A stretch of 64,000 nt of DNA from contig JAUHXR010000004.1 in the NCBI GenBank assembly GCA_030426845.1, positions 1-64,000 of the forward strand. The letters are read 5' to 3'. The notes under the pieces were generated by a model, which saw only the letters and a program-made list of their open reading frames with translations, searched no databases and was not told the origin of the DNA. Shown one piece after another: positions 1-64,000 of this stretch (positions are counted from its first letter, which is position 1; the number at the start of each line of letters is the position of its first letter). Source of the stretch: Polyangia bacterium. GTDB lineage: Bacteria; Myxococcota_A; Polyangia; Polyangiales; Sandaracinaceae. Made by a program: the position numbers and the translations under genes.

Positions 1-149
1 GCGACCAGAGCGTGCTGCCAGCGCGAGGGTTCGAACTCCAGCGACTCGCACGCGGAGCACGGGTCCACATCGCCGTCGTACACGAGCTCGGCCGGCTCAC
101 CCGGTCCCAGCACGACCCACCCGTCGCTCGGCAGCTGATGAAGGCGCAT
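1..149 (-). CDS. Hypothetical protein, N-terminal part only
   Basis: An open frame reads leftwards from an ATG at 149-147 and runs off the window edge, giving 49 complete residues beginning MRLHQLPSDGWVVLGPG. It contains one Cys-x-x-Cys pair (CSAC) about two thirds of the way along and a balanced, acidic composition typical of a real protein here, with G/C at most third codon positions. It is divergent from the ankyrin gene, so bases 150-235 must hold both promoters. I do not recognise the family. Confidence 0.55.
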   Translation of the reverse strand, partial: MRLHQLPSDGWVVLGPGEPAELVYDGDVDPCSACESLEFEPSRWQHALV

Positions 150-235
150 CTGCCGAGTCTATCGCCAGTCCTGTTGACGAGGCCGCCGAGCCAGCGAGAG
201 TCTGTGTTGCAACTCCGGCAGAGGACAGAACGAGA

Positions 236-2503
236 ATGGCTGACGACTGGACCAGCATGGCCGACGGGCAGCGCTTCTGGTGCGCGCGCACCTGGGAGCA
301 CGGCATCGAGACGTGGAGCGGGAAGCTCGGCGCCAAGGGCGGGCGCATCCACGTGAAGGCGACGTCGGAGCCAGCGGAGCAGCTCGCCCGCGTCATCGCG
401 GAGAGAGCCGAGCAAGGCTTCGAGCCTGCGCCGCCGCCTCCGTCGTTTCCGAGCGAGCGGAAGCTGAAGAAGCCGCGCTGGCGCGCGCGCCTCGACGTCG
501 ATCCTCGCTATCGGGGAGCGAGCAAGGTGGAGACCGCGATCCTCGACGAGGAACCCAAGCGGCTCGATCGGATCTTCTCGAAGAAGCAGGCCGGGGTGAT
601 GGTGCGTCCTCGGCCCGAGTGGGAAGGTGAGCCCCCGGAGCCGCCCCTGTTCTTCGAAGCGGCCGCGGCGAGAGTAGAGCTGCTGGATGTGTTCCTCGCG
701 CACGGCGCGGACCCACGTGTCGTCGTCGACGGAACCACGGCGCTCCACTTCGCGGCGGGAAACGCCCGGGTGCAATGTGTCGAGCGCCTGGTCGAGGTCG
801 GTGCATCGGTGAATCAACGCGACGCCCACGGCGCCACGCCACTTCACGAGGCGGCGGGTGGGCGCGGCGGTGAGCCGATCGTGCGGGCGTTGGTCACGCT
901 GGGAGCCGAGCCCGGCGCCGTGGACGAAGGGGAGCGCACTCCGCTGCACCGCGCGATTCAGCACGGCATCCGCCGCGGCAACGTCGACGCGGCGCGGGCG
1001 CTGATCGAAGCGGGTGCTCCGCTCGATGTGCGAGACGGCGACGACATGAGCCCACTCGAGCTCTGTCGCGACCTTGGTCGTCGGTTCCCGAGCTCGGGTT
1101 GGCAGGCCATCGAAGCCATGTTGCTCGCCGCGGGTGCACGGGAGGCGAGCGGCTCCCCTGTCCGCGACGAGCTGATCGAGCTGATGACGCTGCTCGACCA
1201 GCCGATTCCTCTGCCGCCCGCGAACCTGGTGGAGGCCTGCGAGCGCGGCGACTTGGCGAGTGTCGAAGCGATGCTCGAGGACGGCGCGGACCCGAACGGG
1301 TTCGATGTCGCGGACGGGCGCTATCCGCTCGCCGTCGCGACGAGCCGTGGTCACGCCGAGATCGCCGCGGCGCTGCGACAGGCGGGTGCCGTCGAGCCGG
1401 CGACGCCGGTGTGGCCGCCTCCGACCGAAGCCAGACTGCTCGCGGCGGCCGTGGGTGCCCAGGTCGCGAGCGCCCTGGGGCCGGCCATCGACCTGCTCGT
1501 GGAAGCGCCACCGGAGCCGACGTCGCCTGATCCGAGCGTCGTGGAGCGCTGCCTCTCGCTCATCCCCCAACTCGAGGTCGCCACCCTCGAACGAGCGCGT
1601 GTCGGCAGCTCCTCGATCCTCGAGCTCGGCTGCCTCCATGGCTTGCGGTCAGTCGTCGACGCTCTCTTGGACGCAGGCGTGCGTGCGAACGGGCATGACG
1701 CGCTCCGAGCAGCGGGGGCTGGTGGCGACGTGCACATCGTCCGGAGCCTGCTCCAGCATGGAGCCGACCCGAACCCGTCCGACGACTACGGCTCGGCCCT
1801 GCACGCCGCGGCCCGCGCCGGGAGCCTCGATGCCGTGCGGGCGCTCGTCGAGGCGGGGGCGAACGTCGCGCACCGGACGAACGGTGGGCACACCTCGCTC
1901 AACGAGGCGTCCGGAGCGCAGCGCAACGCGATTCGTAGGTTCCTCCGCCAGCACGTTCGCCCGCGCGCGGCCGTGAAGCTCCACGAGCGCAAGCGCATGT
2001 TCGTGCCCCGTGAGCGCAGAGGCACCGCGGACCGTGATGAAGTCGGGCGCGTGCCGCGCATCGCCGGAGCTCGCGCTGGGATCGAGGCAGTCGCGGACGT
2101 CCTCGCAGGAGGCCACCCCTACGAACGCGACCTGCTCGGCTCACGCGTGTCCGGTGTCACGCACGGAGTGTTCGTCATCCAGCTCGTCGACTCTGCGTGG
2201 ACGTTCCTGTTGCCGACCGGGTCGACGGCGACGATCGACGACCTACCGCCGCGGCTCGCGCGGTCGCTCGATACCGACGCGTTCCTGCGTCATCGCGACC
2301 GCCAGGTCGTGCTCCGGTTCGCGGGCGCGAGCACTCCCGTTTCCTGCGACGACTCGTTCTTTGAAGAGGCCGGCGTCTGGTTGCCTCCGGTCAAGACCGC
2401 GGGTGACGAGCCAGGAGACCGCGGGGACGTGCACGAGCTTCATCTCTACGGTCTGGAGCGCGACGCGATCGCGCGGATCGATCGGGTAGTGCTCCGTCCC
2501 TAG
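236..2503 (+). CDS. WGR-like domain plus ankyrin-repeat protein
   Basis: A 755-residue protein. Residues about 5-60 resemble a WGR domain (FWCARTWEHGIETWSG, then LGAKGG), a module that in other proteins contacts nucleic acid or poly-ADP-ribose machinery. Residues about 130-300, 325-385 and 455-560 carry at least eight ankyrin repeats with clear signatures (GATPLHEAA, GERTPLHRAI, LLQHGADPNPSD, ALHAAARAGSLDAVRALV). The last 150 residues form an unrecognised C-terminal domain. No signal peptide or membrane segment is visible, so it is probably cytoplasmic and works through protein-protein contacts. The ATG at 236 is used; there is only a weak purine stretch upstream. It opens the accessory region that ends at the tRNA-Gly gene. 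Ankyrin proteins are often island-borne, but the partner is unknown. Confidence 0.8.
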   Translation: MADDWTSMADGQRFWCARTWEHGIETWSGKLGAKGGRIHVKATSEPAEQLARVIAERAEQGFEPAPPPPSFPSERKLKKPRWRARLDVDPRYRGASKVETAILDEEPKRLDRIFSKKQAGVMVRPRPEWEGEPPEPPLFFEAAAARVELLDVFLAHGADPRVVVDGTTALHFAAGNARVQCVERLVEVGASVNQRDAHGATPLHEAAGGRGGEPIVRALVTLGAEPGAVDEGERTPLHRAIQHGIRRGNVDAARALIEAGAPLDVRDGDDMSPLELCRDLGRRFPSSGWQAIEAMLLAAGAREASGSPVRDELIELMTLLDQPIPLPPANLVEACERGDLASVEAMLEDGADPNGFDVADGRYPLAVATSRGHAEIAAALRQAGAVEPATPVWPPPTEARLLAAAVGAQVASALGPAIDLLVEAPPEPTSPDPSVVERCLSLIPQLEVATLERARVGSSSILELGCLHGLRSVVDALLDAGVRANGHDALRAAGAGGDVHIVRSLLQHGADPNPSDDYGSALHAAARAGSLDAVRALVEAGANVAHRTNGGHTSLNEASGAQRNAIRRFLRQHVRPRAAVKLHERKRMFVPRERRGTADRDEVGRVPRIAGARAGIEAVADVLAGGHPYERDLLGSRVSGVTHGVFVIQLVDSAWTFLLPTGSTATIDDLPPRLARSLDTDAFLRHRDRQVVLRFAGASTPVSCDDSFFEEAGVWLPPVKTAGDEPGDRGDVHELHLYGLERDAIARIDRVVLRP

Positions 2504-2543
2504 CTATCGCTGCCCCTCGTCGAGCTCTCTTCCCGAGTCGAGT

Positions 2544-3146
2544 CTATTCCGAGGTCATGAGCCAGAGCTGCCGCCCGTTGGTGTCGACCGAGCCCAGCCA
2601 CTTGCGCATCGCTTGGAGAAGCTCGTCCGAGCCGTCGTAGCTCGCGATGAGGGCGAGGACCTCTTCCGGGTAGGGTTGCGCGAACGAGCCGTCGTCGACC
2701 TCGACGTAGTCTGCGTGGGCGAGCTGCACCCCGAGCGACTCGCCGAGGCTCTCGTGCTCGAAGCGAGGGTGAAGCTCGCCGTCGGTCGGGAACTCGAGGC
2801 GGTTCGGTCGACCCAGCTCGGCTTCCGTGGCGAGCGCGAAGAACTTCAGGAGCATGTCGATCTCATCTTCTTGAATGCCTTCTGCATCAGCTTCTCGTTC
2901 TCCTTGCCGTACTTCGAAGTGGAGAGCGGCGCCCACTTCTGGATCTCGGGCTGCCGCGATGACGGGCAGGACGCGCTGTACCCGTTGATCGTCGAGATCG
3001 ACCAGGATGCCCGGGAGGAGTACCGGACCTTGATCCGAGGCGAACCGGAACGGGTCGGGGAGGGTCGCTTTCGGAGCTCGGGGAAGCACACGAAGAGCGG
3101 TCCTCGGGACGGTGGGCGAGACGGCGCTCAGGTTCCGCGTCGGCAC
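2544..3146 (-). CDS. Hypothetical protein, possible compensated frameshift
   Basis: An open frame of 200 residues from a GTG at 3146, with no recognised family. The C-terminal half (from DMLLKFFALATEAELG to the end) and the N-terminal part (LPDPFRFASDQG onward) have the G/C-ended codons expected here. Between about 2868 and 2960 the same frame is rich in A/T-ended codons, while the alternative minus-strand frame gives a far more natural G/C-ended stretch (QKWAPLSTSKYGKENEKLM). The simplest reading is two nearby indels that cancel, leaving a full-length frame with about 30 altered residues. The start is uncertain. The gene converges on the ankyrin gene, with only 40 bp between their ends. Confidence 0.5.
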   Translation of the reverse strand: MPTRNLSAVSPTVPRTALRVLPRAPKATLPDPFRFASDQGPVLLPGILVDLDDQRVQRVLPVIAAARDPEVGAALHFEVRQGEREADAEGIQEDEIDMLLKFFALATEAELGRPNRLEFPTDGELHPRFEHESLGESLGVQLAHADYVEVDDGSFAQPYPEEVLALIASYDGSDELLQAMRKWLGSVDTNGRQLWLMTSE

Positions 3147-3166
3147 AAGGGCTGAGTCGCGGGCCG

Positions 3167-3422
3167 GTGTTTCACTCCGAAGCGGCTCGGCTCATGGAGC
3201 GACCCCTAGAACCTATCGCCGACGCGGTTGCACGGCGCGGCGAGATCGTGGCCCGCTTGGGGTGCCCACTGCCCGCCGCTGTCGCCGAGCTGATCACGAG
3301 CGATGCCTGGCCCGAGTTCTACGGGGCTCGATGCCGTGCCAGGGATCGCTCGGCATGCGGAGAGGTTCTATTCGCTGTCGGCAGATCAAGGAGCCGCGCT
3401 TGAGAGGTGGCGGCGAGGCTGA
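3167..3422 (+). pseudogene. Small frameshifted gene fragment
   Basis: A short plus-strand coding stretch beginning with GTG at 3167 (MFHSEAARLMERPLEP) runs in one frame to about 3322 (ITSDAWPEFYG). It then continues convincingly in another frame (LDAVPGIARHAERFYSL) to a TGA at 3420-3422. Joining the two gives a protein of about 85 residues, so a one-base indel near 3322 has broken the gene. No family is recognised. It lies between two minus-strand genes of unknown function and adds to the signs of decay in this island. Without the join, the upstream frame ends at 3403. Confidence 0.45.
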
Positions 3423-3459
3423 GCCGTAGTTCCGCCGCGATTGGCTTGCGCCATCGGGC

Positions 3460-4680
3460 TCAGCTCGGCTCGCTACGCCGAATCACGAACGCAACTGGAC
3501 CGCGAACACTCGGGATCTCGACCTCCCTCAGCGCGGCCTCGACATCAGCTTCCAGGGACTTGCTCGTCGAGAGCTCAACCCCAGAGTCAGACAGCTCGAC
3601 GTGAAGCTCGACGCCTCCGTCGGGGAGGTTCGCGATGAGCCGCTTGATGTAGTCGCCGAGCACTTCGATCTCGATCGCTGCGCGCAGTTGCCCGTCGGGG
3701 GTCAGGAGCTCGATCTCCTCTGGGTTTCGCACTCCCCCCGCAGGCAAGTACTGGCCCTCACGGAGGTGTTCCACTCGGAGTCCGTGCCCGCCATGAGCTG
3801 CGGCGAGCTCGTAGGACGTGCCATCGACCAGGGCCTGCTGCACGGCGGCCCAGGTCTCGTCACGCGCGAGCAGCGCGAAGCCGTCCTCCCTCAGGAGGAC
3901 TTGGTCTGCCTCCTGACCCGTCGCGACGAGTAGCATGGCCCCCGAAAGCGCCAGCCCGGCGGCTCCCGGTTTGGAGATGGCAGCCGGACCTTCCTGGCCG
4001 GGAGTCCAGACGAGGTGCCCGTCCGCGCGCGGTGCGCGACTGCAGATCAGCGCGAACGCGGCGCCCGGCGGTAGATCTTCGAAGGCCTCTGCCACGCTCG
4101 GGCCGGTTCCAGGACGCGCACTGAGGACTACGGTGTCGTTCTCCAGCACGACCGAGAGCGACGGCAGCACGATACGGGCGACGCTCGACAACATGCTCTC
4201 GCCGTCGCGCCGCGAGACGACGCTCGCGCGATCGCGATCGGAAACGAGAGGGAACGGGAACTCGCGTGTGACCTCGCCGAGCCGAGTCAGAACTCGTGCG
4301 ACGCTCGTGGCGCGGGCCAGCTGGATCTCGTCGGCGAACAGGAGCGTGCCGACGAGCGCATCCTCGGGGATCCCGAGCTCCGGATTGCCGCCGTACCAGC
4401 CGTAGCCGACGCCGCGCACCTTCGGGTCGAGGAAGCCTCGTGGTCCGAACTCCGTGATCCCGCCGTCGTCCACCAGACGGCCGTTGGTCGCGAATCCCCG
4501 CACCAGCGCGAGGAACGACCGCAGGACCTTGCGAACCTCCTCCTCGGATTCTCGTCTCCGCAGGCGCACGGCGATCGCGATCTCGCGCTGACCGTAGGCG
4601 CGCAGACCGTCGCTCACCTCGAGCACGTAGCCGAGCGGGGAGTCGTCGGTCTTGCCGAGTAGACGGGAGAAGAAGCTCAT
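3460..4680 (-). CDS. Hypothetical protein, 406 aa
   Basis: A soluble-looking protein with no signal peptide or clear membrane helix, starting MSFFSRLLGKTDDSPLGY. It has mixed alpha/beta composition, several glycine-rich turns (GGNPELG, PPGAAFALI) and an acidic C-terminal third. I do not recognise a family. Its ATG (4680-4678) overlaps the stop of the upstream zinc-ribbon gene in a 4-bp ATGA, so the two are very probably translated in a coupled way and may form one functional unit. Codon use is less extreme in G/C at third positions than in genes after 8 kb, fitting acquired DNA; this was judged by eye and not counted. Confidence 0.65.
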   Translation of the reverse strand: MSFFSRLLGKTDDSPLGYVLEVSDGLRAYGQREIAIAVRLRRRESEEEVRKVLRSFLALVRGFATNGRLVDDGGITEFGPRGFLDPKVRGVGYGWYGGNPELGIPEDALVGTLLFADEIQLARATSVARVLTRLGEVTREFPFPLVSDRDRASVVSRRDGESMLSSVARIVLPSLSVVLENDTVVLSARPGTGPSVAEAFEDLPPGAAFALICSRAPRADGHLVWTPGQEGPAAISKPGAAGLALSGAMLLVATGQEADQVLLREDGFALLARDETWAAVQQALVDGTSYELAAAHGGHGLRVEHLREGQYLPAGGVRNPEEIELLTPDGQLRAAIEIEVLGDYIKRLIANLPDGGVELHVELSDSGVELSTSKSLEADVEAALREVEIPSVRGPVAFVIRRSEPS

Positions 4681-5567
4681 CGGGAGGCGTCCTGTGGAGG
4701 CTCGCTGGCCAGCTTGCGACTGATGAACTCCAGCTTCGAGTCCGAGTGGACGTCGCCCGGGTCGACCTCGGCTAGACGCAGCGTACCCGTCGCCAACTGA
4801 ATATCGATGGCGGTCCCGGCCTCGTCGCGGCGGCAGGTGACGCGCTCGATGGTCTGACCACGAAGATCGTACTCATCCGCGAGCTCTACTTGGGTGCAGC
4901 CCTCGTAGTCCTCGAAGATCCACTCGTAGCCCTCGTCATCCAGCGAGCCCCAATGGCCCAGCCACGCCCCAAGGTATGCATGAAAGCGTCCTCCGCTCTC
5001 GAAGCGCCCGAGGAGCTTCTCGGGCAGGTCGTCGTCGTAGAAGACGATGAGGGACGCCACGACCTCGCCCTTCGCTTCGATGACCTCGAAGTGTTCGTCT
5101 TGGTATCCGTACGGCGCAGTATCCGCCCCGTGGCCGCGGAGAAGTCGCTCGATGTCGTGGCCGGCCTCGCAAGATACGAGGGCTCGCTCGTAGGCGTAGA
5201 AGAGTCGTTCGGAGGTCTTCCCCCCGCAGTCCGCACAGTCAGCTCCGGCTCGCGCGTAGTCCGGAACATGCGGAAGCTGCTCCATGTCGGATTCGACCTC
5301 GACGAGCCTTCCCTCGGCCACACGACATTTGCAGTGGAAGTCCTTCCCGCACGACGAACACTGCGTGTAGCCGTAGCCCCAGGGTTGATCCGGCGAGAGC
5401 GGACCACCGTTCTGCGGCTGTCGTCGCGGCCGGAAGGGGTACTCGTCACCGAGCTTCATCTCGAGCATGTGACTCGTGTCGCCGAAGTACGTGTCGACAC
5501 GCATCTCACTCGGCGTCCCGCAGCGGGGGCACGTCATCTCGAGCGTGACGGTGTTGTATGTGCCCAT
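4677..5567 (-). CDS. Zinc-ribbon-rich hypothetical protein
   Basis: A protein of 296 residues with three likely metal-binding knuckles: CPRC near residue 13, CSSC followed by CKC near residue 90, and CADC near residue 120. After that comes a mostly acidic alpha/beta region with no recognised family. Multiple Cys-x-x-Cys pairs in a soluble protein suggest structural zinc sites. ATG at 5567 is preferred; an in-frame TTG six bases upstream (5573) is possible. The gene ends in an ATGA overlap with the 406-residue downstream gene, so the pair is probably one operon. Function unknown. Confidence 0.65.
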   Translation of the reverse strand: MGTYNTVTLEMTCPRCGTPSEMRVDTYFGDTSHMLEMKLGDEYPFRPRRQPQNGGPLSPDQPWGYGYTQCSSCGKDFHCKCRVAEGRLVEVESDMEQLPHVPDYARAGADCADCGGKTSERLFYAYERALVSCEAGHDIERLLRGHGADTAPYGYQDEHFEVIEAKGEVVASLIVFYDDDLPEKLLGRFESGGRFHAYLGAWLGHWGSLDDEGYEWIFEDYEGCTQVELADEYDLRGQTIERVTCRRDEAGTAIDIQLATGTLRLAEVDPGDVHSDSKLEFISRKLASEPPQDASR

Positions 5568-5637
5568 GGTCAACGAGGATAGACGGCCACGAGCGTGTCG
5601 GCCGCCTCAGCGCTACCCGGATCTCGCTCCGGCATGG

Positions 5638-6057
5638 TCAGAGCCGGGCGGGCCGCTTCGTGGTGTCGTGCGTCTTGAAGATGGCGGGCCTCCAGTCGTG
5701 GATGCGGAAGCACATGTCGGGCGCTGTGCTGATGGCCCAGAAGACCTCGCCGCCAGTGGCTGGGTCGTTCTCGAGCTCGAACGCGACCGTGGTGCCATCC
5801 ACGCGAGGCTCGTTGATGAACGTGGGCGGCCACTCGGACTTCACGAGTGCGGCGGGATTCGAGCGGAGTAGACAACGCTTGAGCTCGAGGATGTGCCATT
5901 CGTCCGCTGGCCCGGAGACGGTGAGGCCGGTGGCGAATCGGCTGCCTCGTCGACGCCACTCGTGGTCGGCCAGGATGTAGAGCAAGCTGACGAGCGTCCG
6001 CCCGTCCGCGAGCTCGGCGCGGAGCTTCGGCTTGATGCTGAGGCCGACGCTATCCAT
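5638..6057 (-). CDS. Hypothetical protein, 139 aa
   Basis: Starts at ATG 6057-6055 (MDSVGLSIKPKLRAELADG). The frame stays open further upstream, but that extension is Cys/Ser/Arg-rich and unlike coding sequence, so the internal ATG is chosen. The start overlaps the last 8 bases of the tiny upstream gene (ATGGATAG), implying translational coupling. The protein is soluble, with several tryptophans in the C-terminal half (EWPPTF, VFWAIS, HDWRPAIF). I do not recognise the family. The DUF2283-like partner and the proximity to a recombinase remnant suggest an accessory gene pair. Confidence 0.55.
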   Translation of the reverse strand: MDSVGLSIKPKLRAELADGRTLVSLLYILADHEWRRRGSRFATGLTVSGPADEWHILELKRCLLRSNPAALVKSEWPPTFINEPRVDGTTVAFELENDPATGGEVFWAISTAPDMCFRIHDWRPAIFKTHDTTKRPARL

Positions 6058-6214
6058 CGACCTCGTCGCTCCGGAACAGCAGCTCGAGACCCAGCAGGTC
6101 CCCTTCTTCCGAGAAGTCCGCGACCACATCCGGTCCACGGTAGTTGTCGAGGTCGTGCCCGATGCCGGTCACGTACGCTTTGGGTTGGTCGAGTTCGCCC
6201 GCCTCGCCGCGCAC
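6050..6214 (-). CDS. Tiny DUF2283-like protein
   Basis: A small gene of 54 residues if it begins at GTG 6214, or 40 if it begins at GTG 6172. The core reads YRGPDVVADFSEEGDLLGLE followed by LLF. The pattern of a short strand, an acidic turn with Gly, then G-[IL]-E-[IL]-L is the hallmark of DUF2283 proteins, which are usually 60-80 residues long. The normal N-terminal strand is not visible, so the gene may be clipped at its 5' end. Its TAG stop lies inside the first codons of the 139-residue gene. DUF2283 genes are often found in gene pairs resembling toxin-antitoxin or mobile-gene settings; that link is an inference. Confidence 0.5.
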   Translation of the reverse strand: MRGEAGELDQPKAYVTGIGHDLDNYRGPDVVADFSEEGDLLGLELLFRSDEVDG

Positions 6215-6386
6215 GCGGTGGTGCCGATCAAGACGGTGAGAAGGACGATGGCGGACCGGAGGTGGGGGTACATCTCCATCGCGGTTCGAATCAGGGCCCA
6301 GTCAACGTTACATGTCAACCTCGCATCCTCCCGGTCGAGCTCCCCAGCGAGCGGCCCTCGATGTCGGTCGGTCGTGGCTGATTACC

Positions 6387-6512
6387 TCACCCCTCGGCCT
6401 GGACGGCGTCGTTGTACGCAGTGAGTTCGGGCCCCACGAGCGGCTCCGCGGCGACGAAGGTGCCGGCCTCCCAGAAGTACCGGTTTGCTCGGTGAGCGTA
6501 CCTCCCGATGGA
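6387..6512 (-). pseudogene. C-terminal fragment of an unknown gene
   Basis: On the minus strand the last 40 or so codons before a TGA at 6389-6387 read as a natural protein tail (RANRYFWEAGTFVAAEPLVG, then PELTAYNDAVQAEG) with almost every codon ending in G or C. Upstream of about 6512 the same frame turns into Arg/Pro/Ala-rich shadow sequence antisense to the recombinase remnant, with no start. The simplest reading is the 3' stump of a gene cut by insertion or deletion next to the recombinase. The family is not recognised. Bases 6215-6386 show nothing else that I can support. Confidence 0.35.
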
Positions 6513-7365
6513 AGGTGCGCGAGATCGATCGGGTTCTGGCGCCGGCGAGCCCCAAGCGGGCCGCCGCGATCCGCGTGGAGCTGCGGCATCAGGCGCAGGA
6601 CCTCGCCGCCGGCGTCGAGCCGGCCACGCGCGTGCGTCTCGGGCCTGCCGCGCTCTCGTGGCTCGCTTCGAAGCGCCCGCGCTGAAGGCGAGCACGCGTA
6701 GGCTCTACGCGGACACGCTCGATCTGCACATCTCGCCGACGCTCGGCGCCTTCTTCGTCGACGCGATCACGAGCACGGACGTCGTCGCCTGGCGCGACTC
6801 CCAGACGGCGAAGCCGGTCACGGTCAACGGCAGGCTCCGCATCGTCTCGGCGCTGAAGTGGTCGGATATCGACGAGGAGCGGAAGGTCATCCGCTTCGAG
6901 CGGGCGCAGGTCCGCAACACGGTGGACTCGACGAAGACGGACATCGTGAAGGAGGTGCCGCGGGTGCCGCAGCTCACGAAGGTCCTGCAAGCGCACCGCC
7001 GTGCGCTCATCGCCCATCAGGCCCCCGGCCTGAGCGAAGGCTGGGTGTTCCCGCCCCGAGTGGGCACGCTGCTCCAGCCGTCGTCGCTCCGCACGCCGCT
7101 CGCGAAGGCGTGCGCTTCGGCGAAGGTCCGCGTCATCAGCCCGCACGGGCTCCGCTACCGCTTCAACCACGCGGCGAAGCGCATCGCGGAGCGCGACGTG
7201 GTCCGCTCGATCACGGGGCACATCACCGACGAGATGACGACGCACTACGACTGGGTGCGCGAGCACGAGAAGCGGGGCGCCGTCGCCTCGGTGGCTCGTC
7301 TTCTGTGCGCCGGAGGTGGGGACGCTGGTGGGGACGGAGGCCCCGACGAGAAAACGGCCGACTGA
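6485..7365 (+). pseudogene. Broken tyrosine-recombinase (integrase) gene
   Basis: A phage/island-type tyrosine recombinase in pieces. The first part (VLAPASPKRAAAIRVELRHQ to about 6678) ends in a stop, and the core-binding part (PALKASTRRLYADTLDLHIS) continues in the next frame, so one base has been lost near 6680. At about 6845 the sequence jumps from VTVNGRLRI straight to SALKWSDIDEE. This removes roughly 80-100 residues that in intact enzymes hold the end of the core-binding domain and the first catalytic arginine. The catalytic-domain end survives: Lys in TDIVKEVP, the H-x-x-R box (PHGLR), the ITGH box and the nucleophile Tyr in THYDWV. It must be inactive as a recombinase. It ends 41 bp from the 3' end of tRNA-Gly, the usual integration site for this family. 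Confidence 0.85.
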
Positions 7366-7386
7366 GCGTCTTGCTCAGTCGGCCGT
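7351..7386 (-). terminator. Strong hairpin terminator after tRNA-Gly
   Basis: A perfect 14-bp inverted repeat (7354-7367 with 7373-7386; arm ACGGCCGACTGAGC) around a 5-base loop. Read on the minus strand, the stem is followed by TTTT (7351-7354), so it fits an intrinsic terminator for the tRNA-Gly transcript. The recombinase remnant stop (7363-7365) lies within the left arm, so the hairpin also closes that plus-strand frame. Confidence 0.75.
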
Positions 7387-7406
7387 AGTCACATCAGAGC
7401 TCTTGA

Positions 7407-7478
<72 letters not shown>

Positions 7479-7541
7479 TTGATCCCTCGAAAGGGCCCGA
7501 TGAGTTACCCCAGCCCCCGAGGGGCGTCAAGCGTGTTCGGC

Positions 7542-8465
7542 TCAGGCCGAGCCGCAGGGGGTGCCGGTGCGCTCGGCGCAGAGGACGGCGCGGAGCTGAT
7601 CGAGGCTGGGGCGGCGCGCGGGGTAGTACTCGAGGCTGCGCCACAGGGTCGTCCAGAGCGCCGGAGGGAGGGTGCGGACGGCGTCGAGGGTGTCGAAGGC
7701 GCGGCTCCGGGCGGCGCGGTGGAGCTCGGTCGTGGTCAGGTCGTGGGGGCGGAACACCGGGGCGCCGAGGAGGAGGTGGACGCCGGTCAGCGCGAGGCCG
7801 TAGAGGTCGCTCGCCGCGCTGAGCGCGCGGGCGCTGAGCATGCCCTCCGGGGCGAGGTAGCCCGGCGTGCCGAGGAGGCTGCCGTCGAGGGTGATGCGCT
7901 CGCCTTCGCCTCCCGGCGCGAGGACGAGGCCGAAGTCGAGGAGCCGGGGCTCGAGGCGCGGGGCGTGCGGGTCGAGCATGACGTTGCCAGGCTTCACGTC
8001 GCGGTGGATGAGGCCCGCGGCGTGAGTCGCGGCGACGGCATCCGCAAGGGGCTCGAGGATCGCTAGGACGCGGTCCAGGGGCTGCGGGCCGGTCCGCTCG
8101 ACGAGCTCGCGCAGGTTCACGCCGCGCAGCAGCTCCATCGCGTAGTACGGGCGGCCGCCCACGTCGCCGTGGTCGAGGACGCGGACGATGTTGGGGTGCT
8201 CCAGCGCGGCCATCGCGGCGACCTCGCGCGCGAAGCGGGTGGCGGAGCCCTCGAGCTCGTGGTGCGCGCTCAGGACCTTGAGCGCGACGTCCGGGCCGCG
8301 GCGCAGCGGGGTCGCGCGGTAGACGGTCCCCATGCCCCCTTCTCCGAGCCGCTCGCGCAGGAGGTAGCGGCCGAAGAAGGCCGGCAGGACAGGGCCGGTG
8401 GTGCGCCGCCGAGGCAGGCCCCTCGCGGGGGTCTGCCGGTCGGACACGGTCGTCTCGGTGCTCAT
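7542..8465 (-). CDS. Hanks-type Ser/Thr protein kinase (compact)
   Basis: A 307-residue cytoplasmic kinase with all core motifs: glycine loop GEGGMGTVY, VALKVL lysine, HRDVKPGNVM catalytic loop, DFG (LLDFGLVL) and the activation-segment end GTPGYLAPE. There is no transmembrane segment or sensory domain after the kinase fold, so it must get its signal from a partner protein or by oligomerisation. The start MSTETTVSDRQTP (ATG 8465) is chosen because longer versions add only Pro/Ala-rich sequence. The stop sits inside a small hairpin (7538-7554) that may help end transcription. It is separated from the TPR gene upstream by a 377-bp gap. Confidence 0.9.
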   Translation of the reverse strand: MSTETTVSDRQTPARGLPRRRTTGPVLPAFFGRYLLRERLGEGGMGTVYRATPLRRGPDVALKVLSAHHELEGSATRFAREVAAMAALEHPNIVRVLDHGDVGGRPYYAMELLRGVNLRELVERTGPQPLDRVLAILEPLADAVAATHAAGLIHRDVKPGNVMLDPHAPRLEPRLLDFGLVLAPGGEGERITLDGSLLGTPGYLAPEGMLSARALSAASDLYGLALTGVHLLLGAPVFRPHDLTTTELHRAARSRAFDTLDAVRTLPPALWTTLWRSLEYYPARRPSLDQLRAVLCAERTGTPCGSA

Positions 8466-8842
8466 GGCCGGAGCGGGAAGGGAGGAGGGCGGCGGCGTCG
8501 GGCTAGGGAGGGGTGGCGCCGCCGCCCTCCGGGGGAACGTTTGGGGAGGGAATCGCCTCGCCTCGTCGGACCCACGGAGGGCCGGCTCGGCTTGGCTCTC
8601 TGCCCTATGCACCCCCGACCGCCGGGTTTCGTTCCCGGCCGCGTGATCTTTCTCGGCGACCGGAGGAACTGCAGGGGACGGCGGCGGGGACGCATCGGCT
8701 CTGATGATTCCGATGCCTCGCCCGAGGTCGGGGTTCAGCCCGCGCCGGGTCGGGTAACCGCGGCGGAACGGGGGGCGGGCCGGATCGAGGGAGCCGAGGT
8801 CGCGGCGATCGCGGGCTCACGCCGATCCGCTTGCGGCGCCGC
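8466..8842. other. Intergenic region between kinase and TPR genes
   Basis: No coding frame here looks real on either strand; open frames are Arg/Pro-rich shadows. The region should carry the kinase promoter. The only structure I can see is an imperfectly centred inverted repeat with 7-bp arms (GCATCGG at 8692-8698 and CCGATGC at 8710-8716), which could be an operator half-site pair or chance. Confidence 0.3.
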
Positions 8843-11566
8843 TCAGTCCTCGCCCATGAGGTCGTCGAACGCGCGGTCGATGTCGTCGCGGCCCATCGCC
8901 GCGGAGGCCGCCGGGACCTCGACCTGAGGGCGGCTCAGCGCGTCGATGTGCGAGCCCACGTTCCGGAAGCCCGGCTCGCGCTTGGCGACCTTCTGGTAGT
9001 AGTAGAGCGCCTCCTTCGGGTCGCCGAGCATCTCGTAGGCGCGGCCGAGCTCGAAGTAGAGGCCGAGCTCCTCGCGGTCGGTCTTCTGGTCCGCGTAGAG
9101 GCCCTTCTTGAAGTGGGCGATCGCCTCGGAGACCTCGCCCTTCTCGAGCAGGCACAGGCCGATCATCGTCTCGGAGATGCAGATGCGGTGCGGGTTCGCG
9201 AGGCAGAGGCGGAACTCGCTGATCGCGTCGTCGAGGAGGCCCATCTCCTTGTAGGCGATGCCGAGATCGAAGTGGGTCTCGGTGTCCTCCACCCCGACCT
9301 GCGCCTCGACGCCGGCCTTGAACTGGGCGAAGACCTCCTCGACGTCGAGCACGTCGCTGCCCGCCTGGGTGTCCTCGATCTCGCCGAAGTCCTGGGCGAG
9401 CTTCTCCGCCAGCTCGAAGCTCTGGTCGAGGTCGATCTCGGCGCTCGAGCGCGAGGCCGCGTCGAGGGCGCGCGCGGCGAGGCTGTGCACCTCGTTGAGC
9501 TTCTCGGTGAGCAGCGGGTGGCTCGGGAAGGTGCTCAGCGCCTCGGTCAGGCTCGCGCGCGCCTCCTCGAGGAGACCCTGCGCGATGAAGAACTCCGCCT
9601 CCTCGAGGATCTCCTCGACCTCGCCCGGCGGCATCGACAGGCGCTGGCTCGTGTCGGCCATCACCTGGCCGGGGGTCGACGGCCGCAGCGGGACGTCGTC
9701 GAACTCCTCGGGGCTCATCGGAGCGAGCGGGTCGAGCGAGAGGGCGCCCGACGGCGGCGGCACCATGACGCCCGACGGTGGCGGGACGACCACCCCGCTC
9801 GGCGGGTGGGCGATGACCCCGCTCGGCGGCGGGACCGCGCGGCGCGGCGGCGCGTCCAGCGCGGGCGCGTCGGTGACCGTGCCTCCGTCGAAGCCGTCGT
9901 CGAAGTCGGCCCCCGGATCGGCGTAGGCCGGAGGCGCGGGCTCGTCGTCGACGAAGAACACGTCGTCCTCGTCCGCGTCCACCGACTGCGCCGGCAGGTC
10001 GTCGGCGGTCGCGGGGGCCTCCGCGACGGGGAGCACGCTCGGCATCTGCTCGAGCCGCGCGAGGGCCTCCGCGTGCCCCGGGTCGAGGTCGAGCACCTGC
10101 CGGAGGTAGAGCTTCGACGCGGTGCTCTGGTCGGTCGTGAGGACGTCGGCGAGGGCGAGGAGCTGGGCGATCGCGTCCTCGACCTTTCCTTGATCGATGT
10201 AGAGGTCCTTGAGCCGCTCGCGCGCCTCGACGTGCACCGGGTCGATCTCGAGCACCGCCTGGAGCTGCTCGGCCACCTTGGCCTTGAGCCCGTAGCGCAT
10301 GAACACGTCGCACTCGGTGAGGAGCCGCGCGATCTGGGCTTCGCGCTGGACGTCCGGCGGGACGCTCGGGCGGACCGAAGGAGCGGGCTCGACGATCTCG
10401 GCGCCGGCGGGGGCCTCGAAGCTCGCCTCGGCGGGCGGGGGCGGCGGGGCGGACGACGTGATCGCGATCTCGATCGCGTCGGCGTCATCGTCGTCCTCGT
10501 CGACGAGGAGGACCTCCTCCTCCTCGGCCTCCTCGACCTCGTAGACCTCGACGATCTCGTCGTCGATGTCGTCGATCTCCTGGACGACCTCGACCTCGGG
10601 GGCGCCCGGGGAGACGACCGCGCTGGCCGGCGGCTGGATGTCGCGGCGCACCGGCTTGGCCGGCTCCTCGGCGTATCCGGCGAGGGCCTGCCGCGCCTCG
10701 CGGTCGCCCGGGTCGAGCTCGAGGATGCGCTGGAGCACCTTCGCGCGCGCCTCGGCGCGGCCGGCCTCCTGGTGGATCCGCGCGACCTCCTTGTAGACGC
10801 TGACGGTCTTCGGGAGCTGCCCGAGCTGGTTGAACGCCTCGGCGAGCAGCTCGAGGGTCGCGATGTCCTTCGGGTCCGCCTTGAAGCAGAGCTGCAGCTT
10901 GCTCAGCGCGCGCTTGGGGTCGCTGCGCTCGAGGTAGAGCTGCGAGAGCTCGCGCGCGATCGCGACGTCCGCCGGGCGATGGTAGAGGAGACGCTCGGCG
11001 ACCTTGATGTAGTCGTCGATGCGGCCCTGCTCCTTGAGCAGCCGCGCGCCCGCCTCGAACTCGGCCGCGGCCTCGTTCGTCTTGCCGGCCTTCGACAGGG
11101 CCTCGGCGCACTTGATCCGGACGGGGATGTTCTCCGGATCGAGCGACGTCATCTTCTGGAGCGTCGCCACCGCCCGCGCCATGTCGCCGCTCCGCGCGTA
11201 CCCCGCCGCGACGTGCTCGTAGGTGCTGAGCGCGTCTCCGACGAGGTCGAGCATCTCGTACATCTCGGCCAGCTTCAGCTGGATGTCGAGGCGGGTCGGG
11301 TCGAGCTTGAGGATCTGCTTGTAGACCGCGAGGCCCTTGCTGAAGAAGCCCTGCTCGCCGTAGTGCGTGGCCACCCGCGCGTAGGTCTCGATCGCCTCCG
11401 AGCGCGAGCCCTTGCGCGTGTAGAGATCGCCGATCTTCAGCCACGTACGGACGTCGCTCGGATCCGACTGGACGATCTTCCGATACTCGGAGATCGCCTT
11501 GTCGTAGTTGCCCTTCGAGAGGTGCTTCTGCGCCGCCTCGAGGACCTTCGTACGGTCGACGCTCAC
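8843..11566 (-). CDS. Large TPR-repeat protein
   Basis: A 907-residue soluble protein. Residues about 1-340 are tetratricopeptide repeats starting with VLEAAQKHLSKGNYDKAISE. A highly acidic linker follows (EVEEAEEEEVLLVDEDDDD), then more TPRs, then a low-complexity stretch of repeated PPSGV units, and a C-terminal TPR block ending FDDLMGED. It is a scaffold rather than an enzyme; large TPR proteins in myxobacteria often assemble motility or secretion complexes. GTG at 11566 (SVDRTKVLEAA) is chosen because the sequence before it is Arg/Pro-rich. It follows accC on the same strand after 262 bp, in which a small C5/G5 hairpin (11789-11802) could be an accC terminator. Confidence 0.8.
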   Translation of the reverse strand: MSVDRTKVLEAAQKHLSKGNYDKAISEYRKIVQSDPSDVRTWLKIGDLYTRKGSRSEAIETYARVATHYGEQGFFSKGLAVYKQILKLDPTRLDIQLKLAEMYEMLDLVGDALSTYEHVAAGYARSGDMARAVATLQKMTSLDPENIPVRIKCAEALSKAGKTNEAAAEFEAGARLLKEQGRIDDYIKVAERLLYHRPADVAIARELSQLYLERSDPKRALSKLQLCFKADPKDIATLELLAEAFNQLGQLPKTVSVYKEVARIHQEAGRAEARAKVLQRILELDPGDREARQALAGYAEEPAKPVRRDIQPPASAVVSPGAPEVEVVQEIDDIDDEIVEVYEVEEAEEEEVLLVDEDDDDADAIEIAITSSAPPPPPAEASFEAPAGAEIVEPAPSVRPSVPPDVQREAQIARLLTECDVFMRYGLKAKVAEQLQAVLEIDPVHVEARERLKDLYIDQGKVEDAIAQLLALADVLTTDQSTASKLYLRQVLDLDPGHAEALARLEQMPSVLPVAEAPATADDLPAQSVDADEDDVFFVDDEPAPPAYADPGADFDDGFDGGTVTDAPALDAPPRRAVPPPSGVIAHPPSGVVVPPPSGVMVPPPSGALSLDPLAPMSPEEFDDVPLRPSTPGQVMADTSQRLSMPPGEVEEILEEAEFFIAQGLLEEARASLTEALSTFPSHPLLTEKLNEVHSLAARALDAASRSSAEIDLDQSFELAEKLAQDFGEIEDTQAGSDVLDVEEVFAQFKAGVEAQVGVEDTETHFDLGIAYKEMGLLDDAISEFRLCLANPHRICISETMIGLCLLEKGEVSEAIAHFKKGLYADQKTDREELGLYFELGRAYEMLGDPKEALYYYQKVAKREPGFRNVGSHIDALSRPQVEVPAASAAMGRDDIDRAFDDLMGED

Positions 11567-11828
11567 GTGGCCGCGGGGCGCTCCTCCGCCGGGGTCGACG
11601 CGCGCGTGAACGGGCTCGGGCGCTGGGCGAGCCCGGGCTTCACGGCCGCCAACCGGTCGCAATCTCGAGGGATCGAGGGAGAACGCATGGGGTGGGGGGT
11701 GCTGGGCACACTCCGACGACCCGAGCCCGCGGTCCTTCTCGGAGCGGGTCGGGGGCCTTCATTTGCCCAGTGGGCGGAGTCTACGAGTCCCCCGAGAGGG
11801 GGGTCAAGCGGGGTGGAAGGGGGGCGGC

Positions 11829-13163
<1,335 letters not shown>

Positions 13164-13166
13164 GTG

Positions 13167-13661
13167 CTAACCCTGCTTGACCTTGAAGAGCTTGTCGCCG
13201 AACTCGACCGGCTTGCCGTTCTCCACGAGGATCTCGACGATCTCGCCGGAGATCTCGGACTCGATCTCGTTCATGAGCTTCATCGCCTCGACGATGCAGA
13301 GCACCGTGCCCTTGGAGATGCGGGCGCCCACGTCGGTGAACGGGGCGGCGTCCGGCGAGGGGGCGCGGTAGAAGGTCCCGACGAACGGCGAGGTGATGTA
13401 CGCGACGTCGGCCGGGTCCTCGGCCGGCGCGGCCGGCGCGGGGGGCGGCGCGGCGCTCGGCACCGGGGCGGCCGGGGGGGGCGGCGGCAGGGTCGCGGGG
13501 CCCGCGTGCATCAGCGGCGCGGCCGTCACCACCTGGGTCGGGGCGTCACCGCCGCGGCGCAGGAAGATGCGCTGCTCCTGGCCCTCGATCTCCAGCTCGC
13601 TCACGTCCATCTGCTTCATGGCGCGCATGAGCTCGCGAATCTGCTTCAGGTCGATGTCCAT
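13167..13661 (-). CDS. accB: Acetyl-CoA carboxylase, biotin carboxyl carrier protein
   Basis: A 164-residue BCCP. The N-terminus is MDIDLKQIRELMRAMKQMDV. A Pro/Ala-rich linker (about residues 55-90) leads to a biotinyl domain with the biotinylation motif EAMKLMNEIE, in which the Lys carries biotin. It shuttles the carboxyl group between biotin carboxylase and carboxyltransferase. ATG at 13661 is used; a longer reading adds an Arg-rich leader unlike BCCPs. It lies between aroQ (17 bp upstream) and accC (3 bp downstream), a common bacterial order. Confidence 0.95.
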   Translation of the reverse strand: MDIDLKQIRELMRAMKQMDVSELEIEGQEQRIFLRRGGDAPTQVVTAAPLMHAGPATLPPPPPAAPVPSAAPPPAPAAPAEDPADVAYITSPFVGTFYRAPSPDAAPFTDVGARISKGTVLCIVEAMKLMNEIESEISGEIVEILVENGKPVEFGDKLFKVKQG

Positions 13662-13678
13662 CCACGTACTCCGACGTC

Positions 13679-14143
13679 CTACGGGGAATCTCGCTCGGGC
13701 GCCCTGCAATAGTCGATGAGGCCCCGCAAGCCAAGCGCATAGCTGCTCGGCCCGAAGCCGGCGACCACCCCCACGCAGACCGGGGCGAGGGTCGAGCGGT
13801 GGCGAAACGGCTCGCGGGCCTGGGTGTTGGACAGGTGCACCTCGACGCAGGGGAGCCGCACCGCGGCGATCGCGTCGCGGATCGCGATGGAGGTGTGGGT
13901 GTAGGCGGCCGCGTTGAGCAGCAGGCCGTCGAAGGCGCCCTCGGCCTCCTGGATCCAGTCCACGAGCTGGCCCTCGTGGTTGCTCTGCCGGCTCTCGAGG
14001 GTCGCCCCGAGGTCGGCCGCGAGCGCGCGCAGGTCCGTCTCGAGCGTGGCGAGGTCGGTGGTCCCGTAGATCGCCGTCTCGCGCCGGCCGAGGAGGTTGA
14101 GGTTGGGGCCGTGCAGCGCGAGGACGCGGAGCGGCGCGCTCAC
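13679..14143 (-). CDS. aroQ: Type II 3-dehydroquinate dehydratase
   Basis: A 154-residue enzyme of the shikimate pathway that dehydrates 3-dehydroquinate to 3-dehydroshikimate. Family motifs are all present: HGPNLNLLGRRE, ESRQSNHEGQLVDWI, LNAAAYTHTSIAIRDA and EVHLSNTQAREPFRHRS, covering the active-site Tyr/Arg loop, the His and the substrate-binding residues. Length is normal for the dodecameric type II enzyme. It starts with GTG at 14143, directly after the stop of the Roadblock gene, so it is the second gene of the operon Roadblock-aroQ-accB-accC. Confidence 0.96.
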   Translation of the reverse strand: MSAPLRVLALHGPNLNLLGRRETAIYGTTDLATLETDLRALAADLGATLESRQSNHEGQLVDWIQEAEGAFDGLLLNAAAYTHTSIAIRDAIAAVRLPCVEVHLSNTQAREPFRHRSTLAPVCVGVVAGFGPSSYALGLRGLIDYCRAPERDSP

Positions 14144-14509
14144 TCAGGTCAGCTCGCTCAGGAGCTTGCTGCCCGCGGTGCGCAGGAGGAACCGGGCCTT
14201 GCCGTAGTTGCCCGTCGGCTCGAGCGTGACCGCGACGAAGTACTCCTCGTTGAGGAGCCGCATCACGGTGGTCATGTGCTCCGCCTGGACGGCGACCTCG
14301 GTCGCGCCGCCCGCCTCGAGGAGCTCCGCGGCCTTGCGGATGTCCTTGAGGATCACGCTGAACTCCATGCCCACCGTCTCGACGTCGGTGATGCCCGAGC
14401 TGTCGTCGCGGACGTAGTGGTCAACGGGGATGCCGTCGAAGCCCATGAGGAGACCGGCGACGCCGCCCTCGGTGCGTTCGACGACCTCTTGGAGCACCTC
14501 GCGGAACAT
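14144..14509 (-). CDS. Roadblock/LC7 domain protein
   Basis: A 121-residue protein that is essentially a single Roadblock/LC7 fold (MFREVLQEVVERTEGGVAGL, then LMGFDGIPVDHYV, and the C-terminal strand FVAVTLEPTGNYGKARFLL). In bacteria such proteins (MglB type) act as regulators of small Ras-like GTPases, but no GTPase gene is next door. It heads the operon with aroQ, accB and accC, its stop abutting the aroQ start. That placement is recurrent in some deltaproteobacterial genomes to my knowledge, but its biochemical reason is unclear. Confidence 0.85.
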   Translation of the reverse strand: MFREVLQEVVERTEGGVAGLLMGFDGIPVDHYVRDDSSGITDVETVGMEFSVILKDIRKAAELLEAGGATEVAVQAEHMTTVMRLLNEEYFVAVTLEPTGNYGKARFLLRTAGSKLLSELT

Positions 14510-14601
14510 GTCGTGATTCCCTCACGGACCGACCAGCGGGTCAAGTTCGGCGATCGCCGGGGCGTCGGAATCCGGGCGGCAGCGCGACTTGAGCCGGTCG
14601 A

Positions 14602-15786
14602 TCAGAACTGCACGGGGTAGGTGACCACCAGGCGCGGCTCCGCGAAGGGCGGGACCTGCGCCCGACGTGCGGTGCGCGCGACGCAGGAGCGGCTGGCGGG
14701 GCTCGCCGCGAAGTCGCTCGGGACGAGGGCCGAGGTGGCCCGTCCGGTCGACGAGAAGGTGAGGCGGATCTGGGCGACGTGGCCCCGGGCCTCCGGCGCG
14801 CACTGGAGGAGGTCGGCCCGGATGGCGTCCATCGCCCGGGTCACGTCGGCGCGGGTCGGCAGGGCCGGGCGGTCGCCGGTGCGGGGCGCCGGGCGGGCGA
14901 TCGGACCGTCGTCGATCACGGGCTCGTCGCGATGGACGGCGGGCCGGGGCGGCTCCGAGGTCGCGGGGCCGGCGGGGCGCTCGGCCTCCGCGCGGGCGGC
15001 TCGAACGGGCTCTCGCCGCGCGGTCCGCGCGACAGGGCGGGCGGCCGGCGGCTCCGGCGCCTCGACCGCTGGAGCCGCGACGGCTGGAGTCTCGACGAGC
15101 GGGGCGACCGCGACGGTCGACGCGCTCGGCTCCTCGAGCGCAGGCGCGGTCGGCATCGCGGCGGGCTGGGTGGCCGGCTGGGTGGCGGGGAGGGCCGGCT
15201 CGGGCGTCGCCGGCGCCTCGTCCGGGCGGGCGCTCGCGACCGGGGTTGCGTCGTCGGTGAGGCTCGGCCGCAGCGCGAGGGCGCCGATCAGGACGGTCGC
15301 GGCCACGCCGAGCGCGAAGCCGACGGCGCCCGGGACCCACGGGGAGCGCGCGCGCTCGGGCGGCGCCGGGACGCTCGTGGAGAGGTCGAGCACGAGGGGC
15401 GCAGGCGCGTCCAGCCCGCGGGTGGGCTGCGAGGGCGCCGCCTGGACGGGGGTGGGCTGGGGCGGGAGCCCGAGGCTCGGGCGCCGCGACGGCAAGGGCG
15501 GGGGCGCCGAGGTCAGCGGCTCGGCCGGCGGGATCGACTCCAGGATGTCGCCGGCCTCGAGCTCGAGCGAGATGCGGTCCAGGCTCGGCCGGTCCCGCTC
15601 CTCGGCTGCGTCCTCCTCCGGCACGGTGACCAGCCGGTGCATCTTGGGCAGCGGCGGCGCGCGCAGCGCGTGGTGCGGCGGCGGCGGGGCGGCGACGGCG
15701 GGGCGCGCCGGGGCGTCGCTCCAGACGCCCCGGACGCCGTGAGGGTCGAGCGCGGGCTGCCCGGAGGTGTCGTTCTTCTGCTGCAA
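14602..15786 (-). CDS. Membrane protein with AgmX-like C-terminal domain
   Basis: A 394-residue protein. A Pro-rich cytoplasmic N-terminal part (about 190 residues) leads to one transmembrane helix (WVPGAVGFALGVAATVLIGA), a long Ala/Pro/Glu-rich periplasmic linker and a C-terminal domain of about 80 residues. The last has the pattern of the AgmX/PglI family in myxobacteria (IRLTFSSTGRATSALVPSDF, a Cys pair, RLVVTYPVQF), which is TonB-like. AgmX-type proteins belong to gliding-motility and envelope-spanning complexes. I chose TTG at 15786 because a GGGGGA sequence sits 6-7 bases ahead; no ATG or GTG fits. It is on the same strand as, and 92 bp ahead of, the Roadblock operon. Confidence 0.65.
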   Translation of the reverse strand: MQQKNDTSGQPALDPHGVRGVWSDAPARPAVAAPPPPHHALRAPPLPKMHRLVTVPEEDAAEERDRPSLDRISLELEAGDILESIPPAEPLTSAPPPLPSRRPSLGLPPQPTPVQAAPSQPTRGLDAPAPLVLDLSTSVPAPPERARSPWVPGAVGFALGVAATVLIGALALRPSLTDDATPVASARPDEAPATPEPALPATQPATQPAAMPTAPALEEPSASTVAVAPLVETPAVAAPAVEAPEPPAARPVARTARREPVRAARAEAERPAGPATSEPPRPAVHRDEPVIDDGPIARPAPRTGDRPALPTRADVTRAMDAIRADLLQCAPEARGHVAQIRLTFSSTGRATSALVPSDFAASPASRSCVARTARRAQVPPFAEPRLVVTYPVQF

Positions 15787-15808
15787 GGAGTCCCCCAAAA
15801 GGATCAAG

Positions 15809-15862
15809 AGCGGATCATCACAGTGCGATCGGAACCGGCTGTTCGCAACCGATGAATCCGCT
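15809..15862. promoter_or_regulatory. Inverted repeat upstream of the AgmX-like gene
   Basis: A perfect 7-bp inverted repeat (AGCGGAT at 15809-15815 and ATCCGCT at 15856-15862) flanks 40 bases containing a second small repeat (ATCGG at 15828-15832, CCGAT at 15849-15853). It lies 23 bp before the chosen start, in a stretch clearly richer in A/T than its surroundings (15835-15880). It may be an operator or promoter region; no convincing -35/-10 pair can be assigned. Confidence 0.3.
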
Positions 15863-15980
15863 ATTTGTATACGCGCGGTTTCCGCGGTCCTGAGGGGTCG
15901 GCGTACGGCAGGGCGCGGACGTCCTGGAGACGCCCGAGATCCTTGATGGAATCGCGTCGGCGAGGCCCGGCGACGCCGGC

Positions 15981-17801
15981 TCAGGCGCCGGCGGGGTCGG
16001 CCTGGGCGCCCTCGTCGTGAGCCAGGCTGGCCCGGCGATCGAGGCGTCGCTGGAGCGGGCAGTCGTCGCCGCAGGGGTGCTCGCCCACCGACTCGAGGGC
16101 GGCGCGCATCGCCGTCTCGGCCGCCTCGAAGAAGGTGAGGTTGGTCGCGATCACGTGGTCGGAGCCGACCCTCGCGCGCGCGCCGCTCCGCTCGAGCAGC
16201 GAAAGGGCGTCCGGGCGAACGCCCACGATGAACAGCTCGCGTCCGCTCGCCTCGAGCCGGTCCGCCGCCGCCTCGAGGGCGTCTACCGCGGTGATGTCGA
16301 GGCCACGCGCGCGTCGGATGCGCAGGATGACCACGCGCGCGCTCTCGTCCGCGACCACCTCGTCGAGCACGCTCATCAGCTCGCCCGCGGCCGCGAAGAA
16401 CAGCTGGCCCTCGACGTTGATCAGGCGAACCGCGGAGCAGGCCCGCGCGCGCGCGGTCGGGTCCTCGAAGCGCAGCTCCACCACGTGGCCATCGCCGCTG
16501 AACACGATCTCGTGGACCGACAGGAGGCGCGCGCGGCGCAGGTAGAGGACGAGGCTCGTGAGCACGCCGAGGTAGACCGCGTAGTCGAGCCGGAGCAGCC
16601 ACGTGCCGGCGACCGTGATGACGAACGCGGCCGCGTCGGACGGCCGCGCCTTGAGGATGCGGCGAATGCGGCCGACGTCGACGAGGTCCACCGCGACCAC
16701 GAGCAGCAGGCCGGCGAGCGCGGCGAGCGGGGTGAAGTTGATCGCGGGGCCCAGAAACAGGAGCGCGCAGAGCGTGAAGACACCGCTCAGCGCGGGCCCG
16801 AGCCGGGTGCGCCCGCCCGAGATGTGCGCGAGCGCCGAGCGCGAGAGGCTGCCGCTGCCGGTGTAGCCGCCGAAGAACGCGGCGGTCAGGTTCGACAGGC
16901 CCATGCCCAGGAACTCGGTGCTGAGCTCGAGCCGCTGGCCCGTCCGCGTCGCGATCGCGCGGGCGACGGCCGACGACTCGACGAGCGAGAGCACGGTGGC
17001 CGCGATCGCGACGGGCATGACGGTCGCCCAGGCGTCGAAGCTCCAGTCGCGCCCCGGGAGGGTGAGCGGCGGCAGGCCGACCGGGATGGGCGCGATCTCG
17101 GCCACGCGGCTGAGGCCGAGCGCGTGGAAGTCGAGCAGCCAGCTCAAGAGGGTGGCGAGGCTCAGCACGACGATCGCGCCGGGGATGCGCTTGTCGATCT
17201 TCCGCAGAGCCACGATCGCGGCCGCGGTGCAGAGGCCGACCAGCAGCGCCCAGCCGTTGACCCCGTGGAGATGCTCGGCCCAGCCGAGCACCTTCATGAA
17301 GAGGTTGCCGCTGCCGCTCGGCGTCTCGGTGAGATGGTGGAGCTGGCCGATGCCGATCAGCACGCCCGCGCCGGTGATGTACCCGACGACCACGGGGATC
17401 GACACGAAGTCGACGAGCACCCCGAGGCGCAGCACGCCGGCCGCGGTCTGCACGACGCCGACCAGGAAGGCGATCAGCAGCGCGGTGGGGATCGGGTCGA
17501 GGCCGGCGGCGGCGGCCCCGGCCGTGCCGACGAGGAGCGACAGGGCGTTCGTCGGGCCGCTCACCACGTGGCGGCTCGAGCGGAAGAGCGAGCCGATGAT
17601 GGTCGGGACGCAGGACGCGTAGAGCCCCATCGCCGGCGGCAGGCCCGCGATCATCGCGTAGGCGACGCCCTGCGGGATGCCGAGGACGGTGACGGTCAGC
17701 GACGAGAGCAGGTCGTGGCGGAGGTCCGCCGCGGTGAGCCCTCGCAGGTCGAGGAACGCGAGCCACCGGGCGGCCGTCGAGCTGGACTGCTCCGTCACCA
17801 C
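15981..17801 (-). CDS. SulP-family anion transporter with STAS domain
   Basis: A 606-residue inner-membrane transporter. The SulP signature region is clear (TVTVLGIPQGVAYAMIAGLP followed by PAMGLYAS), with about a dozen hydrophobic helices to residue 430. A cytoplasmic STAS domain follows at about 440-560 (NVEGQLFFAAAGELMSVLDE, LDITAVDALEA). Family members carry sulfate, bicarbonate, chloride or dicarboxylates; the substrate cannot be told from sequence alone. A His/Cys-rich tail (HPCGDDCP) follows the STAS domain. The start is GTG 17801, with a second in-frame GTG at 17798. It is not part of an obvious operon. Confidence 0.92.
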   Translation of the reverse strand: MVTEQSSSTAARWLAFLDLRGLTAADLRHDLLSSLTVTVLGIPQGVAYAMIAGLPPAMGLYASCVPTIIGSLFRSSRHVVSGPTNALSLLVGTAGAAAAGLDPIPTALLIAFLVGVVQTAAGVLRLGVLVDFVSIPVVVGYITGAGVLIGIGQLHHLTETPSGSGNLFMKVLGWAEHLHGVNGWALLVGLCTAAAIVALRKIDKRIPGAIVVLSLATLLSWLLDFHALGLSRVAEIAPIPVGLPPLTLPGRDWSFDAWATVMPVAIAATVLSLVESSAVARAIATRTGQRLELSTEFLGMGLSNLTAAFFGGYTGSGSLSRSALAHISGGRTRLGPALSGVFTLCALLFLGPAINFTPLAALAGLLLVVAVDLVDVGRIRRILKARPSDAAAFVITVAGTWLLRLDYAVYLGVLTSLVLYLRRARLLSVHEIVFSGDGHVVELRFEDPTARARACSAVRLINVEGQLFFAAAGELMSVLDEVVADESARVVILRIRRARGLDITAVDALEAAADRLEASGRELFIVGVRPDALSLLERSGARARVGSDHVIATNLTFFEAAETAMRAALESVGEHPCGDDCPLQRRLDRRASLAHDEGAQADPAGA

Positions 17802-17867
17802 GCGTGGGTAGACGCGAACGGGGGCGGTTTCAACTCGACGGCGCGGGCGCGGCCCCGCGAGCGGACG

Positions 17868-18275
17868 TCAGAGGCAGGCGTCGGAGACGCTCGCCTGGGC
17901 CTCGAGGCAGGCCGCGAACGCGGAGACCGCGTCCTGGTAGGCCTGTCCCTCGGCGCGTACGCAGTCGGTGACGCAGCTGCACTCGTAGTAGTTGACGGTC
18001 GCCACCCCGAACATGCAGGTCTCGTCGGTCGGGCACGCGCTGGTGCAGGTCCGGTACGACGCGCCCGCGCCCGCGGTGACGGCGGCGAGCTCGGCCTCGC
18101 AGGCGCCACCGGTGCTCGCGGCGGCCGCGATCGCGGCGTTGCAAGGGTTCGCCGTGTCGCAGAGGTCGTCGCGCGACTGCTGCGCGTTGCAGAGGCCCTC
18201 GCCGAGGTCATCGGACGCGCAGCCGACGGCGAGGAGGGAGACGAGCGCGAGCGAGCCGAGGATGCGGTAAGTCAT
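17868..18275 (-). CDS. Cysteine-rich lipoprotein
   Basis: A 135-residue lipoprotein: MTYRILGSLALVSLLAVGC gives a signal peptide and lipobox with the modified Cys at residue 19. The mature part has about a dozen cysteines (CNAQQ, CDTANPCNAA, CTSACPTDETC, CSCVTDC), probably disulfide-paired outside the cytoplasm. The pattern is typical of the small Cys-rich lipoproteins that are plentiful in myxobacteria; no specific role is known. It is divergent from the YceI gene, with 108 bp between starts. Confidence 0.8.
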   Translation of the reverse strand: MTYRILGSLALVSLLAVGCASDDLGEGLCNAQQSRDDLCDTANPCNAAIAAAASTGGACEAELAAVTAGAGASYRTCTSACPTDETCMFGVATVNYYECSCVTDCVRAEGQAYQDAVSAFAACLEAQASVSDACL

Positions 18276-18383
18276 GGGCGCCAACGTAGCAGCATCGCGC
18301 ACGGAGGCCTGTCTTTGTACGCGGCGTCGCGGGCGGGCCGCGCAGGTGGTTGTTGCGAGAGCGGAGGCGCGTACGTCCGCGGC

Positions 18384-19001
18384 ATGGCCCGTCTCGCTCG
18401 CCGCTCTGCGCTCCTCCTCCCGCTCGCGCTCATCGCGCCCGCCATCGCGCAGGCCCAGACCACCGAGTGGCAGCTCTCGGACGAGAGCCTCGTGCGGTTC
18501 GAGTGTGCTGGGCAGGAGATCGTCGAGGCGGCGGGCGGGCGCTTCGCCACGATCACGGGGACGCTGCGCGCCGACCCCGCCAACATCCGTGTGACCCGCG
18601 GCGCGGTCGAGGTCGTGATGGCCTCGATCACGACCGACGACTCGGGCTGGGACGCGATGTTCCGGCGCGCGCCCTTCCTCGCGATCGACGAGCACCCGCG
18701 CGCGCGCTTCTCGCTCACGCGCATCGAGGGGCCCGAGGCGATCCGGGCGGGGCACTGGACCCGGGTGCAGCTCGTGGGGGAGCTCACGGTCCGCGGCCGC
18801 GCGCGGCCCCGCACCGTTCCGGGGCGGCTCCGGTGGGTGCGGCCGGAGTCGGGGCCCGAGCGGCTCGAGGTCCGCGCCGACTTCGGCGTGCCGTGGAGCG
18901 ATCACCGCGTGCAGGTGCCGACCGGCTGGACGCGGCGCTTCGCGGGCGACCACGCCGAGGTCCACGTCGAGCTCACCTTCACGCGGCCGCGACGAGGCTG
19001 A
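18384..19001 (+). CDS. YceI-family periplasmic protein
   Basis: A 205-residue exported protein. The signal peptide ends ALIAPAIAQAQ. The rest is one YceI-type lipocalin-like barrel (WQLSDESLVRFECAG, GTLRADPANIRVTRG, a mid-region FLAIDEHPRARFSLT, then VQLVGELTVRGRARP). YceI proteins bind long isoprenoid or amphipathic lipids. Starts at ATG 18384. It ends 21 bp from the convergent kinase gene. Confidence 0.85.
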   Translation: MARLARRSALLLPLALIAPAIAQAQTTEWQLSDESLVRFECAGQEIVEAAGGRFATITGTLRADPANIRVTRGAVEVVMASITTDDSGWDAMFRRAPFLAIDEHPRARFSLTRIEGPEAIRAGHWTRVQLVGELTVRGRARPRTVPGRLRWVRPESGPERLEVRADFGVPWSDHRVQVPTGWTRRFAGDHAEVHVELTFTRPRRG

Positions 19002-19022
19002 GCCCCTCGTCCGGCCGAAGCC

Positions 19023-20864
19023 TCAGCGCGCGCCGTCGATCGTCGCGCGGGCCGCGGTCAGGCGCTCGCGGTCGCGGCGGTCGAGGTCGGGCGCGCCGAG
19101 GGCCGCGTCGATCGCCGCGCGCGCCTCCTCGGGCGGGTAGGCCTGGGCGAGGAGCGCGGCCGCCTCGGTCGACGCGCCCGCGGCGCCGGCGAGGCGAGCG
19201 AGATCGCCGAGCATCCGCGGGTCGTCGGCCGCCGCCGGGTCGAACTGGTACGCGAGCGCGTAGCGGCGCACCGCGGTCAGCGCGTGGCCGCGCGCGAGGT
19301 AGTGCTGCGCGAGGACGAGGTGCCCGCGCGGGTCGTCCCGGTGCGCGCGGACCCAGTCCCGCAGCTCCGCCTCGCGCGGCGGCGGGAGGGGCCGTCCGTC
19401 CGCCACCGCCCGGCGGGCCGCGTCGAGGGCCGGGTCCGCCGGCCGGGTGAGCCACGGATCGGCGCTCGTGAAGTCGGCGTCCACCGACCCGCCCTCCGCG
19501 CGATCGTCGAGGGTCGGGCTGTCGTCGAGCGCGGCCTCGACGAGCGCCGCCTCGACGAGCGCGGGGTCGTCGACGAGCGTCGGACCCTCGCCGCCCGCCG
19601 GGTCGTCCACGGGCGCGGGCTCGTCGACCGGCGTCGGGTCATCGTCGCGGACACCGTCTGGGACATCGTCGGTCGCCACGCCGACCGCGGTCGGCTCGAC
19701 CTCCGGATCCGCTTCGGCGGCCGGGCTGCCTGCGTGCGTCTCGGCGGGAGGCGGGTCGGGCGGAGTCAGCCGCCACGCCGCGACCGCCGCGCCGCCCACC
19801 GCGAGCGAGGCGACGGCCGCGAGCATCCAGGGCCGCGACGCGCGTGGAGGTGAGGGCGCCTCCGGTGTGAGGGTCGTCGGTGGCGGCGGGGTGGTCTCGG
19901 GCAGCGCGGTCTGCTTGCCGGTCGGCGCGGCGGCCAGGTCGACCTCGGCGGTGGGGGCGTCGCCCGCGGTCACGACCGAGCGCGCCGGCAGGGCGATCAG
20001 GGCGGCCTTCATCTCCTCCGCCGTCTGGAACCGATCGGCGGGCTCCTTGGCCATCCCGCGCTCGAGCAGCTCGGCGAGCGCGGGGCCCGCGACTCGATCG
20101 TGGCCGCCCACCGAGAGCGGCGGGACCGGCTCGGTGAGGTGGGCGCGGATGACCTCCGGGATCTCACCGACGAACGGGCGCCGGCCGGCCAGCAGCTCGA
20201 ACAGGACGATGGTCGTCGAGTAGAGATCGGAGCGCGGGTCGGTCTCGCCCCCGGTCGCCTGCTCGGGGCACATGTAGCTCGGGGTCCCGAACGCGATGCC
20301 GCTTCGGGTCAGCGCGCGCCCCGCGCCGCCGCCGTCGACGCCGAGGAGCTTCACGAAGCCGAAGTCGAGGATCTTCACGTGGTCCGGGTCGGTCGGCAGC
20401 TCGACGAGGAACACGTTGCCCGGCTTGAGGTCGCGGTGCGCGAAGCCGCGGCCGTGCGCGTAGATCAGCGCGTCGAGCATCTGCGACACGATGCGGCGCG
20501 CGCGGCCCTCCTCGACCGGCCCCTCGGCGATCAGCTCGGCCAGCGTGCGCCCCTCGAGCTGCTCCATCACGAGGTAGGGGTGGCCATCCGCCGCGAGGCT
20601 GTAGTCCGTGATCGAGACGATGTTCGGGTGGCGGAGCGCGGCGAGCGCCTTGGCCTCTCGCTCGAAGCGGGGGCGCAGCAGCTCGTGCTGGGCGTAAGGT
20701 GCCTTGAGCATCTTCACCGCGACGTGGGTGTCGAGGCGCAGGTGCTCGGCGCGGTAGACCCAGCCCACCCCGCCGCTGCCGAGCAGCTCGGTCAGGCGGT
20801 AGCGGCCCTCGAGCACCGTGCCGACCCGAGGCGCGCGCTCCGGGTCGGCGTCCTCCTCGCTCAC
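19023..20864 (-). CDS. Ser/Thr protein kinase with C-terminal repeat domain
   Basis: A 613-residue protein. The N-terminal Hanks kinase (about residues 20-280) has LLGSGGVGWVYRAEHL, VAVKMLK, FAHRDLKPGNVFL, ILDFGFVKL and FGTPSYMCPEQA. One transmembrane helix (PWMLAAVASLAVGGAAVAAW) follows at about 355. Then come a long Asp/Pro/Glu-rich linker and a C-terminal TPR-like helical domain (GHLVLAQHYLARGHALTAVR) that would be extracytoplasmic. It starts with GTG 20864 in a GTGA overlap with the upstream membrane protein, so both are co-translated; that protein may be its partner or regulator. Confidence 0.9.
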   Translation of the reverse strand: MSEEDADPERAPRVGTVLEGRYRLTELLGSGGVGWVYRAEHLRLDTHVAVKMLKAPYAQHELLRPRFEREAKALAALRHPNIVSITDYSLAADGHPYLVMEQLEGRTLAELIAEGPVEEGRARRIVSQMLDALIYAHGRGFAHRDLKPGNVFLVELPTDPDHVKILDFGFVKLLGVDGGGAGRALTRSGIAFGTPSYMCPEQATGGETDPRSDLYSTTIVLFELLAGRRPFVGEIPEVIRAHLTEPVPPLSVGGHDRVAGPALAELLERGMAKEPADRFQTAEEMKAALIALPARSVVTAGDAPTAEVDLAAAPTGKQTALPETTPPPPTTLTPEAPSPPRASRPWMLAAVASLAVGGAAVAAWRLTPPDPPPAETHAGSPAAEADPEVEPTAVGVATDDVPDGVRDDDPTPVDEPAPVDDPAGGEGPTLVDDPALVEAALVEAALDDSPTLDDRAEGGSVDADFTSADPWLTRPADPALDAARRAVADGRPLPPPREAELRDWVRAHRDDPRGHLVLAQHYLARGHALTAVRRYALAYQFDPAAADDPRMLGDLARLAGAAGASTEAAALLAQAYPPEEARAAIDAALGAPDLDRRDRERLTAARATIDGAR

Positions 20865-21415
20865 CGCGCCGGCCCGAGCTTGACCCCGAGGGTGGTCGCC
20901 GCCTGGGCGAGCGCCGCCTTGGGCCGTGGGAAGCGGATCGCGATGAGCACCGCGCTCGTCGCGAAGAACCCGGCCACCACCTCGACCGGCGCGCCGGTGA
21001 GGCCGAGCACGAGGCCGAAGGCGCCGATGGCCTCGGAGAGCGCGAGGGAGATGATGAACGGGGCGAACGACAGCGCGCCCAGCTTTCGCTCGACCGCCTC
21101 GGGATCGGCGAAGGCGCGGACCATGGGCGTCGCGTCGCGGAACATCACCGACGCGTCCGGGTCGGGCACCTCGACCGTCTCGAACGTCTGGGCCGCGAGC
21201 GCCTTGCGCAGCAGGAGGCGCGGCAGGAGGAACGAGATCACCGCGCAGAACACGGCCGAGGCGACGAGCGCGACGATCATCTCCGGGCCGGCCTGCTCGG
21301 CGGGCTCGGGCGCGCCGAGCATCAGGACGGCCACGTAGACGCCGAGCGAGCCGAGCAGCGCGGCCCACAGGATGCGCATCGTCGCCCAGGGGGTGTGCGG
21401 AGGAGGGGTCGCCAT
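20861..21415 (-). CDS. Four-helix membrane protein coupled to a kinase
   Basis: A 184-residue integral membrane protein with two helices near the N-terminus (LWAALLGSLGVYVAVLML and IVALVASAVFCAVISFLL) and two near the C-terminus (FAPFIISLALSEAIGAFGLV and VEVVAGFFATSAVLIAI). Between them is a cytoplasmic segment of about 50 residues. No family is recognised. ATG at 21415 is used. Its stop overlaps the start of the kinase gene in a GTGA, so a role in presenting a signal to the kinase, or as its target, is a reasonable guess. Confidence 0.65.
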   Translation of the reverse strand: MATPPPHTPWATMRILWAALLGSLGVYVAVLMLGAPEPAEQAGPEMIVALVASAVFCAVISFLLPRLLLRKALAAQTFETVEVPDPDASVMFRDATPMVRAFADPEAVERKLGALSFAPFIISLALSEAIGAFGLVLGLTGAPVEVVAGFFATSAVLIAIRFPRPKAALAQAATTLGVKLGPAR

Positions 21416-21484
21416 CGCGGAGAGGATACCCGGTCGCGATCGCTTCGGTGAGGTGCGCGCGGCCTGGACGCGGTAAGGACCCGG

Positions 21485-22240
21485 GTGCTCGCGCTCCTCG
21501 CCCCGGCCAAGACGATCGACGCGTCCCCGTCGCCGATCCCCCCGACCGCGCCCGTGTTCCTCGACGACGCGCGCGCGCTGACCGTCGCGCTGCGGGGGCT
21601 CGACCCGCGCCGCCGCGCGCGGCTGTGGGGCCTCAAGGGCGCGAAGCTGCGGGAGGCCGACGCGGCGCTCGCGCGGTTCACCGGCGCGCTCGAGCGATCG
21701 ATCCCGGCCGCCCACGCCTTCGCGGGGGAGGTGTTCCGGGCGTTCGGTGGCCGCGCGCTGTCCTCCGAGGCGCTCGCGTGGGCGCAGGATCGCGTCGGCG
21801 TGCTCAGCGGGCTCTACGGGCTGCTCCGCCCGCTGGACGGGATCGAGCCGCACCGCCTCGAGATGAGCGCGCGCCTGCCCACCCCGCGCGGCCACAACCT
21901 CTACGCGCACTGGGGCGAGCGGATCACGCTCCAGGTCAACGCGCTCACCCGCGGCCACGCCGACCGCGCGTGCGTCGACCTGTCGAGCCAGGAGTACGCG
22001 AAGGTCCTCTGGCCGCGCTCGCTCGAGGGCCCGCTCGTGGAGTGCGTCTTCGAGAGCCTCGAGGGCGGCGCGCCGCGGGTCATCCCGACCCACGCCCGGC
22101 GCGCCCGCGGGTTGATGGCGCGCTTCGTGGTGGAGACACGCGCCGAGACGGTCGACGCCCTGCGCGCTTTCGATTCCGAGGGCTACGCGTTCGCGCCGGC
22201 GCGCTCGAGCGAGGCGCGCCTCGTGTTCACCCGCGCCTGA
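21485..22240 (+). CDS. yaaA: YaaA-family peroxide-stress protein (UPF0246)
   Basis: A 251-residue protein matching the YaaA family in length and motifs: MLALLAPAKTIDASP at the start, VLSGLYGLLRPLDGIEPHRL, then MSARLPTPRGHNLYAHWG, and the segment CVDLSSQEYAKVLW. In E. coli YaaA limits intracellular iron and DNA damage during hydrogen-peroxide stress. Starts with GTG 21485. It converges with the DsbA-fold gene, ending 6 bp from it. Confidence 0.9.
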   Translation: MLALLAPAKTIDASPSPIPPTAPVFLDDARALTVALRGLDPRRRARLWGLKGAKLREADAALARFTGALERSIPAAHAFAGEVFRAFGGRALSSEALAWAQDRVGVLSGLYGLLRPLDGIEPHRLEMSARLPTPRGHNLYAHWGERITLQVNALTRGHADRACVDLSSQEYAKVLWPRSLEGPLVECVFESLEGGAPRVIPTHARRARGLMARFVVETRAETVDALRAFDSEGYAFAPARSSEARLVFTRA

Positions 22241-22246
22241 GCGCGG

Positions 22247-22894
22247 TCACGCGTCGAGCCAGCGGGCGAGGGGCTTCACCAGCTCCTCGTAGGGCCGCCA
22301 GCCCATGGTGACGAAGGCGAGCTGCTCGCCCTTGCGCGCGAGGAGGGCCGGGAAGCCGCGCACCCCGAGCTCCTGCGCCATGAGGAAGTCGCACCGCGTC
22401 TCCTCGCGGGTCTGCTCGCGCCGGAGCGCGGCGCGGAACGACGCGGGGTCGACGCCGAGCGCGTCGTGGGCGAGCGCGACGAGGACGTCCTCGTCGGTGA
22501 TGTCCTGGTTCTCCGCGTAGAACGCGCGGTGCAGCCGCTCGAGCATCCGCCAGCCGTCGGCGCCGTGGGTGAGGCGCGCGGCGACGACCGCGCGCGAGGC
22601 CGGCTCGGTGTCGTAGACGAAGCTCTCGCGGTCGAAGAAGCCGTAGTCGAACGGCTGCCCCGTCGACTCGTGGACGTGGTCCCAGTGCCCGCGGATCATG
22701 CCCTTGGTGCAGTCGTCGAGCGGTCGGGTCTCGCCCGCGCGGAGGCCGCCCATGATCACGGTGACCGGGGCCACCCGGCCGAACTGGGCGTCGAGGCGCG
22801 CGAGGGTGGGCGCGAAGCCCCAGCACCACGAGCACATCGGGTCGGCGATGTAGAGGAGCTGCGCCTCGGAGGCTGGATCGACCAAAGAGGTCAC
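22247..22894 (-). CDS. DsbA-family (FrnE-like) thiol oxidoreductase
   Basis: A 215-residue cytoplasmic thioredoxin-fold protein of the DsbA/FrnE type. The active site is C-S-W-C in ADPMCSWCWGFAP, an insertion of helices follows, and the cis-proline loop is GVRGFPALLA. No signal peptide is present, unlike periplasmic DsbA. Family members catalyse disulfide exchange or isomerisation, often in oxidative-stress resistance. The convergent neighbour yaaA is also a peroxide-stress gene, though they do not share a transcript. ATG at 22894. Confidence 0.85.
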   Translation of the reverse strand: MTSLVDPASEAQLLYIADPMCSWCWGFAPTLARLDAQFGRVAPVTVIMGGLRAGETRPLDDCTKGMIRGHWDHVHESTGQPFDYGFFDRESFVYDTEPASRAVVAARLTHGADGWRMLERLHRAFYAENQDITDEDVLVALAHDALGVDPASFRAALRREQTREETRCDFLMAQELGVRGFPALLARKGEQLAFVTMGWRPYEELVKPLARWLDA

Positions 22895-22985
22895 CGCACC
22901 GACTTGGTTACTGGACGGGCCGCGCGCAAGCCCCCGCCTCGTCGCGGGCCTCGTCGAGGACCCCCCCGGATGCCATGCTCGACCG

Positions 22986-23924
22986 GTGCGGCGCGGCTAC
23001 GCGATCGGAGTCTGCCTGGCCGCCGCCGCGGCGCTCGCCTGCGACGGCGGGGAGGCGGCGGACGCGGGGGCCGTCCGGGTGGACGCCGGGCCGCCGGCGC
23101 CCGGGGTCGACGCCGGCCCGCCGACCTGCGAGCCGGAGGGCCTCCCCGAGCCGCTCGCGTGCAACGGCCACCCGGAGCTCTGCGGCCGGTCGTACGACGC
23201 GGTCACCTTCCCGATGACCCACAACGCGATGTCGAGCGAAGAGGAGGAGTGGATCGCGCCGAACCAGGGCTTCGGCCTGTGGCGCCAGCTCGAGGACGGG
23301 GTCCGCGGCTTCATGCTGGACGTCTACGAGCAGGACGGCGTCACCACGCTCTGCCACGCGATCTGCGCCCTCGGCTCGCGACCGCTGGCCGAGGCGCTCG
23401 CGGACCTGCGTCGGTTCATGGCCTGCCACCCGGCGGAGGTGCTGACGATCATCGTCGAGCCGCACGTGGAGGAGGCCGCGCTGGTGGCCGCGTTCGACGA
23501 GGCGGGCCTCGTGCCGTCGATGCACGTCCAGGCGCTCGGCGACCCGTGGCCGACCCTCGCGGAGATGGTCACGAGCGGCCGGCGCCTCCTGGTGTTCACC
23601 GAGGCGTCGACCTCCGAGACCGCGTGGCTGCACCCGGCGTACGAGCACGCGTGGGACAACGACTACGCGAACGAGACGGCCGACGACCTCGACTGCGTGG
23701 CGAACCGCGGCGAGGACACCAACGACCTGTTCCTCCTGAACCACTTCCTCACGCGGCCGATCGCGATGCGCTCGCTCGCCGAGGAGATCAACCACGACCC
23801 GTTCTTCACCGAGCGCGTCGACCGCTGCGTCACCGAGGTCGGCCGCGCGCCCAACCTCGTCGCGGTCGACTTCTACGACGTCGGCGATCTGTTCACGGTG
23901 GTCGATCACCTCAACGGTCTCTGA
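22986..23924 (+). CDS. PI-PLC-like phosphodiesterase lipoprotein
   Basis: A 312-residue protein with a lipoprotein signal (CLAAAAALACDGG) and a short Asp-Ala-Gly linker typical of myxobacterial surface lipoproteins. The body resembles the catalytic X domain of phosphatidylinositol-specific phospholipase C: the first catalytic His in FPMTHNAM, the RGFMLDVYEQDG strand with its acidic residue, and TLCHAIC near the second expected His. Bacterial PI-PLCs cleave PI or GPI anchors without calcium. An envelope or extracellular lipid/anchor-cleaving role is inferred; the substrate is unknown. Start is GTG 22986; the signal peptide supports it. Confidence 0.75.
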   Translation: MRRGYAIGVCLAAAAALACDGGEAADAGAVRVDAGPPAPGVDAGPPTCEPEGLPEPLACNGHPELCGRSYDAVTFPMTHNAMSSEEEEWIAPNQGFGLWRQLEDGVRGFMLDVYEQDGVTTLCHAICALGSRPLAEALADLRRFMACHPAEVLTIIVEPHVEEAALVAAFDEAGLVPSMHVQALGDPWPTLAEMVTSGRRLLVFTEASTSETAWLHPAYEHAWDNDYANETADDLDCVANRGEDTNDLFLLNHFLTRPIAMRSLAEEINHDPFFTERVDRCVTEVGRAPNLVAVDFYDVGDLFTVVDHLNGL

Positions 23925-23993
23925 GCGCCCTCCGCCGTGGGCGGGCGTCCATCGCACCGGGTAGCGTGCGGCATCTCGCGTCGGCACGCGGCG

Positions 23994-24530
23994 TCATGTG
24001 ACGCGGCGGTACATCACGTCGGTCCGCAGCACGTACTTGGTGCCCGCCGTGACCTTGCCACCCTGGTGACGGATCGGGTGCAGGAACGCGAGCGCGCGGC
24101 CGGTCCGCGGCTCGATCCTCCGATGCTCGAACTCCGTGAGGCCGCCCGCGAAGCGCTCGTTCAGGTAGAAGAGCAGCGAGTAGTGGCTCTGCTCGTCGAA
24201 GGTGCGGTGGAACGCGCCGTCGTAGTGCCACGCGAAGCGCTGGCCGACGTCGTAGCGGTAGACGCGGAAGCGCTCGTTGAGGCCCAGGGCCGACCAGCCG
24301 CCGAGCCGCCCGGGGATCCGCTCGGCGACCCGCGACCAGAGCCGCCCCGCGAGCGGGTGGTCGTCCCACATCACGCGCCGGTTGTTGCGGATGTCCGGCC
24401 GCATCGCGAAGCGGTTCGGGCCGATCGTGATTGGCGCCTCGGCGAAGCCGCGGCTTTCGGCGTCGGTGATCAGGGACGCGCACTCCTCGGGGGAGAGCGC
24501 GCCGTCGAGCACGAGGATGTCGTCTTCCAT
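23994..24530 (-). CDS. 2-oxoglutarate/Fe(II)-dependent dioxygenase
   Basis: A 178-residue protein of the prolyl-4-hydroxylase type. The iron facial triad is visible as H-Y-D in RFAWHYDGAF and the distal His in ALAFLHPIRHQGG, followed by the 2OG-binding basic residue in KYVLRTDVMYR. Such enzymes hydroxylate protein side chains or small molecules using O2 and 2-oxoglutarate. No signal peptide, so cytoplasmic. It is divergent from the XRE-STAND regulator with 91 bp between starts, so that regulator may control it. That is inference from position only. Confidence 0.85.
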   Translation of the reverse strand: MEDDILVLDGALSPEECASLITDAESRGFAEAPITIGPNRFAMRPDIRNNRRVMWDDHPLAGRLWSRVAERIPGRLGGWSALGLNERFRVYRYDVGQRFAWHYDGAFHRTFDEQSHYSLLFYLNERFAGGLTEFEHRRIEPRTGRALAFLHPIRHQGGKVTAGTKYVLRTDVMYRRVT

Positions 24531-24621
24531 GCCCTGACAGATGCGTCGCAGGCGCCGCGGCCGACAGGGCCGGACCGGGCAGGACCGGACATCTTCGCGC
24601 TCTAGCGGGTACTGTCGGCCG

Positions 24622-26739
24622 ATGCGGTTCGCGCACGAGCGGCTGACCGACGCGCGGACGGGTCTCGGGCTGACCCAGGAGGAGCTCGCCGCCGCGATCG
24701 GCGTCGACGTGAGGACCTACCGCCGCTACGAGAGCGGGGCGGTCAACCGCGGCGGCTTCTCGGTCCGCCATCCTTCGCGCCGACGCATCGTCACGCGCCT
24801 CGCCGAGGAGCTCGGTCTCGCGGCTGACGAGCTGGTCGTGGCCGACGAGCCGGCCGCACCCCTCCCGGCGGCCGGAGGCCCCCATCGGCTCGCCCCCGCG
24901 CGTCACTTCGTCGGACGCCGCTCGCTCGTCGAGCGCCTCCGGCGCTGGGAGGAGGCGCGGGTGGTGGCGCTGGTCGCGATCGGCGGCGCGGGCAAGACCT
25001 CCGTCGCCGAGCGCGTGGCGGGGGACGCCTTCGTGTGGAGCTTCTACCAGGACCCTCGCGTCGACGCGTTCCTCGACGCCCTCGCCGGGCCGGGGGGACC
25101 GCGGCGCGTCGAGCGGGTCGAGGAGCACCTCGGCCGCGCGCCGACGCGCCTCGTGCTCGACGGGCTCGAGGTGCTCCAGGCCGATGGGGCCGGCGATCGG
25201 GCCCGCGGCGAGCTCGAGGACCCCGCGCTGCGGCGGCTCCTCCGCGCGGTCGCGGCCGGGCTGGGGGAGACGCGGGCGCTCGTCACCTCGCGCTTCCCGC
25301 TCCTCGACCTCGAGCCGTGGACCGGGGAGGGCTACGCGCAGATCCCCCTCGCGCCGCTCACGCGGGACGAGAGCGCCGAGCTGCTCACGCGCTGGGGCGT
25401 CGCGTCGGCGGCGCCGCTCGCCGGGCAGCTCGGAGGCCACGCGCTCTCGGTGGCGGTCGTGGGCTCCTACGTGACCCAGATGCTCGACGGCGCGGTCGGT
25501 CTCGAAGGGCTGTCGCTCGAGGAGGCGAGGCGCGACGATCAGCTCGCGCGTCGGTTGCATGACGTGTTGACGGACTACCTCGGGCGTCTGCGGCCTCACG
25601 AGAGGGAGGTGCTCGTCGCGCTCTCGATCTTCCCCGGCGGCGCGCGGCGCGAGGACCTCGCGTCGCTCCCGCTCATGGCCGATCGCGCGACGACCACCCG
25701 CGCGCTCTCGCGCCTCGTGAGGCTGGGCCTGGTCGCGCGCACGGGCGAGCGGCTCACCCTGCACCCGTTCGTCGGTCAGCTCGCGCGACGGTGGCGGGAC
25801 GACGCGCCGCGGCTCCACGAGGCGGAGCGCGCGCGCCTCGCCGAGCGGCTCACTGCGCGGCCCGACCCGGCGGTCCGCGGCGCGGCGCTCCTGGATCGGT
25901 ACGAGCGGCTGCTCCACCACACCCTCGGGGCGGGGCGCACCGAGGAGGCCGAGGCGATCTACCGGCGCGTGCTCGGCGGCTTCGGGCACCTGGGAGTCGA
26001 GCTCGGCGAGATGACGCGCGGTTCCCGGCTGACCCGCGCGTTCGGAGAGCGGGCCGCGACCTGGCTGAGGTACGACCGTGCGCTCTTCGAGCTCGCGCTC
26101 GGGGACCTCGGGGCCGCGCTGGCCACCCTCACGGGCTTCGTCCGCGATGTCCGCGCCCGGGCCGACGCCGACGCGCTCGCGACCGGCCTACGGACCACCG
26201 GCTACGCGCTGCGCCTCGCGGGGCGCGTCGACGAGGCGGAGGCCGCGGTGACGCGCTCGATCGAGGCCGGCTCGGAGATGCCGTTCCACGTCGTCCGTGG
26301 GCTCGCGCTCGAGGGGGCGCTCGCCGGCGACCGCGGCGAGCTCGATCGCGCGATGGAGCGGTTCGACCAGGCCCGCTCGCTCGGGGACGTCCCGGTCGCG
26401 CGCCGCGGCCTCTGGCTGGCCGAGCTGCTGGTGAGGCGGGGCGAGCTGGCGGCCGCCGAGGACGAGGCCCGGCGCAACCTCGCGGTCTGCGAGGCGCGCG
26501 GGTGGCCGGGGCACGTGGCCCACGCGCACGCGGTGCTCGGGCGGATCGCAGCGCGGACGGGGCGCGACGCGCGGGCGCACCTCAGCGCGGTGGAGGCGTG
26601 GACCGAGCGGACGGGGGAGGTCGAGATGGTGCTCCGGCGCCACCAGCTCGCGGGCGCGCTCGGGGACGCGGAGGCCAGCGCGCAGCTCACGGCGCTCGCG
26701 ACGAGGCTCGGCTACGCGCTCGCGCCGCTCGGGGGCTGA
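24622..26739 (+). CDS. XRE-STAND ATPase transcription regulator with TPRs
   Basis: A 705-residue protein. Residues about 1-75 form an XRE helix-turn-helix (LGLTQEELAAAIGVDVRTYR). A STAND-type NTPase follows at about 95-330: Walker A AIGGAGKTS, the FVWSFYQDP segment and Walker B LVLDGLE. A winged-helix-like part (REVLVALSIFPGG) and a TPR-like C-terminal sensor region (about 430-700) come next. STAND proteins switch between ADP and ATP forms on binding an inducer at the C-terminal repeats, as in MalT/AfsR-like regulators. Its last 28 bp overlap the end of the convergent AraC-type gene. Confidence 0.85.
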   Translation: MRFAHERLTDARTGLGLTQEELAAAIGVDVRTYRRYESGAVNRGGFSVRHPSRRRIVTRLAEELGLAADELVVADEPAAPLPAAGGPHRLAPARHFVGRRSLVERLRRWEEARVVALVAIGGAGKTSVAERVAGDAFVWSFYQDPRVDAFLDALAGPGGPRRVERVEEHLGRAPTRLVLDGLEVLQADGAGDRARGELEDPALRRLLRAVAAGLGETRALVTSRFPLLDLEPWTGEGYAQIPLAPLTRDESAELLTRWGVASAAPLAGQLGGHALSVAVVGSYVTQMLDGAVGLEGLSLEEARRDDQLARRLHDVLTDYLGRLRPHEREVLVALSIFPGGARREDLASLPLMADRATTTRALSRLVRLGLVARTGERLTLHPFVGQLARRWRDDAPRLHEAERARLAERLTARPDPAVRGAALLDRYERLLHHTLGAGRTEEAEAIYRRVLGGFGHLGVELGEMTRGSRLTRAFGERAATWLRYDRALFELALGDLGAALATLTGFVRDVRARADADALATGLRTTGYALRLAGRVDEAEAAVTRSIEAGSEMPFHVVRGLALEGALAGDRGELDRAMERFDQARSLGDVPVARRGLWLAELLVRRGELAAAEDEARRNLAVCEARGWPGHVAHAHAVLGRIAARTGRDARAHLSAVEAWTERTGEVEMVLRRHQLAGALGDAEASAQLTALATRLGYALAPLGG

Positions 26740-27809
26740 GCCTCCGAGATCGACTGCCGGTAGGCGGCCGGGGTCGCGTCGTGCCAGCGGCGGAACGCGC
26801 GGTGAAACGATGCTTGCTCGCTGTAGCCGAGGAGGAAGGCGATCTCGCTCAGCGTCAGCTCGGGTCGCGCGAGGTAGCGCTCGGCCAGCCCGCGCCGGGT
26901 CGACTCGAGCACCTCGGCGAAGCTCACGCCGAGCGCGGCGAGGCGCCGCTGGAGGGTGCGGTGCCCGAGGCCGAGCGCGGCCGCGACCTGGCTCGCGGTG
27001 GGCGCGCCCCGCACGAGCGCGCTCTGGATGGCGTCCCGGACCTCGCGCAGCAGCGGCGGCTCGTCGTCCTCCAGGGGCGCGGCTCGCTCCAGCACGCCGC
27101 GCAGGTAGGTCGCGAGCTCCGCGTCGGCGGACGCGATCGGGGCCGCGAGGATCGCCGCGTCCAGGACCAGCTCGGCCGCGTCGGCCCCCAGCTCGATCGG
27201 CGCGCCGAGGAACGCCTCGAAGCGGGCGCGCTCGACGTCGCTCATCGACTCGCGCCGGCTGCGCATGCGCCGGACGGTCGGGGCGCCTCCGCTCAGGCGC
27301 AGGAGGTGGAGCGCGACGAACATCGTGTAGTCCGAGATCAGCCGGCTCCCGAGGCAGGTCTCGCCGAGGCGATCCTCGCGCAGCGTGAGCGCGTCGCCGT
27401 CGAGCAGCGCGGCGTAGGTCGCGGTGCGGTTGGTGAGGTGCTGGTAGCGGTGGTGGCAGGTCATCGCCTCGCCCACCGTCGCCGCCGTCTTGCAGGCGAG
27501 GCCCACCACCCCGAGGCTCGACAGCGTGTGCAGCTCGGTCGCCGCGATCACGAAGTCGGCGAACCCGGTCCGCCCGAACATCCGCTCCATGTGCCGGTAG
27601 GTCGAGTCGCCGCTCACCACCGCGCCGTCGGCCTCGAGCGCCTCGCGCCGCCAGCCGAGCGCCTCGGCCAGCTCCTCCTCGGTCGCCCCGAAGCGCAGTG
27701 ACGCCTCGTACGCGGGCAGGACGTTGGAGGCGTCGATGTCACGATCCGACAACGGATTGTCAGGCTCGGCCAGGGCCCGCGCGGCCGTCAAGGCGCAACC
27801 TGGACCCAT
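26712..27809 (-). CDS. AraC-family transcription regulator
   Basis: A 365-residue regulator. Residues about 25-210 form the alpha/beta ligand-binding domain of the OruR/arabinose-binding type. The C-terminal 100 residues carry two helix-turn-helix motifs: TASQVAAALGLGHRTLQRRL, and the AraC signature LTLSEIAFLLGYSEQASFHR followed by AFRRWHDATPAAYR. The ligand is unknown. ATG at 27809; longer readings add low-complexity sequence. It is divergent (84 bp) from the four-helix membrane-protein gene at 27894, its most likely target. Confidence 0.88.
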   Translation of the reverse strand: MGPGCALTAARALAEPDNPLSDRDIDASNVLPAYEASLRFGATEEELAEALGWRREALEADGAVVSGDSTYRHMERMFGRTGFADFVIAATELHTLSSLGVVGLACKTAATVGEAMTCHHRYQHLTNRTATYAALLDGDALTLREDRLGETCLGSRLISDYTMFVALHLLRLSGGAPTVRRMRSRRESMSDVERARFEAFLGAPIELGADAAELVLDAAILAAPIASADAELATYLRGVLERAAPLEDDEPPLLREVRDAIQSALVRGAPTASQVAAALGLGHRTLQRRLAALGVSFAEVLESTRRGLAERYLARPELTLSEIAFLLGYSEQASFHRAFRRWHDATPAAYRQSISEAQPPSGASA

Positions 27810-27893
27810 GACGAATCGACGCCTCGGCCTGCTGCCCGGAACCTCTCTCGCCTGCGACCTCGCGCCGGCCTCTCGCGCCCTCGGGGGTCGGTC

Positions 27894-28373
27894 GTGAGGC
27901 CCCGCGAGCTCAGCTTCTTCCGCGCCGTGTTCGCGCTCGCCGCGGTGTGGAACCTGGCCGGAGGGATCATCGGCTACTTCAACCCCGAGCACGCCTTCCA
28001 CCTGCTGTTCGGCCGAGAGCTCGTCGACCCGCTGTACTACGGCATCTACCGCGGCGCGTGCGGGACGACCCTCGTCTACTTCATCGGCTACTCGGTCGTC
28101 GCGCTCAACCCGGTGCGGCACACCGGCATCGTGCTGGTCGGCGGGATCGGCAAGATCGGTTTCGTGATCCAGCTCGTGAAGTTCTACCTGGCGGGGATCG
28201 CGAACGCGAACGCGTTCGTCGTGATTGTGGGCGACGTGATCTTCTTCGGGCTCTTCCTCTTCTATTACCTCCGCGTCGCGCGGAGCGGCTACGCGCTCTT
28301 CGGCGGGGGCGCCGCGGCCGTCGCGAAGGGGAGGGGCCAGGCGCTGGCGACCTCGCCGGTCACCGCCGACTGA
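27894..28373 (+). CDS. Small four-helix membrane protein
   Basis: A 159-residue integral membrane protein with four hydrophobic helices (FFRAVFALAAVWNLAGGIIG, GTTLVYFIGYSVVAL, IVLVGGIGKIGFVIQLVKFY, AFVVIVGDVIFFGLFLFYYL). The pattern resembles uncharacterised DUF4345/DoxX-like proteins, but I cannot name a family with certainty. GTG at 27894 is used. The AraC-type gene next to it, read in the opposite direction, suggests inducible expression. Confidence 0.65.
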   Translation: MRPRELSFFRAVFALAAVWNLAGGIIGYFNPEHAFHLLFGRELVDPLYYGIYRGACGTTLVYFIGYSVVALNPVRHTGIVLVGGIGKIGFVIQLVKFYLAGIANANAFVVIVGDVIFFGLFLFYYLRVARSGYALFGGGAAAVAKGRGQALATSPVTAD

Positions 28374-28436
28374 CCGGCCCGCGGCCGCGGCTCCTCCTCC
28401 GGCCGCGGCATCGACCTCCGGCCTCGACCTGGCTGC

Positions 28437-29660
28437 TCACGACATCGGCGCGGACGGGGCCCCGAACCCCGAGTGGGGCATCGGTGCGGGGGCGCGAGAC
28501 GCGGCGCGCGCGGCGTTCTTGTTCCGGCCGCGCCGGACGACCAGGTAGCCGATCGCGGCCGCGAAGCCGACCGCGAGGGTGAGGAGCAGCAGCCCGAGGA
28601 GCGGGCGGTAGAAGAGCCACCCGAGCGCGATGAGGAGCAGGCTCAGCGGGGTGCTGATGACGAGCGCCGCGAGGAAGGTGCCGGCGCCCACGAGCGAGCC
28701 CGCGAACGGGAGCCGGTCCGCCACCGCGACGAGGGGGCGGAACACGAGCATCAGCCCGCCGAACATGAACACCCAGCCGAGGAAGCGAAGGCCCCAGGTG
28801 AGCGCGACGTTGGCGCTCTCGAGCGTGCCGAACATCGCGTCGGCGCCGACCGTGCCGAGCTCGAGGTTCTGCTCGAGCTCCTGGCCGCTCGGGCTGTGCC
28901 AGTCGGCGAAGGTCGGGCCGGCCTGGGCCGCGAGCACGCTCACCGGGCCGCCCGGCGCGGTCTCCCAGCGGACGCGGAGGTCGCCGACGATCGGGTCGGC
29001 CGCGTTCCAGCCGACGAACAGGCCGTCGCCGTTCGCGAGGACGCTGCGCCCGTCCTGGGCGAGGCCGGAGACCGCGGTCGGCGCGACCGCGAGAGGCTGG
29101 AAGTTGTCGACCTGAGAGACCAGCGCGGGGGTGAGCGTCCGCGCGCCGACCCGCGCCTGCGTCGCCTCGAACGTGGCGGAGCGCTGGCTCATCGGCGGGT
29201 TCACGTGGCCGTAGGGCTGGTCGAACTGGGCCGAGTCGATCGGGGTCTCCGACCACACGAGGTCGTAGGTGTAGGTCGTCACGCGCCGCTCGCCGCCGCC
29301 GGCTCTCCGCTCGGTCCGCGTCTCGCTCGACTCGCGCCATTGGTACATCTCGACCGTGCGGCGCATCCGCAGCGCGCCGGTCGCGCTCGGGCCGAGCGGA
29401 TCGGTGAGCGTCTCGGCGGTCGACGCCTCCCCGCTCAGGTGGACGAGCTGCCCCTCGTGGCTCGGGTCGATCATCGCCGGGTCGGCCGCGACCACCGCGG
29501 AGCGACCCTCGTCCAGCGTCTGGGCGCGATGCACCGCGCGGCCCTCGTTGAAGAACAGGATGGGGAAGGAGAGCAGGACCATCAGGCCCCCCGCGAGCAC
29601 CCCCTTGATGGACTCGACGAGCTTGCCTCCCCAGCTGACGTTCTCGACCCTCGAATGCAT
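28437..29660 (-). CDS. TMEM43-family membrane protein
   Basis: A 407-residue protein of the TMEM43 type: an N-terminal helix (VLAGGLMVLLSFPILFFNEG, preceding the family-like RAVHRAQTLDEGRSAVV), a large extracytoplasmic domain of about 230 residues, and three or four C-terminal helices (LRFLGWVFMFGGLMLVF, TFLAALVISTPLSLLLIALG, LGLLLLTLAVGFAAAIGYLV). The role of bacterial homologues is unknown. Eukaryotic TMEM43 (LUMA) sits in the nuclear/ER membrane. ATG 29660 is preceded at good distance by a GGGAGGGA ribosome-binding site. The C-terminus is Arg/Ala-rich. Confidence 0.8.
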   Translation of the reverse strand: MHSRVENVSWGGKLVESIKGVLAGGLMVLLSFPILFFNEGRAVHRAQTLDEGRSAVVAADPAMIDPSHEGQLVHLSGEASTAETLTDPLGPSATGALRMRRTVEMYQWRESSETRTERRAGGGERRVTTYTYDLVWSETPIDSAQFDQPYGHVNPPMSQRSATFEATQARVGARTLTPALVSQVDNFQPLAVAPTAVSGLAQDGRSVLANGDGLFVGWNAADPIVGDLRVRWETAPGGPVSVLAAQAGPTFADWHSPSGQELEQNLELGTVGADAMFGTLESANVALTWGLRFLGWVFMFGGLMLVFRPLVAVADRLPFAGSLVGAGTFLAALVISTPLSLLLIALGWLFYRPLLGLLLLTLAVGFAAAIGYLVVRRGRNKNAARAASRAPAPMPHSGFGAPSAPMS

Positions 29661-29799
29661 GGCGTTCCCTCCCGCGGCTCGCTGCGCTGCAGGGCAGAGC
29701 ACGGACCGTGCCGGGGATCGGTCGGCGCGAACGAGGGGGCCGCCGCGGGCCTGTCACAACGGGCGAGAGGCGGTGTCACGCGCTTCCGCGCCGCGGGTC

Positions 29800-30219
29800 T
29801 CAGCCGACGTTCGGCTCGCGGCCCCCGGCCAGCGCGCGGGTCAGCCCCCGCACGAGGAGCCCGACGCCCGCCGCGGTCACCGCCGGGCCGATCGCCAGCA
29901 GGATCCTCGGCACGGCGCGCGCGCTCGTCATCGGCATCACCGCCGCGATCGCCGCGACCGTGGCGTCGCTGACGAAGGGATAGAACGGCAGAAAGTAGAG
30001 CGTGACCCCGATCCCGACGAGCAGCGTCACGACCGCGCCGCCGATCTGCAGCAGCCCGCGGCGCCGCGTGTCCGCGTCGTGCTCCGCCATCTCCGACGCC
30101 ACGAAGTGCGCGGCCTCCACGGATGACACGCCCTTGGCCTCGAGATCGCGCCGCACCTCCGCGGGGTCGTGACCCCAGCTCAAGCGTGCGCGCGCGTCGG
30201 TGCGGAGCCTCTCGTCCAC
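29800..30219 (-). CDS. Small membrane protein, hypothetical
   Basis: A 139-residue protein: about 55 charged cytoplasmic residues (MDERLRTDARARLSWGHDPA, with a helical segment resembling a short regulatory region), then a helix (LLQIGGAVVTLLVGIGVTLY), a short loop and a second helix (ILLAIGPAVTAAGVGLLVRG). No family is recognised. It is upstream of the TMEM43-like gene on the same strand (139 bp apart) and divergent from the lipoprotein hydrolase gene. Confidence 0.6.
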   Translation of the reverse strand: MDERLRTDARARLSWGHDPAEVRRDLEAKGVSSVEAAHFVASEMAEHDADTRRRGLLQIGGAVVTLLVGIGVTLYFLPFYPFVSDATVAAIAAVMPMTSARAVPRILLAIGPAVTAAGVGLLVRGLTRALAGGREPNVG

Positions 30220-30457
30220 GATGTCCCCCCGGATCGAGGCCCCGCGGCTTCGCGGTCGCCTCCTGGCTCAGCGTGCCCCGAAACGGATCATGCGGGGAAG
30301 CCCCTCGCGCCCGGTCGCGCCGCCGCGATCCCTCCGGAGCCCGGCGCCGCGAACGCCACAAGCGCGCAATGGCGGTAACACGCTTCTGGCCTGGATCGCG
30401 TTTCCGGCGCGCGTCCGTCGTGTAACAGACGTTCGTCAACGACTGGAGAGCGACACG

Positions 30458-31879
30458 ATGTCTACACGAACGATCTGGATGGTGATCGGCGCGATGATCC
30501 TCGGCGCGACCGCGATGGGTTGCGACGACGGAGACGGCGGGACCGACTCGGGCCCGATGCCCGGCACCGACGCGGGCGACACGACCATGGACGCGGGCCC
30601 CGGCACCGACGCGGGCGACACCGACGGCGGGGTCGACCCCGCGATCGCCGCCTGCCGCGCCGCGATCACCGCGCGCGAGGCCGAGGTCTCCGCGATGCTG
30701 CCCTGGTCGGCCGCGGACGCGACCGAGATGGTGCGCACCGACGGCGACCAGGCCCTCGAGGCCGACTACGCCGCCTACTACCGCGACGATCTCGCCAACC
30801 ACCCCGGCTGCATGCCGCGCGCGTCCTACGGCGACAACGTCGAGTTCCTCGTGACGGACAACGAGGCGACGGTGGCGCCCGGCGTGCCCGCGACGATCAC
30901 GGGCTACCCCTGCGCGGCCAAGGAGTACACGCAGAACGCCGAGGACACCTCGCTGCCGATCGTGATCCTCGTGCACGGCAACAGCTCCGGCCCGACCACC
31001 TACGAGGAGTACGGCGTGGCGTCCCTCGCGGGCACCACGATCAGCAACGTCTCGGGCTTCGAGCTCACGGTGGACGCGACCGCCCGCCCGCAGCTCGCCA
31101 CGCGCCTCGTCGAGGCGGGCCACCGCGTGATCGGCTTCGACGCGCGCACCGACCTCGTCAACACGCTGACCGACTTCAACTCGGACACGATGACCGGCAA
31201 CGCCTTCCGCAACATCAACCACGGCTGGGCCGTGCCGATGCTGCAGTCGCTCATCCGCGCCGTCATGACGAACAACCCGACCCGCCAGGTCGCGCTCGTC
31301 GGGCACTCGCTCGGGACCACCGTGGTCCGCGACGCCCTGCGCCGCCTCTACAACGAGTTCACCGCGGGCACGGCCGGCGCCGTCAACCCGTTCGCGCAGC
31401 TCAGCGACGTGGTGCTCCTCTCGGGCGCCAACCACGGCGTGGCCAACGGCCAGCTCCTCTGCGACTCGTTCCCGGCGAACATGCGCGGCACCGTCGGCTG
31501 CGAGATGGGTGACCGGCAGACCTACGTGCCGACCTACTTCACCCGCCCGCTCAACGGGCCGAACGACCTCTACGCGACGCCGTGCGCGGACGGCAGCTAC
31601 GCGTTCGGTGAGACCGACCAGTGCGACGGGAACGTCGTGCAGTACACGACCGTGACGATGGAGGACATCGCGGGCGGCGCGCTCCAGGACGAGTTCATCT
31701 CGGAGGCGTCGTCGAGCCTCGACCTCGATCCCTGCGTCAACAACGCGCGGATCACGCTCGCCGACTACGACACGAGCGGCTTCTTCTTCACCGGCGCGCC
31801 CGGGTTCTTCGCGAACCACTTCGGGAGCGCGCGCTCCGACGCCGGCATCGCGCTGATCGTCGGGCTGCTCGCCGACTGA
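30458..31879 (+). CDS. Secreted alpha/beta-hydrolase lipoprotein
   Basis: A 473-residue lipoprotein. The signal peptide and lipobox are MILGATAMGC, followed by an Asp-Gly-Thr-Ala linker of about 40 residues. The catalytic domain has an oxyanion region LPIVILVHGNSSGP and the nucleophile elbow GHSLG with Ser near residue 284. The catalytic Asp and His are expected later (the tail has ANHFGS), but cannot be assigned with certainty. Several cysteines are spread through the mature part. Likely a lipase or esterase on the cell surface. ATG at 30458 with GGAGAG about 7 bases ahead. The 238-bp upstream region is shared with the divergent small membrane protein. Confidence 0.82.
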   Translation: MSTRTIWMVIGAMILGATAMGCDDGDGGTDSGPMPGTDAGDTTMDAGPGTDAGDTDGGVDPAIAACRAAITAREAEVSAMLPWSAADATEMVRTDGDQALEADYAAYYRDDLANHPGCMPRASYGDNVEFLVTDNEATVAPGVPATITGYPCAAKEYTQNAEDTSLPIVILVHGNSSGPTTYEEYGVASLAGTTISNVSGFELTVDATARPQLATRLVEAGHRVIGFDARTDLVNTLTDFNSDTMTGNAFRNINHGWAVPMLQSLIRAVMTNNPTRQVALVGHSLGTTVVRDALRRLYNEFTAGTAGAVNPFAQLSDVVLLSGANHGVANGQLLCDSFPANMRGTVGCEMGDRQTYVPTYFTRPLNGPNDLYATPCADGSYAFGETDQCDGNVVQYTTVTMEDIAGGALQDEFISEASSSLDLDPCVNNARITLADYDTSGFFFTGAPGFFANHFGSARSDAGIALIVGLLAD

Positions 31880-31978
31880 TCGTCGAGGGCGGGGGCGTGG
31901 GCCCCGCCCGGTTCGCGGCGGCGGAGGTGGTCACTCACCTCCGCCGCGACGCCCTTGGTCCGCAGGTTGGAGCTCTCG

Positions 31979-33544
31979 ATGCGTCTCCGTTCGATCGTCA
32001 CCCTCTCGCTCGGGCTGTCGCTCGGGCTCCCGTCCCTCGCCGCGGCTCAGGCCGACGCGGGGGTCGCGCCTGCGGACGCCGCGCCCCCCGCCGATCCCTA
32101 CGCGGGGGCCGATCCCTACGCGGGGGACGTGGGGGCCTCGCCCGGTGATCCGCCGCCGCACGACCCGGAGGATCGCGCGGTCGTCGGGCCGGTGGTGGTC
32201 CGGCCGGCCGCGGACGAGGCCGACGAGGGTGACGACGCGGACGGAGGCGACGCGTCCGCCGAGGAGACCGGCGCCGACGAGACGAGCTCCGGCGGCTCGG
32301 ACGACCACGCCGAGGAGGACCGCGAGGGGTCCGGCGAGGACGAGGACCCCCCGTGGGAGGAGCCCTCGCCCGAAGAGGAGGCGGCGCGCGTGCTGAGCAC
32401 CGCCGCCCTGCCGATGCGCCCGACCTTCACCTTCTGGCGCGACGGCGACAGCTTCATCAAGCCGGTGGTCATGATGTCGGCGCTCGGTGCGATGTACGTG
32501 CCGAGCAACAACGAGGGCTCCGAGCTCGCGCTGCGGGTGAGCACCCTCGCGCTCGTGCGCCTCGGGTTCGAGGGCGAGCTCTTCGGCTTCCTCACCTTCC
32601 GCAGCGTCTTCGAGCGGAACTTCGGCTACAGCCTCGCGCGCAACGGCCCCGTCGGGACGAGCGTGTGGGAGGGCACCGCGTCGCTCCAGGCGCGCGAGAA
32701 CTACCTGCGGATCCACCGCTGGGGCCTGTCGCTCACCGGCGGCATCTTCCCCGACCCGGCGAGCATCGACTTCATCTCGACCAACGTCCTCGACTCGTTC
32801 GGGATGGACCCCTACGTCCGCGACCCGCTCCTCGTGAGCGGCTTCGCGCAGGGGCAAGGCGTCATGCTGCGCTACCGCTGGGAGATGCTCGACTTCGGCT
32901 TCTCCTACACCGGCGGCAACCCCCTCACCACGAGCCTCGCGTTCGGCTTCGGCGGCAACGTGAGCAGCCTGGGGACGCTCTTCACGGCGCCGCTCCGCGC
33001 GCTCTCGAACGGCATCCCGGGCTCGGACATCCAGCTCCAGACGATCACCCCGTCGTTCATGCTGGTGCACGACATCATCCAGCTCCGCGCGGCCGCGCAG
33101 ATCTACTTCGTCGACGTCGACGTCACGACCAGCACCGACGCGCCGCTCACCGGCTACAACCTCCGCGGCACCGCGCAGGTGAACCTCTTCGACGACATGC
33201 TCCACGTGTTCGGGAGCTTCGCGTACCGCCGCAACCAGCAGCTCGCGCTCCCCGACGTCAGCATGCTCGCCACCGACTACGAGGGCTTCATCGGCTCGGG
33301 CGGCTTCGACTTCCGCTACGAGTGGTTCGGGATCGGCGGGCAGTACTACTACCTGACGTCGACCTCGAGCGACGTGGCCTCGAACCAGAACCACTACATC
33401 AACCTGGGCGCCACCGTCTGGCTGCAGGACCCGCACGTGGCGGCGAGCTTCCGCTGGGCGCGCTCGATGGCGTCGTCGGAGCCGAACCCGCCGCGCATCA
33501 GCGAGACGGACAGCTTCATCCTGGCCCTGCGCTTGATGATCTGA
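31979..33544 (+). CDS. Outer-membrane beta-barrel protein
   Basis: A 521-residue exported protein. The signal peptide ends GLPSLAAAQA. Residues about 25-140 are a strongly acidic, Pro/Asp/Glu-rich segment containing two copies of DPYAGA/DPYAGD. The remaining 380 residues have the alternating pattern of amphipathic strands and turns of a barrel (LRVSTLALVRLGFEGELFGF, FGFSYTGGNPLTTSLAFG, FDFRYEWFGIGGQYYYL) ending in the hydrophobic last strand FILALRLMI. It resembles a phosphate-selective-porin or OprO-like shape, but I cannot assign a substrate. ATG at 31979 with GGAG about 8 bases upstream. Confidence 0.75.
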   Translation: MRLRSIVTLSLGLSLGLPSLAAAQADAGVAPADAAPPADPYAGADPYAGDVGASPGDPPPHDPEDRAVVGPVVVRPAADEADEGDDADGGDASAEETGADETSSGGSDDHAEEDREGSGEDEDPPWEEPSPEEEAARVLSTAALPMRPTFTFWRDGDSFIKPVVMMSALGAMYVPSNNEGSELALRVSTLALVRLGFEGELFGFLTFRSVFERNFGYSLARNGPVGTSVWEGTASLQARENYLRIHRWGLSLTGGIFPDPASIDFISTNVLDSFGMDPYVRDPLLVSGFAQGQGVMLRYRWEMLDFGFSYTGGNPLTTSLAFGFGGNVSSLGTLFTAPLRALSNGIPGSDIQLQTITPSFMLVHDIIQLRAAAQIYFVDVDVTTSTDAPLTGYNLRGTAQVNLFDDMLHVFGSFAYRRNQQLALPDVSMLATDYEGFIGSGGFDFRYEWFGIGGQYYYLTSTSSDVASNQNHYINLGATVWLQDPHVAASFRWARSMASSEPNPPRISETDSFILALRLMI

Positions 33545-33563
33545 GCGTCGAGCCCGCGGCGGT

Positions 33564-33839
33564 TCAGAAGCGCGTCGGGGCCCCCTCCGCCTCGCGGGCG
33601 TTGGGGAGCGCGAAGACGATTCCGTAGCTGAGGAGCGCGCCGGCGACCGCGGCGCCCAGGCCATAGCCGTAGGCGATCAGCTCGGGCTTGCCCAAGGCGA
33701 TGCCGACCCCGAGACCGCCGATCTCGCAGCCGAGCCAGAGCGCCACCCCGAGCAGGCCTACGCGCGGGGAGAGGCCCTTGCCCTTCGCCACGCGGCCGAG
33801 GGCTCGGTACAGCCAGACGAGGAGGATCATCTCGAGCAT
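33564..33839 (-). CDS. Small membrane protein, 91 aa
   Basis: A short integral membrane protein with three hydrophobic segments (MLEMILLVWLYRALGRVAKG at the N-terminus, LGVALWLGCEIGGLGVGIAL, and YGLGAAVAGALLSYGIVFAL) and an acidic/basic tail. No family is recognised. ATG at 33839 is chosen because the upstream extension is not signal-like. It is divergent from the serine-hydrolase gene with 58 bp between starts. Confidence 0.6.
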   Translation of the reverse strand: MLEMILLVWLYRALGRVAKGKGLSPRVGLLGVALWLGCEIGGLGVGIALGKPELIAYGYGLGAAVAGALLSYGIVFALPNAREAEGAPTRF

Positions 33840-33897
33840 CGTGGTGAGTGTACGACGACGTGGCGACGCATCTTCCCGCCACGGTAGGCTGCCGGCC

Positions 33898-35136
33898 GTG
33901 GCCAACCTGAACCCCGCCCCCGGGCCCGCCCTCGGCGGCTACGCCGACGGCTACGAGCGCGTCGCCCGGGTCTTCGCCCGCCACCTCGCGCAGGGGCTCG
34001 AGGTCGGCGCCTCCCTCGCGGTCTACCGGCGCGGCGAGCCGGTGGTCGACCTGTGGGGCGGCCTCACCGACCGACGCGGCGAGCCGTGGCGCCGCGAGAC
34101 GCGGGTCGTGGTCTTCTCGGTGACCAAGGGCCTGATGGCGATGGCGCTCCAGCTCCTCGCCGATCGCGGGGCGCTCGCGTGGGACCGCGAGGTCGCGGAC
34201 TACTGGCCGGGCTTCGCTCGCGCGGGCAAGGAGCGGGTGACCGTCCGGCAGCTCGCGAACCACGTCGCGGGCCTGCCCTACCTCGACCGAGCGCTCACGC
34301 TCGCGCAATGCGTCGATCCGTCGCGCGCCGGCGAGGTCCTCGACGCGCTCGAGGCGCAGCCGCTCGCGTGGGCGCCGGGGACCGGGCAGGGCTACCACGC
34401 GACGACCTTCGGCCTGTACATGCGCGAGCTCTTCGAGCGGATCGCGGAGGAGCCGGTCGGCGCGTTCCTGAGGCGGGAGCTCTTCGAGCCGCTCGGCGCG
34501 GACGTCAGCGTCGGCACCCCCGCGAGCGAGGACGCGCGCATCGCGGAGGTCATCCCGCCGGCCACCCCCGGTCGCGTCGCGAGGATGATCGGCGCCGCCG
34601 TCCTCACGCCGCGCTCCACCGAGGCGCACGTGCTCAAGACCTCGCTCGCCCGCGGCTCGATCGGCCGGCGCGCGCTGCTCAACCCGAGCCCCGGGCGGGG
34701 CGGTGTCCACGCGTACAACCGGCCCCCCGCGCGCCGCGCCGCGCTGATGTGGGCCTCGGCCACCGCGACCGCCGACGGCGTCGCGCGGGCGTACCTCCCG
34801 TTCGCGAGCGGCGGGGTCCACGCCGGCCGGCGCTACCTGAAGGAGTCGACCCTCACGCCGATCTACCGGCGCCAGGGCTGGGCCGAGCGCGACCGCGTGG
34901 TGCAGAAGGCGATGGGCTGGTCGCAGGGCTTCCTCAAGGAGGAGCGGCACATGTTCAGCCCGAACCCCGAGTCCTTCGGCCACGCCGGCATGGGCGGCGC
35001 GCTCGGCTGGGCCGACCCGGTCGAGGAGCTCACCTTCGGCTACGCGATGAACCGCCTCGACTGGCGGGTGCGGAGCCCGCGCGCGCTCGCGCTCTGCCAC
35101 GCGCTCTACGAGTGTGACGCGCTGCGCGATCGGTAG
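33898..35136 (+). CDS. Beta-lactamase-fold serine hydrolase (EstB-like)
   Basis: A 412-residue soluble protein of the class C beta-lactamase/esterase VIII family. The S-x-x-K nucleophile motif is SVTKG (Ser about 74, Lys about 77), the Tyr motif is GYHATT (Tyr about 166) and the third box is HAGMGG near residue 362, in place of KTG. The HxG form and the lack of a signal peptide favour an esterase or carboxypeptidase-like hydrolase over a true beta-lactamase. GTG at 33898 precedes ANLNPAPGPALGGYADGYE. Convergent with the next gene, 24 bp apart. Confidence 0.85.
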   Translation: MANLNPAPGPALGGYADGYERVARVFARHLAQGLEVGASLAVYRRGEPVVDLWGGLTDRRGEPWRRETRVVVFSVTKGLMAMALQLLADRGALAWDREVADYWPGFARAGKERVTVRQLANHVAGLPYLDRALTLAQCVDPSRAGEVLDALEAQPLAWAPGTGQGYHATTFGLYMRELFERIAEEPVGAFLRRELFEPLGADVSVGTPASEDARIAEVIPPATPGRVARMIGAAVLTPRSTEAHVLKTSLARGSIGRRALLNPSPGRGGVHAYNRPPARRAALMWASATATADGVARAYLPFASGGVHAGRRYLKESTLTPIYRRQGWAERDRVVQKAMGWSQGFLKEERHMFSPNPESFGHAGMGGALGWADPVEELTFGYAMNRLDWRVRSPRALALCHALYECDALRDR

Positions 35137-35160
35137 AGACCGGCCGCTCCTCGCGACGAC

Positions 35161-36804
35161 TCAGCGAGCGCAGCGCTCCTCGTCGATCCGCGGCGCGCGG
35201 ATCCAGGCGCGCCCGCGGGCGCTCCGGTCCGACGGCGTCCAGGTCACGGTGCGCGGCGGCTCCTCGGCGGTGACGGCGCGCGCCGGGACGCTCGGGTCGC
35301 CGGGTCGGTAGGTCAGCTCGCGCAGCCGCAGGCCCTCGGTGATCCCCGCGCGCGCCGCGGGGCCGTCGGCGACCAGGCCGCGCACCACGACCTCAGCGGC
35401 GGACACCGGCGGCGCGTCGAACCCGAGCGCGAAGCGACGGTGCGTCGTCTGCCCCAGTCGGAGGCACGGGCCGAACGCGCCGGCGGGGACGCTCGGCGCC
35501 GCGTCGCCGAGGGCCTCGGCGCGGAAGCGCGCGACCTCCGCCTCGCCGAGCGCCGCCGCGAGCGCCGCCTCGAACGCCGCCCGCTGGAGCGGTTCCGGCG
35601 AGTCCTGCGCCTGGCGGAGCAGCGGGAAGAGCAGGTGCGACAGGGTCCGCGGCGGCGCGTCTCGGGCCGCGAGCCGCGCGTCGAGGCCGGCGGCGTAGAG
35701 GGCGCCGCGGGCCATCGCGCGCAGGGCCCGAGCTTCGGCTCCGTCGCCGCCGTCGTCGAGCGCGAGCGCGCCCTCGAGGCGGGTCAGGTCGACGGCTCGC
35801 TCGTGGCTCGTGAGCGTGCCCATCTGCGTCAGGATCTCTTGTGCCGCGTAACGCGTGACGCCGAGCGACAGCCAGAGCTCCGGCTCTCCGGCGGGGCCGA
35901 CCAGCTGGAGCATGCCGCCGAGGAAGCGCCGCGCCATCACCTGGGTGACGGGCAGGCGCGCTTCGCTCGTCCAGGGCGCGTCCTCACGCGCGAAGATGCG
36001 CACGCCGCGTCCCGACCGACGCGCCGCGAAGGGGACGACCCGTGGCCCCGCTGGGTGCGCGATCAGCAGGGTCGGGTGCTCGTCGGCGTCGACGCCCCCG
36101 AACGCCTCGTTGACCGCGCTGCGGATGAGCGCGAGCTCGGCCCCGACCCAGCGCACGTCGTAGGCGCGCGGACCGACCGCGACGACGTAGTCCCGGCCCT
36201 CGCGGGCGTCGAAGCGCGCGGACTGTGGGCGGCCGGCCGCGAAGGCGGCCTCGGCGATCGCGATGGGGCGGGTGGTCAGCGCGTGAGACTCCTCTGCGCC
36301 CAGGGTGCAGGCCACGTGGCGGCCATCCTCCGCCACGTGCTCCACCCGAAGCGAGGTGGACGGCGCGTCGGGCGGCAGCAGGAGCGCGCGTCCGTCGACG
36401 TGGGAGAACCACGCCTCGAGGCCGACCGTCTCGGTGAACCCGTCGGGCGCGGTGATGCGGTAGCGCAGGGTCAGCGGCGGCGCGGGCACCCGGTCGAAGC
36501 GCACCTCGTGGTCGCCCTCCCGGATCACCTCGAGCGCGCCCGCCGCGTCGGTCGCCTCGAGGTCGGAGAACGGGCCGAGGCCGGTGAAGCGCTCGAGGCC
36601 CTCGCCGCGCGCCACGACCTCGACCGCGATCGCGGCCTCCTGGAAGCGGAGAGTCATCCGAAACCCGGCCTCGTTCGCCTCGGGGGCCGTCCCGACCGCC
36701 GCGCGAGGCTCCGGCTCTGGCGTGTGCACCCGGACGGCCGGGGCGGCGGGCGTGCCGCAGGCGGCGAGGAGGAGGAGCGCGGCGCCGCCGGTCGAGGCTC
36801 GCAT
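35161..36804 (-). CDS. Lipoprotein resembling M61 peptidase, active site missing
   Basis: A 547-residue lipoprotein: MRASTGGAALLLLAACG gives the lipobox. The layout resembles M61 glycyl aminopeptidases: an N-terminal beta domain, a helical domain around residues 290-430 (LWLSLGVTRYAAQEILTQMG) and a PDZ-like C-terminal domain (VVVRGLVADGPAARAGITEG). I find no H-E-x-x-H where a catalytic helix would lie, so it is either an inactive relative or a different fold; the family call is tentative. ATG at 36804. It is divergent from the GNAT gene with 52 bp between starts. Confidence 0.6.
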   Translation of the reverse strand: MRASTGGAALLLLAACGTPAAPAVRVHTPEPEPRAAVGTAPEANEAGFRMTLRFQEAAIAVEVVARGEGLERFTGLGPFSDLEATDAAGALEVIREGDHEVRFDRVPAPPLTLRYRITAPDGFTETVGLEAWFSHVDGRALLLPPDAPSTSLRVEHVAEDGRHVACTLGAEESHALTTRPIAIAEAAFAAGRPQSARFDAREGRDYVVAVGPRAYDVRWVGAELALIRSAVNEAFGGVDADEHPTLLIAHPAGPRVVPFAARRSGRGVRIFAREDAPWTSEARLPVTQVMARRFLGGMLQLVGPAGEPELWLSLGVTRYAAQEILTQMGTLTSHERAVDLTRLEGALALDDGGDGAEARALRAMARGALYAAGLDARLAARDAPPRTLSHLLFPLLRQAQDSPEPLQRAAFEAALAAALGEAEVARFRAEALGDAAPSVPAGAFGPCLRLGQTTHRRFALGFDAPPVSAAEVVVRGLVADGPAARAGITEGLRLRELTYRPGDPSVPARAVTAEEPPRTVTWTPSDRSARGRAWIRAPRIDEERCAR

Positions 36805-36856
36805 CGTCCAACCCTACCAGGGCGCGTGCCCGGGCGAACACGGTAGGGTTGTGGCG

Positions 36857-37363
36857 ATGACCGAAGTGCACCTCGAGCCGCTCGCGACCTCGCACCTGGC
36901 CCACGTGATGACCTGGGTGAACGACCCCGCGGTGATGGGGTACTTCGCCAACCGCCAGTCGGCGATCACCGAGCAGGAGGAGGCCGGCTACCTCGAGCGC
37001 CTCATCGCGTCACCGAACGACCGCGCCTACTCGGTGTTCGACGCGGACGGCGCGTACGTCGGGCAGTGCTCGGTGAACCAGATCTACTGGCCCGCGCGCA
37101 ACGGCCGGCTGTTCCTCGTCGTGCGGCGCGAGATGCAAGGGCGGGGCTTCGGGGCGGCCGCGCTCCGCGCGCTGATGGAGCGGAGCTTCGGCGAGCTCGG
37201 GCTGCACAAGCTGTGGCTCATCGTGCGGCGGGACAACCGGCGCGCCCAGGCGATGTACCTGCAGGCGGGCTTCGACTTCGAGGGCGTCCTGCGCGACGAG
37301 TACTTCGTCAAGGATCGTTTCTTCGACATGGTGCGGATGAGCCGCCTGAGCACCGACGGATAG
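36857..37363 (+). CDS. GNAT-family N-acetyltransferase
   Basis: A 168-residue single-domain acetyltransferase of the RimJ/RimL type. The acetyl-CoA binding motif A reads FLVVRREMQGRGFGAAALRA, followed by LWLIVRRDNRRAQAMYLQAG and the family-typical C-terminal YFVKDRFFDMVRMSRL. The substrate (protein N-terminus, amino acid or antibiotic) cannot be told. ATG at 36857. The next gene downstream is broken, and its remaining sequence starts within 65 bp of this stop. Confidence 0.88.
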   Translation: MTEVHLEPLATSHLAHVMTWVNDPAVMGYFANRQSAITEQEEAGYLERLIASPNDRAYSVFDADGAYVGQCSVNQIYWPARNGRLFLVVRREMQGRGFGAAALRALMERSFGELGLHKLWLIVRRDNRRAQAMYLQAGFDFEGVLRDEYFVKDRFFDMVRMSRLSTDG

Positions 37364-37425
37364 GTTCGGGCGGGGCGGCGCGCAACAAGCCGTCAACCGA
37401 GCAGAGCGCGCACCAGCTCGCGTCG

Positions 37426-38450
37426 GTGCGCGCGCCGGAGCTCGGCGACGACCCGAACGCGGGCGCGCTCACCTGGCACACGATCCCGACGCGTCAGCAC
37501 GGCGTGACGCTCCACCCGTCGGGCGGGGGCTGCGCGTCGCTGCGCCCCGAGTACCGCCTCCAGGTCGGGGAGCGGCTGGTGACCTACAACTTCAACGGCG
37601 GGACGGACATCCCCGAGCAGGTCGTCTCGATCGGCTGCCCCGACGACTCGCCCGAGGTCGAGCTCTCGGCCACGGCGCCGAGCGACGAGGCCGTCTCGCA
37701 GCACTTCCACGTGGTGGCCAACGCGGCGCTCGAGCACATCGACGCGCTCGTAGGCGACCTCTCGGTGGTGAACGCGTGCAACATCGGCCCGGCTCCCTGC
37801 TCCACGAGCTCGGGCACTACGTCGACAATCACCACAGCCCCGGCTTGCTCGGGCAGGAAGGTAGCTACGCGGATTGCTGCATGGACCGACCCCACGAGGC
37901 GGCCGCGCTCGCGGAGAGCGTGGGCCAGATGGTGGCGGCCTATGGCCTGCGGCGCGTCTACCCGTCGGTGAGCTACACCGTCAACGGGGCGTGCAATCTT
38001 GGGTCGCTCATCGGGAACATGCCCCACAACGTCGTCGACCCGGCGTGCTACCCGGGGGTCGCGCGCTTCGGAGACGACCGCGTGGACGACACGGGGCCGG
38101 GGGGATGCAACAAGAGTGACGGCTACCACATGGACAGCGTCCACCAGGCGTTCTGGGAGCTGCTGTGGGGCCGCAGCTGCGGCGTCGTCGGCGGCACGAC
38201 CTACTGCTCGGGGATGCGCGCGCCCGACTACGCCGATCGCTGGATGGAGGCGCTTCTGTCGGCGCTCCGGATGGGGAACTCGCAGCACATCGTGCAGCTC
38301 TGGGACAACATGGAGGCGTTCATCGCCGAGGCCTACCCGAGCGACCTCGCGCTGATGCAGCACGTCCGCCAGCTCCACGAGATCGAGGCGCTGCCGCACG
38401 CGGAGAGCGCGTCGTGCGCGTGCCCGCAGCTCGACGGGACCTGCGGCTGA
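37426..38450 (+). pseudogene. Frameshifted, N-truncated zinc metallopeptidase
   Basis: Two coding parts in different frames. The first (ELGDDPNAGALTWHTIPTRQ to VVNACNIGP, up to about 37790) has no signal peptide, although the Cys-rich content and family type suggest a secreted protein; an in-frame GTG at 37426 is the only plausible start. The second part (SLLHELGHYVDNHHSP onward, to TGA at 38448-38450) carries the zinc-binding H-E-L-G-H. It also has many Cys residues (DCCMDRPHE, NGACNLG, CGVVGGTTYC). Removing one base near 37795 would join the parts into one protein of about 340 residues. The N-terminus appears lost just after the GNAT gene. I call it a pseudogene; a base-calling error could explain the shift, but not the missing signal peptide. 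Confidence 0.7.
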
Positions 38451-38459
38451 CGCCGGTCC

Positions 38460-41420
38460 TCAGCCCGGCTCGTCGGGCCGGGGGTGGGCCTCGAGCCACG
38501 CGGTGACGCGCGCGGTGGCCCACGCGCCGGCCGGTCCGGCCTCCTCGAAGTCGCGGCGCGCGGCGTCGACGAGGTCGTGACCGCGGGTCGGCGCGCGGCC
38601 GCTCTCCAGCAGCGCGCGGCCGAGCGCGTAGCGGACGAAGCCCCGGTCCTCGGGGTCGGCGTCGGCGGCGGTCGTCGCGGCGAGGGCGCGCTCGAGCGGC
38701 TCGACCGCCTCGCCCGGCCGGCCCAGCTCGACGAGGACCGCGCCGAGCCGCGCGCGCGGGATCGCGCTCGGGCGCTCCTCGACCCCCTCGGCCTCGTAGT
38801 ACGCGAGGGCCTGGCGCAGCAGCGGCTCGGCGGCGCGCGCGCGCCCGGCGCGGTAGAGCGCGTGGCCGAGCCCGCTCCGCGCCTGGGCGATCGGGTAGCC
38901 GTCGCCCTGACCCTCGTACTGGGCGAGGGCCGTCTCGAACAGCGGGAGGGCCGCGTCGGGAGCGCCGCGCATCAGCTCGAGCTCCCCCTCGGCCACGAGG
39001 GTGTTGGTGTAGAGCGGGTGCGACTCGCCGAGCGTCCGCGCGCGCAGGTCGCGGGCCTCCCGGAAGAGCCCCCGCGCCCGCTCGAAGTCTCCGAGGCGCG
39101 CGTGGAGCCCGCCGAGGTTGACGAGCGTGAGCGCGACCGATGGATGGTCCGCGCCGTAGGCCAGGCGCTTGAGCGCGAGGGCGCGCTCGAACGCGGCGCG
39201 CGCCTCGTCGAGGCGGTGGGCCCGCCGGAGCGCGATCGCGAGGTTGTTCATCAAGGCGGCGTTGGACGGATGATCGGGCCCGAGCGAGGCCTGGAGCAGG
39301 TCGATCGCGCGCTGGTACTCGGCGATCGCCTCGGCGCTGCGCCCGAGGTGGTTGAGCGCGCTCGCCTGCGCGCCGATCACCGACGCGAACCGCCAGTCGT
39401 CCTCCTCGAGCGCGGTCCGGTAGATCGACTCGGCCTGGCGCAGCGACGCGAGCGCGTCTTCGTCCTGGCCGATCGCGGCGCGGATGAGGCCGAGGTAATA
39501 GGCGAGGCGCGCCTCGAGGATCGGCGCGTCGCCGGCCCGGCCCAGCGCGGCCCGCGCGAAGCCCTCGTAGCGGAGCCCCTCCTCACGCTCGCGGAGCTTG
39601 CTGCCCACGACGAAGACGAGGCCGATCCAGGCCTCCGCCTCGAGCCGCGGGTCGTCGCTGGACGACGCGCGCCACGCCGCCTCCATCAGGACGTCGCGCG
39701 CCTCGGGGAAGTCGCCCGCGTGCACGAGCGAGCTGGAGCGGGCGATCAGGGCCTCGCTGGTCAGCGGGTCGTAGCCGACCTCGCGCGCCGCCTCGACGAG
39801 CGCCGCCGACGCCGTCTCCGCCTCGTCGTAGGCGCCCGCGCGCGCGAGGGTGCGGACCCGGGTCGCGTCGTGCCCCAGCTCGCGCACCCGCTCGGCCAGC
39901 GCGGGCGGCGGCTCGTGGGCCGCCTCCGCCTCGAGCCGCGCGAGGTCCGCGCACCGCTCGAGGGGCGGCAGCTCGACCACGAGCTGGACGGCCTGGTCGA
40001 CGGTCTCGGCGCCGGTGTCCTCGAGCACGCGCGCGGCGGTGTCGAGCTCGGCGAGGCGACGGTCGAGGCAGCCCATCCGCAGGTCCATCGCGGCCTCGCT
40101 GACGTCCTGCCGCACGCGCGTGTCCTCGCAGGCCTCGACCCGCATCGCGAGCCACGCCTCGGCGCGGCGATCGAGCGCCGCGACGACGCGCTCGACGGTG
40201 GCCCCCGCGTGCGCGCGCTCGCTCGCCCCGAGCGCCTGGGTGACCGCCGCGCGGCGCGCGTCGTCCCAGACTCCGTCGAGGCGCGCGTCGAGGCCCTGGC
40301 AGAGGGGCGGCGGCGGCGGCGCGGGATCGGGCCACGCGAAGGCGACCCCCGCGGCCACCGCGGCGAGCGCCCCGAGCCCGACGACCGCGTAGGTCGTGCC
40401 GCGGCCCCGGTCGCGCGACGCGGGCGGCTCGAGCGCGGCGAGCAGCGCGTCCATCGAGGGGTAGCGGTCGTTGGCCTGGGTCGAGAGCCCCTTCCGGAGC
40501 ACCGGCTCGACCCAGGCCGGCGCCGGGCTGTGCTCGGGGGCCGGGCGGACCCGCCCCTCGATCACCTCGGACATGCGCGCGAGGAGGCTCTCTCCTGCGA
40601 AGGGGGGCTGCCGATAGAGCCCCTGGTACAGCGAGACGCAGAGCGCGAACTGATCGCTGCGCTCGTCGGCTGCTCGCCCCTCGAGCTGCTCGAGCGACAT
40701 GTAGGCGGGCGTGCCGATGATCATCCCGGCCTGGGTCTGGACGAGGGAAGCGATCTTGGCGGTCTCGCCGCTCGGCGCGGGGGGCAGGTGCTCGTCGGCC
40801 GCCTCGGTCCGCGCGATCCCGAAGTCGATCACCCGCACTCGCCCGGCGCGGTCGATGAGGCAGTTGTCCGGCTTGAAGTCGCGGTGCACGACGCCTTGCG
40901 AGTGGGCGTGCGCGAGGCCCCGCGCGGCCTGGCGGAACACGTCGAGCACCTCGCCCGGGGTGCGCTCCTCGGCGATCAGCCAGTCGCGGAGCGTCTCACC
41001 GTCGACGTGCTCCATCGCGATGTACACGTCGCCCGAGCCCTCGAGCGTCCCGACGTCGAAGACCTGGATGACGTTGGGGTGGCTGAGCCGCGCCATCGCC
41101 TTGGCCTCGCGCGCGAGCCAGCCCTGGCCCTGGGTCTTGGCCTCGCTCGACGCGGCCTGCGGGTGCAGGACCTTGAGGGCGACGCGGCGGTCGAGCTCGG
41201 GATCGTACGCGGTGTAGACGGCGCCCATCGCGCCCTCGCCGAGCTTGTCGAGCACCACGTAGCGCCCCAGGCTGTCGCCGCGCTGGTAGCTCGGGAGCGC
41301 GGCCTTCGCGCTCGGCGTCTCGGGTGTGGTGTCGCCGAGCGCCATCGTGGGCGCGACCGACGCGGGGTGTGCGATCGTGTCCTCGAAGGCGTCGGGGTCG
41401 CCGTGGCGCTCGTCGTCCAC
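38460..41420 (-). CDS. Ser/Thr protein kinase with large TPR domain
   Basis: A 986-residue protein. The kinase spans about 50-330: LGEGAMGAVYTAYD, VALKVLHP, VVHRDFKPDNCLI, VIDFGIART and GTPAYMSLEQLEG (the usual APE is SLE here). One helix (TTYAVVGLGALAAVAAGVAF) sits at about 345-365. A region with conserved cysteines follows, then at least eight TPR units from about 530 to 970 (LMNNLAIALRRAHRLDEARA, VALTLVNLGGLHARLGDFER). This kinase-TPR layout is common in myxobacteria, where the TPR part probably senses or recruits partners. Starts GTG 41420, 81 bp after the LysM/FecR gene on the same strand, so it could be the last gene of that transcript. Confidence 0.92.
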   Translation of the reverse strand: MDDERHGDPDAFEDTIAHPASVAPTMALGDTTPETPSAKAALPSYQRGDSLGRYVVLDKLGEGAMGAVYTAYDPELDRRVALKVLHPQAASSEAKTQGQGWLAREAKAMARLSHPNVIQVFDVGTLEGSGDVYIAMEHVDGETLRDWLIAEERTPGEVLDVFRQAARGLAHAHSQGVVHRDFKPDNCLIDRAGRVRVIDFGIARTEAADEHLPPAPSGETAKIASLVQTQAGMIIGTPAYMSLEQLEGRAADERSDQFALCVSLYQGLYRQPPFAGESLLARMSEVIEGRVRPAPEHSPAPAWVEPVLRKGLSTQANDRYPSMDALLAALEPPASRDRGRGTTYAVVGLGALAAVAAGVAFAWPDPAPPPPPLCQGLDARLDGVWDDARRAAVTQALGASERAHAGATVERVVAALDRRAEAWLAMRVEACEDTRVRQDVSEAAMDLRMGCLDRRLAELDTAARVLEDTGAETVDQAVQLVVELPPLERCADLARLEAEAAHEPPPALAERVRELGHDATRVRTLARAGAYDEAETASAALVEAAREVGYDPLTSEALIARSSSLVHAGDFPEARDVLMEAAWRASSSDDPRLEAEAWIGLVFVVGSKLREREEGLRYEGFARAALGRAGDAPILEARLAYYLGLIRAAIGQDEDALASLRQAESIYRTALEEDDWRFASVIGAQASALNHLGRSAEAIAEYQRAIDLLQASLGPDHPSNAALMNNLAIALRRAHRLDEARAAFERALALKRLAYGADHPSVALTLVNLGGLHARLGDFERARGLFREARDLRARTLGESHPLYTNTLVAEGELELMRGAPDAALPLFETALAQYEGQGDGYPIAQARSGLGHALYRAGRARAAEPLLRQALAYYEAEGVEERPSAIPRARLGAVLVELGRPGEAVEPLERALAATTAADADPEDRGFVRYALGRALLESGRAPTRGHDLVDAARRDFEEAGPAGAWATARVTAWLEAHPRPDEPG

Positions 41421-41501
41421 GGGCCGAGGGTAGCCCGGGCGGGCCCCGGTGCGCCGCCCTGACCGTCAGGCATCGGCGCGGCGCGGCGCGTCGACGGCCC
41501 G

Positions 41502-43913
41502 CTACAGCTCGTTCCAGAGGCCGAGCTCGAGGGTCGCGTGCGCGGACCACACGCCGTAGGTGCGGTGCGCCTCCTCGGTCAGGCCGAAGCGGACGCCCAT
41601 GCCGAAGACCACGGGGCCCGCGCCGAGCGACGCGGTCACGCCGGCGAGCGGGAGGAGCAGGAGGTCGCCGTCCTCTTCGCCGAGGGTGAAGTCGATCTCC
41701 GCCCCGATGGTGAGCGGCTCGAGCGGGCGATAGTCGAGCGCGTAGGCGCTCACCCACGCGGCGTTCCGCGACGTGTCGAGGTCGACCACCATGCCCTGCC
41801 GCGTCCGCAGGAGGACGGGCGTGTCGAGCTGCCAGGAGATGTGGACGCTCGGCACGAGCCGGACCGCACCCAGGCCGCTGTCGTCCGGCTGGGTCGGGAA
41901 GAACGCGCCGACCTCGGCCACCAGGCCGAAGGCGTCGTCGTCGATCGCCGGGCGGTAGCCGACCGCGCCGTACAAATCACCCGACCCGCGCTGCGCGGTG
42001 CGGTCGTGGGTGCCGACGAAGTCTCCCGCCGCCGCGAGCTCGACCTGGAGCTGCCGGTCGAGGAACGCGCCGCGGGCGCCCGCCGAGCCACGCGCGCGCT
42101 CGCCGACCCCGTCGCCCTCGCCGAAGTAGCCCATCGAGATCCACGCCCCGACGTGGTCGCGATCCAGGTCGCGGATCCCCACCGTGCTCGGCAGGAGCGT
42201 GGTGCCGAAGCTCTGCGACCAGAGCGGGCGGCGCGGGCGCTCGGGCTCCTCCTCATCGTCGGGGGGCGCGGCCGGTTGGTCGGCCGTGGCCAGGCTGAGC
42301 GGCGCCGCGCCGAGGACCGCGTCCTCCCCCGCGACGAGCGTGAGCTGGGCCGGCTCGGGCGCGTCCTCCGCGACGCGGAGCGTGGCGCGCAGTCGGTCGC
42401 CGTCCCGCTCCAAGCCGCGCACCTCGACGCCGTCGGATCCGCGCAGCGTCAGGTCGGTCGGGAGCGCCGCGCCGGAGCGGATGGTGAGCTCGACCGACGT
42501 CTCGCGCCCGCGCACCGCGGTGACCTCGGACGCGTCGCCCTCGGCGCTCGCGAGGGTGACCTCGGCCACCACGACGCGGACCCCGCCGAGCGCCTCGTCG
42601 CCCGCGCGGCAGATCAGGGCGAGGTCACCGGCGCCCGACAGCGTCGTCTCGCGCGCGAGGGACGACGCGTCGCGCCCGCAGGTCGTCCCCTCGGGTGCGG
42701 TGAACACGGTGCCCGGCGCAACGACGACGGGGCCGACCTCCTCCGACGCGTCGCCGAAGTCGAAGGTCGCCTCCCGCGTCGGCTCGGCGCCCGGAGCGCG
42801 CAGCGCGCCGACGCTCACCTCGAGCTCGACCGGGTCGGACGGGGCGCTCTCGAAGAAGTCCTGGTCGATCGTCGCGAGTCGCGCGTAGTAGGTGCCCGGC
42901 GGGAGGCGGTGGATCTCGAAGGAGGTGACGCTCGCCGGCACCTCGACCTGCGCGACGAGGTCACGGCCGTCCGCGAGGCGCGCGATCTCCACGCGGTAGA
43001 CGCGCGCGTCGGGGACCGCAGCCCAGCGCCCGCGGATCGTCGTGAGGGACGGCACGCCGACGAAGCGTCGCGGCTGATCCGCGGCCCAGGTCGGCGCGGG
43101 GGGAAGCGGCTGCGGCGGCGACGGGGCGGCGCCCTGGCGGACCGCCGATCCCATCCCCGGTCGCACGCGCACCCCGCGTCGGCCGTTGGCGTCGTTGACC
43201 ATGGCCTCGCCGCCCTCGTGGTTGGACACGCGGGTGGTCGACTCCGCGTCGACGGTGGCGACCGCGGAGCCGCCGTGCAGCTCGACCTGCGACGCGGGCG
43301 TGCGCACGTGCAGCCGGTGGTTGGCCCGCAGGTCGCCGAGGCGTGAGCGCAGCGCGCCGCGCTCGAGGACCGCCTCGGTGCCGGTGCGGCGGACCGCGCC
43401 GGAGGTCTCGCCGTAGACGACGACGAGGGTGTCGCCGCGGAGCGTGACGATGGTGGTGTCGCTGAAGGTGAGCTCGGCGAAGGCGCGCTCGAGCGTGTTG
43501 ACCCGCGTGCCTCGGTCGATCGGGTCGCGGACCGCGGTCGGCTCCCACTCCGCCTGCTGCGATGGCTGGGACCGCACGTTCGGCCGCAGCGCGGTGACGC
43601 GGGCGGCCGGGCCCGAGCCTCGCGCCGGCGCCTCCCGGGGCAAGCAGAGGTGGTTGCCGGCGGTGTGGCGGTGCGGCTCCGGTCCCATCCCGGGGTTGTA
43701 GGCGTGGATCAGATCGTAGCGCGATCGATCGCCGTACTGCCGCCGCGCGATCCGCGCGCAGCTGTCGCCCTCCTGGATCGTGTAGGGGACGACCACGACC
43801 TCGTCGGTGCTCATCTGCGCGCACTCGGCCGGGTCGCGGTCGTAGCCCTGGGCTGCCGCGAGCGAGGGGCACGCGAGCGCGAGGACCAATGTGGGATAGA
43901 GCAAGCGATTCAC
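41502..43913 (-). CDS. LysM plus FecR-domain envelope protein
   Basis: An 803-residue exported protein. The signal peptide ends ACPSLAAAQG. A LysM peptidoglycan-binding module lies at about 45-90 (VPYTIQEGDSCARIARRQYG). A FecR-type domain follows at about 125-250 (AELTFSDTTIVTLRGDTLVV, then LGDLRANHRLHVRTPASQVE). After this are a fibronectin-like segment (about 290-370), immunoglobulin-like repeats and a C-terminal 230-residue beta-barrel-like part (GRVAGARGAFLDRQ-type strands to ATLELGLWNEL). It could link peptidoglycan to the outer membrane and sense the envelope. Starts GTG 43913, in a GTGA overlap with the kinase gene before it, so its synthesis is tied to that kinase. Confidence 0.82.
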   Translation of the reverse strand: MNRLLYPTLVLALACPSLAAAQGYDRDPAECAQMSTDEVVVVPYTIQEGDSCARIARRQYGDRSRYDLIHAYNPGMGPEPHRHTAGNHLCLPREAPARGSGPAARVTALRPNVRSQPSQQAEWEPTAVRDPIDRGTRVNTLERAFAELTFSDTTIVTLRGDTLVVVYGETSGAVRRTGTEAVLERGALRSRLGDLRANHRLHVRTPASQVELHGGSAVATVDAESTTRVSNHEGGEAMVNDANGRRGVRVRPGMGSAVRQGAAPSPPQPLPPAPTWAADQPRRFVGVPSLTTIRGRWAAVPDARVYRVEIARLADGRDLVAQVEVPASVTSFEIHRLPPGTYYARLATIDQDFFESAPSDPVELEVSVGALRAPGAEPTREATFDFGDASEEVGPVVVAPGTVFTAPEGTTCGRDASSLARETTLSGAGDLALICRAGDEALGGVRVVVAEVTLASAEGDASEVTAVRGRETSVELTIRSGAALPTDLTLRGSDGVEVRGLERDGDRLRATLRVAEDAPEPAQLTLVAGEDAVLGAAPLSLATADQPAAPPDDEEEPERPRRPLWSQSFGTTLLPSTVGIRDLDRDHVGAWISMGYFGEGDGVGERARGSAGARGAFLDRQLQVELAAAGDFVGTHDRTAQRGSGDLYGAVGYRPAIDDDAFGLVAEVGAFFPTQPDDSGLGAVRLVPSVHISWQLDTPVLLRTRQGMVVDLDTSRNAAWVSAYALDYRPLEPLTIGAEIDFTLGEEDGDLLLLPLAGVTASLGAGPVVFGMGVRFGLTEEAHRTYGVWSAHATLELGLWNEL

Positions 43914-45244
43914 TTTGTCGTCCCTCCGCTTCGGCGCCGGTGCCTCCGCACCGCGCGCCACACGCGTCGTGCGAGCTCGCCCGCGTGGACGGGCTGGGTG
44001 ATCACCTCGTCGGCCCCCGCGCGCAGGAGCCGCGTGACGCGCTCCATGTCGCCGGGCGGCGTGTCGCTCAGGACGGGCACTCCGTGCGCGGAGAGCGCCG
44101 CCAGCGTGTCTGCGCCCGCGCCGGGCGCGTAGATCGCGTCGGCGCCCGCCACCGTCTGGTCCTCCGACACGATGTACGGGAGGATCCCGTTCGCTCCCAG
44201 CGCGACGACCAGGTCGCCCTGGAGCGTGCCGACGACCGCGACCGACGCGGGGTTCACGTCCGTGGCGAGCGCGTAGATGTCCGCGGTCTGCCGCTCCGGC
44301 GGCGACTGGGGCGCCGCCGAGATCATCCGCGCCGCGCGCCCCTCGAGGTAGGTGTGGTCGCGGCCGCGCTCGCGGGCCTCGGGCGCGGAGTCGAAGCGCG
44401 ACAGGATCCCGTGCACGACGTCGATCGCGGGGCGCTCCTCGGGGCGCTTGCTCAGCATCCAGAGGCAGAGGTCCTCGAGCTGCCGCGGGATCGCGAGGTC
44501 GCGCCGCACCTCGCGCGGTGGCTGCGGGTGCGCGAAGAGGTGCTGGGTGATGACCTGCATCGCGCTCCCCGTGTAAGGCGGCTTGCCGGTGAGCAGCTCG
44601 TAGAGGATCACCCCGAGCCCGTAGACGTCGCTCGCAGGGCCCACGTCGTCGCCCGCCGCCTGCTCGGGCGACATGTAGTCGGGCGTGCCGGTCGCGATCC
44701 CCTCCTGGGTCATCCGTCCGACGTCGGGGCGGTCTGCGATGAACGCGAGGCCAAAGTCCACGACCACCGCCCGGTCGCCGTCGGTGCCGCGCTCGAGGAA
44801 GATGTTCTCCGGCTTGAGGTCGCGGTGCGTGAGCGACAGCTCGTGGGCCGCGATCAGCACGTCCGCGACCTGCCCGAGGATCGGCAGCGAGCGCTCGAGC
44901 GGCGGCAGCGGCAGGTCGATGTCTACGATGTCGCGCAGCGTGATCCCGCGGAGCAGCTCCATCGCGATGAAGAGGACGCCGTCGTCGGTCTCGCCGAAGT
45001 CGTAGATCTGCACCGCGTGCGGGTGCTTGAGCTGCGAGGCGACGCGGGCCTCCCGGCTGAACCGGGCGCGGGCGGCGGGGGAGGCCGCCTGCTCGGGGTG
45101 GAGCAGCTTGAGCGCGAGGTCGCGCCCGAGGTTGAGCTGGGTGGCGCGCCAGACGACGCCCATCCCGCCCTCGCCGAGGCGGTCGACGAGCTGGAAGCGC
45201 TCGGCGATCACGTCGCCGGCCTTCGGTTCGGCGGGCGGCTTCAT
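43910..45244 (-). CDS. Ser/Thr kinase with degenerate receiver domain
   Basis: A 444-residue soluble protein. Kinase motifs at about 15-280 are complete: LGEGGMGVVWRATQ, LALKLLHP, LTHRDLKPENIFL, VVDFGLAFI and GTPDYMSPEQAAG. Residues about 315-435 have the alpha/beta rhythm of a response-regulator receiver (VAVVGTLQGDLVVALGANG, LRAGADEVITQPVHAGELAR). However, the phospho-accepting Asp position reads IYAPG and the conserved Lys is Gln (ITQP), so it cannot work as a normal receiver. No membrane helix. ATG 45244 overlaps the stop of the cyclase gene (ATGA) and its stop overlaps the LysM/FecR start, so it is the middle gene of a tight three-gene unit. Confidence 0.9.
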   Translation of the reverse strand: MKPPAEPKAGDVIAERFQLVDRLGEGGMGVVWRATQLNLGRDLALKLLHPEQAASPAARARFSREARVASQLKHPHAVQIYDFGETDDGVLFIAMELLRGITLRDIVDIDLPLPPLERSLPILGQVADVLIAAHELSLTHRDLKPENIFLERGTDGDRAVVVDFGLAFIADRPDVGRMTQEGIATGTPDYMSPEQAAGDDVGPASDVYGLGVILYELLTGKPPYTGSAMQVITQHLFAHPQPPREVRRDLAIPRQLEDLCLWMLSKRPEERPAIDVVHGILSRFDSAPEARERGRDHTYLEGRAARMISAAPQSPPERQTADIYALATDVNPASVAVVGTLQGDLVVALGANGILPYIVSEDQTVAGADAIYAPGAGADTLAALSAHGVPVLSDTPPGDMERVTRLLRAGADEVITQPVHAGELARRVWRAVRRHRRRSGGTTK

Positions 45245-46995
45245 CCCCTCACCTCGAACAGGTGGACCGGCTCGCCCTTGCCCGCGAGCTGGCGCTCGCC
45301 GCGGTCGATGAGGTCGAACTCGTCGCCGACCTCGTCGCGCGTCTCACGGGTCACGAGGATCTGCTGGGGCCGCGCGATCGCCTCGAGCCGCGCGGCCACG
45401 TTCACCACGTCGCCGATCGCGGTGTAGGCCATGCGCGTCTCGGAGCCGACGTTGCCGACCACCGCGTCTCCCGTGTGCACGCCGATCGCGAGCTGCACCG
45501 TGACGCCGTACTTCGCCTTCCAGGTCTCGTTGCCCGTCTCGAGCCAACGGACCATGTCCTCGGCCGCGGCGAGCGCGCGCGCGGCGTGGTCGGGCTGCTC
45601 CTCGGGCGCGTTCCAGAGCGCCATCACGCAGTCTCCGATGAACTTGTCGACCGTGCCGCCGTGCCGGAAGACGATCTCGGTCAGGATGGTGAACAGGTCG
45701 TTGAGGATCGCGACGACCTGCTCGGGCTCCGAGCGCTCGGTGAGCGGGGTGAAGTTCACGACGTCGGCGAAGAGCACCGTGATGCGCCGGCGCGAGCCGC
45801 CGAGGTGCATGTCCTGCTCACGCGCGACCACCCGATCGACGATCTCGCCCGGGAGGTAGCGACCGAGGTCGGCACGGATCGCCTCCTCCTCGCGGATGCG
45901 CGCCTCGCTCGCCTCGAGGTCGAGCGACGCTCGGCTCAGCGCCGCGCCGAGGGTCGACAGCTCGTCCGAGGTCCGGACGTCGACGGTCGCGCCGAGCTCG
46001 CGGCGCCCGAGCCGCTCCGCGAGCCCGACGAGGGTCGCGATGGGGCGGGTGATCGAGCGGGCGACGAGGAGCCCGGCGAGGAGCGCGAGCAGCGCAACCA
46101 CCGCGGTCGCGATCCAGACGCCCGTCCGCAGGGTCGCGATCTTGGCGAGCGCGACGCGGGTGGGCACCTCGACCACCACCGCCCAGCCGCGCGAAGGCAC
46201 GCTCGCGATGGTCCCGAGCGTGGTCTCGCCGCGCGGGTAGGTGCTCTGCCGCGAGAACATCGCGGTGAGCTGCCCGGGCTCCAGTCCCTCGACGAGCGGG
46301 TGGTCGCTCACGTCGCGGACCGGCTCGCCCTCCATCCCGTTCGAGTCGGCGACCGCGTGCCCGCTCGCGTCGAGGACCAGGATCGCCCCCGAGTCGTGGC
46401 GGAGCCGGCGGTCCGCCACCCGCGTCACGTAGGACTGGAGCGGCTCGAGGGAGACGCTCGACGCGGCGAAGGCGTTCGGCGGGGCGGTCGGGGCGCTGCG
46501 CATCGGGACGACCACCGTCAGCCGGGCCGCGACGTCTCCAGGCTGCGCCGAGCCGATCGCCACTCCCGCCTCGCCCGCGCGGGTGCGCAGGTCCACCGGC
46601 AGGGTGTCGGGGAGCCGTGGGGGGCTCGCGCCGGACTCGCGCACGACGTCCACCAGCGCGCCCTCGCCGTCGTAGATCGCCACGTGATCCAGCGCCTCGA
46701 CCCCCTCGACCGCGTGCATCGCGGCCTGGACCGCGGTGTCCTCGTCGAGCCGCTCGCTCATCAGCATGCGCCCGACCACGTCGAGGCCGTCCTCGACCCG
46801 GGTGAGCTGGGACTCGAGGCTCGCCCCGACGTCGTCGGCGATCGCGAGCTGCGCCTCGCCGATCTCCTCCTCGAGGGCCCCCTCGGCCCGGTCCAGGACG
46901 AACAGCCCGACCGCCGGCAGGGGCACCAGGGCCAGGGCCGCGGCCAGCAGACCGAGCTTGAGGCGCAGGGAGAACCGGGCCGTGGGCTCGCTCAT
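45241..46995 (-). CDS. Membrane adenylate-cyclase-type signalling protein
   Basis: A 584-residue receptor cyclase. The first helix (LKLGLLAAALALVPLPAVGL) is followed by a 240-residue extracytoplasmic dCache-like sensor, a second helix (WIATAVVALLALLAGLLVA) at about 285-306, a HAMP linker and a class III nucleotide cyclase domain at about 395-520. Catalytic residues are present: metal-binding Asp in VLFADVVNFTPL, the DKFIGDCVMALW segment with its Lys and second metal Asp, and YTAIGDVVNVAARLE, with Thr and the transition-state Asn and Arg. The residue pattern favours ATP (cyclic AMP) over GTP. ATG 46995. First gene of the coupled unit; divergent from the FHA regulator with 47 bp between starts. 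Confidence 0.9.
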   Translation of the reverse strand: MSEPTARFSLRLKLGLLAAALALVPLPAVGLFVLDRAEGALEEEIGEAQLAIADDVGASLESQLTRVEDGLDVVGRMLMSERLDEDTAVQAAMHAVEGVEALDHVAIYDGEGALVDVVRESGASPPRLPDTLPVDLRTRAGEAGVAIGSAQPGDVAARLTVVVPMRSAPTAPPNAFAASSVSLEPLQSYVTRVADRRLRHDSGAILVLDASGHAVADSNGMEGEPVRDVSDHPLVEGLEPGQLTAMFSRQSTYPRGETTLGTIASVPSRGWAVVVEVPTRVALAKIATLRTGVWIATAVVALLALLAGLLVARSITRPIATLVGLAERLGRRELGATVDVRTSDELSTLGAALSRASLDLEASEARIREEEAIRADLGRYLPGEIVDRVVAREQDMHLGGSRRRITVLFADVVNFTPLTERSEPEQVVAILNDLFTILTEIVFRHGGTVDKFIGDCVMALWNAPEEQPDHAARALAAAEDMVRWLETGNETWKAKYGVTVQLAIGVHTGDAVVGNVGSETRMAYTAIGDVVNVAARLEAIARPQQILVTRETRDEVGDEFDLIDRGERQLAGKGEPVHLFEVRG

Positions 46996-47042
46996 CGTCG
47001 GGGACCCCCCTGACGGGCGCTCGTAGTAGGCTCGGCGGCGAC

Positions 47043-48365
<1,323 letters not shown>

Positions 48366-48386
48366 CTCGGTAGAGGGCGCGGCCGC

Positions 48387-49232
48387 TCAGTTGTCGTTGG
48401 CGGCCTTGGTGAGGGCGCCGTCGAGGTGGACGTCCATCTGCGGGAACGGGATGCCGATGCCGGCCTCGTCGAGGGAGTACTTGGCCGCGCGCACGAGCTC
48501 CTGGTGCAGATCCCAGTAGTGCTCCTGCTTGCAGAACGCGCGGACCTGCCAGTCGACCGACGAGCCGCCGAGCCCCTTGAGGAAGACCTGCGGAGGCGGC
48601 TCCTCGAGCGCGAACTCGAGCTTCGTGAGCCCCTTCTCGAGGACCTTGCGGGTCTCGTCGATGTCGGCCGAGTAGTCGGCGCCGACGTCGATGTCGATCC
48701 GGCGGTGCGGGTGGTGGCTGTAGTTCTTGATGATCGCCCCGAAGATCGAGCCGTTCGGGATGATCAGCTTCTCGTTGTGGGGCGTGACGAGCTCGGTGGT
48801 GAAGAGCTCGATCTCGACGACGGTGCCGAGGGTGCCCGCGATGTCGACGAACTCGTCGACCTTGAACGGCCGGAACACGAGCAGCATCACGCCGGCCGCG
48901 AAGTTCGCGAGGGTGCCCTGGAACGCCAGACCGATCGCGAGGCCCGCGGCGCCGATGACGGCCGCGAAGCTGGTGGTGTCGACCCCGAAGACCCCGAGAC
49001 AGCCGAGGACCGCAGCGAGGAGGATGAGGTAGCGGGCGACGTTCGAGAAGAACTTGGCGAGGGTCTTGTCGAAGCCCGTGCGATCGAACGCGGCGAGCAT
49101 CCCGCGGCGCACCATCCCCGCGATGATCCAGGCGATGAAGAGGGCGATGAGCACGCCCACGACGCTCGGGAGGTGCTCGACGGCCCAGTTCCAGGCCTCG
49201 TCTCCCATGCTCTGTAGCTGTTCAGAATCCAT
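48387..49232 (-). CDS. Small-conductance mechanosensitive channel (MscS family)
   Basis: A 281-residue MscS-type channel. Three helices: VVGVLIALFIAWIIAGMVRR, ARYLILLAAVLGCLGVFGVD and the pore helix GAAGLAIGLAFQGTLANFAA followed by GVMLLVFRPFKVDE. The beta domain (TVVEIELFTTELVTPHNEKL) and a C-terminal cytoplasmic part complete the family length. It opens under membrane tension to release solutes in osmotic downshock. ATG 49232 is preceded by AAAGGGA at suitable spacing. It converges with the FHA regulator, 21 bp apart. Confidence 0.94.
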   Translation of the reverse strand: MDSEQLQSMGDEAWNWAVEHLPSVVGVLIALFIAWIIAGMVRRGMLAAFDRTGFDKTLAKFFSNVARYLILLAAVLGCLGVFGVDTTSFAAVIGAAGLAIGLAFQGTLANFAAGVMLLVFRPFKVDEFVDIAGTLGTVVEIELFTTELVTPHNEKLIIPNGSIFGAIIKNYSHHPHRRIDIDVGADYSADIDETRKVLEKGLTKLEFALEEPPPQVFLKGLGGSSVDWQVRAFCKQEHYWDLHQELVRAAKYSLDEAGIGIPFPQMDVHLDGALTKAANDN

Positions 49233-49459
49233 GTTGGTCCCTTTCGGCCGCCCGATATAGCAGGTCCTGTGCGAATACCGGACTTCGGTCGATTTTGTGG
49301 TGGGCGGCCTCTACGGCTGGGGGGAGGACCCCGCAAGTGTGGGCCGCGGCCGATGGCCGAGGGTGGTCGAATCGCCCGGTTCGTCGCTTTCTCGACGCGC
49401 GCGGCGTTGGAACGGAACATGCCCAGCGCCTGCCGAGAAAGCTGGAGGAGGTGATTCGG

Positions 49460-50602
49460 ATGAGGAGCAGAGCTTCTGTACGAGCGATCGCGCTCACGAC
49501 GACCGCGCTCACGATGATGATGTGGGGTGGCGTCGCAGCCGCTCAGGACACGGAGGCGGCCCCGGACGAGGCGGAGGCGAACACCGCCCGCGTCACGGAG
49601 GCCCACTCCGAGGACGACGTCGATCTGGTGATCACCGCCGGCGCGACCGGCGCGTGGGGCAACGCGCAGAGCATCGGGGCCAACCTCGCGGGCCTCTTCA
49701 CCGTGCGCGAGGGGCAGCACGCGTTCCTGGCGGAGGTGAGCTGGCTCTTCGGCGCGGCGGCGACCCGCGACCCGATGACCAACCAGTTCGGGGACCTCGA
49801 GGAGAACGCGAACAACTTCAACCTGCGTCTCCGGTACGACTACTTCATCGACACGGACAACGCGCTCTTCGTCGCGGCCCGGCTGCGGCGCGATCCCTTC
49901 GCCCGGCTCGAGCCGCGCTTCCAGGGGCAGATCGGCTACCTGCGGAACTTCCTCAACGAGGAGAACCACCGGTTCTGGGGGGAGGCGGGTCTCGACTTCA
50001 CGTTCGACCGCTTCGACGCGCCCCTGGCGATCGGCGGTTCGGACGCGGCGGGCAACCCGCTCCTGTCGCAGGATCGCGGCGTCGGCTCGCTGCGCCTGTT
50101 CATCGGCTACAGCAACCAGCTCAACGAGGTCCTGACCTACCAGACGGGCTTCGAGTTCCTCTGGGGCCCGCTCCGCACCGTCGGCTCGGGTCAGGAGGCG
50201 GCGATGCGCTTCGAGTGGATCAACCAGTTCCGCTCGAAGATCGAGGACTGGCTCCAGATCTCGCTCGATCTGACCGCCCGCCTCGACAGCGCGCCCCCCG
50301 GCCAGCTCACGCCGTGGGACGAGCAGGCCGGTCAGGCCACCCAGATGCTCGACATCCTGGGCACCCTCAACCTCGTCGGCAGCTTCGACCTCGACGGGGA
50401 GCCGGCGGCCGAGGAGGAGCCCGAGGCCGAGGAGCCCGAGTGCCCCGTGTGCGAGACCTGCCCGGTGTGCGAGGACTGCGACGCCGCGGTCGAGGCGGCC
50501 CGTCAGGAGGCCCAGCAGGCCGCCGACGCGGCGGCCGAGGAGGAGCCGAGCGGCGCCGAGGCCATCCAGGAGACGGCCGAGGAGATGGACCTGGTCGAGT
50601 AG
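49460..50602 (+). CDS. DUF481-like outer-membrane protein with acidic Cys tail
   Basis: A 380-residue exported protein. The signal peptide ends WGGVAAAQD. The central 250 residues have the strand pattern of the DUF481 (salt-induced outer-membrane protein, YdiY-like) family (FNLRLRYDYFIDTDNALFVA, RLRRDPFARLEPRFQGQIGY, LRLFIGYSNQLNEVLTYQTG). The last 80 residues are unusual: very acidic, Ala/Glu-rich, with a Cys cluster (CPVCETCPVCEDC). ATG 49460 is chosen over GTG 49451 because the strong GGAGGAG site at 49444-49450 is correctly spaced only from the ATG. It is convergent with the tandem-kinase gene. Confidence 0.78.
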   Translation: MRSRASVRAIALTTTALTMMMWGGVAAAQDTEAAPDEAEANTARVTEAHSEDDVDLVITAGATGAWGNAQSIGANLAGLFTVREGQHAFLAEVSWLFGAAATRDPMTNQFGDLEENANNFNLRLRYDYFIDTDNALFVAARLRRDPFARLEPRFQGQIGYLRNFLNEENHRFWGEAGLDFTFDRFDAPLAIGGSDAAGNPLLSQDRGVGSLRLFIGYSNQLNEVLTYQTGFEFLWGPLRTVGSGQEAAMRFEWINQFRSKIEDWLQISLDLTARLDSAPPGQLTPWDEQAGQATQMLDILGTLNLVGSFDLDGEPAAEEEPEAEEPECPVCETCPVCEDCDAAVEAARQEAQQAADAAAEEEPSGAEAIQETAEEMDLVE

Positions 50603-50618
50603 CCGACCGAGGCTCCCG

Positions 50619-52709
50619 TCAGGGAGTCATAGGCTCGGACGCGACGCCGTCGCCGGTCTCCGGTGGCGGCGTCGCTGCGTCCGAGGTCGACTCCGGGGAC
50701 GCGGCCGCGTTCGTCAGGTTCGCACCCGACATCTCGGCGCCGCCGTCGGAGAACATCACCCCGAAGGCGATCGCGGCCGTCACGACGACCATCGACACCA
50801 GGGCGACGAGCGGGATCCACGGCGCGTCCTTGGGCTCCTCGTCGCGTCGCTTGGCGTAGATGCCCGAGCTCTCCGGCTCGTCCCAGCCCTCGAGGATCGC
50901 GAGCACCTCGCCCATCGAGGCCGGGCGACTCGAGGGGTCGCGCTGGAGCATCCGGTCGATCGCCTCGTCGACGCGCGGGGGCACCTCCGCTCGCAGCGAC
51001 GACACGCGCGGCGCGGGGTCGGTCGCCTTGTGGAGGAGCACCTCGCCGGCCGACGGCGCGACGAACGGCGGCCGCCCGGTGAGGAGCGCGAAGGCGATCG
51101 AGCCGAGCGCGTAGACGTCGGTGCGCGCGCCCACGTCGCCGCCGTAGACCTGCTCCGGGGCGCAGTAGTCGGGCGTGCCCATGAAGGTGCCGACGTGGGT
51201 GTGGTGGGTCGCCGACGCGAGCTCGGGCGAGAGCACCTTGGCGATGCCGAAGTCGAGGATGCGGATCGCGGAGCGCGACGGCGTCATCACCTCGGCGTCC
51301 ATCAGGAAGAGGTTCTCGGGCTTGAGATCGCGGTGGACGATCCCGAGGTCGTGGGCCCGCCGCATCGCCCGCGCGACCTGGGTGAGGAGCGCCTTGGTCT
51401 CGTCCACTCCGAGCGGCCCGTTGCGCTCGAGCAGCTCCGCGACCGTCTCGCCGCGCAGGTACTCCATGATCGCGTAGGGCCGGCCGTCCGGGAGGGTCCC
51501 GAAGTCGAAGAACGCGGGGATGCTCGGGTCGCCGACCGCGCTGGCCGCGCGCGCCTCCTGCTCGAAGCGCTCGACCGCGCCGCCCGTCCGGATGACGTCC
51601 TTGCGGAGCACCTTGATCGCGACCGAGGTGCGCAGCCGCTCGTGCTCCGCGCGGAACACCTCGCCGACGCCGCCGGCGCCGATCCGCTCGACGATCCGGT
51701 AGGGGCCGATCCGGGCGCCGATCAGGCTCTCGCTCACCGCCGGGGGCGGCTCGGAGTAGCGCGCGTTGCGCCCCGCGCCGACCAGCTCCTCGGCCACCGC
51801 GCGCGCGCTCTCGGGGCGGTCGGCCGGGTCCGCGGCGAGGCAGCGCTCGATCACGCGACGCACCGGGTTGGGGATGTCGGTCGCGCGCTCGTCGCGCGGC
51901 ATCCGCACCGGGGTCCCCGCGAGCTGGGCCACGATGCGCTCGCGCGAGGAGCCGCCCTCGAACGGGAGGCGGCCGGTGATCATGCGGTAGCCGAGGACCC
52001 CGAGGGCGTAGAGGTCGGTGCGCGGGCCGACCGCGGGCTCGCCCCGGAGCTGCTCGGGCGCGAGGTGCTCGGGCCGCGAGAGCCAGGCCTCGCGGGCTTC
52101 CTGACCCTCCGCCTCACGGAGCGGCGACAGCCCGAAGTCGGCGACCCGGACGGGGTCGAGCGTCCCGCCGCGCGCGTCGACGTGGACGTTGCGCGGGCTC
52201 AGGTCGAGGTGGAGGAGCGACTGGGCGTGCGCGGCCTCGAGGGCGCGCGCGATCTTGACGAGCGCGGAGACCACCTGCGGGAACGGGAGGTGCCCCTCGG
52301 CGTCGAGCACCTCGGCCAACGTCGAACCGGTGACGAAGTCGGTGACGACGTAGGGCAGCCCGAGCTGCGCGTCCTCGCCGTAGTCTCCGACGCCGAGGAT
52401 CGCGTCGCCCGTGAGCTCGCTGGCGCGCGCCGCGGCCTCGAGGAAGCAGCGGCGCGCGGCCGGCTGCGCGGCGAGCTCGGGCCGGAGGATCTTGATCGCG
52501 ACGCGCCGGCCGAGGACCGCGTGGTGCCCGCCGAAGACCATCGTCGCGCGACCCACGCCCCGCGCCCGGTCCGCGAAGTAGCGCGCGCCCAGGGTGAACG
52601 GGCGCAGCAGCGCGCCATCCCGGGGGCAGAAGGGGAGCCCGGAGGCGACGCCGCAGCTCGGACAGACGTCCGGGCGGTCGATCGTGAGCTGGGGTTGAGG
52701 GGTCGACAT
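50619..52709 (-). CDS. Tandem Ser/Thr kinase with N-terminal zinc ribbon
   Basis: A 696-residue protein with two kinase domains. A zinc-ribbon start (CPSCGVASGLPFCPRDG) precedes kinase 1 (about 40-305). Kinase 1 lacks a normal glycine loop (YFADRARGVGRATMVFGG), keeps VAIKIL lysine and DFG (VADFGLSPL), and has LHLDLSPRNVHV, with the Arg before the catalytic Asp changed to Leu, plus APEQ. Kinase 2 (about 330-610) is canonical: IGAGGVGEVFRAEH, VAIKVLRK, IVHRDLKPENLFL, ILDFGIAKV and GTPDYCAPEQV. One helix near 640-660 (IPLVALVSMVVVTAAIAFGV) and a short acidic Ser/Thr-rich tail end the protein. ATG 52709. Kinase 1 may be a pseudokinase that controls kinase 2. Confidence 0.92.
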   Translation of the reverse strand: MSTPQPQLTIDRPDVCPSCGVASGLPFCPRDGALLRPFTLGARYFADRARGVGRATMVFGGHHAVLGRRVAIKILRPELAAQPAARRCFLEAAARASELTGDAILGVGDYGEDAQLGLPYVVTDFVTGSTLAEVLDAEGHLPFPQVVSALVKIARALEAAHAQSLLHLDLSPRNVHVDARGGTLDPVRVADFGLSPLREAEGQEAREAWLSRPEHLAPEQLRGEPAVGPRTDLYALGVLGYRMITGRLPFEGGSSRERIVAQLAGTPVRMPRDERATDIPNPVRRVIERCLAADPADRPESARAVAEELVGAGRNARYSEPPPAVSESLIGARIGPYRIVERIGAGGVGEVFRAEHERLRTSVAIKVLRKDVIRTGGAVERFEQEARAASAVGDPSIPAFFDFGTLPDGRPYAIMEYLRGETVAELLERNGPLGVDETKALLTQVARAMRRAHDLGIVHRDLKPENLFLMDAEVMTPSRSAIRILDFGIAKVLSPELASATHHTHVGTFMGTPDYCAPEQVYGGDVGARTDVYALGSIAFALLTGRPPFVAPSAGEVLLHKATDPAPRVSSLRAEVPPRVDEAIDRMLQRDPSSRPASMGEVLAILEGWDEPESSGIYAKRRDEEPKDAPWIPLVALVSMVVVTAAIAFGVMFSDGGAEMSGANLTNAAASPESTSDAATPPPETGDGVASEPMTP

Positions 52710-52893
52710 GTAAGCGCTCTGTGAGTTGGGCTACGGGCCCGGCGGCGGGTTGCTTCCCACCGCGGGTTGCCGAGCGCGCCGAGCGCGTTCGTTGGATGCG
52801 CATCTTTCGTACAGAGCGGACGGCTACACCTCTTCAAAGGTGGACGGAGGCGCGTCGGTCTCCGGGGTCCCCGCGGCTGCTACCCTGGGCGCC

Positions 52894-53490
52894 ATGACGG
52901 TGGCAGCACGGACGGGGATCCAGCTCGCGGGCGCGCTCCTCGTGGCGCTCGTCGCGGCGCTCGGCTGCGATGGGCCGATCGAGGTGGACGCGGGGATGGA
53001 CGCAGGGGGGCGCGCCGACGCGGGCGCGCCAGACGCGGGGACCGACGCGGGCGTGGACGCGGGCGGGACGGACGCCGGGCCAGCCGACGCCGGGGTCACC
53101 GACGCGGGAGCCTCCGACTCCGGCCCGAGCCCCGACGCGGGACCCGACCTGGACGCCACGCGTCGTCGCCTCGCCGCGGCGTGGCGCCACGCCTCGGGCA
53201 GCAACTCCGACGGCCGCGCGCTCTGCAACGGTCAGTGCGGCTTGGTGACTGACTCGGCGCTGCGCAGCGTCTGCCGCGACGACTGCGGCTTCGTCACCGA
53301 CCCCGATCTGCGCGCGTTCTGCTCGGGTCAGTGCGGCTTCATCACCGACCTCGACCTGCGCCGCTTCTGCGAAGGGTCGTGCGGCCTGATCACCGACCCC
53401 GACCTGCGCGCGCTGTGCCGGGGCGACTGCGGGTTCGTGACCGACAGCGCGCTCCGCAGCTTCTGCAGCGGGTCGTGCGGCCTGCTCTGA
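52894..53490 (+). CDS. Lipoprotein with a 16-residue cysteine repeat
   Basis: A 198-residue lipoprotein: the signal peptide and lipobox are LLVALVAALGC, the linker (about 30-85) is almost pure Asp-Ala-Gly. The C-terminal 88 residues are five full copies, plus a sixth partial, of a 16-residue unit with consensus C-x3-C-G-[LF]-[VI]-T-D-x2-L-R-x-[FLV]. Each unit gives two Cys three residues apart, so the domain would be either a disulfide ladder or a metal-binding solenoid outside the cell. I recognise no family. ATG 52894; a 184-bp region separates it from the divergent tandem-kinase start. Confidence 0.75.
   Translation: MTVAARTGIQLAGALLVALVAALGCDGPIEVDAGMDAGGRADAGAPDAGTDAGVDAGGTDAGPADAGVTDAGASDSGPSPDAGPDLDATRRRLAAAWRHASGSNSDGRALCNGQCGLVTDSALRSVCRDDCGFVTDPDLRAFCSGQCGFITDLDLRRFCEGSCGLITDPDLRALCRGDCGFVTDSALRSFCSGSCGLL
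53224..53487 (+). repeat. 48-bp tandem repeat encoding the Cys unit
   Basis: Five in-frame 48-bp units from 53224 to 53463 and a 24-bp partial sixth ending just before the stop. The protein unit begins Cys-x3-Cys-Gly. DNA units have drifted (different third bases), so the repeat is an old protein-level duplication rather than a recent DNA slippage product. Confidence 0.85.
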
Positions 53491-53525
53491 GCTTCGGATC
53501 CGACCCAGCGCGGCCCCCGAGGAGA

Positions 53526-54320
53526 TCAGCCGCCGCCGTGCGGCTGGCAGGTGCTCGTCCCGTTGTCGTGATCGCACTCGAGGTCGTTCGCGCACTCGAA
53601 GCGCACGGTGCACGGGCTCCCCACCGGGAGGTCGCCGAGGTCCGGCTCGCAGAGCCCTTGCCCGGGCAGCTCGATGTCGCAGCGCCCCGTGCCGCAGTCG
53701 GCGTCGGTCGCGCACGGGCCGACGGCGACGGGCCCGACGAGGAGCCGGTCGGTCTCCACCACCCCGATGGGCTCGGTGGAGAAGCGCGCGCTCACCGCGA
53801 CCCGCTGCTCCTCGCGCGCCGGGTCGTCCTCCTGCGCGATCTCGCGGACGCGCGTCAGGTCGACCTCGAGGTTGGTGAACATCTCGAGGCACGAGATCGG
53901 GCTGCGGTCCGGGTTGAGGTCGCAGTTGGCGGTGCCATCGGCGCTCGTGAGCGTGGCCGTCGTCCCGTCAGCGCTCACCGGCCCGCGGAACGCGACCCGG
54001 GTGCTCTGGCCGACGAGCATCTTCGGAAGGTTGTAGGCGAGGACGACCTCGTTACCCGCGACCGTCCACTCGACCTCGTCGACGGGGTAGGTCGACACGT
54101 CGGTGCGCTCCGGGACGAAGTACACGCCGTCGAACACGAGCGCGAGGATCTCGGCGGGGCCGGCGTCCGCGCCGGGCGGGCCGGCGTCCGTGGCCCCCGG
54201 CGGGCCGGCGTCCCCGGTCGGCGGCCCCGCGTCGAGCGGGGCGGCGCCGTCGTCGCAGGCTCCGAGCAGGAGGAGCGAGCCCGCGAGGGTGAGGGTGGCG
54301 ATTCGGGTCTGCATCTTCAT
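53526..54320 (-). CDS. Cys-rich lipoprotein co-translated with a regulator
   Basis: A 264-residue lipoprotein: lipobox in AGSLLLLGAC, an Asp-Ala-Gly-Pro linker to about 58, a middle domain with beta-rich composition (DEVEWTVAGNEVVLAYNLPK), and a C-terminal Cys-rich part with the spacing CATDADCGTGRC, then CTVRFECANDLEC, common in myxobacterial surface proteins. Its ATG (54320-54318) overlaps the stop of the upstream regulator (ATGA), so its synthesis follows directly from that transcript. Function unknown; convergent with the Cys-repeat lipoprotein. Confidence 0.8.
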   Translation of the reverse strand: MKMQTRIATLTLAGSLLLLGACDDGAAPLDAGPPTGDAGPPGATDAGPPGADAGPAEILALVFDGVYFVPERTDVSTYPVDEVEWTVAGNEVVLAYNLPKMLVGQSTRVAFRGPVSADGTTATLTSADGTANCDLNPDRSPISCLEMFTNLEVDLTRVREIAQEDDPAREEQRVAVSARFSTEPIGVVETDRLLVGPVAVGPCATDADCGTGRCDIELPGQGLCEPDLGDLPVGSPCTVRFECANDLECDHDNGTSTCQPHGGG

Positions 54321-56113
54321 CGGTCTCCCATGAGCTCACTGATCCGAGGGGCGGCGCGGTAGCGGGTCGCGGGGCCCGCGCCGGAGCGCGTCACGAGGCT
54401 GCGCTCGTGCATCTGCGAGAGGTCGCGCGACATGGTGCGGACCGAGGTCCCGACCCGCCGCGCGAGCTGAGCGACGCTGGCCTGCGGGTCGCGCGAGAGG
54501 GCCTCGAGGGCGCGGCGCCAGCGCTGGGCGCGCTTGCCCGCGCGGGGCATCGCCGGGGCGGGCGCGGCGCGGCGCGGCTCCGGCGCGAGGCGCCCCGGTC
54601 GGACGACCTCTACGCCGTCGCGCAGGGCGTACTCGCCCGCGTCGGTCCGAACCCAGGCGGCCGCCCGCCCGAGCGCGCTGCGGAGGCGCGAGACGGACGT
54701 CTTGATCACGGAGTCGTGTCGGTCCGGGCTGTAGACGCGGATGCCCCAGACCGCGGCGAGCAGGGCCTCGCGCGTGCCCTCGCCGCGCGCGATGGCTTCG
54801 AGCACCTCGCGGGTCCGCGGCGAGAGCCCGGGGAGCCGCTCGAGGTTGCCGCGGTCCTCCACCAGCAGCATGTCGTCGAAGAGGTGCACGCGCTGGCCAG
54901 GCGCGCGTCCACCGAGCTCGGGCAGCAGGCCGAGCATCCCGGCGCGGATCGCGGCGTGGACCGAGCCCTGGGCGGCGGCGCAGCGCGCGGCGGTCGCCTC
55001 GTCGCCGTCGGCCACCGTGAAGCCGGTCGCGCGCCCGTGGATCGCGAGCCAGGCCCGGGCGCGGTAGAGCCCCGCGTCGTCGGCGAGCGACTCGAGCCAC
55101 GCGGCGGCCTCCGCCGTGGCCGCTTCGTCCTGGCGCCACTCGGCCAGCCCGAGCGCGAGCGCGGCGACCTCCGCCTCGAGGGTGACGTCGCGATCCTCGG
55201 GGAGCCGCTCGCGCGCCCGGGCCACGTGCGGCTCGGCCGCGTCCCAGCCCTCCGTCGCCCGGGCGACGTGGGCCCGCGCGCACGCGAGGACGACCTCCGC
55301 GCGCGCGTCGCCGGCGCACAGCGGCTCGAGCTGTTCGACCGCGTCGCGCGCCGCGTCGCTCCGGCCCGCCCACGCGAGCCGCGGCGCGAGCTCGCCGAGG
55401 ATCAGGCGACGCGAGTAGCCGTCCTCGGCGCGCTCGCTCGCGAGGCGCGCCTCGAGGATCGCGATGCCCTCGGGGAGCGAGGCGATCGAGGCGCGCGCGA
55501 CGTCGAGCGAGATCGCGATCGCCTGGGCGTTGGACTGCAGCCCCAGGGTCAGCGCCTGCTTCTGCGCGCGCCCCAGGACGACGAGGCCCTCGTGGAACCG
55601 ACCGCGCCGCAGCAGCAAGTGGCCGCGCATGTCGTTGGCGAGGAGCTGGCCGTAGGCGAAGCGCGCGGCCTGCGCGTTGCGGAGCGCGTGCGTCGTGGAC
55701 TGCTCGGCGCGTCGGTAGTCCGACGCGAAGTAGTGGCAGCAGGCGACGCCCTGCAGGAGCAGGCTCCGGCCCCAGCGATCGCGCTCGGGGCGGCTCTCGC
55801 GCTCGGCCCGCGCGATGGTGGCGCGGCCGCGTGCGATGTCGCCGGCCCGGCAGTGCGCGACGGCGAGGAAGAACCCGGCCGCGGCCACCGTCCGCGCGGC
55901 CTCCGCCGAGCCGTCGCGCTTCACCGTCTCGAGGAGCAGCTCGGCCTCCACGACGCGGCCGACGAAGCTCAGCGCGCCGATCGCGAAGGCGGTGTCGACG
56001 TCCGCCGCGCCGCCCGCCGGAGAGTCGATCGTGCGCGCGAGGACGTCGGTGTAGCGACCCGCGTAGAACGCGCGCGCCACCTCCGTCTCGCCGACTGTCC
56101 ACCGCTCCGTCAT
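54317..56113 (-). CDS. TPR-type regulator with two DNA-binding domains
   Basis: A 598-residue soluble protein. Residues about 10-400 are TPR-like helical repeats (AFAIGALSFVGRVVEAELLL, LLQGVACCHYFASDYRRAEQ). Residues about 405-495 form an OmpR/PhoB-type winged helix (GLSPRTREVLEAIARGEGTR, HDSVIKTSVSRLRSALGRAA). The last 75 residues hold a second HTH (VAQLARRVGTSVRTMSRDLS, of the DeoR/ArsR-like kind). There is no receiver domain, so the signal probably enters through the repeats. It ends in an ATGA overlap with the lipoprotein gene, its likely co-expressed partner. ATG 56113. A strong inverted repeat lies just upstream. Confidence 0.82.
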   Translation of the reverse strand: MTERWTVGETEVARAFYAGRYTDVLARTIDSPAGGAADVDTAFAIGALSFVGRVVEAELLLETVKRDGSAEAARTVAAAGFFLAVAHCRAGDIARGRATIARAERESRPERDRWGRSLLLQGVACCHYFASDYRRAEQSTTHALRNAQAARFAYGQLLANDMRGHLLLRRGRFHEGLVVLGRAQKQALTLGLQSNAQAIAISLDVARASIASLPEGIAILEARLASERAEDGYSRRLILGELAPRLAWAGRSDAARDAVEQLEPLCAGDARAEVVLACARAHVARATEGWDAAEPHVARARERLPEDRDVTLEAEVAALALGLAEWRQDEAATAEAAAWLESLADDAGLYRARAWLAIHGRATGFTVADGDEATAARCAAAQGSVHAAIRAGMLGLLPELGGRAPGQRVHLFDDMLLVEDRGNLERLPGLSPRTREVLEAIARGEGTREALLAAVWGIRVYSPDRHDSVIKTSVSRLRSALGRAAAWVRTDAGEYALRDGVEVVRPGRLAPEPRRAAPAPAMPRAGKRAQRWRRALEALSRDPQASVAQLARRVGTSVRTMSRDLSQMHERSLVTRSGAGPATRYRAAPRISELMGDR

Positions 56114-56137
56114 CGCAGGTCTAGGTGTGGGTTACAA

Positions 56138-56182
56138 ATCACGCCAGATCGAGCCACGTGAGGTTACGTGAGTTGGCGTGAT
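56138..56182. promoter_or_regulatory. Operator-like inverted repeat before the regulator
   Basis: A perfect 9-bp inverted repeat (ATCACGCCA at 56138-56146 and TGGCGTGAT at 56174-56182) with centres about 36 bp apart. Between the arms there is a CACGTG palindrome (56155-56160) and a second TTACGTGA element (56164-56171). It sits 25-69 bp upstream of the regulator ATG (56113), a position that fits autoregulation. The upstream part (56130-56140) is notably A/T-rich for this genome, as in a promoter. Confidence 0.55.
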
Positions 56183-56256
56183 CCGGGCGACGGACGAGCG
56201 CCGGCCTTTGTGCGACGGGGACGTGCGGAGGTAGATGCGCGGGCCTCTCGCGCCGT

Positions 56257-57525
56257 TCAGCTCGCCTCGAACGTCATGCCGGCCGCCCGCAGGCGCTCGA
56301 CGAGGTGCATCCCGAAGGCGACCGACGGGGTGAGCACGCCGCCGGGCCCGCCGAGCGCCTCGCGATCGAGCGCGAGCGAGAGCGCGGACTCCGAGAGCAT
56401 CACCGCGGTGGAGCCGTAGCCCGGGTCCTTGTCGCCGCGGACCTGGCCGCGCACCACGAAGCGGCGCCCCTCGAGGTCGTGGCCGAGCCCGAGCAGCCGG
56501 ACCACGAAGAAGCCGCGCTCGCGGGCCTCTCGGCTCGGCCCTTCGCCGGGCTGGGGCAGCTTGCGCTGCAGGAGCGGGCGGGTGAGCGGGAGCGCGACGC
56601 CGAGGCCGAACGCGCCCATGCCGCCGGTGACCGCGACCGCGCGCGCGAGGCCGCGGGGGCCCTTGCCGGTGCTCATGACCTCGGAGTAGCGGAACCCCTC
56701 ACCCCACGGCCGCCCGCGGAGCGCGTGGCCGCGGCGGACGACCCGCGTGTTGATCGCGGCCATGAGGAACGGCGCGGTCCACATGCCGAGGTCGCGATCG
56801 AAGCGGACGCCGCGCTGGTCGGGGCCGTCCGGGCCGCCGCGCTTCGGGTCGGGGTCGAGCGCGTAGGGGTTGCCGAAGACCCTCCGGATGGACGGGTCCT
56901 CCTTCATCTCCTCGAACATGTGGAACATGCTCGCGAGGGTCCCGCCGCTGAACGCGCCGGAGGTCTCGCCGGCGAAGAACTTCACCTCGCGCGCGTAGGT
57001 CCCGTAGCGCGTCTTGGCGGCCTCCTGGACCATCAGCGTGCCGAGGTCGCTGGGGATCGAGTCGTAGCCGCAGCAGCACACGATGCGCGCTCCGGTCTCG
57101 ACCGCGCGCTCGTGGTGGCGGTCGATCGTGCGGCGCACGAACTGGTTCTCGCCCGTGAGGTCGCAGTAGTCCGTGCCGGCCTCGACGCAGGCGGCCACCA
57201 CCTCCGCGCCGTACTTCGCGTAGGGGCCGACCGTGGTCACGAGGGCCGAGGTGCGCGCCGCGATCCGGTCGAGCGCCTCGCGGTCCGTGCTGTCGGCCAC
57301 GAGCAGCTCGAGCTCGGCCGCGCGCGCGTGCACGCGGGTGAGCTCGTCTCGGACCCGGGCGAGCTTCGTCTCGCTCCGTCCCGCCAGCGCGAGGCGCAGG
57401 TCCGAGTCGCCGTAGCGCTCGAGGAGGTACTCCGCGACGAGCTGCCCGGTGAACCCGGTGGCCCCGTAGAGCACGAGGTCGAGCGGGCGGGAACGATCGC
57501 GGCGCGGAGAGTCGGGGTCGGTCAC
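56257..57525 (-). CDS. Saccharopine-dehydrogenase-like oxidoreductase
   Basis: A 422-residue protein of the saccharopine dehydrogenase/trans-acting enoyl reductase family. The Rossmann nucleotide-binding start is DLVLYGATGFTGQLVAEYLL, followed by LRLALAGRSETKLARVRDEL and VVTTVGPYAKYGAEVVAA; the family-typical segment CDLTGENQFVRRTIDRHHERA follows. A later helical region contains GGMGAFGLGVALPLTRPLLQ and a C-terminal beta domain. Bacterial members reduce polyketide or fatty-acyl chains in mycobacteria, but most are unassigned. GTG 57525 is chosen at the start of the Rossmann fold. Divergent from the SGNH-like gene with 126 bp between starts. Confidence 0.85.
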   Translation of the reverse strand: MTDPDSPRRDRSRPLDLVLYGATGFTGQLVAEYLLERYGDSDLRLALAGRSETKLARVRDELTRVHARAAELELLVADSTDREALDRIAARTSALVTTVGPYAKYGAEVVAACVEAGTDYCDLTGENQFVRRTIDRHHERAVETGARIVCCCGYDSIPSDLGTLMVQEAAKTRYGTYAREVKFFAGETSGAFSGGTLASMFHMFEEMKEDPSIRRVFGNPYALDPDPKRGGPDGPDQRGVRFDRDLGMWTAPFLMAAINTRVVRRGHALRGRPWGEGFRYSEVMSTGKGPRGLARAVAVTGGMGAFGLGVALPLTRPLLQRKLPQPGEGPSREARERGFFVVRLLGLGHDLEGRRFVVRGQVRGDKDPGYGSTAVMLSESALSLALDREALGGPGGVLTPSVAFGMHLVERLRAAGMTFEAS

Positions 57526-57651
57526 CGGCCAGGTTCTTCGGCACGCGGCCCGCCGCGTCAACCGCCTTCGCGGCCTCGCGCGCTCGGCGCAGCCGGCCCG
57601 GTGGACAGGCCGCGCGCCGGATCCGATCCTCGAGCCGCGATCACTGCGCCC

Positions 57652-58989
57652 ATGGCCGACTCCGACCCGACTCCCGCGCGCCCGTCCGCGCCCTCGCGAC
57701 GCGCTGCGTGGCGCCGCTGGGCGAAACGCCTGCTCGGGGTCGCGCTCGCCGTCGCGCTCACCGAGATCGGCGCGGCTGGCGTCTATCTCGTCCAGCGAGG
57801 GGAGGGCTTCTCCTACGCCGCGATGCGCGCGCGCCGCGCCGCCCTCGAGGCGCCGACGGACGAGCCGCCCGCGCGGGACGGCGCGCAGGCCCAGGCGCGC
57901 GCGCTCCGCCCCGAGCTCGACGAGCAGGCGCTCCACCCCTTCGTTGGCTTCCTCAACGATCCGACGGGTGACCCGTGGGCCGCGTCCCCGCCCTATGCGC
58001 ACGCCGCGCGCCTCTTCGAGGACGGGCCGCCGGGCACGCTGCGGGTGCTCGTCGTCGGCGGATCGGTGGCGGGGCAGGTCCGCGACCAGGGCGACGAGGC
58101 GCTGCGCGCCGCCATCGCGCAGGGGCCCTTCGAGGGCCGCGAGGTCGAGGCCGTGTCGCTCGCGGTCGGCGGGTACAAGCAGCCGCAGCAGCTCGCGCTC
58201 GTCGCCTACCTCCTCTCGGCGGGCGCTCGGTTCGACGTCCTGATCAACATCGACGGGTTCAACGAGGCCGTCCTGCCCTGGACCGACAACGCGCAGGCCG
58301 GCGTCTATCCGCTCTATCCGCGGTGGTGGGACCTGCGGCTCGCGAGCGTCGACGAGCCCGAGACGCTCGCCCGGGTCGGGGCGATCCAGGTGTATCGCGA
58401 CCTGCGCCGATCGGCCGCGCAGGCCGTGGACGGCTCCCCGCTGCGGCTCAGCGTCACCGCGAACGTCGCGTGGGACGCCCTCGACCGCTGGGCCGAGCGC
58501 CGCGTCTACGAGCGCACCCGCGCGCTCGCGCGCGACCGTGAGGCCCGCTCGTACCAGCGCGCCGGGCCGCCGGGGCCGCGCGATCGCGACGCCACGCTCG
58601 CGCTCGCGGCGGACAACTGGGCGCGCTCGTCCATCCTGATGCACCGGATCGCCTCGCAAGAAGGGTTTCTCTATATCCACGTGCTCCAGCCCAATCAGTA
58701 CCTCGAGGGGACCAAGCCCCTGAGCGACGAGGAGCGCCGCCTCTACCTCGACCTCGAGGGCGACTACGGCCAGACGGCGCCGCTCGGCTACGCGCAGCTC
58801 CTCGCGCGGGCGCCCCGGCTCCGCGAGGTGGGGGTGCGGTTCCACGACCTGACGCGGCTCTTCGCCGACGAGCCGGCCACCGTCTACGCCGACACGTGCT
58901 GCCACTTCAACGCGCACGGCGTCGACCGGCTCGCGACGCGGATCGGCGAGCTCGTCGCGGCCGATGCGGCGGAGGCCGGCGCGCGCTGA
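57652..58989 (+). CDS. Membrane-anchored SGNH-hydrolase-like protein
   Basis: A 445-residue protein. A short basic cytoplasmic N-terminus and one helix (LLGVALAVALTEIGAAGVYL) are followed by a large extracytoplasmic domain with SGNH/GDSL features: the first block VLVVGGSVAGQV (GGS in place of GDS), block III-like LINIDGFNEA, and the terminal D-x2-C-H motif DTCCHFNAHGVDRLA. SGNH enzymes are esterases or acyltransferases on sugars and lipids. Ser and His are in place, so it could be active. ATG 57652. The next gene (59101) is 111 bp downstream. Confidence 0.8.
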   Translation: MADSDPTPARPSAPSRRAAWRRWAKRLLGVALAVALTEIGAAGVYLVQRGEGFSYAAMRARRAALEAPTDEPPARDGAQAQARALRPELDEQALHPFVGFLNDPTGDPWAASPPYAHAARLFEDGPPGTLRVLVVGGSVAGQVRDQGDEALRAAIAQGPFEGREVEAVSLAVGGYKQPQQLALVAYLLSAGARFDVLINIDGFNEAVLPWTDNAQAGVYPLYPRWWDLRLASVDEPETLARVGAIQVYRDLRRSAAQAVDGSPLRLSVTANVAWDALDRWAERRVYERTRALARDREARSYQRAGPPGPRDRDATLALAADNWARSSILMHRIASQEGFLYIHVLQPNQYLEGTKPLSDEERRLYLDLEGDYGQTAPLGYAQLLARAPRLREVGVRFHDLTRLFADEPATVYADTCCHFNAHGVDRLATRIGELVAADAAEAGAR

Positions 58990-59100
58990 GGCGGCTTCAC
59001 CCTCGGCTCGCCTCGTACACTGTACGATTCGTTGGCTGCCGACCCCGCGCGGCGGCTGGTAGTCCCGAGCTCCCGCAATCGAACGGAAAGGGGACTCGGG

Positions 59101-59334
59101 ATGAAGAAGACGCTTGCAACGCTGGCCCTCACCGCCGCGCTCGTCGGGGTGGGGCTCGTCTCTGCGCCCGCGGCGCACGCGATCCGCGTGGACTGCCAGG
59201 GCGACGGCTGGTCGTGGTGGGGTGAGGTGCCCTCGAGCATGGAGGCCGCGCGGATGGGGCTCCGCTGCGAGTCGCAGGGAGGCCAGCACGAGTACTCCTT
59301 CTCGCTCTGGGAGATGATCTTCGGGGTGGAGTGA
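59101..59334 (+). CDS. Small secreted protein, 77 aa
   Basis: A short exported protein: signal peptide MKKTLATLALTAALVGVGLV (cleavage after APAAHA) and a mature part of about 50 residues with two Cys and four Trp (GDGWSWWGEVPSSMEAARMG). No family is recognised. The ATG at 59101 follows a purine-rich stretch (AAAGGGGACTCGGG) a few bases ahead. It ends 4 bp before the next gene start, so the two are probably co-transcribed. Confidence 0.65.
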   Translation: MKKTLATLALTAALVGVGLVSAPAAHAIRVDCQGDGWSWWGEVPSSMEAARMGLRCESQGGQHEYSFSLWEMIFGVE

Positions 59335-59338
59335 GCCG

Positions 59339-60046
59339 GTGCGCTTTCGACACGTCCTCGGTACGGCGCTCGCGCTCGTCGCGGCGGTCGCGCTGTTCGT
59401 CGGCCTCGGCCTCGACCCCGGGGGCGGCTCCGGGGGTGGGCCTTCGCTCGCCCCCGGAGCTCGAGGCGCGCCCTCCGCGTCCCGCGACCGGCGCGCGCGA
59501 GAGGACGCGCTCGACCGCGCGATCGGGCGCCTGTTCGGGGCGCGCGAAGTCGGGCCGAGCGAGGTCGAGCCGAGCGACGAGGTCCTCGAGGCCGAGCGCG
59601 CCGAGGTCCTGCGCCAGCTCACCGGCGCGTCGAGGACCCCCGCGCAGCGTCGCGCGGCGATCGGGCGCCGCATCCGCGTCCTGGCCCCCGCGGGATCCAC
59701 GGCCACGGCCCAGCTCGAGCCGGAGCAGGTGCTGGCCGCGCTGCGGGAGGTGCGAGCCGAGGTCCGCGGCTGCGTCGAGCGGGCGGGCGGGCTCGCGGCC
59801 CTGGGCCTCACAGCTCACGGCGACGCGGCCGACGGCGACGCCGGCGTCCCCGCCGCGCCGGTGGTGACGACCTTCGCGTTCGACGACGACGGCCGCGTCG
59901 ACCCGACCTCGCTCGTCAGCGACCCGCCGCTGCCGCCCGCGCTCGAGCGCTGCTGGCACGACACGGTCGCGGCGGCCCCGTTCCCCGCCGGCCCGCGCGG
60001 CGGGGTGGTGGAGCTGCAGATGGGCGCGCCCAGCCCCCGCTCTTGA
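59339..60046 (+). CDS. Membrane-anchored protein with AgmX-like C-terminus
   Basis: A 235-residue protein: an N-terminal signal-anchor (ALALVAAVALFVGLGL), a Gly/Ala/Pro-rich linker, a helical middle (DEVLEAERAEVLRQLTGAS) and a C-terminal domain with the AgmX-like pattern of beta strands and two Cys (LREVRAEVRGCVERAGG, VTTFAFDDDGRVDPTSLVSD, ALERCWHDTVAAAPFPAGP). This module recurs in myxobacterial envelope proteins. GTG 59339, 4 bp after the small secreted protein, suggests an operon. It converges with the MYXO-CTERM lipoprotein. Confidence 0.65.
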   Translation: MRFRHVLGTALALVAAVALFVGLGLDPGGGSGGGPSLAPGARGAPSASRDRRAREDALDRAIGRLFGAREVGPSEVEPSDEVLEAERAEVLRQLTGASRTPAQRRAAIGRRIRVLAPAGSTATAQLEPEQVLAALREVRAEVRGCVERAGGLAALGLTAHGDAADGDAGVPAAPVVTTFAFDDDGRVDPTSLVSDPPLPPALERCWHDTVAAAPFPAGPRGGVVELQMGAPSPRS

Positions 60047-60055
60047 GCTCGTGCG

Positions 60056-62185
60056 TCATCGCCGTCGGCGTCGCCGCGCGACCGCCAAGGCCAGCGCGAT
60101 CAGCGCGAGGCCGACGGGGCTCCATCGCGATCGCGACGGCGCCGCGTGGCAGCTGCACCCTTCGCCCGCGGTCGGGGGGCGCTCGGTCGAGCCCGCGTCG
60201 ATCGGCCCGCTCGGCGCGCCGGCGTCCGCGTTCACTCCGCCGTCGCCGTCCGGCCCCGGCTCGGTCGGCTCGGTCACCGGCTCGGGGGGCGGGGGCGGCG
60301 CGCCGTCGCGTCGCCGCCAGAGGCCGAGCAGGTCCACCACCACGTGGGCGCGCGTCGAGGTCGTCAGGCACGCGCGGCGGCTGGTCCCGAGGTCCGTCGT
60401 GACGAGGGTCGCGCGCGTGTCGACGTCGAAGTTGTGCGCAGAGGTGGCCGGAGGCGCACCCCGCTCGCACGCGTAGGCGATGAGGTGTCCCGGTCCGTCG
60501 GCCTCGATCGTCGCGACGTTCAGCGCAGCGGCCCACCCGTTCTCGGGCATGCCCGACGCCTCACCGAGCGGCAGCTCGATCTCCTGATGCGCGGCGAGCC
60601 GGTTCTCGAAGTAGACGCCGCTCCGGGTGTCGACGAGCCGCCGCGGGGTCAGCGCCTGGTACTCGAGCAACCCGTCGGGCGAGAACCACCCGAGCGCGTC
60701 GATGACGAGGTGCATCGTCTCGTTCGGTCGAACGCAGAGCATCCCGTCGTCGGCGAGCGCGGTCACGAGCTGGGCCGACGCGATCTCGCCGGCCCTCAGG
60801 TTCACGTTCGAGGTCTCGGGATCGGCGCCGCAGGGGAACACGGCGACGTGCGCGTTGGCCGGCGGACGGAGCGCCGCGATCGTGCCCAGCATCCCGGTCG
60901 TCCCCGCGGGCGCGCCGACGTCGATCGGCGTCACCTCACCGCCGGGCACCGTCGCGCCGAGCGAGCGGCTGTCGTAGACGCGCGTCGGATCGATCAGCTC
61001 GAGGCCATCGCCGTACTCGCCCATCGTCGCGTAGAGGTCGCCGATCAGATCGACGCGCGAGCTCTGGAACACGGTGAGCGAGCCGCCGCCGAGCGGGCTC
61101 GGCACGAGGTTGGCGCGCACGCTCGCGTAGTTGAGGTTCGACGTGCCGGGTCGCGTTGCGCCCGTCGGGAAGACGCTGAGGTGCCCGGCCTCGGTGGGCA
61201 CCGCGGCGAGGTTCAGCCAGACGCCGGTCACCGACGCGTCGAGGCCCGCGCGCCAGGTCAGCTCGCGCGCGGCGTCGTCCCAGGTCAGCCCGCTCATCGA
61301 GGCGCGCGTGTCGAACATGCGGTCGGGCCCGGTGAAGGTCAGGCGACCCGGGTCGCCGACCGGCGCGATGCCGGGGAGCGCGCGGCCCGCGACGGGCACG
61401 GCGCGTGGCGGCTCGGGGATCCCGCAGCGCGGCGCAGGGCCACCGAGGCACTGCTGGCCGGACGCACCGCAGTCGGTGCGCGCGCAGTCCGCGCCGACCA
61501 GCGTCGCACCCTCGCAGGCCACCGCGCACATCGTGCCGGGCGGGCCGACGGTGAAGAAGGGCGTGGTCCGCGCGGCGCCCGCGACCGACAATTCGATGTG
61601 CAGGTGGTTGGTGTGGGGATCGCCGCCGAGCGTGCCGAAGCCGCGCTCCCCGTTCCAGAAGGTGTGGTCCCAGATCACGCGCTGGATGCCGATGTACTCG
61701 GCGTGCTCCACGAGGAAGTTCGCGACCTCGTCGCCGACCGTGTTGTCGGCGCCGCCGCCCGAGGCGTAGGGCACGCCGAGATCGATCGCGCGGCCGATGG
61801 CGTGGACCGACAGGTAGTCGCGCCGGTTGCTGTTCTGCCGGCAACAGTAGGTGCCGGAGTTCCCGACGTCGGGGAAGCGGGCGAGCAGGTACTCGCGCAG
61901 CTCGTGGGTGCCGGGGTGGGCCGGCGTGCAGGCGGGGTGGACGCACGAGCAGGTGAACGGGTTGGTGGAGCCGCACGAGCCGGCGGGCCGGACGGGTGGG
62001 GGGTCCACCACCGGCACGAAGTGACCGACCGCGATCGCCTGCACGCGAGGGGGCGCGACCCACGGCCCCGGCACGGCCACGGCGGAGGAGCTGACGCCGG
62101 GGGGCTCGGTCAGGACGCAGCCCGTGAGGGTGAGGGCCGCCAGGGACGCGGAGAGCATCGGCGCGAGAGTCGGAGCGAGGCGCAT
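60056..62185 (-). CDS. Lipoprotein with M15-like domain and MYXO-CTERM tail
   Basis: A 709-residue lipoprotein. The lipobox is LAALTLTGC (Cys near residue 23). Residues about 65-200 resemble an extensin/DD-carboxypeptidase-like (M15) zinc domain: the first His in LSVHAIGRAIDLG, then Asp, and the second His pair in PHTNHLHIELSV. A 400-residue beta-rich region follows (repeats of the AHVAVFPCG/GHLSVFPTG type), then a Pro/Asp-rich linker and a C-terminal MYXO-CTERM-like tail: Cys motif GCSCHAAPS, helix PVGLALIALALAVA, poly-Arg. MYXO-CTERM proteins are anchored at the surface by a rhombosortase-like system. A second in-frame ATG lies 12 bases upstream (62197) and is equally possible. Confidence 0.8.
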   Translation of the reverse strand: MRLAPTLAPMLSASLAALTLTGCVLTEPPGVSSSAVAVPGPWVAPPRVQAIAVGHFVPVVDPPPVRPAGSCGSTNPFTCSCVHPACTPAHPGTHELREYLLARFPDVGNSGTYCCRQNSNRRDYLSVHAIGRAIDLGVPYASGGGADNTVGDEVANFLVEHAEYIGIQRVIWDHTFWNGERGFGTLGGDPHTNHLHIELSVAGAARTTPFFTVGPPGTMCAVACEGATLVGADCARTDCGASGQQCLGGPAPRCGIPEPPRAVPVAGRALPGIAPVGDPGRLTFTGPDRMFDTRASMSGLTWDDAARELTWRAGLDASVTGVWLNLAAVPTEAGHLSVFPTGATRPGTSNLNYASVRANLVPSPLGGGSLTVFQSSRVDLIGDLYATMGEYGDGLELIDPTRVYDSRSLGATVPGGEVTPIDVGAPAGTTGMLGTIAALRPPANAHVAVFPCGADPETSNVNLRAGEIASAQLVTALADDGMLCVRPNETMHLVIDALGWFSPDGLLEYQALTPRRLVDTRSGVYFENRLAAHQEIELPLGEASGMPENGWAAALNVATIEADGPGHLIAYACERGAPPATSAHNFDVDTRATLVTTDLGTSRRACLTTSTRAHVVVDLLGLWRRRDGAPPPPPEPVTEPTEPGPDGDGGVNADAGAPSGPIDAGSTERPPTAGEGCSCHAAPSRSRWSPVGLALIALALAVARRRRRR

Positions 62186-62335
62186 GGCGCGGCCCATGTG
62201 CAGACCGCATACCAGCCCGCGCGCCGACGCTTCCGCGCGCTCGCGGGCCGGCTGGAGCGCGCGCGGCTCCGCGGGGCGGCGGCGTGGCGCGGTCGTGGAG
62301 CGTGACGCGTTCCCCGTCGAGCGTCATGCGCGCGT

Positions 62336-62431
62336 GGTCCGCCGCCCGGTCCGCCGCGAGGTCCGCCGCGAGGTCAGCCGCGAGGTCAGCCGCGAGGTCC
62401 GCCGCGAGGTCCGCCGCGAGGTCAGCCGCGT
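62336..62431. repeat. Eight-unit 12-bp tandem repeat
   Basis: Eight 12-bp units. The first (62336-62347) is degenerate (ends GCCC). Units 2, 3, 6 and 7 are GGTCCGCCGCGA; units 4 and 5 are GGTCAGCCGCGA; unit 8 (62420-62431) is GGTCAGCCGCGT. The pattern of paired C- and A-type units is regular. The A-type bears a TCA, which read leftwards is a TGA stop. Confidence 0.9.
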
Positions 62432-62847
62432 CGAAGCCAGGCCTCGGCCTCGCCCAGGTCGTGGAACGCGCGGAGCTTGAGCCGGCCGCCCACCGAGCTG
62501 AGGTTCGCGCTCAGCCGCAGCATCTCGGACCGCACGAGGATCGCCGACCGCTGAAGCACGCGCGCCTCTTCCAGCCACGCCCAAATGCGATCGCGGGCAT
62601 CGGGCGGCAGAGTCTCGGCGTCCCGGCTGTCCCAGAGGACCTGCGAGAAGCCGCCGGCCAGCAGCTCCTCCTCGATCGCCTCGAACCAGCGCTCCGCCGT
62701 GTCGATGTCGCCGACGCGCCCGGTGTAGCGCACGACGAGCCCCCACTCGCGCCTCGCGGTGCGGTAGACCAGCTCGCCGATTCGGTGCTCGGGCTCTCGG
62801 GCCACGAGGGCCACCACCGGATCGTGCGGGTCGGCGTCGTGGCTCAC
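62422..62847 (-). CDS. STAS/SpoIIAA-like protein, 141 aa
   Basis: A soluble 141-residue protein with alpha/beta rhythm. The segment ERWFEAIEEELLAGGFSQVL and the C-terminal KLRAFHDLGEAEAWL resemble SpoIIAA-like/STAS proteins, in which the final helix often reads F-x-D-x2-E-A-x2-W-L. The assignment rests on that pattern only. GTG 62847 is chosen; upstream sequence is non-coding. The TGA stop lies inside the last unit of the 12-bp repeat. Divergent from the DUF2330 gene with 194 bp between starts; nothing else is visible in that gap. Confidence 0.55.
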   Translation of the reverse strand: MSHDADPHDPVVALVAREPEHRIGELVYRTARREWGLVVRYTGRVGDIDTAERWFEAIEEELLAGGFSQVLWDSRDAETLPPDARDRIWAWLEEARVLQRSAILVRSEMLRLSANLSSVGGRLKLRAFHDLGEAEAWLRRG

Positions 62848-63041
62848 GCGACAAGCGTCTCCTGAACAACGGCCGCGCGCCAGGCTGAATATCCATGTCC
62901 CTGGACGGGTTTTCTCCGCCCGGCATGGACTGGCACGGCGCGCGGAGAGATCGCGCCAAGGAGCCGCGGGGGCGAGCGCCTCGGGCCCGGTTTCCGCATC
63001 CGGCACGCGCTTCGCAAGGAGTCTTCCCCCGGAGGCACCCC

Positions 63042-64000
63042 TTGCGACACACCCCCTTTGCTTGCGCGCTCGCCGCGCTGTTCGCCGCCGCCGGCGTCGC
63101 CCTCACGGCGGCCCCCGCCGCGGCGTGCGGCGGCTTCTTCTGCAACAACCAAGGCATCGACCAGTCCGGCGAGGACATCCTGTTCTCGATCAACGCAGAC
63201 GGGACGGTCACCACCGTGGTCCAGATCCGCTACACCGGGCCGTCCGAGACCTTCGCCTGGATCCTGCCGGTCCCCGCCGAGCCGACGGTCAGCGTGGGGA
63301 CGGACCTGCTCTTCCAGCGGCTCCAGGGCGCGACGTCGGTGCAGTTCCGCACGCGGTCGGCGGTCGAAGGGACGTGCCGCAGCGAGCCCACCTGCCCGCG
63401 CCCCGCGCCCGACTACAACGGCTCCAGTGACGCGTCGGCCGCCTTCGCCGACGCGGCGCCGCAGCCCGACGTGGACGTGCGGTTCGAGGGCGCGGTCGGC
63501 CCGTACGAGGTGGCCGTGGTGGCCGCGGGCAACGGCGACGATCTCCGCAACTGGCTCGGAGACAACGGCTACCTCATCCCGGCGGCCGCCGGGGCCGAGC
63601 TCGACCACTACGTCGCGCTGAACCACTTCTTCGTCGCGCTGCGGCTCCAGAAGGATCGCAGCGTCGGCGAGATCCAGCCGATCGTGCTCACGAGCGAGAA
63701 CAACGAGCCTTGCGTTCCTCTGCGCCTGACGCGCATCGCGACCGTCCCCGACATGCCCATCCGCGTCTACTTCCTCGCGGAGCAGCGCTACCGGCCGTTC
63801 AACTACATGCTCGTCAACCCGGACCTCGACGTCCCGGAGCTGTGGACGGGCGGCGCGTCCTACACCGACCGGGTCACCCAGGCGGTCGACGACGCGGGCG
63901 GCCGCGCGTTCGTCACCGACTACGCGGGCGACGTCCCCGCCGTCTCGATCCCCGTGCCGGATGTCGAGTACGTCCGCAACCTGACCGATCCGGGCCGTGC
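63042..64000 (+). CDS. DUF2330 protein, 5' part
   Basis: The first 319 codons of an exported DUF2330 protein; the gene runs off the right edge. The signal peptide leads to the family hallmark just after cleavage (AACGGFFCNNQGIDQSGED), followed by VQIRYTGPSETFAWILPVPA. The motif of an exposed Cys-Gly-Gly-Phe-Phe-Cys at the mature N-terminus is characteristic. The TTG at 63042 is the start: a GGAGG at 63031-63035 is 6-7 bases ahead. DUF2330 proteins are common in Myxococcota, often carrying a C-terminal sorting tail; the function is unknown. Confidence 0.88.
   Translation, partial: MRHTPFACALAALFAAAGVALTAAPAAACGGFFCNNQGIDQSGEDILFSINADGTVTTVVQIRYTGPSETFAWILPVPAEPTVSVGTDLLFQRLQGATSVQFRTRSAVEGTCRSEPTCPRPAPDYNGSSDASAAFADAAPQPDVDVRFEGAVGPYEVAVVAAGNGDDLRNWLGDNGYLIPAAAGAELDHYVALNHFFVALRLQKDRSVGEIQPIVLTSENNEPCVPLRLTRIATVPDMPIRVYFLAEQRYRPFNYMLVNPDLDVPELWTGGASYTDRVTQAVDDAGGRAFVTDYAGDVPAVSIPVPDVEYVRNLTDPGR

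Follow-up and report, generated by a model that had tools for sequence, protein, structure and literature searches.

The P0001 gene and its precursor

The window (the whole stretch of 64,000 nucleotides that was analysed) contains the gene P0001, which is present as a single copy in the source genome and stands alone between a tandem-kinase gene (50619-52709, minus strand) and an Asp-Ala-Gly lipoprotein gene (53526-54320, minus strand). The features of P0001 are listed in Table 1. Its GC content by codon position (0.72/0.62/0.92) shows the pattern expected of a real GC-rich gene. The first of the two flanking genes encodes one chain with two protein-kinase domains; the product of the other is a second Asp-Ala-Gly lipoprotein, with a Cys-rich C-terminus and without a Pfam match. 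Comparing the gene neighbourhoods at 21 loci revealed no conserved neighbour: apart from the repeat gene, nothing but unrelated kinase ORFs came up.

Judging from its hydrophobic signal sequence P0001 is probably exported, with a putative lipid anchor at C25, and the relatives of one family (f41) also have signals ending in a similar way (LLACS or LLGCT). The Asp/Ala/Gly/Pro linker which follows is missing in the remaining relatives of the same order. A short Ala/Arg-rich segment sits between this linker and the Cys array, and according to the alignment the Ala-rich N-terminal helix is retained in relatives with the same arrangement of modules (half+5+half, see below).

Table 1. Features of P0001, in window positions.
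Feature	Position	Strand	Description or basis
Repeat lipoprotein gene P0001	52894..53490	+	198 aa, ATG to TGA
Signal sequence with lipobox-like end ...VAALGC; C25 is the predicted lipidated Cys	52894..52968	+	read by eye from the sequence
Asp/Ala/Gly/Pro-rich linker, residues 26-88 (63 residues)	52969..53157	+	composition
N-terminal Ala-rich helix before the array, residues 89-99	53158..53190	+	AlphaFold2 (helix 2-12 of the 111-aa fragment); alignment
N-terminal half module NSDGRALC, ending in C111	53203..53226	+	module analysis, AlphaFold2
Module 1, C115-x11-C127, CGLVTDSALRSVC	53236..53274	+	Cys spacing, module analysis
Module 2, C131-x11-C143, CGFVTDPDLRAFC	53284..53322	+	Cys spacing, module analysis
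Module 3, C147-x11-C159, CGFITDLDLRRFC	53332..53370	+	Cys spacing, module analysis
Module 4, C163-x11-C175, CGLITDPDLRALC	53380..53418	+	Cys spacing, module analysis
Module 5, C179-x11-C191, CGFVTDSALRSFC	53428..53466	+	Cys spacing, module analysis
C-terminal half module CGLL (C195), directly before the stop	53476..53487	+	Cys spacing, module analysis
Array Cys codons (first base)	53224, 53236, 53272, 53284, 53320, 53332, 53368, 53380, 53416, 53428, 53464, 53476	+	

Period and unit of the Cys array

The array comprises 88 residues with 12 Cys in a strict 16-residue period, the spacing C-x3-C-x11 being repeated throughout. A first reading of the DNA, made from the sequence only, had placed the repeat at 53224-53487, in exact agreement with the twelve Cys codons, but had taken it for about 30% of the protein; with 88 of 198 residues it accounts for 44% of the precursor. 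Self-identity peaks at period 16 with 56%, the maximum in 5000 shuffles of the same residues, over all periods from 8 to 30, being 27%. A single-sequence search with the array found homologues at E-values down to 6e-26, which excludes a chance origin. The 16-residue repeat of P0001 is thereby confirmed.

The unit itself had been framed as starting with C-x3-C. Relatives with longer linkers, together with paired Cys losses, redefine it as C-[GSAEY]-x-[IV]-x-[DN]-x-D-x-R-x2-C, a C-x11-C module of 13 residues, successive modules being separated by linkers of 3-12 residues. What stays constant among the relatives with long linkers is C-[GSAEY]-x-[IV]-x-[DN]-x-D-x-[RK]-x2-C, and the length between modules varies: C-x11-C stays intact while the linker reaches 7-12 residues, and no C-x3-C is present. 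On these alignments the three residues within the C-x3-C of P0001 are the shortest inter-module linker. P0001 shows what defines the family, tandem modules of this type in a probably exported protein, with the second Asp replaced by Ala (TDSALR) in two of the five window modules. The similar Arg/Asp-rich repeats of myxobacterial proteins to which the sequence-only reading referred are members of the same C-x11-C family.

Pairing of the cysteines

In the 16 relatives built of whole modules, both Cys are present in 77 of 96 modules, neither in 19 and a single one in none, although these losses come mostly from one related family (f41) and may represent as few as two or three independent events. 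The Cys-less modules have Y...G in 18 cases and T...A in one. Across the x3 linker, on the other hand, one-sided loss is found at 38 of 80 junctions and two-sided loss at none. In L055 the pair of unit 5 is the only one lost, and the two Cys of this unit must therefore be partners. Joint loss within C-x11-C, never of one Cys alone, argues for a disulfide inside each module and against metal sites at C-x3-C.

It might still be proposed that the C-x3-C pair, alone or with Asp, binds zinc, iron or copper, making the protein a metallothionein-like store or sensor. The spacing, the number of twelve Cys and some weak zinc-finger-like profile matches, all below cut-off, would fit such a ladder of metal sites. 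We nevertheless regard it as very improbable, since the pairs across the linker are never the ones lost jointly, the replacements (Tyr/Gly or Thr/Ala) offer no alternative ligands in modules that are otherwise preserved, the long-linker relatives do without this pair altogether, and the proteins carry export signals. Of the two initial guesses, disulfide ladder or metal sites, the disulfides are thus the better one, with the bridge placed within the 13-residue module and not between the Cys of C-x3-C.

Arrangement and number of modules

At the 16-residue period two arrangements occur. The half+5+half type is found in the window protein and ten others, most of which have CGSI or CGAI immediately before the stop codon. 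In the second type, represented by 16 proteins, there are six whole modules, as a rule followed by a short C-terminal tail, for example SGRKYPG. Longer linkers and a spacing of 20-25, mostly 23, mark a third group. The total is six modules in 11 of 11 half+5+half, 16 of 16 whole-module and 16 of 16 long-linker proteins; in P0001 the halves NSDGRALC and CGLL would together make the sixth. Counting the repeats in homologues, as had been proposed in advance, gave six in most relatives, sometimes three, and two in phages. A two-module profile, used for less bias towards six, added three-module relatives, L178 and the divergent L176, L177, L179 and L180. Intact arrays of four, five or more than six modules were not seen among the relatives found. 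Two f41-type relatives, L182 (G385) with one module and L105 (G236) with two, have the same signal and tail otherwise, and their low counts may be due to a real contraction or to collapse in short-read assembly. Among paralogues of the half+5+half type, L036 and L040 (from G170 and G169) are degenerate and retain about two Cys pairs.

In the long-linker group, units 1/4, 2/5 and 3/6 are most alike (0.83, 0.77 and 0.75, compared with 0.64-0.73), and units 3 and 4 are often separated by a linker with two extra residues; both features point to a 2 x 3 plan of this array.

Five internal C-x11-C bridges leave C111 and C195 over. These two may bond together and form a ring, bond another molecule and give a polymer, or remain reduced. 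For the ring we propose, tentatively and as a rather unlikely extension of the module scheme, that six modules make a closed disc or one tight full turn, in which the NSDGRALC half and CGLL would form the sixth module locked by C111-C195, comparable to the way in which a beta-propeller is closed by its velcro; relatives with whole modules would then be circular permutations of this ring, which the three-module proteins would build as dimers. Such a six-module ring, if true, would be the closed helical repeat with the smallest unit, and to our knowledge none with a smaller unit has been described. Still less probable is a covalent surface fibre or patch, in which C195 of one chain would bond C111 of the next. 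It would make use of the two unpaired Cys and of the exact CGSI/CGAI-stop ends of most half+5+half relatives, but a polymer does not need a total of six in both arrangements, and the whole-module relatives have no free ends.

Predicted structure

The AlphaFold2 model of the window array (111 aa, alignment of 21 sequences) is all-helical with a mean pLDDT of 95.0 and a pTM of 0.84, values to be read with the reservation that AlphaFold2 is sometimes over-confident on near-identical tandem repeats. Each unit is modelled as a helix of 7-8 residues and a helix of three. For the long-linker group an independent run, with an alignment of genome loci only, gave a pLDDT of 92.7 and a pTM of 0.81, with helices of 12 and 6 residues per unit. 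In both models the elements follow each other in the same order, with longer helices in the second, which supports homology between the two groups. The predicted fold class is an all-helical repeat. The structure prediction called for beforehand hence returned an ordered fold, and the disordered outcome, which would have spoken against the repeat, did not occur.

A Foldseek search with the window model found no match in the PDB (best E 4.5, TM at most 0.23) or among viral models. The long-linker model shows a weak likeness to PPR/TPR-like superhelices (TM 0.42-0.46, E above 1).

A model of one continuous ordered domain also bears on the idea that P0001 is a multi-core precursor, cleaved after export into identical small disulfide or modified peptides. 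Near-identical units in tandem on a small exported precursor are what this would predict, but a pattern of cleavage sites between the units is absent, the 21 loci share no neighbouring protease or modification gene, and the copy number is nearly fixed, so that we consider it highly improbable.

Sequence evolution within the arrays

Positions 3, 5, 7, 11, 14 and 16 of the unit are far more alike within proteins than between proteins. At position 11 the identity is 84% within and 37% between proteins, at position 5 it is 77% and 28%. Where residues are identical, the sharing of codons is about that expected from codon usage (0.41 against 0.46 in L048, 0.36 against 0.46 in L055), which speaks against very recent homogenisation of the DNA and means that the likeness is not simply due to recent duplication. 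Either selection that keeps one surface on all units or an old conversion followed by synonymous drift explains it. It is above all this within-protein likeness of the unit surfaces that speaks for a role in multivalent binding or as a scaffold.

Distribution of the family

The relatives of P0001 are small exported proteins. With the single array as query and E <= 0.01 they turned up in 13 of the order's 84 genera, the weakest of them doubtful; a profile search at E <= 1e-5 found them in 11 of the 84. In the profile search 46 of 379 genomes of the phylum had relatives, as did 13 of 71 genomes in another class of the phylum. One relative (L078) comes from a MAG named Sandaracinus sp. NAT131, and a profile search of genome contigs with a tighter alignment yielded mostly MAGs already found, plus L079. 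An f41-type, myxobacterial member (L077) lies on a contig labelled as a Klebsiella pneumoniae MAG, a label which looks wrong.

Outside the phylum, tblastn found modules in Pseudomonas megaplasmids and in phages of about 90 kb. The megaplasmid loci L083/L092 have six modules at a spacing of 21, L084/L091 three at a spacing of 23. A three-module relative (L084:5960-6217, L087 and others) occurs on 117 plasmid records, nearly all of them Pseudomonas megaplasmids, and for most of these records the PLSDB table has no gene entered at its site. Two modules are found in phages of Pseudomonas, Aeromonas and Bordetella. The phages Jeremy, Dolphis, Touem01, ST4 and PHB04 (L085, L086, L088, L089, L090) each encode an exported two-module relative of 66-79 aa upstream of the major capsid protein gene, between the portal and the position of the capsid protease, with the exception that PHB04 has a helicase in place of the portal. 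An exported Cys-stapled protein inside a phage head operon is unexpected. Scans of viral contigs found no relatives.

Slippage can create tandem repeats, and the two MAG relatives with two and one units (L105, L182) might be taken as signs of it. The reading of the array as a low-complexity slippage product, without fold or function, is however largely refuted by the conservation of the family across the phylum, plasmids and phages; the synonymous codons between units are at equilibrium, the module number is nearly fixed and the model is of high confidence. We give it almost no credence.

Comparison with known repeats

Searches of Pfam, NCBIfam, PADLOC and the PDB sequences gave no significant match for P0001, and the five relatives compared with Pfam and NCBIfam, three of which have longer linkers, were likewise without one, in line with the initial description of the repeat as unfamiliar. 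Neither P0001 nor its relatives come near a cut-off of the Myxococcus cysteine-rich repeat models of NCBIfam, and the Sel1 profile of Pfam matches neither. Profile searches of PDB sequences gave spurious matches only, such as an F-box/LRR protein (6o60, E 0.005) which we judged to be composition-driven. The same holds for phrog_19268 of PHROGs, matched by the relatives at E 7e-4 with no stretch passing alone. Literature searches for CX11C or a short disulfide helical repeat found no description. The family is therefore new to the searched domain libraries, whereas its general kind, disulfide-stapled helical repeats, is known.

Closest in kind are the Sel1-like proteins HcpB and HcpC of Helicobacter, exported Cys-rich alpha/alpha repeat proteins whose repeats each carry a regularly placed disulfide (PMC2581425, PMC3851747). 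The window family is likewise exported and Cys-rich, with predicted helices and a probable disulfide in each module. In Sel1/Hcp, however, the repeat has 36-38 aa and the disulfide connects the end of each repeat with the beginning of the following one (PMC2581425, PMC3851747), whereas here the unit has 16-25 aa and the bridge would lie inside the module; no Hcp structure was among the Foldseek matches listed for the window or the long-linker model. Repeat region 2 of CagY from Helicobacter pylori is a surface-exposed, very stable tandem alpha-helical module with regular Cys (PMC2581425), but, compared by description, its motif has 38-39 aa and a highly variable copy number instead of a near-fixed six. 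The alpha-solenoids of TPR/PPR type have units of 31-36 residues without Cys staples; the window family has neither this unit length nor a matching Pfam profile, and a weak overall likeness exists for the long-linker model only. Bacterial ice-nucleation proteins share the tandem 16-residue repeat, but they are modelled as a beta-solenoid of tens of repeats (PMC9418140), in contrast to the six Cys-stapled units of the predicted all-helical window array. What sets the window family apart is its unusually short unit, the near-fixed six modules and the lack of a structural match.

Proposed function and significance

We consider it reasonably probable that P0001 is an exported, probably lipid-anchored array of the C-x11-C module C-G-x-[IV]-x-[DN]-x-D-x-R-x2-C, recurring at 16-residue intervals, which forms a disulfide-stapled helical domain with a multivalent binding or scaffold role. 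After export, oxidation in the envelope would form the five C-x11-C bridges. Each module would consist of a short helical turn (C-G-x) followed by the 7-8 residue helix (x-D-x-R-x-x-C), closed by a disulfide from its first to its last Cys, with the three residues between modules serving as linker only. The six modules (half + 5 + half) would stack into a compact, rigid domain hanging from the membrane by the flexible Asp/Ala/Gly/Pro tether. This presumably protease-resistant array could then bind a partner through the side chains repeated on every unit, those at positions 3, 5, 7, 11, 14 and 16, which within a species are the same in each unit. Both the binding function and the anchoring are inferred. 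The sequence-only reading, partly supported overall, thus stands in its main point, an ordered array with regular staples, carried by an exported and probably lipidated protein.

At 16 residues, the predicted helical unit of P0001 is roughly half as long as the alpha-solenoid repeats compared here (31-39 residues). Such a minimal disulfide-stapled helical repeat would probably serve outside the cell as a binding module that resists proteases. With Cys pairs replaced jointly in nature and the number of modules nearly fixed at six, pairing and closure are directly testable in a small protein, and the C-x11-C module could be useful as a stable scaffold. The repeat defines an uncurated exported family of Myxococcota, which is also present on Pseudomonas megaplasmids and in the structural operons of phages.
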